Positions 1 through 35,575 of a DNA stretch of 35,575 nt are shown here, piece by piece. Source of the DNA: Deltaproteobacteria bacterium (lineage in GTDB: Bacteria > Desulfobacterota > Desulfobulbia > Desulfobulbales > VMSU01). A model generated the notes under the pieces. It searched no databases. It was not told where the DNA came from and saw only the letters and a list, made by a program, of their open reading frames with translations. The stretch is from positions 1 through 35,575 of the forward strand of contig JAADIV010000022.1 of the NCBI GenBank assembly GCA_013151175.1. The letters are read 5' to 3'. Position numbers and translations under genes: made by a program. Position 1 is the stretch's first letter. Each line of letters begins with the position of its first letter.

Positions 1-61
1 TATGCTTCGAAGTCTTAGGTAAGCTAAGACTCCGATAGGCATCACGCTGAATAGTTACGAA
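1..61. repeat. Copy 1 (left-truncated by window edge) of a composite repeat: TATGCTTCGAAGTC ... GCATCACGCTGAATAGTTACGAA
   Basis: TATGCTTCGAAGTC (1-14) is identical to 28581-28594. CTGAATAGTTACGAA (47-61) is the exact reverse complement of 28522-28536. Internal hairpin GTCTTAG-gtaag-CTAAGAC. Confidence 0.75.
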
Positions 62-92
62 ATGGGAAAAACAAAGTGAATGTGGCGCTTTT

Positions 93-227
93 ATGATAAG
101 CAATTTAATTCTTTTTGTAGATGATGAATAAATTATGACAAAAATTGGCGAGAAAATTCTTGAGAAACAGGGCCATAAAGGCACCGTATTTACCAATGTT
201 GTGGTGCCTAAGGCAATAATTAGGTAA
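93..227 (+). pseudogene. Remnant of a response-regulator receiver (REC) domain, interrupted by in-frame TAA at 129-131
   Basis: One frame reads MISNLILFVDDE*IMTKIGEKILEKQGHKGTVFTNVVVPKAIIR*. This aligns in register with typical REC N-termini (ILFVDDExxxxxxGxxxLexxGYxVtxxts). Confidence 0.6.
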
Positions 228-250
228 TTTGAAAACCTTAACGAGAGGGA

Positions 251-1789
251 TTGACAATGAACGGAATTAAGCTGAGAACCAAAATAATTATTTTATCTTC
301 ATCTCTTATTTTCTTGATGATTGTTGCTGCGATATTTGGAGTTAGTAAGATGAAAAGTTTGGGGGTAGAATTATCCGCTATTGCAAAAAATAATATTCCA
401 GTGACCAATGCAATTGCCGATATAACGCAGTATCAACTTGGACAGGATATTTGGTTGGAAAGGGCATTAAGATACGGTAATATCCCCGTTGGTAAAGAGA
501 AGGAACGAATTGGCCTTAAAAAAGCAGAAAAAGAATTTGGCAAATTAAGCAAATCTGTTGATAACACCTTGCAAAAAGCAAATACTATTTTTCAAAAAGG
601 AGAAAATAAAAAGAGATTTGTGAAAATTGAGAAGAAACTAAATGTAGTTGACCATTTGTATAACAAGTATAAAAAACGTGCAAAAATGGTATTTTCACTC
701 ATTAACAATGGCAATATTGCTCGGGCAGAGCAGATGTCAGAAAAAGCGGAACAGGAAGGTGTAAAGTTGGGTAATTCGCTTGAAGATACCTTCAGGATGA
801 CAGACAAATTCACAGAAAATTCGTCTATCAAAGCAGAAGACGATGAACAACTGGGTATAAAAGGCTTGGCCTATATTTCCGTTTTTAGTTTAATTTTCGG
901 CATTATTATTAGTTTTTTTATAACTCGTTCTATTGTTCGTCCCATTGGTAATGCGGTTGAAAATCTTAACGAAGGAGCTACTCAAGTTGCAGCGGCATCT
1001 AACCAGGCTGCTTCCTCAAGTCAACAACTTGCCGATGGTGCTAGCAATCATGCTTCTGCCCTGGAGGAAACATCGGCATCAATAGAAGAGTTAACTGCCA
1101 TGACAAAACAAAATTCAGAGAGTTCTCAACAAGCCAATATGGAGATAAAGGAAACCAACCAAATTGTGAGCAGTGCCAAGCAATCTATGCAACAATTAAC
1201 CTCAGCCATGCAAGAGGTAGCTCGTGCCAGTGAAGATACTGCCCAAATCATAAAAACAATAGATGAAATCGCCTTTCAAACCAATCTTCTTGCGTTAAAT
1301 GCCGCTGTTGAAGCAGCTCGTGCAGGAGAAGCGGGTGCGGGCTTTGCTGTAGTGGCAGATGAGGTCAGAAACCTTGCGATGAGGGCAGCTGATGCGGCAA
1401 AAAAGACATCTGGGCTATTGGAAGATACCAAAACAAAAGTAGTGAGCAGCAATAAACTTTTAACTATAACCAACCAAGACTTTGCTCTAATTGTCGAAAA
1501 AACAGAAAAAATAAGTACGTTAGTCAATGAAGTGTCCGTTGCTTCTAATGAGCAGACAACGGGTATAGCACAAATAAATATTGCAGTATCTGAAATGGAC
1601 AAAATCGTACAGGCCAATGCCGCCAACGCCGAAGAAACCGCGGGTGTATCTGAAGAATTGAACGCTCAGGCAAAATCAATAAAAGACGAATTAAGTCAGC
1701 TTGTTTTACTCATAAAAGGTAAATCGTTTGTAAAAAAAAATGAGCCTGTAAAAGATTTTGTGTCAATGGCCATACCAATAACCCATTGA
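251..1789 (+). CDS. Methyl-accepting chemotaxis protein (N-terminal TM, periplasmic helical sensor, TM, short HAMP-like linker, MCP signalling domain)
   Basis: Signalling hairpin motif [40 protein letters not shown] segments near residues 10-30 and 205-225. Confidence 0.95.
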
Positions 1790-1970
1790 TCATCCTTGGG
1801 AATCCGGGGGCAGGTCTTAATTATTGACACATATGTTTCATGTGGCTAAACGGCAAAAGGATTAAAGACCTTCTTTTATCTTTTGTTGTTTAAAAAAAGT
1901 CTCATTTACTATACAGTCTTGAACAGATACTTGCGACTCTTTCAGAAAAGAATCCCCGGAGAATAGATTA

Positions 1971-3173
1971 TTGCCTTTATCCATCGAAGAATCCATTAAA
2001 AAATTAAAGGCTGAGATAATCGCCCAGGACTGGCGGCTCAGCCCAAAGCGGGCCGCTGGTCTTGAAGAGGCATTTCAATGCCTGCGGCAGCGGTTTAAAA
2101 ATCGCCGGGCCACCAATGCCATGCTGATTATGGCCGGCAGTGTCCTCGATTATATAAAAAAAAGAGGCGGCAACCCACCAGAGACTATTGAACTGCTCAA
2201 GGAATCCATGGCTCATGTGGTTAATTTGTATGAAGACTTAACCTTTGATCCGGAAAAGGAGAAACTGCTCTTTGCCGGGTTGTTCAAGCGCTTCCAGAGA
2301 TTAAAGACGAAAGTCCGGGGCAATGGAAGTTTCAAACCTCAACCGGGGCGATCCGTTGGCCTGCCGGGTAAAGGGCAAGCGGTTGCGAGCGGCCAAGATG
2401 TAAAAGTGCAGAACGTCGGGGGATTAATCGATCCAACCAAAGTTGAGAGATTAATAGAAGATTTAAAAAATTCCCTGGATCGGGCCGGTGAGGCTAGCAT
2501 CGCTATCAGCAAAATTCTGGCCGATACATTAGGGCCGCGCGGCTTAAAATTGGCAGAGGGCGAAGATGCTGAGACCGTTCCTGCAATAGCTCCGGTAGAT
2601 TTTACCGGGCAAAAAGCCCCGCAAAAGGTTGCCGGGCAAACTGACATTAAGGCGGGGAAGCGGCAGCCCCTCAATATACAGGTCTGCTACCCTGACGAAT
2701 TACGGCAGCTCACCATAAATGGGGTTCATGTTGCCATTCCGGCCGAAATCGTTGCTTTAGTGCGGCCGTTAAAAAATAGTAAATTACAGAAGTGCCTGCA
2801 AGATGCCCAAGTGCCGCTTAAATATTTTTCCGGTTTTATGCGAAGATTGTCTCATCAGTTCAATGGTATTTTAGCGACCATAAAAGATAAAAAATTGAAG
2901 CGGATAATCCTGCCTATAATGATTCCGCAGGGTTTTTATTTCGTGGAGGTACCTGATCTGCAGGCCACGACCATGGTGGTTATTTCGGCAGGCAACTGGC
3001 ACGGGGTTCTGGCCTGTACGGAGGTGCATGATGAAACCTGCATGATGCAAAAATTTGAAAACCAAAAAAATGGCGATATTGCCGGACTTGCCCATCTTGA
3101 AGACGATCAGCAGGTTATGTTGCTTGACTCGCAAGGCATTTTGGCCAGGGAAGGTTTTTTACTGATGACGTAG
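1971..3173 (+). CDS. Conserved-looking hypothetical protein, 400 aa (TTG start)
   Basis: Long ORF with GGAG upstream; no recognised domain. Confidence 0.7.
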   Translation: MPLSIEESIKKLKAEIIAQDWRLSPKRAAGLEEAFQCLRQRFKNRRATNAMLIMAGSVLDYIKKRGGNPPETIELLKESMAHVVNLYEDLTFDPEKEKLLFAGLFKRFQRLKTKVRGNGSFKPQPGRSVGLPGKGQAVASGQDVKVQNVGGLIDPTKVERLIEDLKNSLDRAGEASIAISKILADTLGPRGLKLAEGEDAETVPAIAPVDFTGQKAPQKVAGQTDIKAGKRQPLNIQVCYPDELRQLTINGVHVAIPAEIVALVRPLKNSKLQKCLQDAQVPLKYFSGFMRRLSHQFNGILATIKDKKLKRIILPIMIPQGFYFVEVPDLQATTMVVISAGNWHGVLACTEVHDETCMMQKFENQKNGDIAGLAHLEDDQQVMLLDSQGILAREGFLLMT

Positions 3174-3249
3174 TGTTTGTCGATAGATTTGGGTATGTTC
3201 TTTAGCGCCTTATGAATTGTTTGCGTATCAAAATTAGCGGAGGATTATC

Positions 3250-3594
3250 ATGGAGCGGCGGAAAAACACCAGGGTAACATTTCAGACGACTGCTGACCTT
3301 AGCTTCAACCATAGAAATTATCGGCAATGCGAAACGCAGAACCTCAGCTTGAAGGGAATGTCCGTCAGGGGGATAACCGGTCATACCTGCGGTGAGATAT
3401 GTGATATTTCCCTGGCATTGAGCGGTAGCAGCAGCAGGCTTGTTCTCAATATGAGGGGCGAAATTGTCCGGGTGGACGAAGATGGCATCGGTCTCCATTT
3501 TATCGATATTGATCTGGACAGTTTCTATCATCTGAAAAATATTCTCTATTATAATGCCGATGATCCCGATAAGGTTGCCGGTGAAGTGGCCTGA
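3250..3594 (+). CDS. PilZ domain protein
   Basis: N-terminal ERRKNTRV (RxxxR-like) and 'QTTADLSFNHRNYRQCETQNLSLKGMSVRG' (NLSxxG-type PilZ motif). Confidence 0.8.
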   Translation: MERRKNTRVTFQTTADLSFNHRNYRQCETQNLSLKGMSVRGITGHTCGEICDISLALSGSSSRLVLNMRGEIVRVDEDGIGLHFIDIDLDSFYHLKNILYYNADDPDKVAGEVA

Positions 3595-3673
3595 GGGGGG
3601 GCGAGAAATTAAAAAGCACGGCATATACGGGTGAAAAGGTAATTTTTGCGACCCCTGAGTATGAGCTAAAAAA

Positions 3674-3841
3674 ATGCAGGAGAAGAAAATGACTGTTAAA
3701 AAGGATACAATTCGGCATACCCCTTTTATCCTGGCGCTGTTTTTTTTGATAATGGTCGGGGTAGGAATATATTTCAAGGAACCAAGCAGGGTAATGCACC
3801 AGGCCTGGCAGATATGTTTAAGCTGCATAGGGATAGGTTAA
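3674..3841 (+). CDS. CD1871A-family-like CXXC microprotein (MQEKKMTVKKDTIRHTPFILALFFLIMVGVGIYFKEPSRVMHQAWQICLSCIGIG)
   Basis: 55-aa ORF absent from the supplied track; one TM helix and terminal ICLSCIGIG. Ends 3 nt before the polyferredoxin ATG. Start may be ATG 3689, which has AGGAGAA upstream. Confidence 0.8.
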   Translation: MQEKKMTVKKDTIRHTPFILALFFLIMVGVGIYFKEPSRVMHQAWQICLSCIGIG

Positions 3842-3844
3842 GCC

Positions 3845-4774
3845 ATGGGAGCAATGTCAGCAGTACGTAAATGGGTACAGACCATCCTCGCCCTGGCCGC
3901 AAACGGCAGTTGGACTTTCCCCTGGACCAAGATGATTTACCAGGGGCCTTTGAAGGTTATCTGTTCGCCGGGACTTAATTGTTACTCCTGCCCCGCCTCC
4001 ACCACCTATTGCCCAATAGGTGCTCTCCAACAATTGTTGGGAGGTATCAGGATGGCCCTGTTTAACGGTCAATACTTCTTTGGCCTGTACATAGTCGGCA
4101 CCCTTGGGGTTATAGGCGCCTTTGTTGGCCGTATGGTTTGTGGTTGGGCTTGCCCCTTTGGTCTGATTCAGGAGTTGCTGCATAAGATCCCTTCCGCCAA
4201 ATTTGGGATACCACGGTGGATGCGCTATATAAAATTTGCCGTGCTCCTCATTATGGTGATTATCCTGCCCCTCTTTGCGGTCGATAAAATGGGCATCGGC
4301 AGCCCCTGGTTCTGCAAACACCTCTGCCCGGCGGGAACCCTGGAGGCCGGTATCCCTCTCCTGTTGATGCATCCCAATCTGCGGGCAACCGCCGGCTGGC
4401 TGTTTCTAAATAAGCTGATGTTTCTGGTTATCTTCCTCGTCTGGAGTATTCTGGCTAGCCGGCCTTTCTGCCGCACTACCTGCCCGTTGGGTGCCTTTTA
4501 TGCCATGTTCAGCAAGGTAAAGATGATTAAATTGCGGCTTGATCCGGAGCTTTGCACCAATTGTCGCGCCTGTCATAAGGTTTGCCCCATGGGTGTGCAT
4601 TTTAATGAATCACCCGAGGATACAGAATGCATCTCCTGTATGGCCTGCAGCCGGGCCTGCAATTTTGGGGCGATTCATCTGGAGTTTGGCGGTTTGAGAC
4701 TGGGTGAATCCACGATCAAACAGCCCGTGGTTAACAATAAAAATATACTTAACTCTTCCCGTGGAATCTCTTAA
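3845..4774 (+). CDS. NapH/CcoG-like membrane polyferredoxin (4Fe-4S binding protein)
   Basis: Several TM helices, repeated CxxxCP motifs, and C-terminal CTNCRACHKVCP...CISCMACSRACNFGAI tandem 4Fe-4S motifs. Confidence 0.9.
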   Translation: MGAMSAVRKWVQTILALAANGSWTFPWTKMIYQGPLKVICSPGLNCYSCPASTTYCPIGALQQLLGGIRMALFNGQYFFGLYIVGTLGVIGAFVGRMVCGWACPFGLIQELLHKIPSAKFGIPRWMRYIKFAVLLIMVIILPLFAVDKMGIGSPWFCKHLCPAGTLEAGIPLLLMHPNLRATAGWLFLNKLMFLVIFLVWSILASRPFCRTTCPLGAFYAMFSKVKMIKLRLDPELCTNCRACHKVCPMGVHFNESPEDTECISCMACSRACNFGAIHLEFGGLRLGESTIKQPVVNNKNILNSSRGIS

Positions 4775-5273
4775 AATTTCTACCGTAAAAAACAGGCCAT
4801 GCCTGAGGTCTTTTAAGACCAGGACATTAAAAACTGCTGTTAAAGCGTGTCTCCTGGCGTGGGGATTAATATTTATCTGCGTGGCTGGCGGCCAGGCCAG
4901 GATGCTCAGTGTGGCCGGTTCAAAAGCCAACCTGCGCTCCGGCCCCGGAGTTCATTATGCCGTGCGTTGGGTGTATGGCAAAGGCTTTCCGCTGCGCTTA
5001 TTGGCCCGCCGGGGTAACTGGTATAAGGTAATTGATTTTGAACGTGATAAGGGTTGGATTTACAAGAAACTTCTGTCCCGTAGGCCCCATGTAATAGTCA
5101 AAAAAAAATATGCCAATATCCGCAGCGGCCCTGGGATGAAATATAGATTGCTAGGTAAAGCCAAATACGGAGTGGTATTTAAAACCCTGCTCAGCAAGAA
5201 AGGTTGGGTCAAAGTTAGGCACGCCAAGGGTATGGTGGGCTGGATAAGTCGTGATTTGCTCTGGGGCTTCTAA
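4761..5273 (+). CDS. Secreted or periplasmic protein with two bacterial SH3 domains
   Basis: Signal-peptide-like KTAVKACLLAWGLIFICVAGGQA, then ANLRSGPGVHYAVRW... and ANIRSGPGMKYRLLGKA... repeats. Start uncertain (GTG 4761, or ATG 4704 as in the track). Confidence 0.8.
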   Translation: MESLKISTVKNRPCLRSFKTRTLKTAVKACLLAWGLIFICVAGGQARMLSVAGSKANLRSGPGVHYAVRWVYGKGFPLRLLARRGNWYKVIDFERDKGWIYKKLLSRRPHVIVKKKYANIRSGPGMKYRLLGKAKYGVVFKTLLSKKGWVKVRHAKGMVGWISRDLLWGF

Positions 5274-6175
5274 CCTCTTGGATGAAATCTTTTATGGCAG
5301 CTTTTTAAGCGATTATTGTCCACATGAGTGTAAATCTGAGTGGTAGCGATGTCTGAATGTCCCAACATCATCTGTACCGAGCGCAGGTCAGCGCCATTTT
5401 CCACCAAATGGGTGGCAAACGCGTGCCGAAGCATATGGGGGCTGATCTTCTTGTTGATCCCCTTGGCCAGGCATATTTCCCTGATAATTTGCCAGAATCG
5501 CAGCCGGGTCATACTGGTGCCGCGATTCGTCACAAATAGATAATCACTTATCCGGCCCTTTAAAAGCTGGGGACGGCTGCTTTGCAGATAGCTGACAATT
5601 CTTTTCCCGGCTCCAACGCCGAAAGGAATCAACCGCTCCTTACTCCCCTTACCCAATACCCTTAGATATCCAGACGACAGGTTGACGCCGGCGGTGGAAA
5701 TTTCCACCAACTCCGATACCCGGAGACCAGTGGCGTAAAGCAGGTGCAGCATGGCGTTGTTTCTTAATTGCAGCGGAGCCTGATCGGCAGAGACTGCCAA
5801 AAGTCTGCTGACTTCCGGGACAGAAAGGGTATGCGGCAGGGTTTTTTTTATCTTTGGCAGACTAATGCCCTGAGACGGGTCAACAGCCAAAAGATTTTCA
5901 GCAGCTAAGAATCTGAAAAAGAGGCGAAAAGCGGAGAGACGGCGGGAGTTACTACGGCTCGACTGCCCCTTGTCATACCCTTGCTGAAGGTAGGCGCGAA
6001 TGTGGGATTGCCTGATTTTTGCGGGATATTTTACGGATTTAGGCAGACCGCTGAAGAGAAACTGTAAGTCCGCGCTATAAGCGCTGACGGTGTTTGCGGC
6101 CAAACACCGTTGGGCCGTCAAATAACGAATAAATAGATCCAGGCTGTCAGTAAAAGAGATCACGGCGAATGGCAA
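5270..6175 (-). CDS. xerD: Tyrosine recombinase XerC/XerD family
   Basis: ATGLRVSELV, HMLRHAFATHLVENGADLRSVQMMLGHSDIATTQIYTHV catalytic motifs (R, HxxR, H, Y). Confidence 0.9.
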   Translation of the reverse strand: MPFAVISFTDSLDLFIRYLTAQRCLAANTVSAYSADLQFLFSGLPKSVKYPAKIRQSHIRAYLQQGYDKGQSSRSNSRRLSAFRLFFRFLAAENLLAVDPSQGISLPKIKKTLPHTLSVPEVSRLLAVSADQAPLQLRNNAMLHLLYATGLRVSELVEISTAGVNLSSGYLRVLGKGSKERLIPFGVGAGKRIVSYLQSSRPQLLKGRISDYLFVTNRGTSMTRLRFWQIIREICLAKGINKKISPHMLRHAFATHLVENGADLRSVQMMLGHSDIATTQIYTHVDNNRLKSCHKRFHPRG

Positions 6176-6199
6176 AAAGCACAGTTTTTATTGCCGAGA

Positions 6200-6240
6200 G
6201 AGCCAAAACAGAACAGGCCTGAATTAAATTCAGGCCTGCC
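6200..6240 (-). terminator. Rho-independent terminator for rpsU
   Basis: Perfect 11-bp hairpin CAGGCCTGAAT-TAA-ATTCAGGCCTG (6214-6238), followed on the minus strand by T-rich TTCTGTTTT. Confidence 0.75.
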
Positions 6241-6291
6241 GGGCAAATCTATATGAAAATCAGGGCCAGAGATAAACAGACCAACTACTTA

Positions 6292-6486
6292 TCAATCGCG
6301 TGACATACGATACCGGAGTTTACGCACTTTACGGCGGGCCTCCGCTTGCTTGCGACGACGCTTGGCACTCGGCTTTTCATAAAATTCACGTCGTTTCAGC
6401 TCCCTCTTTATACCGTCAAGCTGAATTTTCTTTTTGAGCTGACGAATGGCAATTTCGATATCGCCCCTTACATCTACTTGAATCAT
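6292..6486 (-). CDS. rpsU: 30S ribosomal protein S21
   Basis: 64 aa; RQLKKKIQLDGIKRELKRREFYEKPSAKRRRKQAEARRKVRK. Confidence 0.96.
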   Translation of the reverse strand: MIQVDVRGDIEIAIRQLKKKIQLDGIKRELKRREFYEKPSAKRRRKQAEARRKVRKLRYRMSRD

Positions 6487-6586
6487 GTTTAGTTCCCTGA
6501 AAATTTAAATTTATGGCCTCTCTTCCAACTTCCAACAGAGCAGAAAAGGGATTTATAGCTGATTTTATGGGACTCTGTCAACCATT

Positions 6587-7960
6587 TTATGGAAAAATCT
6601 TGTCGGGATTTAAAATATTTTGCGGGTCAAAGGCCGCTTTCAGCATACGCATAACCGCCATGGTGTTGGCGTCAATCTCCAGGCCAAGGTATGCGCGTTT
6701 TGTGCAGCCGATGCCATGTTCGCCGGATAATGTGCCGCCCAGGGCAATTACTTTTTCGAATAACCGTTCTTTGGCGATAGTGCCATTAGCCAACTCCTGC
6801 GCCTCATTTTTGTCCAGCATAATATTGACATGAATATTACCGTCACCAGCGTGGCCAAAGGTAAAAATCAACAGATCAAGTTCTGCGGCCATTGTCTCGG
6901 CAAAGGCCACTATTACCGGAATTTTGGTGCGGGGCACGACAATATCCTCACTTAATTTATGGGGTTTAAGCTTAAAGGCCGCCGGTGATATTTGTTTCCT
7001 GGCAATCCACAGGGCATCTACTTCTGCCGCATTTTGCCCCTGGCGCACCGCCATAACGCCGGGTTTGGCAGCTAAAAATTTTACCAGATTGTCCCCCTCC
7101 GCAGCTACAGCCTCTTTGGTCCCGTCCAGTTCTATCAAAAGTAAAGCCCTGGTATTCGGCTTGAGAGAAAATGGGATTTTATCCGCCACAATGGTGATGG
7201 CGGTATGATCCATAAATTCCAGAGTGCAGGGGCTAAAGACGGCCAGAATTTTTGCCACCAAAGCCGCCGCCTGGGTGATACTGCCCAATTGCACCAGAAA
7301 TGTCTTTTTGGCCTCAGGCAGGGGACGGAGGCTGATAATGATTTTACTGATAACCCCAAGTGTCCCCTCCGAACCGACAAATAAGCGGGTTAAATCGTAG
7401 CCCACCACTCCCTTATCCGTTCTGACGCCGGTGTGAATAACGCGGCCATCCGCCAATACCACTTCCAAACCCTTGACATAATCTCTGGTAACCCCATATT
7501 TTACCGCGCTTGGGCCGCCAGAGCACTCAGCAATATTGCCGCCCATGGTGCAAAAATTGGCGCTGGCCGGATCAGGCGGGTAAAACAGGCCATAGCGCCT
7601 AACCTCGCGCTGTAAATCTCCTGTAATTACACCGGGTTCAACAATAGCGACCTGGTTTTCCTGATCAATCTCCAGAATATGATTCAGGCGGCCAAGGGCC
7701 ATTACCAGACCGCCTTTAAGGGGCAGAGAGCCGCCGGTCATGCCGGAACCTGCTCCTCTGGGGACGACGGTAAAGGGTACTTCTGCCGCCAGACACATGA
7801 TTTGACTAATTTCCGCACTGGAGCCGGGCAGGACAATGGCCTCCGGCATATACTCTAAAGTGGTACCATCGTAGGAGTAACACCGCCTGTCCTCATCGGT
7901 GGTTAAGACATTGACCGGCCCCACGATTTTCCTTAGTTGGGCAATTATTTTTCTGTCCAT
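6587..7960 (-). CDS. FAD-binding oxidase of GlcD / D-lactate dehydrogenase family
   Basis: PRGAGSGMTGGSLPLKGGLVMALGRLN FAD motif; GDGNIHVNIM; SGEHGIG. Start set at MDRKIIAQLRK rather than the extended track ORF (8017). Confidence 0.92.
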   Translation of the reverse strand: MDRKIIAQLRKIVGPVNVLTTDEDRRCYSYDGTTLEYMPEAIVLPGSSAEISQIMCLAAEVPFTVVPRGAGSGMTGGSLPLKGGLVMALGRLNHILEIDQENQVAIVEPGVITGDLQREVRRYGLFYPPDPASANFCTMGGNIAECSGGPSAVKYGVTRDYVKGLEVVLADGRVIHTGVRTDKGVVGYDLTRLFVGSEGTLGVISKIIISLRPLPEAKKTFLVQLGSITQAAALVAKILAVFSPCTLEFMDHTAITIVADKIPFSLKPNTRALLLIELDGTKEAVAAEGDNLVKFLAAKPGVMAVRQGQNAAEVDALWIARKQISPAAFKLKPHKLSEDIVVPRTKIPVIVAFAETMAAELDLLIFTFGHAGDGNIHVNIMLDKNEAQELANGTIAKERLFEKVIALGGTLSGEHGIGCTKRAYLGLEIDANTMAVMRMLKAAFDPQNILNPDKIFP

Positions 7961-8140
7961 ATTTTTTTTGTGTTTTTTGGCCAAAATTTGATTATAAAAG
8001 CCATCTGAATGATGCACGCTTGCCTATTTTTATCCTGTCGCAGCATACGGGTAAGTATAGCAGTATCCAAGGAAATATCCAGTTTATCCTGGCCGGCTGT
8101 TGCAGTATAGTCCACTGTGGTTATATCTAGTTTACCAGGA

Positions 8141-8160
8141 ATTACGCTGAATGGTTACGA
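8141..8160. repeat. Partial copy of the composite repeat end (ATTACGCTGAATGGTTACGA)
   Basis: 18/20 identical to ATCACGCTGAATAGTTACGA at 41-60; ends 4 nt before the ddl start. Confidence 0.5.
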
Positions 8161-8164
8161 TCTC

Positions 8165-9121
8165 ATGAGTAAAAGAAAGATCAGGGTCGCTCTGCTAGCC
8201 GGCGGCAAGTCAGGGGAACGGTCAATCTCACTACGTGGCGCCGAGGAGGTTTATAAGGCTCTTGACCATCGTAAATATGAGGTGAAACGCTATGATCCAG
8301 CAATGGATATGGCCCGGCTTGCCGCCGAGGCAGAGAACCTGGATGTCGCTTTTATTCTTCTCCATGGTATTCTCGGTGAAGATGGGGCTGTACAGGGCTT
8401 TCTTGACTTGTTGGCTCTGCCCTATCAAGGTTCCGGGGTTCTGGGCAGCGCTTTGGCAATGGATAAGGATTTGGCCAAGACAATTTACCGGAACAGCGGT
8501 CTGCCAACACCGGGTTGGTTAAGTATCGGATCCGCCGCTATTCGCAGTGAACGTATCGTTCTGCAACTGGGGCTGCCGCTGATAATTAAGCCGGTACGGC
8601 AGGGCTCAAGCATCGGCATGAGTATTGCCCATAGCTCGGCGGAACTGGCCGCCGGGATAGAAACGGCCTTCCGACATGACAGTGAAGTCATGGTTGAACA
8701 ATATATTACCGGTCGGGAAATTACAGTGGGGGTAATTGGCAACGATGAACTATCCGTCCTGCCATTGGTGGAAATTATCCCTGGCCCCGGACACCCTTTT
8801 TTCAATTATCAGGCCAAATACCAGGCCGGAGCGTCTCAGGAGATATGCCCGGCGGATCTAGCCCCTGAATTGGCGCAGGCGGCGCAGGATTATGCCATAC
8901 GCGCCCATAAAAGTCTCAAGTTGCGGGGCTATAGCCGAACGGATATGATAGTGAATGAGCAGGGACTTTTTTTACTAGAGACCAATACCATTCCGGGAAT
9001 GACTTCCACCAGTCTATTGCCGCAGGCCGCTGCTGCTGCTGGACTGCCGTTTTCGGCATTGCTAGACAAATTGCTAGAACTGGCCCTGGAGGACAGGGCG
9101 GCTGGCCCGACAACGAAATAA
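8165..9121 (+). CDS. ddl: D-alanine--D-alanine ligase
   Basis: ALLAGGKSGERSISLRGAEEV; ILLHGILGEDGAVQGFLDLLALPYQGSGVLGSALAMDK; VEQYITGREITVGVI; ETNTIPGMTSTSLLP. Confidence 0.95.
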   Translation: MSKRKIRVALLAGGKSGERSISLRGAEEVYKALDHRKYEVKRYDPAMDMARLAAEAENLDVAFILLHGILGEDGAVQGFLDLLALPYQGSGVLGSALAMDKDLAKTIYRNSGLPTPGWLSIGSAAIRSERIVLQLGLPLIIKPVRQGSSIGMSIAHSSAELAAGIETAFRHDSEVMVEQYITGREITVGVIGNDELSVLPLVEIIPGPGHPFFNYQAKYQAGASQEICPADLAPELAQAAQDYAIRAHKSLKLRGYSRTDMIVNEQGLFLLETNTIPGMTSTSLLPQAAAAAGLPFSALLDKLLELALEDRAAGPTTK

Positions 9122-9198
9122 AATATTGACAATGCGAGAGGCGGAATCCTAGATTCCGAATTTCAACCAACTAATCCCGATAAAGTGGAGTTTTATAC

Positions 9199-10491
9199 AT
9201 GACTATTAGAGAAGATGCATTAAATGGGAAGATTACCGCCATTTTTGAAAATTGTGCCCAAAGTGAAGGTGTTACCCCGCAGTTTTTGTTGGACGGCGTA
9301 GCCAGAGGGACGATTGCTATCCCGAAAAACAAAAATCACCATTTTGATAAAATTGTCGGTATCGGTACGGGCTTGACCACCAAGGTGAATGCCAATATAG
9401 GCTCGTCCAAAGATCATCAGGGAGTGGAGCAGGAACTACAGAAACTTTGCGTTTCCATCAAAGCCGGCACCGATGCGGTAATGGATTTAAGCATGGGCGG
9501 CGATCTCAACGAAGTCCGGCAGGAGATTCTCAAAAGCTGTCCGATTCCCTTGGGAACAGTGCCAATTTATCAGGCAGTGGCAGAGGCGGTGGAGAATAAA
9601 AAGCAGGCCATTGGTGAGGTTTCTGTTGACCATATATTTGCTACTATCCGGCAGCAAGCCGAAGACGGCGTTGATTTTATGACCATCCATTGCGGTCTTA
9701 CCAGAAGTACCGTACAGCGCCTCAGGAACTATCCGCGCCGGATGGGAGTGGTGAGCCGTGGCGGTTCTTTCATAATGGAGTGGATGGCTCACAACCAAAA
9801 GGAGAATCCTTTTTATGAGCGTTTTGATGAGTTAATGGCAATTTTGCGTGAGCATGAGGTCACCCTAAGCTTAGGTGACGGGGTGCGGCCCGGTTGCCTG
9901 GATGATGCCACTGACGGTGGTCAGTTAGAGGAACTTCTGCATCTGGGCGAATTAACCAGACGGGCCTGGGATGCCGGCGTCCAGGTCATTGTCGAAGGCC
10001 CTGGTCATATGCCGATGGATCAGATCGAGGCCAATGTCCTTTTGCAGAAGCGTCTCTGCCATGGAGCGCCATTTTATGTGCTTGGCCCCCTGGTAACCGA
10101 CATCGCGCCGGGTTACGATCACATCACCGGCGCCATTGGCGGGGCCATAGCCGCCAGAGCCGGAGCGGACTTTTTATGCTATGTTACCCCGGCCGAGCAT
10201 CTGAAATTACCCAGTTCGGCAGATGTCCATGAAGGGGTAATCGCCTCAAAGATTGCCGCGCATGCCGCAGATATATGCAAGGGCGCTCCCGGCGGTATGG
10301 AAAGGGATATTGCCATGGCTAATTGCCGGAACAAGTTGGACTGGAAGGGGCAGATTGATCTCTCCATTGATCCGGAAAAAGCCAGGCGGTTCAGAGAAGA
10401 TGGCGGGACTTATAAGGGGGACGCCTGTAGTATGTGCGGTTCCTATTGCGCCATCAAGGTTTATCAAAAATCTATGCGGGTGGTAAAATAG
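9199..10491 (+). CDS. thiC: Phosphomethylpyrimidine synthase ThiC
   Basis: VKVNANIGSS-type N-term, MDLSMGGDL, EGPGHMPMDQIEANV, C-terminal CSMCGSYCAIK radical-SAM-type Cys motif. Confidence 0.97.
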   Translation: MTIREDALNGKITAIFENCAQSEGVTPQFLLDGVARGTIAIPKNKNHHFDKIVGIGTGLTTKVNANIGSSKDHQGVEQELQKLCVSIKAGTDAVMDLSMGGDLNEVRQEILKSCPIPLGTVPIYQAVAEAVENKKQAIGEVSVDHIFATIRQQAEDGVDFMTIHCGLTRSTVQRLRNYPRRMGVVSRGGSFIMEWMAHNQKENPFYERFDELMAILREHEVTLSLGDGVRPGCLDDATDGGQLEELLHLGELTRRAWDAGVQVIVEGPGHMPMDQIEANVLLQKRLCHGAPFYVLGPLVTDIAPGYDHITGAIGGAIAARAGADFLCYVTPAEHLKLPSSADVHEGVIASKIAAHAADICKGAPGGMERDIAMANCRNKLDWKGQIDLSIDPEKARRFREDGGTYKGDACSMCGSYCAIKVYQKSMRVVK

Positions 10492-10505
10492 ATATACGAG
10501 GAGGG

Positions 10506-10850
10506 ATGAATATGGTTATGCCGGAATTCGTAAAGTCCATTGGCGGGTGGGTTAATCACACCCAGGTTTTGGCGCAGATCCGCGCTGTTGACGCGGGCGG
10601 GTTGTTCCATAACCCCTATTTTTTGGTGCCTTTTATCTGTCTGATTATCTATTATCTCTATAAGCAGGCCATCAGTAATTTGATAATTACGACAATTGGC
10701 GTGGGGCTGTGGTATTTCAGCGGTACGGATTATGTGAAATCTGCGGTAATTGATGGCATAGTTCAGATCGATCATATTATCCCCATTGCCGGGGTTGGAA
10801 TTGCCGGGCTGGCCGTTTTGATCTATCTGGTATTTATTCGCCAAGATTAG
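10506..10850 (+). CDS. Small membrane protein of unknown function (two or more TM helices)
   Basis: Internal ATG with GAGGAGGG SD; hydrophobic segments FLVPFICLIIYYLY, LIITTIGVGLWYFS, IIPIAGVGIAGLAVLIYLVF. Confidence 0.75.
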   Translation: MNMVMPEFVKSIGGWVNHTQVLAQIRAVDAGGLFHNPYFLVPFICLIIYYLYKQAISNLIITTIGVGLWYFSGTDYVKSAVIDGIVQIDHIIPIAGVGIAGLAVLIYLVFIRQD

Positions 10851-10860
10851 CCGGCTCCAT

Positions 10861-11502
10861 ATGGAAAATAGAATTTCGGAGATATATCGGCGGTTGTTTG
10901 GTTTTTTCGGCCCGCAGAGTTGGTGGCCCGGCGAGACCCCCTTTGAGATCATGGTTGGGGCCGTGCTTACTCAGAATACAGCCTGGATCAATGTCGAAAA
11001 GGCCATTAAAAATCTTAAAGATTTTAACCTGTTATCCTTCGACATACTCGTTTCATTACCGCCGCAGGTTCTGGCAGAACACATCCGGCCATGCGGCTAT
11101 TATAATTTGAAGGCCGGGCGCCTGCAAAATCTCTTGCGCCTAATCGACGAGGAATTTGCCGGCGATGTGGATTCCTTTCTTGACCTGGAATTGGCCGTTT
11201 TACGCCAGGCGTTGTTGGCGGTTAAGGGAATTGGCCGGGAAACGGCGGATTCCATTTGTCTCTATGCCGCCAATAAGCCGATTTTTGTGGTAGATGCCTA
11301 CACCCATCGTATTTTGTCCCGTCACGATTTAGTGTTGGAAGATGGGGCCGATTACGATGAGGTTCAGGAAATATTTATGGCAGGGTTGCCCGAAGATACG
11401 GCTATGTTCAACGAATATCACGCCTTATTGGTGCGCCTGGGTAAGGAATATTGCAAGAAGTCCAAACCAAAATGCGACATCTGTCCGCTCAAGGGGCTTT
11501 AA
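10861..11502 (+). CDS. Endonuclease III-like HhH-GPD DNA glycosylase with C-terminal Fe-S cluster
   Basis: FEIMVGAVLTQNTAWINVEKAI; LLAVKGIGRETADSICLYA; VDAYTHRI; CKKSKPKCDICPL. Confidence 0.92.
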   Translation: MENRISEIYRRLFGFFGPQSWWPGETPFEIMVGAVLTQNTAWINVEKAIKNLKDFNLLSFDILVSLPPQVLAEHIRPCGYYNLKAGRLQNLLRLIDEEFAGDVDSFLDLELAVLRQALLAVKGIGRETADSICLYAANKPIFVVDAYTHRILSRHDLVLEDGADYDEVQEIFMAGLPEDTAMFNEYHALLVRLGKEYCKKSKPKCDICPLKGL

Positions 11503-11554
11503 AACATTTTTTTGCTTTCCCCAATGCCCGCGCCTTTTTCGTGCCACCCCCGCG

Positions 11555-12646
11555 TTATAACTTTTGCGCCCCACCTTCGATGGCTTTTATGTAACCGGCA
11601 TAATTTTTCAGATATATTTCAGCCATGGTCAAAAAGGCAGTAACTATCAATGGCCCATAGATTATGCCCAACACCCCAAAGACATTGATTCCACCCAGGA
11701 TAGCAAGAAACACCAGGAAGGTATTCATTTTGGCGCCGCGGCCGACCAACTTGGGTTTCAATAATGTGTCAACGGAGATGGAAAGAGTGAGATAAAAGAT
11801 AATGATAACAACGGCCGTGGCAAGTTGCCCGTCAAAGAAAAAAATGAGCGCTGTGGGAATCAGGATAATCCCTATTCCCACAATAGGCAGGAAGGCCATT
11901 ACCGCCATGATACCACCCCATAGGATTGGCGCGTTGATCCCCAAATAGGCGAATAAAAGACCGCCGGTAACCCCCTGGATCAAGCCGCATATGCCATTAC
12001 CAAGGATTATGGCCTTGGAGATATCCTGAAATTTGGTGATGAGCTGCCTTTCCTGCTCGTTTGGCAGGGGGGACAAGAGCTGAACGAAATCAAGCAAACG
12101 GTCATAATCGACTAGCAAAAAGAAAATTGTCAGAACCATCAAGGCGAAATCAATAACAAAGCTCAAAATATTGGTGGCCCAAGCGCGGGCCGTGTTGTAA
12201 ACCATCACTCCAAGCATATGAGCATAATTATTGAATTCCTGGCTGAAACTGTCGGGGCTGAAAGTTATGCCAAAGGCACTTAACCGTTCCTGAAAACCGG
12301 CAATTAAGGTGTTTTTCTGAATAAAATCTTTAATTTTGACACTTAGGTGGATATCCTTGAGGTGTTGCAGATATGTTGCCGCCTCCGTTGACAGTGAACT
12401 GGCAAAAAAGATGAGGGGAACAAAAACCAGTATGACGATCAGGCTACAGGTCAGAAAGGAAGCGAAGTGCCTGGAGGTATAGCGGTTAATAAAGTTGTAG
12501 ATGGGTCTGAATAAATTAACCAGAAGAAAAGATATAATGAGAATAGCGCTAAACGGCCATAATAGCCGTCCCATTAACAAAATAGTCACGGCAAAGAGCA
12601 AAAGAAAATATGCAATGGTAAAGGGACTGAGATGTTTTGGCTTCAT
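11555..12646 (-). CDS. AI-2E family transporter / permease
   Basis: Multiple TM helices; PIVGIGIILIPTALIFFFDGQ and VDTLLKPKLVGRGAKMN...GIINVFGVLGIIYGPLIV-type signature. Confidence 0.9.
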   Translation of the reverse strand: MKPKHLSPFTIAYFLLLFAVTILLMGRLLWPFSAILIISFLLVNLFRPIYNFINRYTSRHFASFLTCSLIVILVFVPLIFFASSLSTEAATYLQHLKDIHLSVKIKDFIQKNTLIAGFQERLSAFGITFSPDSFSQEFNNYAHMLGVMVYNTARAWATNILSFVIDFALMVLTIFFLLVDYDRLLDFVQLLSPLPNEQERQLITKFQDISKAIILGNGICGLIQGVTGGLLFAYLGINAPILWGGIMAVMAFLPIVGIGIILIPTALIFFFDGQLATAVVIIIFYLTLSISVDTLLKPKLVGRGAKMNTFLVFLAILGGINVFGVLGIIYGPLIVTAFLTMAEIYLKNYAGYIKAIEGGAQKL

Positions 12647-12937
12647 AAGACACCCTCGCTTTGTTTTGCCTGAGCAATGCGGACGACACTAATATATTAA
12701 TGGGTGCCTTGAGAAATTAGGATTTTTCGTTGAAAACAGGGAGTGACTGATAAGCGCAGACTCCAATCGGCGAAAAAGGCAATCTTGCAAGGCGGCCTAA
12801 TGGTACCCAATCGTCAGATGATTGCCAAGATATTAAGGCAAATTGGGGAGAAGAAAGGAAAATATTGGGGCCTGGCGTAAAAATATGGTAATAAAGATAG
12901 CGGATTTTGACAGGTAATATTTATTTCAGGAGTTGAT

Positions 12938-14011
12938 ATGGAAAAAATAACCATAGAACAGGCAGCGGCAGGTGAACTAAAGACCAAGCCCAACGAATCG
13001 GCGTTGGGATTTGGCAAAATTTTTACCGATCATATGTTTGTTATGCCTTATAGCGCCGATAAAGGCTGGCATGATCCGGCAATTAAAAAGTATCAGAATT
13101 TCAGCCTCGATCCATCGGCCATGGCCCTGCACTACGGCCAGGCTATTTTTGAGGGATTAAAGGCCTACCGGAGCCAGGATAACCAGATTCGGCTTTTTCG
13201 TCCCATGGCAAATTTGACGAGAATGAATGTTTCAGCGGCCAGAATGTGCATGGCCCAGATTGATCCAGGACAGGTACTGAACGCCTTGAAAAAGCTGGTC
13301 AGCATAGACCAGGCTTGGGTGCCTGCCGCCAAAGGCGCTACCCTGTACATTCGCCCCACGATGATTGCCACTGAGGCTGGTTTGGGGGTGCGGCCCGCCC
13401 TGGAGTATCTGTTTTTCATCATTTTAAGTCCGGTTGGGGCCTATTACGCAGAGGGCTTTAACCCGGTCAGAATTTATGTAACGGATAAGTATGTCAGGGC
13501 CGTCCGGGGCGGTGTCGGCCATGTTAAGACCGCCGGTAATTACGCCGCCAGTATTATGGCGGCAGTGGAGGCCAAAAAACTTGGTTACACCCAGGTCTTG
13601 TGGCTTGACGCCGTGGAACGCCGTTATATCGAAGAGGTCGGCACGATGAATATATTTTTCAAAATTAACGGCCAGATTATTACCCCACCCCTGGGCGGCA
13701 GTATCCTACCGGGGGTTACCCGTGATTCGGTTCTGCAAATTACCAGGGACTGGGGTATGGACGTCCAGGAACGCCCCATAACCATTACCGAGGTGATGGA
13801 GGCCAATACGCGGGGTGAGCTAGAAGAAATTTTCGGGACAGGCACCGCAGCGGTTATCTCACCCGTGGGGGAGTTATACTACAAAGGAGAGGCCGTGACC
13901 ATCAACGGCGGCAATACCGGTAAGGTCGCACAGCGTCTCTATGACGAGCTTGAGGCCATTCAATATGGTTATAAGCCCGATCCCTATGGTTGGATGGAGT
14001 TATTGGCCTGA
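12938..14011 (+). CDS. ilvE: Branched-chain amino acid aminotransferase
   Basis: ALHYGQAIFEGLKAYR; YIRPTMIATE; VKTAGNYAASIMAAVEAKKLGYTQVLWLDAVERRYIEEVGTMNIFF. Confidence 0.95.
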   Translation: MEKITIEQAAAGELKTKPNESALGFGKIFTDHMFVMPYSADKGWHDPAIKKYQNFSLDPSAMALHYGQAIFEGLKAYRSQDNQIRLFRPMANLTRMNVSAARMCMAQIDPGQVLNALKKLVSIDQAWVPAAKGATLYIRPTMIATEAGLGVRPALEYLFFIILSPVGAYYAEGFNPVRIYVTDKYVRAVRGGVGHVKTAGNYAASIMAAVEAKKLGYTQVLWLDAVERRYIEEVGTMNIFFKINGQIITPPLGGSILPGVTRDSVLQITRDWGMDVQERPITITEVMEANTRGELEEIFGTGTAAVISPVGELYYKGEAVTINGGNTGKVAQRLYDELEAIQYGYKPDPYGWMELLA

Positions 14012-14123
14012 CAGGTTGTTTATGCGAAGGCAATTTTTTCAGGAGCTTCGCCACCTGTTTTTTATGAGAAAAATTCAGCCCTGAACCCCTAGAATTTGAG
14101 CATTAAAAAAAGATATGGTCTCC

Positions 14124-14152
14124 CTTGATTTTTGAAAAATAGTCCCTATAGT
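14124..14152 (+). promoter_or_regulatory. Candidate heat-shock (sigma32-like) or sigma70 promoter for groESL
   Basis: CTTGATT - 13 nt - CCCTATAGT; also fits TTGATT - 16 nt - TATAGT. Confidence 0.5.
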
Positions 14153-14296
14153 TTCGCCCAACTTCCAGAGATCGTCCTAGCCGAACTGTTTCGGCCATAG
14201 CGACCTTCGGAATGCTTTTGCTGCGAAAGGCGACACGGCAGATACTCTGTTGGTGTATTGATGATAACTAATTTTAATAAAACTGGAGGCTTTACA

Positions 14297-14584
14297 ATGA
14301 AAATTCGTCCATTGAATGATCGTATTTTGGTTCAACGGCTAGAGCAGGAAGAAAAAACATCCGGCGGGATTATTATCCCCGATAGCGCCAAGGAAAAACC
14401 GGCCGAGGGCAAGATTGCCGCCATTGGCAAGGGCAAGTTGGATGATACCGGCAAGCGGGTTGCCATGGAAGTTAAGGTTGGTGATCGCGTGTTGTTCAGC
14501 AAATACGGCGGCACAGACGTAAAACTTGACGGCGAAGATTACCTTATAATGCGCGAAGATGACATTTTGGGAATCGTGGAGTAA
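14297..14584 (+). CDS. groES: Co-chaperonin GroES
   Basis: [44 protein letters not shown]...; ATG 14297 preceded by GGAGG. Confidence 0.97.
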
Positions 14585-14604
14585 TTTAGAGGGATTAAGT
14601 CTAA

Positions 14605-16296
<1,692 letters not shown>

Positions 16297-16328
16297 GCTC
16301 CAACCACTTTGCAAATGTTTTGATTGAT

Positions 16329-16367
16329 AAGGCAGCGCCTGTTCTCAGGTTCTGCCTTATTTTTTTG
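16329..16367 (+). terminator. Rho-independent terminator after groEL
   Basis: AAGGCAG...CTGCCTT stem followed by ATTTTTTT. Confidence 0.75.
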
Positions 16368-16559
16368 GTACTCTGGCGTCCCGTTCCTGCCGTTTTCCCG
16401 TTGATCAGGAACAGTACGGCAATGATCTTATGCGTTAGAAAAATCAAAACAGTCTTTTTTTTCTGGGTATAATGTGTTATATGATTCCTCTTCCTGGAGT
16501 CGTAGCACTGACTGCCCGGCACTAAATTTAGGCTTGCCGACAGGAATTTTGACCAATAT

Positions 16560-16636
16560 GGCGATGTAGCTCAGATGGTTAGAGCATACGGCTCATATCC
16601 GTAGTGTCCGGGGTTCAATTCCCTGCATCGCCACCA
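16560..16636 (+). tRNA. tRNA-Met (anticodon CAT)
   Basis: 7-bp acceptor GGCGATG/CATCGCC, anticodon stem TACGG-CTCATAT-CCGTA, T-arm CGGGG-TTCAATT-CCCTG, encoded CCA. The CAT anticodon could also be tRNA-Ile2 if lysidinylated. Confidence 0.93.
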
Positions 16637-16671
16637 AAAAACAATCCGGAGAGATCCGGTGCAGTCCTGAG

Positions 16672-16706
16672 CCCCGAATCCTAGTAAGGATTTCGGGGTT
16701 TTTCTT
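16672..16706 (+). terminator. Rho-independent terminator after tRNA-Met
   Basis: CCCCGAATCC...GGATTTCGGGG followed by T-rich tract. Confidence 0.75.
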
Positions 16707-17061
16707 TTCCGGGGTGTTTTCCAGTAAAAACTATTAACATCTCGTTACAGTTGGCGGTATTTTTGCCGGTGCAGGTAAATTTGGGTTAGATACCGTCATT
16801 CACAACGCCAAACCCAGGAACAAGCATAAAAGGGGAAAATTTATATGTAACTTTTTAGGGTTCCCTTTATTGTGGATTCGAAGCGGCCTGATGCTGTGCT
16901 TGGCAGGATTGATAGTCTAAGAAATATATCATCCAAATTAAGTTAGTGTCCTCGGCAGTGGGTGGTTAACGGTTTTGTTTCGAGAATAGGCCTGCGAGAT
17001 TATTTTTTAAAATAGCAGCTAGTCCGCTGTTGGGCGGGGCAGGTGCAAAAAATTTAGGACG

Positions 17062-17568
17062 ATGCGTACCAACTTGAGTACAGTTGAAATCATTACGGAT
17101 GAAATTATCATTGTGGAAACCAGTGGTGAGATGCCCGAAGTCGCCTATCATGGGAGTATTTATTATATGACTGATGACCCGGAAGGGCCGGGTCTGACGC
17201 TGACGGCCAGTTATTTGCGGCAACTGAAATTAGCGGTTTTGGAGGGGTATCGGCGCATTATTATCCGTGATCTTACCCTGGATAATCGTGATAAAGGTCT
17301 GTATCGCGGTCTGGCCCGCTGTGCCGTGAACTGGGAGCGTCTGGCTAAATTTTGCCGGGCTGAGGGGTTGGAAATAACCGGGATTGCCGAGGAAGTCCGC
17401 AACGCCCTGCAAACTTTTTTGCGGGGGGAAATAGATGACGTCCGGCAAGGGCGGCAAACATCTGTTAACTGCCCTGCCGCCTGTCTGTACGAGTTGGCCG
17501 CTAAGGTTGGTCTGGCGGCCGGTCATCTGCCCGTGGGTCTTACGATATTGTGGGACGCAGGCGTCTAA
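17062..17568 (+). CDS. Hypothetical protein, 168 aa
   Basis: ORF converging tail-to-tail with polA and overlapping its end by 4 nt; no family recognised. Confidence 0.65.
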   Translation: MRTNLSTVEIITDEIIIVETSGEMPEVAYHGSIYYMTDDPEGPGLTLTASYLRQLKLAVLEGYRRIIIRDLTLDNRDKGLYRGLARCAVNWERLAKFCRAEGLEITGIAEEVRNALQTFLRGEIDDVRQGRQTSVNCPAACLYELAAKVGLAAGHLPVGLTILWDAGV

Positions 17569-20234
17569 CCTTTAGCCAGATTTTTGCTCGTAGTGATATT
17601 TACGGTCAGTGGTACAGCCAGATCCAGAACGGTTTCCATTGCCGCTTTGACCACTTCCTGAGTTTTCTCAATTTCTGCTTTTGGAACCTCCAGAACCAAT
17701 TCATCGTGAATTTGCAGGATTAATTTAGCTTGCAGTTCCAAACCTTTGAGCTGTTGGTCAACCTTGATAGTGGCCAGCTTGATGATATCGGCGGCGGTAC
17801 CCTGAATGGGGGTGTTCAGGGCGGTGCGCTCGGCAAATTCCCGCCTGGTCTTGTTTTTGCTGTTGATGTCGGGTAGCTGCCGTCTGCGGCCTAGCATGGT
17901 GGTCACAAAACCCTCGATTCTGGCCTTCTCGACAACATCGGTCATGAATTGCCGCACCCCCTGGTAAAGCTCAAAATAACGCTCGATAAAGGTAGCAGCC
18001 TCCCGGCGGCTTATCCGCAGCTGTTGAGCCAGTCCAAAAGCACTCATGCCATAGACAATACCAAAATTTATGCCCTTAGCCACCTGCCGCATTGGGGCGG
18101 TGACAAATTCCGGGCTTATGCGAAATATCTGAGCGGCTGTCTGCCGGTGAATATCCCCGCCGGTATTGAAGGCCTGTATCAGCACCTGATCCTTGGCGTA
18201 ATGGGCCAGAACCCGCAGGTCTATCTGTGAATAATCGGCGGCCATAAACATCTGCCCAGGCGCCGCCAGAAAGGCAGCCCTGATTCGTTGGCCGGCGGCG
18301 GTGCGTATCGGAATGTTCTGGAGGTTAGGATTACTGCTGCTCAGGCGCCCGGTGGCGGTCACCGCCTGGTTGAAGCTGGTGTGTAATCGTCCGCTTTGCG
18401 GGTTTATCTGGCGGGGCAGTTTATTGACATAGGTCGATTGGAGTTTGGCGAGATTGCGGTAATCAATAATCAGCCGGGGCAGTTCGTGGCTAGCCGCTAG
18501 CTTCTCCAGAACCTTCATGTCTGTTGAGTAACCGCTCTTTGTCTTGCGGCCGTGCGGCAGCGCCAATTTTTCGAAAAGAATCTCCGCCAATTGGCGCGGT
18601 GAATTTATATTAAACTCCATCCCGGCCTGCTCATAAATACGCCCGGCAAGTTCATGGAGGTTAGCGGCAAATTCCTCTGACAGAGAGGCCAGGGCCTGAC
18701 AATCAAGTAATATGCCGTTATGCTCCATCTCTGCGAGTATTGGAATCAGGAGAATTTCCACCTGACTGAATAAGGGCCATAGATTTAACGAATCAAGCTG
18801 CGGCTCCAAGTGGCGCCAGAGTTTCAGGGTGCAGGCCACATCTTCACAGGAATAATCCGCTGCCTGCCGCAGGGGGACAAAACGAAAATTGTCCGTCCCG
18901 GCTGCATCAGTAACCTCCTTGAAAGACGTCATTTTTATCTGCAGGAACTCTTCACTCAATAAATCCAGCTTATGGGAGCGCCGGGTGGAATCAAGCAGGT
19001 AAGAGGCCAGCAAGGTGTCCCATAGAGGGCCGCGCATCTCCAGGTTATGACGGGCAAGCACGGCATAGTCGTATTTTAAATTATGCCCTAGCTTCGGCAG
19101 TTTGTCATCTTGTAAAAACGGTGTAAGGGCTGCGGACACGGTGGCAATGGGGAGTTGGCCGGCGAGGAGCAGATTGTCCTTGTCAGCGTGGCTGATGGGC
19201 AGATAATAGGCCGCATCATCACCCACACAGAGGGAAATACCCACCAACTCGGCGCTCATGGTATCGAGAGAGGTAGTCTCGGTATCGATGACCAGAAAAG
19301 GGGCTTTAGCAATCTTTGCGGTGAGTAATTCTAAATCTTTTTCATCGGTAATCAGATGAAAATCAGCGGGGTCAAGACTCTCCAGGGCTTTACTCTCTGG
19401 AATCATACTGTGAAACCCCAGATATGTATAAATATCAGTGAGCTTCTCCTCGTCCGGCGCCCTGACTTCGTAGTCCTGTAAGGGGGGGGACTCCAAATCG
19501 GTTTTTAGGCGGATCAAACGCTTGGAGAGGAAAGCCTGTTCCTTATTGGTGATTAAATTTTCCTTGAGTTTGGATTTTTTAAGCCCGGACACGTTTTCAT
19601 AGAGAGCCTCAATAGAGCTAAATTCCTGGATCAATTTTGCGGCGGTTTTAGGGCCGATACCCGGCACACCCGGCACATTGTCACTTTTATCACCGATCAG
19701 GGCAAATAAGTCTAAAAGCTGCGCCGGCTTGACACCGTATTTTTTCAGAACGGCCCCGGAGTCCATGATTTTGTCGTTCATGGGCTCCCATATAGAAACA
19801 GAATCGCTGACTAATTGCAGCATATCCTTATCGCCGGAGACAATAACGACCTTCAGGCCCTGTCGGGTAAGATCGGAAGTCATGGCGGCCAATAGATCAT
19901 CGGCCTCAACCCCGCTTTGTTCGAGGCTTAAAATATTATGAGCCTTGACAATGCGCTTGATATAAGGAAGCTGAACGACCAGATCATCCGGCATGGGCGG
20001 CCGGTTTGCCTTGTAATCCGCGTATATCTGATGTCTGAAATTGTGGCCCTTGGCGTCAAAGGCAATGGCAAGATAGCGGGGATTCTTTTCCTGTAATATG
20101 CGGGTAAGAATTTTGGTGAAACCGAAGGCGGCGTGAGTGGGAAGCCCTTCCTTATTACTGAGGGGGCTTATAGCATGGTAGGCCCGGTGAATATAGGCGT
20201 TACCATCAATAAGATAGACCTCGTTATTCGTCAT
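17565..20234 (-). CDS. polA: DNA polymerase I (5'-3' exo, 3'-5' exo, polymerase)
   Basis: MTNNEVYLIDGNAYIHRAYHA start, VIDTETTSL exo motif, AADYSQIDLRVLAH, RRQLPDINSKN, QIHDELVLEVP. Start trimmed from track (20306) to ATG 20234. Confidence 0.97.
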   Translation of the reverse strand: MTNNEVYLIDGNAYIHRAYHAISPLSNKEGLPTHAAFGFTKILTRILQEKNPRYLAIAFDAKGHNFRHQIYADYKANRPPMPDDLVVQLPYIKRIVKAHNILSLEQSGVEADDLLAAMTSDLTRQGLKVVIVSGDKDMLQLVSDSVSIWEPMNDKIMDSGAVLKKYGVKPAQLLDLFALIGDKSDNVPGVPGIGPKTAAKLIQEFSSIEALYENVSGLKKSKLKENLITNKEQAFLSKRLIRLKTDLESPPLQDYEVRAPDEEKLTDIYTYLGFHSMIPESKALESLDPADFHLITDEKDLELLTAKIAKAPFLVIDTETTSLDTMSAELVGISLCVGDDAAYYLPISHADKDNLLLAGQLPIATVSAALTPFLQDDKLPKLGHNLKYDYAVLARHNLEMRGPLWDTLLASYLLDSTRRSHKLDLLSEEFLQIKMTSFKEVTDAAGTDNFRFVPLRQAADYSCEDVACTLKLWRHLEPQLDSLNLWPLFSQVEILLIPILAEMEHNGILLDCQALASLSEEFAANLHELAGRIYEQAGMEFNINSPRQLAEILFEKLALPHGRKTKSGYSTDMKVLEKLAASHELPRLIIDYRNLAKLQSTYVNKLPRQINPQSGRLHTSFNQAVTATGRLSSSNPNLQNIPIRTAAGQRIRAAFLAAPGQMFMAADYSQIDLRVLAHYAKDQVLIQAFNTGGDIHRQTAAQIFRISPEFVTAPMRQVAKGINFGIVYGMSAFGLAQQLRISRREAATFIERYFELYQGVRQFMTDVVEKARIEGFVTTMLGRRRQLPDINSKNKTRREFAERTALNTPIQGTAADIIKLATIKVDQQLKGLELQAKLILQIHDELVLEVPKAEIEKTQEVVKAAMETVLDLAVPLTVNITTSKNLAKG

Positions 20235-20577
20235 TATGGCTCTTAGCGGCATCAGTGCCATCTGTAGCGCCATGGCTGCTGATGTCTCCCGTCTTGCCGG
20301 CGTCATTAACAGCCATACCGCCCGGCCCCGGCCCTGAACCGTCTATTGTCGGTTTTACCGTGCGGTTGCTGCGTGATGGGGGGGATAATTTATCCTTGGG
20401 CAAAACCAGGGTGATAATCTTCTCAATATTTTTTTTAGAATTTGGATCCATGAGACAGGTTGAGCATTCCGCAATATGATTTTCCATGAGGTCAACCATT
20501 CTGGCCGGAGCCAAAGTCTCTTCCTGTACCTGGGTGTACCACAATTTTAAAAGATGTTTAAAACGTTCGCATTCCAT
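20224..20577 (-). CDS. Small protein with a ZAS/zf-HC2-like H-x3-C-x2-C motif, low-complexity C-terminus
   Basis: MECERFKHLLKLW...MENHIAECSTCL; overlaps the polA start by about 11 nt. Confidence 0.65.
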   Translation of the reverse strand: MECERFKHLLKLWYTQVQEETLAPARMVDLMENHIAECSTCLMDPNSKKNIEKIITLVLPKDKLSPPSRSNRTVKPTIDGSGPGPGGMAVNDAGKTGDISSHGATDGTDAAKSHNDE

Positions 20578-20742
20578 GCAGCTAGGTTCTCCTGTAATTT
20601 TTTACTTGCCTGGGGACTCCGGGCACAGAGGCGTACCAATATGATTGGCATTGTATTTTTACGCCGGAGTTGGTTATCATAAATTAGGTGTTGTGTATCG
20701 GTGAATAAAATCTTATAATGCCGCCTGCTTGATCAAAAAAAT

Positions 20743-20840
20743 GGAAGTGGAAAGGGCTCTGGTGGCCCTCCCGGACTTCAAATCCGGTGCACCGGGTTAA
20801 CAGCTTGGTGGGTGGGTTCGATTCCCATGCACTTCCGCCA
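20743..20840 (+). tRNA. selC: tRNA-Sec (anticodon TCA)
   Basis: 98 nt, acceptor GGAAGTG/CACTTCC, anticodon arm CCGGA-CTTCAAA-TCCGG (same loop as E. coli selC), extended D stem and long variable arm, 3' GCCA. Confidence 0.95.
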
Positions 20841-21052
20841 CCTTTCGCCGGGAGCCAAATCGCACTCAGGCCTTTGTGATCGTACTTCCTAACATTATCC
20901 GAATTCAATCGAATATATGTCCCATTCTCACATCCGATGACACTTTTACCAAAAAAGGTATTGTATTGTCAATGATATAAGAATAAGTCTGTTGATTTAG
21001 TATAATTTCTGCGGGCAATATTTCACCCATAATACAGACTGAGTAAGTTGCT

Positions 21053-21655
21053 ATGACTGTGAAACAACAATCACGGAAAGACCTGCGCCGCGAGACTCTG
21101 ACCCGGCGGGATAAGATGGAGGTGGAATCCCGCCGCCGGCGGAGCGCGGCTTTGGTGGAGCGCCTTTGGCGCCTGCCGCCGTTCGCCGAGGCCGGGCATA
21201 TTTTTACCTATATAAATTTTCGGAGTGAGGTTGAAACGCTGTCCCTGATCCGGCAATGCCTTGCCAGGGATATTGTTGTTTCCGCGCCGGTTACCATGAC
21301 GGCGGAATTACGCCTTATAGCCCGCAGGCTCACTGACCCAGACAGGGGGATGCGTCCCGGCTATTGCGGGATTCCCGAGCCAGATCCGGCGCATTCCGCG
21401 ATTATTGATCCCGCCGATATTGAGGTGGTTATTTTGCCGGGCAGCGTCTTTGATGAGTATGGCGGCAGGCTTGGCTATGGCGGTGGTTATTACGACCGTT
21501 TTCTGGCCGATGAGGCCCCGCAGGCCCTGCGCATAGGAGTGGCGTTTGAACTCCAGATCATGGAACAGAAGCTACCGCTCATGCCCCATGACAAGATGCT
21601 TGATTATCTGGTGACGGAAAAAAGAATATTGGACTGCAAAAGGATAAAAATATGA
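21053..21655 (+). CDS. 5-formyltetrahydrofolate cyclo-ligase
   Basis: RKDLRRETLTRRDKM; MRPGYCGIPEP; LPGSVFDEYGGRLGYGGGYYDRFLA. Confidence 0.93.
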   Translation: MTVKQQSRKDLRRETLTRRDKMEVESRRRRSAALVERLWRLPPFAEAGHIFTYINFRSEVETLSLIRQCLARDIVVSAPVTMTAELRLIARRLTDPDRGMRPGYCGIPEPDPAHSAIIDPADIEVVILPGSVFDEYGGRLGYGGGYYDRFLADEAPQALRIGVAFELQIMEQKLPLMPHDKMLDYLVTEKRILDCKRIKI

Positions 21656-22692
21656 CCAAAACCGCCATATTTAGTAATAATCTGTTCCTTGAACACATGA
21701 AAAATTTTGATCATCTGGAGTCCGCCAGTCGTCTGCGGGTGATTTATGATGAACTTGACAAGCCTGAAATCGCCGCCGGCTTTATCTTTCCGGCCTTTCA
21801 AGCGGCCGGGGCCGAGATTATCAAACTTAATCATCAGCCGGCCTATATCAAGCAATTGGCCGATACTGCGGGCCAGTCCTTCGTCAGTCTGGATGCCGAC
21901 ACTCAGACCTCTGCTCAATCATATGACGCGGCCTGTCTGGCGGTTGGCGCCGCTGTTACCGCTGCCCGGATGGTGGTCGCGGGCGAGGTTGATAACGCCT
22001 TTTGCCTGGTACGGCCGCCCGGCCACCACGCCGAAGTTGATAAGGCCATGGGCTTTTGTTTATTTAATAATGCGGCGTTGGCGGCCCAATTTGCCATTCA
22101 CGAGTTAGGTTTGCAGCGGGTGCTGATTGTGGATTGGGATCTGCACCACGGCAACGGTACGCAGCATAGTTTTTACGACAGCGACAACGTCTTGTATTTT
22201 TCCACCCATCAATATCCATGTTACCCCGGCAGCGGCGCTGCGGCAGAAGTTGGCAGCGGCCGTGGAGCCGGATATACCATCAATGTGCCGCTCCCTGCCG
22301 GTTTAGACGATCTGGCTTTTGCCACCATTTATAATGATCTGTTGTCCGCCGTTGCCCGACAATATCAGCCGGAGCTGATTATTGTCTCAGCCGGTTACGA
22401 TATTCACCGCGATGACCCGCTGGGTGGCATGATGGTCACGGAGGCCGGTTTTGCCTATATGACCAAGATTCTCCTGGAATTGGCGGCAGAATGCGGCAGC
22501 CCATTTATGGCCTGTCTTGAGGGCGGATACGACCTGAACGGTTTAAAAAACGGCGTCATGGCTACCCTGAATGAGATGCGGGGATATTCAACACTAACGG
22601 ACAAGACCATTATGAATTTTACGATGAATTCCATGCCGATAATGGCAATGGAGGAGACAAGAAGTGTTGCAAAAAAGTTTTGGAAATTATAG
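21652..22692 (+). CDS. Histone deacetylase-family protein (acetyl-lysine / acetylpolyamine deacetylase)
   Basis: RPPGHHAEVDKAMGFCLFNNAALAA; VLIVDWDLHHGNGTQHSFY; SAGYDIHRDDPLGGM; EGGYDL. Confidence 0.95.
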   Translation: MTKTAIFSNNLFLEHMKNFDHLESASRLRVIYDELDKPEIAAGFIFPAFQAAGAEIIKLNHQPAYIKQLADTAGQSFVSLDADTQTSAQSYDAACLAVGAAVTAARMVVAGEVDNAFCLVRPPGHHAEVDKAMGFCLFNNAALAAQFAIHELGLQRVLIVDWDLHHGNGTQHSFYDSDNVLYFSTHQYPCYPGSGAAAEVGSGRGAGYTINVPLPAGLDDLAFATIYNDLLSAVARQYQPELIIVSAGYDIHRDDPLGGMMVTEAGFAYMTKILLELAAECGSPFMACLEGGYDLNGLKNGVMATLNEMRGYSTLTDKTIMNFTMNSMPIMAMEETRSVAKKFWKL

Positions 22693-22701
22693 ACTGGCCG
22701 C

Positions 22702-23769
22702 ATGTCACAAACAAAAATACTCATAGCAGATGATGATGACTTGGTCCGTGATGCGGTGGCCAAGATTCTTGAAATTCTGGGATACCAGGTTGTATCGGTG
22801 GTAGATGGCAAGCAAGCAATTGATATAATTGACGAAACATTTTCCGTGGTCATCCTTGATATAAATATGCCGGTCATGGATGGTTTTGCCACTTTGGCGG
22901 CTCTGAATAAAAAAAAGATCGACATTCCAGTCCTTTTTTTCACAGGAGCCGCTTCCATGGAATACGCTGCCAGAGCGGTCAATCTTGGCGCCTATGACTT
23001 TTTGACCAAGCCCATTAGCGATTTGGATATTTTCTCGGCAAAAATTAAGAGGGCCGTGGAAAAAAGAACATTCCTCATGATGAGCAAGGCCTATCATGAA
23101 GATCTTGAATTTGAGGTGAAAAAAAAGACGGAGGAATTGCGCGAGAAAAATATCTTACTCGACAATTATGGCCGCCAGTTGGAAGAAAGCACCCTCAATA
23201 CCATCGCGACCTTACAGGTAGCCTTGGAGGAAAAGGATCAATATACGGCCGGCCATACCAGGCGGGTTACTAGCTATGGCAAAATCATCGGTAAGGCAAT
23301 GGGGCTTAACAATGATGATTTGCGGACTCTCATCTGGGCCTGTCAAGTTCATGATATTGGTAAGCTAGTTATTGACGTAAGCTGTATTCAAAGACCTGGG
23401 CCTCTGACGCCGGAAGAGTGGAACCGGGTTACCAAACACCCAGAGATAGGCTGTAATATTCTGAAACCCCTTGTCTTTCTGGAACGTGAAGCTCTGATCG
23501 TCCGCCACCATCACGAGCGGCTTGACGGCAAGGGCTACCCGGACGGTTTGCTTGGCGATCAGCTTGATATTTTGACCAAGATTGTCACGGTGGCAGACAG
23601 CTACGATGCCATGACTTCCATGCGCAGTTACAAGAAAAATAAATCCATGGAAGAGGCGGTTACCGAGTTGCAGGATTGCTCTGGGACGCAGTTTGATCCC
23701 GGTATCGTAGAAATATTTGTTAAACAGCTAAAGCGGCACTCGGTTGGAAAATTGAAGGCTGCGGGCTGA
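22702..23769 (+). CDS. Response regulator: REC + HD-GYP domain (putative c-di-GMP phosphodiesterase)
   Basis: KILIADDDDLVRDAV...VVILDINMPVMDG; HDIGKLVID...HHERLDGKGYPDGL (HD and GYP motifs). Confidence 0.96.
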   Translation: MSQTKILIADDDDLVRDAVAKILEILGYQVVSVVDGKQAIDIIDETFSVVILDINMPVMDGFATLAALNKKKIDIPVLFFTGAASMEYAARAVNLGAYDFLTKPISDLDIFSAKIKRAVEKRTFLMMSKAYHEDLEFEVKKKTEELREKNILLDNYGRQLEESTLNTIATLQVALEEKDQYTAGHTRRVTSYGKIIGKAMGLNNDDLRTLIWACQVHDIGKLVIDVSCIQRPGPLTPEEWNRVTKHPEIGCNILKPLVFLEREALIVRHHHERLDGKGYPDGLLGDQLDILTKIVTVADSYDAMTSMRSYKKNKSMEEAVTELQDCSGTQFDPGIVEIFVKQLKRHSVGKLKAAG

Positions 23770-23841
23770 CGGATGCAGGTGGATGGTTTGAACTTGGGCG
23801 CTTCTTCACAGCGGCGTTACTAAAAAATAAAAAATGGTGTA

Positions 23842-24132
23842 ATGGTGCAGATAACTGGTAACGAGATAAAGAAGGCGGCTAATTTGGCCAGCCTGGAGAT
23901 GAATGAGGATGAGGCCGCCGATATGGCGGGTCAGCTAGATAAAATTTTGGCGTATATTGCCAAACTTGATGAATTGGATACCACCGGTGTTGAGCCTGCT
24001 ACGCACGTTATCGCCCTGCAAAATGTTCTGCGGGATGATATTGTCCTTGAATCTCTGCCCCGGAACGAGGCCTTGAGCAACGGCCCGAGGCAAAACGGCG
24101 AGGCCTTTGTGGTTCCCAAAATAGTTGGATAA
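23842..24132 (+). CDS. gatC: Asp/Glu-tRNA amidotransferase subunit C
   Basis: ITGNEIKKAANLASLEMNEDEAADMAGQLDKILAYIAKLDELDTTGVEPATH; followed by gatA. Confidence 0.94.
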   Translation: MVQITGNEIKKAANLASLEMNEDEAADMAGQLDKILAYIAKLDELDTTGVEPATHVIALQNVLRDDIVLESLPRNEALSNGPRQNGEAFVVPKIVG

Positions 24133-24192
24133 CGACTGCGGCATCAATCCTGTTGTCCCGGCTAGACCATTGCAATAAGTACAGAGGAATAA

Positions 24193-25653
24193 ATGAAGTT
24201 ATTTGAACAAACAATTCATCAACTGCGCGATTTACTGGATAATCGTGATATATCATCGGTGGAGCTTACCAATGATATCCTGAAGCGTATTGACGCGGTT
24301 GAGGATAAGGTCGGCGCCTATATTACCCAGAATCGTCAACAGGCCCTGGAACAGGCTGCTGCTGCGGATAAAATGCTGGCGGCAGGAGAGGGTAGGCCGT
24401 TATGCGGCATACCTCTGGCCATCAAGGACGTTATGTGTACGAAGGGGGTGCGGACAACCTGTGGTTCCAGGATACTTGAGACCTTCGTGCCCCCTTATGA
24501 TGCCACTGTGGTTCGCAAATTAAAAGAGCAGGGTACGCCCCTGCTTGGCAAGGCAAGTATGGATGAATTCGCCATGGGCTCATCCAATGAGAATTGTGCT
24601 TACGGGGTGCCGAAAAATCCCTGGAACACTGCCTATATCTGCGGCGGCTCTAGCGGTGGTTCGGCGGCGGCGGTAGCGGCCGGCGAGTGCGTGGCTTCGC
24701 TAGGTTCTGATACCGGCGGTTCGGTGCGGCAGCCGGCATCGCATTGCGGAGTTGTTGGCTTGAAACCAACCTACGGCAGGGTGTCGCGCTTCGGCCTGTT
24801 GGCCTTTGCCTCATCTTTAGATCAGATCGGCCCCCTGACCAGGGATGTGCGCGATTCCGCCCTTATGCTGAATGCTATTGCCGGTTATGATCCCCGTGAT
24901 TCTACCTCTGTACAGGCAGATGTGCCGGATTATACCAAGTCTCTTACGGAAGGTATGGCCGGTTTGAAAATAGGCATTCCCGCAGAATATTTTGCCGCAG
25001 GTCTGGCCCCGGAGGTCAAAGCGGCTGTAGACAAAGGCATTGCCGCACTGCTAGCTGCCGGCGCTGAGGCTGTTGAGGTATCGCTGCCCCACACGGAGTA
25101 TGGCGTGGCCGCCTATTATATTATTGCCCCCGCCGAAGCCAGTTCCAATCTGGCCCGTTATGACGGGGTTAAATATGGCTATCGTAATCTGGAGGCGGAT
25201 AACCTTGCAGATATGTACAAGACCAGTCGTTCACGCGGTTTCGGCCCAGAGGTTAAACGGCGGATATTGATTGGCACCTACGCCTTGTCCTCCGGCTATT
25301 ACGATGCCTATTACAAGAAGGCATCGCAGGTACGCACCCTGATTATGGAGGACTATAAAACGGCATTTGCGGCTTGTGATCTGTTGGTATCGCCGGTTAC
25401 CCCTAATCCGGCCTGGCAATTGGGCTCCAAGTTATCCGACCCGCTCAGCATGTATCTCTCCGATGCTTTGACCATCTGTAATAATCTGGCCGGGCTGCCC
25501 GGCATCTCAGTGCCATGCGGCTTCAGTCCGGATGGCCTGCCCATTGGTCTCCAGATCCAGGCCCCTCATTTTCGGGAGGAGACGATGTTTCAGGCCGCCT
25601 ATAATCTGGAACTTGGGTTGGGAATTAGCAATAAACGTCCCGATCTCGGGTAA
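24193..25653 (+). CDS. gatA: Asp/Glu-tRNA amidotransferase subunit A
   Basis: Amidase signature [51 protein letters not shown]. Confidence 0.98.
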
Positions 25654-25662
25654 GGCGTGTAA

Positions 25663-26766
25663 ATGAAATTAAAAATTCCGGAACATATAAAAAATTTGAT
25701 CCCTTATCCGCCCGGTAAGCCCATTGAAGAGCTTGAACGGGAATACGGGGTCAGCGGTTCAATTAAGATGGCCTCCAATGAAAATTCTTTGGGGCCGTCT
25801 CCCAAGGCCCAGGCGGCTATTGCCAAGGCCTTGCAGGATCTGCATCGTTATCCCGACGGCAGTTGTTATTATCTGGCCCATAAGTTGGCAGCCAGGCTTG
25901 GCGTGGAGCGGGAACAACTCATCTTTGCCAATGGCTCTGACGAAATTCTGGCCCTGTTGGCCGAGGCCTTTATCCAGCCGGGAGATGAGGCGATCAGCAG
26001 TCACCCCTCATTTCTGGTCTATCCCAAGGTTACTCAGGCTCAGGGCGGAATTAACCGGGGAGTACCGCTGCGGGATATGCGCCACGATTTGCCGGCCATT
26101 CTCAATGAAATTACTTCGCGCACCCGCCTGATTTTTCTCGATAATCCCAATAACCCCACCGGGACAATATTCAGCCGAATGGAGTTTGAGGATTTTCTGG
26201 CCCAGGTGCCGGAGCAGGTGGTTGTGGTATTGGACGAGGCCTATTGGGATTTTGTCGAGGTGGGTCAACAGCTTGACGCCAGGAGCTATATTAATGGTGA
26301 TAGGCCGTTGGTAAGTCTGCGCACCTTTTCCAAGGCCTATGGACTGGCCGGTTTGCGGATTGGCTATGGCTTGATGAACAGGGAGATTGCGGACTGCCTG
26401 AACCGGGTCAGGCCGCCCTTTAATGTTAATTCATTGGCCCAGATTGGCGCCATGGCGGCTCTGGACGATGACGAACATTATACCAAGACCCTGGCCATGA
26501 CCAGAGACGGTATCGTTTGGCTCGGTGAGCAGTTTCGCCGGCTTGGTCTGCGGCCATATCCCACCCAGGCCAATTTCTTTCTGGTGGAGTTAGCCGGTCT
26601 GGACGGCCAGACCTTTTATAAGGCGATGCTGCGGCGGGGGGTGATTGTCCGGCCCATGACGGCCTATGGTTATCCCGATTTTATTCGGATTACCGCCGGC
26701 ACCAGGGCAGAGAACAGGCGTTTGCTTGCCGCCGCCGCCGAAGTTTTGCGGGAGGGGACGGCATGA
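25663..26766 (+). CDS. hisC: Histidinol-phosphate aminotransferase
   Basis: KMASNENSLGPSPKA; FLDNPNNPTGTIF; SLRTFSKAYGLAGLRIGYG (PLP lysine region). Confidence 0.95.
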   Translation: MKLKIPEHIKNLIPYPPGKPIEELEREYGVSGSIKMASNENSLGPSPKAQAAIAKALQDLHRYPDGSCYYLAHKLAARLGVEREQLIFANGSDEILALLAEAFIQPGDEAISSHPSFLVYPKVTQAQGGINRGVPLRDMRHDLPAILNEITSRTRLIFLDNPNNPTGTIFSRMEFEDFLAQVPEQVVVVLDEAYWDFVEVGQQLDARSYINGDRPLVSLRTFSKAYGLAGLRIGYGLMNREIADCLNRVRPPFNVNSLAQIGAMAALDDDEHYTKTLAMTRDGIVWLGEQFRRLGLRPYPTQANFFLVELAGLDGQTFYKAMLRRGVIVRPMTAYGYPDFIRITAGTRAENRRLLAAAAEVLREGTA

Positions 26767-27431
26767 GCGGCCCGATAATTACCATTGACGGGCCATCCGG
26801 CTCCGGCAAGAGTACGATAAGCCGCTTATTGGCGGATCGCCTCGGCTATGTCTATCTCGATACCGGCGCTATGTACAGGGCGGTGGGACTCAAGGCGGCA
26901 AAATCGGGGCTTGATCTTGATGATCCCGCCAGTCTGGAGGTTCTGCTTGCTGATCTTGATCTGCAGTTGTTGCCCGGCAGCGCGGATACTGTGGTTATGA
27001 TGGACGGACGGGATGTCTCTCTGGAAATCCGCTCGGCGGCTATGGGCATGATGGCTTCAAAGGTTTCAGCCTACGGCCCGGTACGGGCAAAGATGACGGC
27101 CCTGCAACAACACATGGCCCGCAACGGAGAGGTTGTTGCCGAGGGACGGGATACCGGCACGATAGTTTTTCCCGGCGCCCGCCATAAATTTTATCTGAAC
27201 GCCTCGGCGCCGGAACGGGCCAAACGTCGTACCGCCCAACTGCACGAGTTGGGGATGACGGCAAATTATCAGGAAATTTTAGCCCAGATAGAAAAAAGGG
27301 ATCACGATGACAGCGCCAGAACCCTGGCTCCGTTGAGAGCGGCAGCAGATGCGGTGTGGATTGATTGCACCAAAATGGATATTCCGGCGGTACTGCAGTT
27401 TATGCTGGATAAAATTAGAGAGGAGACCTGA
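26763..27431 (+). CDS. cmk: Cytidylate kinase
   Basis: ITIDGPSGSGKSTISRLLADRLGYVYLDTGAMYRAV; AEGRDTGTIVFPGA; 4-nt overlap with hisC. Confidence 0.96.
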   Translation: MSGPIITIDGPSGSGKSTISRLLADRLGYVYLDTGAMYRAVGLKAAKSGLDLDDPASLEVLLADLDLQLLPGSADTVVMMDGRDVSLEIRSAAMGMMASKVSAYGPVRAKMTALQQHMARNGEVVAEGRDTGTIVFPGARHKFYLNASAPERAKRRTAQLHELGMTANYQEILAQIEKRDHDDSARTLAPLRAAADAVWIDCTKMDIPAVLQFMLDKIREET

Positions 27432-27788
27432 ATGACAGACCTGGAGAATAATCTGCGTAAATTTAAACGTCGTCATCTCATTTATTATATGGAGGTCTTT
27501 GATGATGAGTCCGGGAAATTGCTGGGGCATTTGGCTGATATTAACGTCAACGGCCTGCAATTAGTCAGTCGCGAAGCCGTTGAGCTGGATCGAGACTTTC
27601 GTCTGCGGCTGATGCTGCCGGAGGACGTGTCTGGAACGGCAAAGGTTGTGTTCGACGCCAAAAGTGTGTGGTGTCGTCCCGATGTCAACCCTGATTTCTT
27701 TGCCACCGGCTTCAGCGCCCCGGAACTTGACCAGAATATCCGGCGAATATTCATGATAATGATTAATCAGTTAGGATTTAACGATTAA
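27432..27788 (+). CDS. PilZ domain protein
   Basis: KFKRRHLIYYMEVFDDESGKLLGHLADINVNGLQLVSREAV; ATG immediately follows the cmk stop codon. Confidence 0.8.
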   Translation: MTDLENNLRKFKRRHLIYYMEVFDDESGKLLGHLADINVNGLQLVSREAVELDRDFRLRLMLPEDVSGTAKVVFDAKSVWCRPDVNPDFFATGFSAPELDQNIRRIFMIMINQLGFND

Positions 27789-27807
27789 GAGTTTTGCCGC
27801 GCGCTCA

Positions 27808-28500
27808 CTACACCATTTTTTCCTCAGACCAATCATTATGGGCAAATTGTTTATGATCCGGTTTGGGAGGTTTTAGCTCAGTCATTCTTGCCTGCAGCCA
27901 GACAAGAATCTTGCTGAATTCACTTGCCACCTCGCCCAGGGCCTGGCCGCGGTGGCTGACCTTATTTTTTTCCGTCATTGAACATTCCGCGAAACTCTTG
28001 CCCAAACCGGGGTGATAGAATATGGGGTCATAGCCAAAACCACCATCGCCGCAAATTTCGCTGCTGATTACCCCGGCACAGCGGCCATCGTAGGTCAGGG
28101 CCGGGCCGCTTGGCACTGCGATGGATATTACGCACTCGAAGGCGGCGCGGCGGTTTGTTGCCCCTGCCATCTCCCTGAGCAGTTTTTCGATATTTTCCCG
28201 ATCGCTGGCATGTTCTCCGGCGTAGCGGGCGGAATATATCCCCGGAGCGCCGTTCAGGGCCTCCACCACCAGGCCGGAATCATCGGCAATTGCCGGAATT
28301 CCCAGAACCTTGGCGGCAAATAAGGCCTTTTTATAGGCATTATCATCGAAGGTCTTGCCATCTTCCTCGACCTCTGGGATCGGGCCAAAATCTCTAAGGC
28401 ATTTTAAATCAACGGGGTAATCGGCTAATATGCGTTGAAACTCTTTGACTTTACCCTGGTTACGAGTGGCCAGGACAATGGTTGTTTTGGCTTTCGACAT
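27808..28500 (-). CDS. rdgB: dITP/XTP pyrophosphatase (RdgB/HAM1 family)
   Basis: IVLATRNQGKVKEFQRIL; DDSGLVVEALNGAPGIYSARYAGEHASDREN; GFGYDPIF. Start at MSKAKTT; the upstream 39 codons in the track are repeat-derived. Confidence 0.95.
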   Translation of the reverse strand: MSKAKTTIVLATRNQGKVKEFQRILADYPVDLKCLRDFGPIPEVEEDGKTFDDNAYKKALFAAKVLGIPAIADDSGLVVEALNGAPGIYSARYAGEHASDRENIEKLLREMAGATNRRAAFECVISIAVPSGPALTYDGRCAGVISSEICGDGGFGYDPIFYHPGLGKSFAECSMTEKNKVSHRGQALGEVASEFSKILVWLQARMTELKPPKPDHKQFAHNDWSEEKMV

Positions 28501-28521
28501 GTCTTTCCTTATCTTTTTATA

Positions 28522-28680
28522 TTCGTAACTATTCAGCAGCACCCCATCTTCGTCCATTTGGGCCTTCTCGAATACCAAAGTATGCTTCGAAGTCCCAAAT
28601 GAACAAACCTGGAGCACTGCTGAACAGTTACATTTCGGTGGTTATTGCATATTTCTATGCATCACACTGAATAGTTACTT
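28522..28680. repeat. Composite palindromic repeat: imperfect inverted repeat (arms about 28522-28573 and 28577-28632) plus a trailing GCATCACACTGAATAGTTAC unit
   Basis: GTAACTATTCAGCAG...CCATTTGGGCCTTC pairs with TATGCTTCGAAGTCCCAAATGAAC...CTGCTGAACAGTTAC; shares two exact blocks with 1-61. Confidence 0.8.
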
Positions 28681-28815
28681 ATATTCTTTTGACAAAACAG
28701 ATAGTTACAACATATCCTACCCATAACTGCCTGAAAACACAACGGATTATTTTTTGTAAAAAAACTTGCCAGACAGTTTTTTTGGACATATCCTTAATCT
28801 ATGGGGGGTAAGTCT

Positions 28816-28941
28816 ATGTGGAATTTTTTTATCTTCTTTATTATCGGTTGGCTAGTTGGTTTTTTTGTCTATTATCTGGCTGAGGATTATAAACATTCGG
28901 AAGACTACCAGAACGAACCGGGCCGCCTGCATCAATTATAG
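28816..28941 (+). CDS. 41-aa single-TM microprotein (MWNFFIFFIIGWLVGFFVYYLAEDYKHSEDYQNEPGRLHQL)
   Basis: ATG preceded by GGGGGG SD-like tract; strong hydrophobic N-terminal helix; below the track length cutoff. Confidence 0.5.
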   Translation: MWNFFIFFIIGWLVGFFVYYLAEDYKHSEDYQNEPGRLHQL

Positions 28942-28986
28942 AGAACCTATAATTTGTCCACTCTGGTGAGAGCGATGCCTCCCGGC

Positions 28987-29808
28987 TTATCGGGCGACGG
29001 TAATTTCCAGATCGCCTGAGAGCACGGGGTGGTTTGTGCCGCCGGCATCCCTGATGTGCAACAGCCCTTCCTCGTCCGGCCCCAGAGACAGGCCGGTGAT
29101 CTTTTGCCCCTTCGGGGTGAGCCAGGTAAGCCACTTGCCGTATGCGGCATCATTGGCCCGCCAGTCTGCCAGAATCCCGCCAAAGTCATTATTTACCAAA
29201 CGTGCTATTTCCCGGTCAACCTCACGCAATACGGCGGCTAGCACTGCGCCCCTGTCAAAGAACCGGCCGGCCGCGATATACATGGATGTGGCCCTGGCCG
29301 CCAGCTCCACCGGCAAAGTATCGGCAGTGGTATTCACATTCAGGCCTATACCTATGACAATAGTCGGCCCGCTGCCTGCCGTCATGTCATTTTCAGTTAG
29401 AACCCCCGCCATTTTTTTTTCTGCAAATAACAGATCATTGGGCCACTTCAGGCGGGCCTCAATGGCGCTTACTTTGGCTACTCCATTACGCAGCGCCAGG
29501 CCAACAGCCAGGGTGATTTTGCTAAGATCTTTTGACTGTAAAGGCGGCCGGGTGATGATGGAAAAATAAAGGCCGGCCCCCTTTGGCGATTCCCATGTTC
29601 TGCCGAGCCGGCCCCGGCCATTGCTCTGGGTTTGGGCTATAACTACGGTGCCAGATTCGGCTCCTTCTTTGGCCAGGGCCAGGGCCTGGGTATTGGTGGA
29701 GTCAACGGCGTCAAACAGGATCAGCGGCCTGTCGTCCAACCGACAGCTTCGGGATATTCGCTGCCATATCGGCTCTTCTTGCGCTTGGCTAGGTACTTGC
29801 TTGGGCAT
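28987..29808 (-). CDS. birA: Biotin--[acetyl-CoA-carboxylase] ligase (class I, no N-terminal HTH)
   Basis: FDAVDSTNTQALALAKEGAESGTVVIAQTQSNGRGRLGRTWESPKGAGLYFSI; KWPNDLLFAEKKMAGVLTE. Confidence 0.95.
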   Translation of the reverse strand: MPKQVPSQAQEEPIWQRISRSCRLDDRPLILFDAVDSTNTQALALAKEGAESGTVVIAQTQSNGRGRLGRTWESPKGAGLYFSIITRPPLQSKDLSKITLAVGLALRNGVAKVSAIEARLKWPNDLLFAEKKMAGVLTENDMTAGSGPTIVIGIGLNVNTTADTLPVELAARATSMYIAAGRFFDRGAVLAAVLREVDREIARLVNNDFGGILADWRANDAAYGKWLTWLTPKGQKITGLSLGPDEEGLLHIRDAGGTNHPVLSGDLEITVAR

Positions 29809-29833
29809 AATGACCGGCTGGGTGTTGGCTTAC

Positions 29834-29862
29834 TTGACTTTTGGAGGCCTTTGCGATAATCT
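29834..29862 (+). promoter_or_regulatory. Candidate sigma70 promoter of hisS
   Basis: TTGACT - 17 nt - TAATCT. Confidence 0.45.
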
Positions 29863-29914
29863 TATCCGTTTTTTTATGACGAAATAACTAATGCCCATTT
29901 GGGGTACATAAATG

Positions 29915-29941
29915 CAGCGGTACGACAACGATCGTATGCGA
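29915..29941 (+). repeat. 27-bp repeat, copy A (CAGCGGTACGACAACGATCGTATGCGA)
   Basis: Identical to 33611-33637 and to the reverse complement of 33759-33785. Confidence 0.95.
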
Positions 29942-29952
29942 AGGAACATAAT

Positions 29953-31221
29953 TTGATAGTCAAGGCATTAAAAGGATTCAAGGACATCCTACCAGATGAG
30001 GCCAATCTTTGGCAAGATGTAGAACGGGTGGCCCGGCAAATTTTCCATCGTTTCGGCTATCGAGAGATCAGGGTGCCGATTTTGGAGAAGACAGGGCTTT
30101 TCGCCCGCTCCATCGGCGAAACCACGGATATTGTCGAAAAGGAGATGTATAGCTTTACCGATCGTAACGGCGATTCATTGACCATGCGGCCGGAAGGCAC
30201 TGCCCCGGTATTGCGCGCCTTTATTGAGCATAATCTCCAGGCCGAGCGACCGGTGCAAAAGCTCTATACCATGGGGCCTATGTTCCGCCACGAACGGCCG
30301 CAAAAGGGGAGGCTGCGGCAATTCCATCAGATGAGCGTTGAGGCCATAGGTGCCGATCAGCCGGAAATAGACGCCGAAATCATGGCTATGGCCTCCATGG
30401 TTATTAGCGAATTGGGCCTGGACGTAAGTCTGGAGATAAATTCCCTGGGCTGCCCAAAATGCCGGCCCGCTTTTAACCAGGCTCTGCTTGACTTTCTGGC
30501 AGAAAACGCCGGCAGTTTATGCCCTGATTGTGAACGGCGGCGTTATAAAAACCCTCTGCGGGTACTTGATTGTAAGAACAAGACCTGCCAGGCGCGTTAT
30601 GTCAACGCCCCCTCTATTCAGGCCCATCTCTGCCCGGAATGCGCGGCACATTTTCAGGCAGTGGAGTCTTATCTAAAGGCCCTTGATATAAGGTACAAGG
30701 TTAATCCCTTCATGGTGCGGGGGCTTGATTATTATACCCGCACTACATTTGAGTTATTGACCAATGCCCTTGGTGCTCAGAGCGCGGTTGGGGCGGGTGG
30801 CCGCTATGACGGTCTAATTGAGCAGCTAGGCGGCCCCGCTCTGCCGGGAATAGGTTTTGCCATGGGTCTGGAACGCCTGACCCTGTTATTAGCGGCACAA
30901 CAAAGAAAATCGTCCCAACGGATAGATATATTTATTGCCGCTCTGGGGGGTGCCGCCCTTGAAAGGGGGGTTCTGTTGGCACACGCCCTGCGGCAGCGGG
31001 GAGTGGCGGTAGTGATGGATTACGCCGGCCGCAGCCTGAAGAGCCAGATGAAACAGGCCGCCCGCCATGACAGCCGTTTTACCCTGATAATTGGGGAAAA
31101 TGAACTGGCTGGGGGACAGGCGGTTATGCGCGATATGGAGAGTCATGAGCAGGTGGACGTTATCCTGTCGGAAGATCTTGCTACCTGGAGTACAGCCTTG
31201 GCAAAGAAAATTTTGGCGTAA
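29953..31221 (+). CDS. hisS: Histidyl-tRNA synthetase
   Basis: VKALKGFKDILPDEANLWQDVE; GTAPVLRAFIEHNL; FRHERPQKGRLRQFHQ; GLDYYTRTTFE. TTG start at 29953 with AAGGAA SD; the track ORF runs upstream through the repeat. Confidence 0.95.
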   Translation: MIVKALKGFKDILPDEANLWQDVERVARQIFHRFGYREIRVPILEKTGLFARSIGETTDIVEKEMYSFTDRNGDSLTMRPEGTAPVLRAFIEHNLQAERPVQKLYTMGPMFRHERPQKGRLRQFHQMSVEAIGADQPEIDAEIMAMASMVISELGLDVSLEINSLGCPKCRPAFNQALLDFLAENAGSLCPDCERRRYKNPLRVLDCKNKTCQARYVNAPSIQAHLCPECAAHFQAVESYLKALDIRYKVNPFMVRGLDYYTRTTFELLTNALGAQSAVGAGGRYDGLIEQLGGPALPGIGFAMGLERLTLLLAAQQRKSSQRIDIFIAALGGAALERGVLLAHALRQRGVAVVMDYAGRSLKSQMKQAARHDSRFTLIIGENELAGGQAVMRDMESHEQVDVILSEDLATWSTALAKKILA

Positions 31222-31263
31222 GATTTTTTGGCAGTTAAAATTAATTATTGAAGGAGAAACCCA

Positions 31264-33051
31264 ATGGAATCCATGGGTGGGCTGAAAAGAAGCCATTATT
31301 GTAACGAATTACAGCAGGCGAATGTTGGTGATGAAATCATCTTAATGGGTTGGGTATTACGCCGCCGCGATCATGGCGGGGTAATTTTTGTCGATCTGCG
31401 CGATCTGCGGGGGATTACGCAGGTGGTGTTTAATCCCGAGTACAATGAAAAAGTGCATGCCAAGGCCCATGATTTACGGAGTGAGTGGGTATTAGCAGTC
31501 CGAGGGAAGGTTTGCGCCCGCCCGGAGGGAATGACCAACAAAAATCTACAGACCGGCGCCATCGAAATAATGGTTGATGAATTGCGGATTCTCAACACCT
31601 CCCCGACACCGCCATTCCCGCTAGATGAAGAAAAAGATGTGGCGGAAAATCTGCGCCTTAAATATCGCTATCTTGATTTGCGCCGCCCAAAAATGATTAA
31701 TAATCTGCGTCTACGTCATCAGGCTGCGCACGCCATTCGCACCTATCTGGACGAAAATAATTTTATCGATGTGGAAACTCCAATTTTGACCCGCTCAACC
31801 CCTGAGGGCGCCAGAGATTATCTAGTCTCCAGCCGGGTCAATCCCGGCAAGTTTTATGCTTTGCCACAGTCGCCGCAGCTCTTTAAACAGTTGTTGATGA
31901 TTGCCGGGGTGGATCGTTATTATCAAATCGTCAAATGCTTTCGTGATGAGGATCTGCGGGCCGACCGCCAACCGGAATTTACCCAGATCGACATGGAGTT
32001 ATCCTTCGTTGATGAAGACGACATCATGACCATTGCCGAGGGTATGATTCAACGACTCTTCAAGATTACTCTAAATAAAGACATTAGCACTCCTTTTAAA
32101 CGTATGACCTACGCCGAAGCCATGGAGCGTTTCGGCTGTGATAAACCGGACACCCGTTTCGGTCTGGAATTAATTAACCTAACGGAGACAGTGCGTGACT
32201 GTGGCTTTAAAGTTTTTGCCTCGGTAGTAAAGAAGGGCGGTCTGGTGAAAAGTATTAACGCCAAGGGCTGTGCCACCTTGTCCCGCAAAAATATTGATGA
32301 CCTCACCGAGTATGTGGCGCAGTTTGGCGCCAGGGGGTTGGCCTGGGTCAAAATAAAGGAAGACGGCGAATGGCAGTCGCCTATTGCCAAATTTTTTACG
32401 GAAGCAGAGCGTAACGATATGGGGCAAACCCTGGACGCCGCTCCCGGAGATTTGTTGTTTTTTGTGGCGGATACGCCGGCTGTTGTCCATCAGGCCTTGT
32501 CGGAGCTGCGTCTGGAGCTGGGCCGGCGGCTTAACCTAATTGACAAGAGCGTCTTTGATCTATTGTGGGTAACGGATTTCCCCCTGCTGGAATATGATGA
32601 GGATGAGGGGCGCTATACGGCGGTGCATCATCCCTTTACCGCCCCTCATGAGGATGATCTGGCTCTGCTAGAATCGGCGCCGGGCAAAGTGCGCAGCCGG
32701 GCCTATGATATGGTTTTAAACGGTACGGAAATCGGCGGCGGCAGCATTCGTATTCATCAAAAGGATGTGCAGAACCGGGCCTTTGCCGCCTTGGGTATTT
32801 CGCCGGAGGAGGCGAAGGATAAGTTCGATTTCCTCTTGCGGGCTCTGGAGTTGGGGGCGCCGCCCCATGGTGGTATCGCCTTTGGTCTGGATCGTTTAAT
32901 GATGATATTAACTGCCAGCGATTCGATTAGGGACGTTATCGCCTTCCCCAAAACGCAGCGCGCCGCCTGCCCGCTCACCGAGGCGCCGTCACCAGTGGCC
33001 AGAAAGCAGTTGACTGAGCTGCATTTACGGCCTGACTGGAAAGAGGATTAA
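31264..33051 (+). CDS. aspS: Aspartyl-tRNA synthetase
   Basis: MGWVLRRRDHGGVIFVDLRDLRGITQVVF; YQIVKCFRDEDLRADRQPEFTQIDMELSF; GGIAFGLDRLMMIL. Confidence 0.98.
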   Translation: MESMGGLKRSHYCNELQQANVGDEIILMGWVLRRRDHGGVIFVDLRDLRGITQVVFNPEYNEKVHAKAHDLRSEWVLAVRGKVCARPEGMTNKNLQTGAIEIMVDELRILNTSPTPPFPLDEEKDVAENLRLKYRYLDLRRPKMINNLRLRHQAAHAIRTYLDENNFIDVETPILTRSTPEGARDYLVSSRVNPGKFYALPQSPQLFKQLLMIAGVDRYYQIVKCFRDEDLRADRQPEFTQIDMELSFVDEDDIMTIAEGMIQRLFKITLNKDISTPFKRMTYAEAMERFGCDKPDTRFGLELINLTETVRDCGFKVFASVVKKGGLVKSINAKGCATLSRKNIDDLTEYVAQFGARGLAWVKIKEDGEWQSPIAKFFTEAERNDMGQTLDAAPGDLLFFVADTPAVVHQALSELRLELGRRLNLIDKSVFDLLWVTDFPLLEYDEDEGRYTAVHHPFTAPHEDDLALLESAPGKVRSRAYDMVLNGTEIGGGSIRIHQKDVQNRAFAALGISPEEAKDKFDFLLRALELGAPPHGGIAFGLDRLMMILTASDSIRDVIAFPKTQRAACPLTEAPSPVARKQLTELHLRPDWKED

Positions 33052-33068
33052 GGGCTGACAAAAAAACT

Positions 33069-33096
33069 TTGACAATGCGGCGCTGTGTGTTATAGA
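33069..33096 (+). promoter_or_regulatory. Candidate sigma70 promoter for the cold-shock gene
   Basis: TTGACA - 16 nt - TATAGA, leaving a roughly 120-nt leader before ATG 33223. Confidence 0.6.
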
Positions 33097-33222
33097 ATGA
33101 GTGCTTTAGCGGTATTGTCGGGCGAATTATCCTGGCAATACAACGATTGGTTGTCAAACGGCGCCGGTCATATTATTAAATAGGCCTTTCTAGGGGGTCT
33201 GGTAAAGAAGGAGTAGTTCGAG

Positions 33223-33423
33223 ATGGCTGAAGGAACAGTAAAGTGGTTTAACGCGTCTAAGGGGTTTGGGTTTATCGAGCAAGACGATGGCTCAGATGTT
33301 TTTGTACATTATTCTGCAATTAAGACGGAAGGCTATAAGAGCCTTGATGAAGGTGCCCGTGTTAAGTTTGATGTTGTCGAAGGCAACAAAGGGCCCGCTG
33401 CTGATAATGTTGAGCCCCTGTAA
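33223..33423 (+). CDS. Cold-shock domain protein (CspA family)
   Basis: [41 protein letters not shown]. Confidence 0.97.
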
Positions 33424-33610
33424 AAATAAATCAGGCGGTACTTGCAGATGACCTTTGGTAATCTGTGGCAATAAGTTTATGTTACCCCCTATAAGGGTGT
33501 TCAGTAAAATGGCAAGCCGGTAAATTCCCGCTCCTGACTGTTTTCGAGCTAACATCCTGAACTTGCAGTTTTTGAGCAGTCAGTGAAATCTGTGAGCTGT
33601 GCTCCGCACT

Positions 33611-33637
33611 CAGCGGTACGACAACGATCGTATGCGA
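33611..33637 (+). repeat. 27-bp repeat, copy B
   Basis: CAGCGGTACGACAACGATCGTATGCGA, identical to copy A. Confidence 0.95.
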
Positions 33638-33674
33638 TTGCGGGGCATTTTTTTTGCCCTTGGCTTACCTGAGA

Positions 33675-33714
33675 CATAACGGAGCCGCGCTCAAAAGCCG
33701 GGAACTCTGTTATG
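33675..33714 (+). repeat. Stem-loop nested between copies B and C
   Basis: CATAACGGAG (33675-33684) pairs with CTCTGTTATG (33705-33714), one G-U. Confidence 0.7.
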
Positions 33715-33752
33715 GACATAAGTACCCTTTCCCCATGCAATTCCCCAGGTTT

Positions 33753-34049
33753 TCACTTTCGCATACGATCGTTGTCGTACCGCTGTACTAGCAGTCTCTT
33801 CTGCCCAGGGGACATCTTTTTTAACTGGTATTCCCGCTTGGCGGCGTCAGAGCGCGAGGCGGCGGCCTCCTGATATACAAGCTGAACCGGCCGCCTTGCC
33901 CTGGTGTATCTAGCGCCCTTCGCACCATAATTATGTTCTTTGAGCCTTCTGACGAGGTCGATGGTGATGCCGGCGTAGAGGCTGTCATCATTACAGCGCA
34001 GCATATAAACGTACCAGCCACTTGGTTTAATGTTCATGTTGCTCCTCAA
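33753..34049 (-). CDS. GIY-YIG nuclease superfamily protein (small, UPF0213-like)
   Basis: WYVYMLRCNDDSLYAGITIDLVRRLKEHNYGAKGARYTRARRPVQLVYQE; the C-terminal QRYDNDRMR lies within the 27-bp repeat. Confidence 0.88.
   Translation of the reverse strand: MRSNMNIKPSGWYVYMLRCNDDSLYAGITIDLVRRLKEHNYGAKGARYTRARRPVQLVYQEAAASRSDAAKREYQLKKMSPGQKRLLVQRYDNDRMRK
33759..33785 (-). repeat. 27-bp repeat, copy C (inverted)
   Basis: TCGCATACGATCGTTGTCGTACCGCTG is the exact reverse complement of copies A and B. Confidence 0.95.
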
Positions 34050-34120
34050 TTACCTTGAAATATAGTCATAAATTTTGTTACTATCCACCAGAATTTGCAA
34101 GATAATTACAAGGGCGTGAT

Positions 34121-34747
34121 ATGTTCGAGTACGACAACCATGATTTGCCGGAATTAACTCCGACTGAACTGCAAGATGAACGGGATATCCTCTTTGGAAT
34201 TATCAGCCGTTTTATCGGCTATTTCACCATGGATTCGCAGCGTGAAAGCCAAAATAATACAGATACCGAATACCCCTTTGTGCCAATGGATCCCCGACAG
34301 GTCTATGCCCAGATAAAATTCGTGCGCGATTATCTTGACGGGCAGAATCAGGCTGCCGGGCCTTACCGCTTTATCGATATTGGCTGCGGCATTGGCAATG
34401 TATTGTTGACGGCCGAGCAGATGAACTTTGAGGTATGGGGCATTGAGAAGGACAAATTCCCTTTTCAGGTGGCGGCCAAATTAATTGGCTCAGAGCGGGT
34501 CAGCCAGGCGGATATATGGCAGTATGATAATTATGCCGCCTTTAAGGTGATCTATTATTTCCGCCCCTTTCATGACGGCGTCTTGCAACGCCGTTTTGAG
34601 CTTCTTGTTGAAGATCAACTACAGCCCGGCGGAATCTTAATCGCTAACCGCAAGATGAGCGTGAAAATAGACGCCGATCCTCGTTTCAGCCGTCTAAGCA
34701 GCACTATGCCCGTATGGTTGAAAAAGAAAGAGCCGTGTCCCGAATAA
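34121..34747 (+). CDS. Putative class I SAM-dependent methyltransferase
   Basis: FIDIGCGIGNVLLTAEQMNFEVWGIEKDKFPFQVA (motif I and acidic residue of motif II). Confidence 0.75.
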   Translation: MFEYDNHDLPELTPTELQDERDILFGIISRFIGYFTMDSQRESQNNTDTEYPFVPMDPRQVYAQIKFVRDYLDGQNQAAGPYRFIDIGCGIGNVLLTAEQMNFEVWGIEKDKFPFQVAAKLIGSERVSQADIWQYDNYAAFKVIYYFRPFHDGVLQRRFELLVEDQLQPGGILIANRKMSVKIDADPRFSRLSSTMPVWLKKKEPCPE

Positions 34748-35157
34748 CCCCGCCAACACCACTTATTCCCCTGTCTGAGCTTACCTTTACCTTTTCACGG
34801 AGCAGCGGGCCGGGTGGCCAACATGTGAATAAGGTAAATAGCCGGGTCACCCTGTGGTTCGACCTGTGGAATTCTCCCAGTCTGACCGCATTACAAAAAA
34901 ACCGTCTCGGTAAAAAACTGGCCGGCCGGCTCAACCAACAGGGACGGTTATGGTTGGTCAGTAACCGCCATAGGTCACAAATGGCCAACCGCCAGGAGGC
35001 CATAGCCCGATTCTATGATTTACTGCGTGAGGGGCTAAAGACCGAGCGGCCGCGCAAGAAGACCAGAATCAGCAAGGCGGCCAGAAAGCGCCGCCTTACC
35101 GCTAAAAAACGCCGCGGCTCCCTGAAAAGAGAGCGTCACCGGCCTCTTGATGACTAA
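34714..35157 (+). CDS. arfB: Peptidyl-tRNA hydrolase ArfB / RF-1 domain ribosome-rescue factor
   Basis: FSRSSGPGGQHVNKVNSRVTL (GGQ) and basic C-terminal tail KKTRISKAARKRRLTAKKRRG. Start may be GTG 34735. Confidence 0.92.
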   Translation: MVEKERAVSRITPPTPLIPLSELTFTFSRSSGPGGQHVNKVNSRVTLWFDLWNSPSLTALQKNRLGKKLAGRLNQQGRLWLVSNRHRSQMANRQEAIARFYDLLREGLKTERPRKKTRISKAARKRRLTAKKRRGSLKRERHRPLDD

Positions 35158-35575
35158 AAATCTTCAAAATTATCGTCATCATCAAAGGGAATAACTTGCT
35201 CAGACTTGGCGGCTGCCGCAGATTTTATGCCAGGCTTGGGCAGGCTCTTCCTGCCTGCCGGCGGCCGGCGGAGAACCGTTGCCGATGAGGCGGCAGGCCG
35301 GGGCGGCGTTTTGACGGTTCTAGGCGCCCCGCTGCCATTCACCATTCTTGTTAAGCCGCTCAACGTATCCCTGATACTTTCTACCTGGGCGTTCATCTCC
35401 TCGGCGGCGCTGGCAGACTCCTCGGAGTTGGCGGCAATCTGCTGCACGGCCTGATCCAACTGGGTGATGGCCTGATTTACCTGGTTAACCCCGGTGGTTT
35501 GTTCGTTGGAGGCAATAGCCACCTCCTTGATTAACTGGCCGATCTTGCTAGAGTGTTCATTCACCTCGACAAAGG
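35154..35575 (-). CDS. Methyl-accepting chemotaxis protein, C-terminal part (5' end beyond the window)
   Basis: Frame is open to the right edge ([63 protein letters not shown]...). Confidence 0.9.
   Translation of the reverse strand, partial: FVEVNEHSSKIGQLIKEVAIASNEQTTGVNQVNQAITQLDQAVQQIAANSEESASAAEEMNAQVESIRDTLSGLTRMVNGSGAPRTVKTPPRPAASSATVLRRPPAGRKSLPKPGIKSAAAAKSEQVIPFDDDDNFEDF

Follow-up and report, generated by a model that had tools for sequence, protein, structure and literature searches.

Small dispersed repeat (SDR) elements of Nostoc punctiforme, 21–27 nt long, are said to be dispersed and hairpin-like, to lie inside minitransposons, to form several families per genome and to carry evidence of recent movement, and their spread through an RNA copy was reportedly proposed (a description attributed to Elhai et al. 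2008, Genome Res 18:1484). In the open library searched, four papers cite the cyanobacterial description, and how 24 bp of DNA can be copied and exactly inserted is a general question. Rickettsia palindromic elements (RPEs) are about 100–150 bp long. REP/REPIN sequences are short palindromic repeats of 20–40 nt whose movement is attributed to Y1 transposases acting in trans (PMC3733652, PMC3116915, PMC8266576); REPs carry a GTAG or CGTC motif at one end of the palindrome (PMC3733652, in which RPEs are also mentioned), and CT is the cleavage site of TnpAREP enzymes (PMC8266576). Here we describe a repeat in a deltaproteobacterial genome that, by analogy, is best filed with the SDR-type very small mobile repeats, an element kind already known, of which the deltaproteobacterial repeats would form a new and separate set.

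The preliminary description of the window, by which we mean the whole 35,575-nt stretch of DNA analysed, reported a perfect 27-bp repeat in three copies. Zero-mismatch copies were recovered at all three places, 29915–29941 (+), 33611–33637 (+) and 33759–33785 (−), where dinucleotide shuffles lead one to expect none, and a fourth copy was absent from the window at up to three mismatches. The repeat is real, but the putatively mobile unit within it is 24 bp long, GCGGTACGAC(A/T)ACGATCGTATGCG, and occupies 29917–29940, 33613–33636 and 33760–33783; the CA and A that flank it to complete the 27-mer derive from the target or from chance, the base preceding AGCGG being C, T, G or A genome-wide. When the copies of the genome were aligned with their flanks, the bases ahead of AGCGG showed no likeness, and the downstream side showed only a short preference. 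The 2.2-Mb genome holds 28 copies of the 27-mer and 37 copies of the 24-mer core, each at up to three mismatches, and a reversed control pattern gave none. At the same threshold, the three congeneric sister species contain 1, 20 and 23 copies of the 24-mer, the genome with the single copy being 95% complete, and six other genomes of the same family contain none. This search of the genome and its relatives, which had been suggested as a check, thus revealed a dispersed family. The copies are mostly single, with inverted pairs or doublets not the rule genome-wide, and about a third of those in the genome lie inside open reading frames (ORFs); copies 2 and 3 of the window are inverted relative to each other, with 123 bases between the 24-bp units.

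Public records matching the repeat were metagenome-assembled genomes (MAGs) of deltaproteobacteria. Neither variant of the element (A or T), nor the sibling 24-mer family described below, had an exact copy among viral contigs; plasmids gave no match to the sibling family, and phages yielded only a partial 21-nt match (E=0.6). An Rfam search returned nothing at the repeat. One genome from another family of the order carries a lone near-perfect 24-mer with one mismatch and no further copies; this copy looks real, and horizontal arrival is possible. A match with three mismatches in a distant genome was taken as chance.

The three contexts had been named correctly as the hisS leader, the region after a cold-shock gene and the 3′ end of a GIY-YIG gene. 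Copy 1 (29917..29940, +; an exact 24-mer with flanks ATGCA|AAGGAA) lies directly 5′ of the hisS Shine-Dalgarno sequence AAGGA (29941–29945), and hisS itself (29953..31221, +) starts with a TTG at 29953 in a start region that we aligned with three sister species. In these species the element is absent upstream of hisS, where the leader is too diverged for base-by-base alignment. Copy 2 (33613..33636, +; flanks ACTCA|ATTGCG) does follow the cold-shock protein ORF (33223..33423, +), as described, but is not merely intergenic, since it occupies the hairpin loop of the intrinsic terminator of that gene. Removal of the 24 bp leaves TGCTCCGCA-CTCAAT-TGCGGGGCA, a stem whose loop has six bases, with a run of T after it. 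The predicted folding energy is −16.5 kcal/mol without the element and −26.2 kcal/mol with the insert, which extends the stem, and the sister species have a terminator at this locus without the element. At the cold-shock gene, a cspA thermoregulator model gave a weak match below its gathering score. Copy 3 (33760..33783, −; an exact 24-mer) falls in frame among the final codons of an ORF (33753..34049, −) whose residues 12–79 match the GIY-YIG domain (PF01541, E=6.4e-17). The eight codons that it contributes, RYDNDRMR, precede the terminal K, so that the ORF ends in LLVQRYDNDRMRK; from the sequence, the same ORF minus 24 bp would read LLVQK with the TGA stop unchanged.

Filled and empty versions of the same site were found in two different host repeats. 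MITE-A (GTAAGCGCTC...GAGCGCTTAC, with terminal inverted repeats) hosts many element copies in two sister species, and some of the sister-species copies lie inside a second host repeat, MITE-B (...GTAGATCGGACTTTTTACGACGCCATC). The empty form of MITE-A, AATGTA|AGCGTTTC, occurs in 16 copies and that of MITE-B, CTGCCGA|AACGCC, in many, each alongside the filled form. In both hosts the difference between filled and empty is exactly 24 bp with an alignment slack of 0 at the junction, which indicates that no target-site duplication is made. A classical MITE, with terminal inverted repeats and a target-site duplication, differs from the 24-mer in this respect. After insertion into MITE-A or MITE-B, the element is carried along by its host.

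Comparable differences were found in genes. In the LptF/LptG permease gene (PF03739), the element sits in the middle of the ORF, and two sister species have an exact 24-nt gap; the TruB, NeuB and FtsQ genes likewise contain the element in this genome and lack it in sister species. In a DbpA-type helicase the element lies in the linker ahead of the RNA-binding domain, and relatives lack it there. At a further locus, the element lies between the 3′ end of one gene and the Shine-Dalgarno sequence of the next; without it, the sequence leading up to the start codon is as long as in two relatives, in which the AA|AAGG target is intact. In addition, a type IV prepilin-like gene appears to carry one copy in frame within its short leader (MKHIIKKQ-RHDNNRMR-RNARGFTLIEIMVAM). 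The unit amounts to eight codons with no stop across the six frames, which accounts for the survival of copies inside genes. In-frame insertion into protein genes without destroying them is shared with RPEs, which are much longer than 24 bp.

The insertion sites share a target. The motif A|ANNG, often as A|AAGG or A|AATG, was present at 23 of 34 sites in the genome, compared with 1.8% in the background (P about 3e-32, a probability that is overstated if the left A counts as an element base), whereas the G at the fourth target position, seen at 29 of the 34, is independent of that choice. Because the Shine-Dalgarno core AAGG(A) matches this target, copies come to lie before ribosome sites, that of hisS among them, and copies ahead of genes reflect a target match, not regulation. 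Identical short motifs ahead of genes may thus be insertions at Shine-Dalgarno sites and call for caution before they are read as operators.

We conclude that the repeat is very probably a 24-bp noncoding mobile element that inserts precisely at A|ANNG without target-site duplication. As judged from comparison of sequences, this reading draws on the exact length of 24 bp, the lack of duplication, the target preference, the filled and empty sites, and the insertions in genes, in a terminator loop and in two unrelated MITEs; the timing of movement is estimated from comparison between species. The part of the preliminary description that called the repeat recently mobile was borne out by many dispersed, near-identical copies, by their absence at orthologous sites of the sister species and by the exact empty sites. 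At 24 bp, the element would rank among the smallest DNA units for which spread is known. Likened by description to the Nostoc SDRs, it shares with them the small size and dispersal (24 bp in 37 copies), filled and empty sites, copies inside larger mobile repeats (here MITE-A and MITE-B) and the coexistence of several tiny families. It is set apart from them, also by description, by its sequence and phylum, by the A|ANNG target and by the lack of a detected reverse transcriptase, and an exact insertion with zero duplication is demonstrated here in two host repeats.

The dyad symmetry of the repeat and the position of several copies just upstream of start codons or Shine-Dalgarno sites could also suggest an operator or RNA regulatory element of a regulon that includes hisS, the cold-shock gene and others, kept by selection. 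This is very improbable. Copies lie inside the LptF/G, FtsQ, TruB, NeuB, DbpA helicase and GIY-YIG ORFs, in a terminator loop and in MITEs, the element is absent at all orthologous sister-species loci examined, one sister has a single copy, and the Shine-Dalgarno association follows from the A|AAGG target. On the gene-internal copies and the empty orthologous sites we rejected a regulon; the strictly conserved binding site offered in the preliminary description fails on the same comparison, as the loci differ in relatives, copies lie inside ORFs and one sister is nearly devoid of them. That the genomes are draft MAGs might point to assembly or adaptor artefacts, or to a local duplication without wider meaning, but the probability of this is negligible: the copies bear independent substitutions and unrelated flanks across four MAGs, genes read through them in frame, and MITEs containing the element have multiplied.

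Two explanations of how the element spreads were weighed against these data. A genuine REP/REPIN origin, with a RAYT as mobiliser, would agree with the size of 24 nt, the imperfect palindrome and the Y1_Tnp (PF01797) genes of all four genus genomes (ten matches), and in every tiny family the bottom strand terminates at a C|T junction, reminiscent of the CT cleaved by TnpAREP (PMC8266576). Such an origin seems unlikely to us, however, since the foot of the palindrome lacks the GTAG or CGTC tag (PMC3733652), the copies have no genome-wide doublet organisation, and no copy accompanies a RAYT gene. The 24-mer resembles REP/REPINs in size and palindromy, whereas its ends are GCGG... and ...TGCG without such a tag, and it is mostly single rather than in inverted doublets, often intragenic and without linkage to a RAYT gene. 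This genome has two Y1 matches, of which one is broken and the other belongs to another subtype, and no element copy was found near any of the ten Y1_Tnp loci (about 1.5 kb per side where the contig allows, with 8 mismatches allowed). We rejected membership in the REP/RAYT system on the missing tag and missing linkage. The earlier term REP-like holds for the short imperfect palindrome but not for the tag, for inverted doublets, for a location outside genes (about a third of copies are intragenic) or for an adjoining Y1/RAYT gene, and the suggested link to a RAYT/TnpA-REP gene did not hold up, as none of the Y1 genes of the four genomes adjoins a copy. Spread through an RNA copy that is reverse transcribed into target sites, as proposed for the Nostoc SDRs, would fit the small size, a possible RNA hairpin (−6.8 kcal/mol) and the SDR analogy; we regard it as rather improbable. 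The RVT_1 domain (PF00078) was not found in any of the four genomes of the genus by a search to which control genomes responded, and the hairpin was not clearly better than those of shuffled sequences, its folding energy being unexceptional. Within the family, one compensatory pair was seen among 40 variants, which is not above shuffles.

For the 24-bp mobile element, we infer movement as one folded strand, whose cutting and joining would be the work of an enzyme provided in trans. Our best guess for this mover, a tentative one that is likelier to be wrong than right, is a single-strand HUH (Y1/RAYT-like) transposase. We favour it because there is no target duplication and because the bottom-strand C|T junction recalls the CT cleavage of TnpAREP (PMC8266576). 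The sister species with one element copy has two intact Y1 genes, which counts against this guess, as does the lack of linkage, with no copy within 1.5 kb of the Y1 genes found. With its defined filled and empty sites, its target motif, several sibling families and a short list of enzymes to consider, the genus makes the question of copying and insertion testable.

Other tiny repeats accompany the element. A sibling 24-mer, GGTAAGCGAG(C/T)CTGCGAGACTCCG, is present in 20 copies in this genome. Of 58 genomes sampled from the order, 28 contain it, one of them in as many as 245 copies. Across the order it lies inside several unrelated host repeats (at least two) and sometimes in direct tandem. A 17-mer, GCTAAGCG(A/T)AGACTGCG, occurs at two exact positions of MITE-B in one sister species; one of these positions holds the 24-bp sibling in other MITE-B copies, and the junctions of the 17-mer and of a variant of the sibling 24-mer in MITE-B are equally exact. 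By our own reading, made without a formal test, all tiny families are mostly preceded by A, and their first bases are GC or GG and their last GCG or CCG, so that the last pairs can close a stem. It is conceivable, though doubtful, that these 17–24-bp units, with their common flanking A, G(C/G)...(G/C)CG ends and exact insertion without duplication, represent one widespread kind of ultra-small mobile DNA, whose mover would be an enzyme so far connected with no such element, in genomes without a detected reverse transcriptase.

The window itself contains two further repeats. At 18–34 (+) there is a 17-bp unit, GGTAAGCTAAGACTCCG, with an A on either side, which looks like a shortened sibling element. 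Another dispersed repeat, containing GTAACTATTCAG, is found at 36–58, 8136–8158 and 28519–28684, and it also adjoins copies of the 24-bp element at four other loci.
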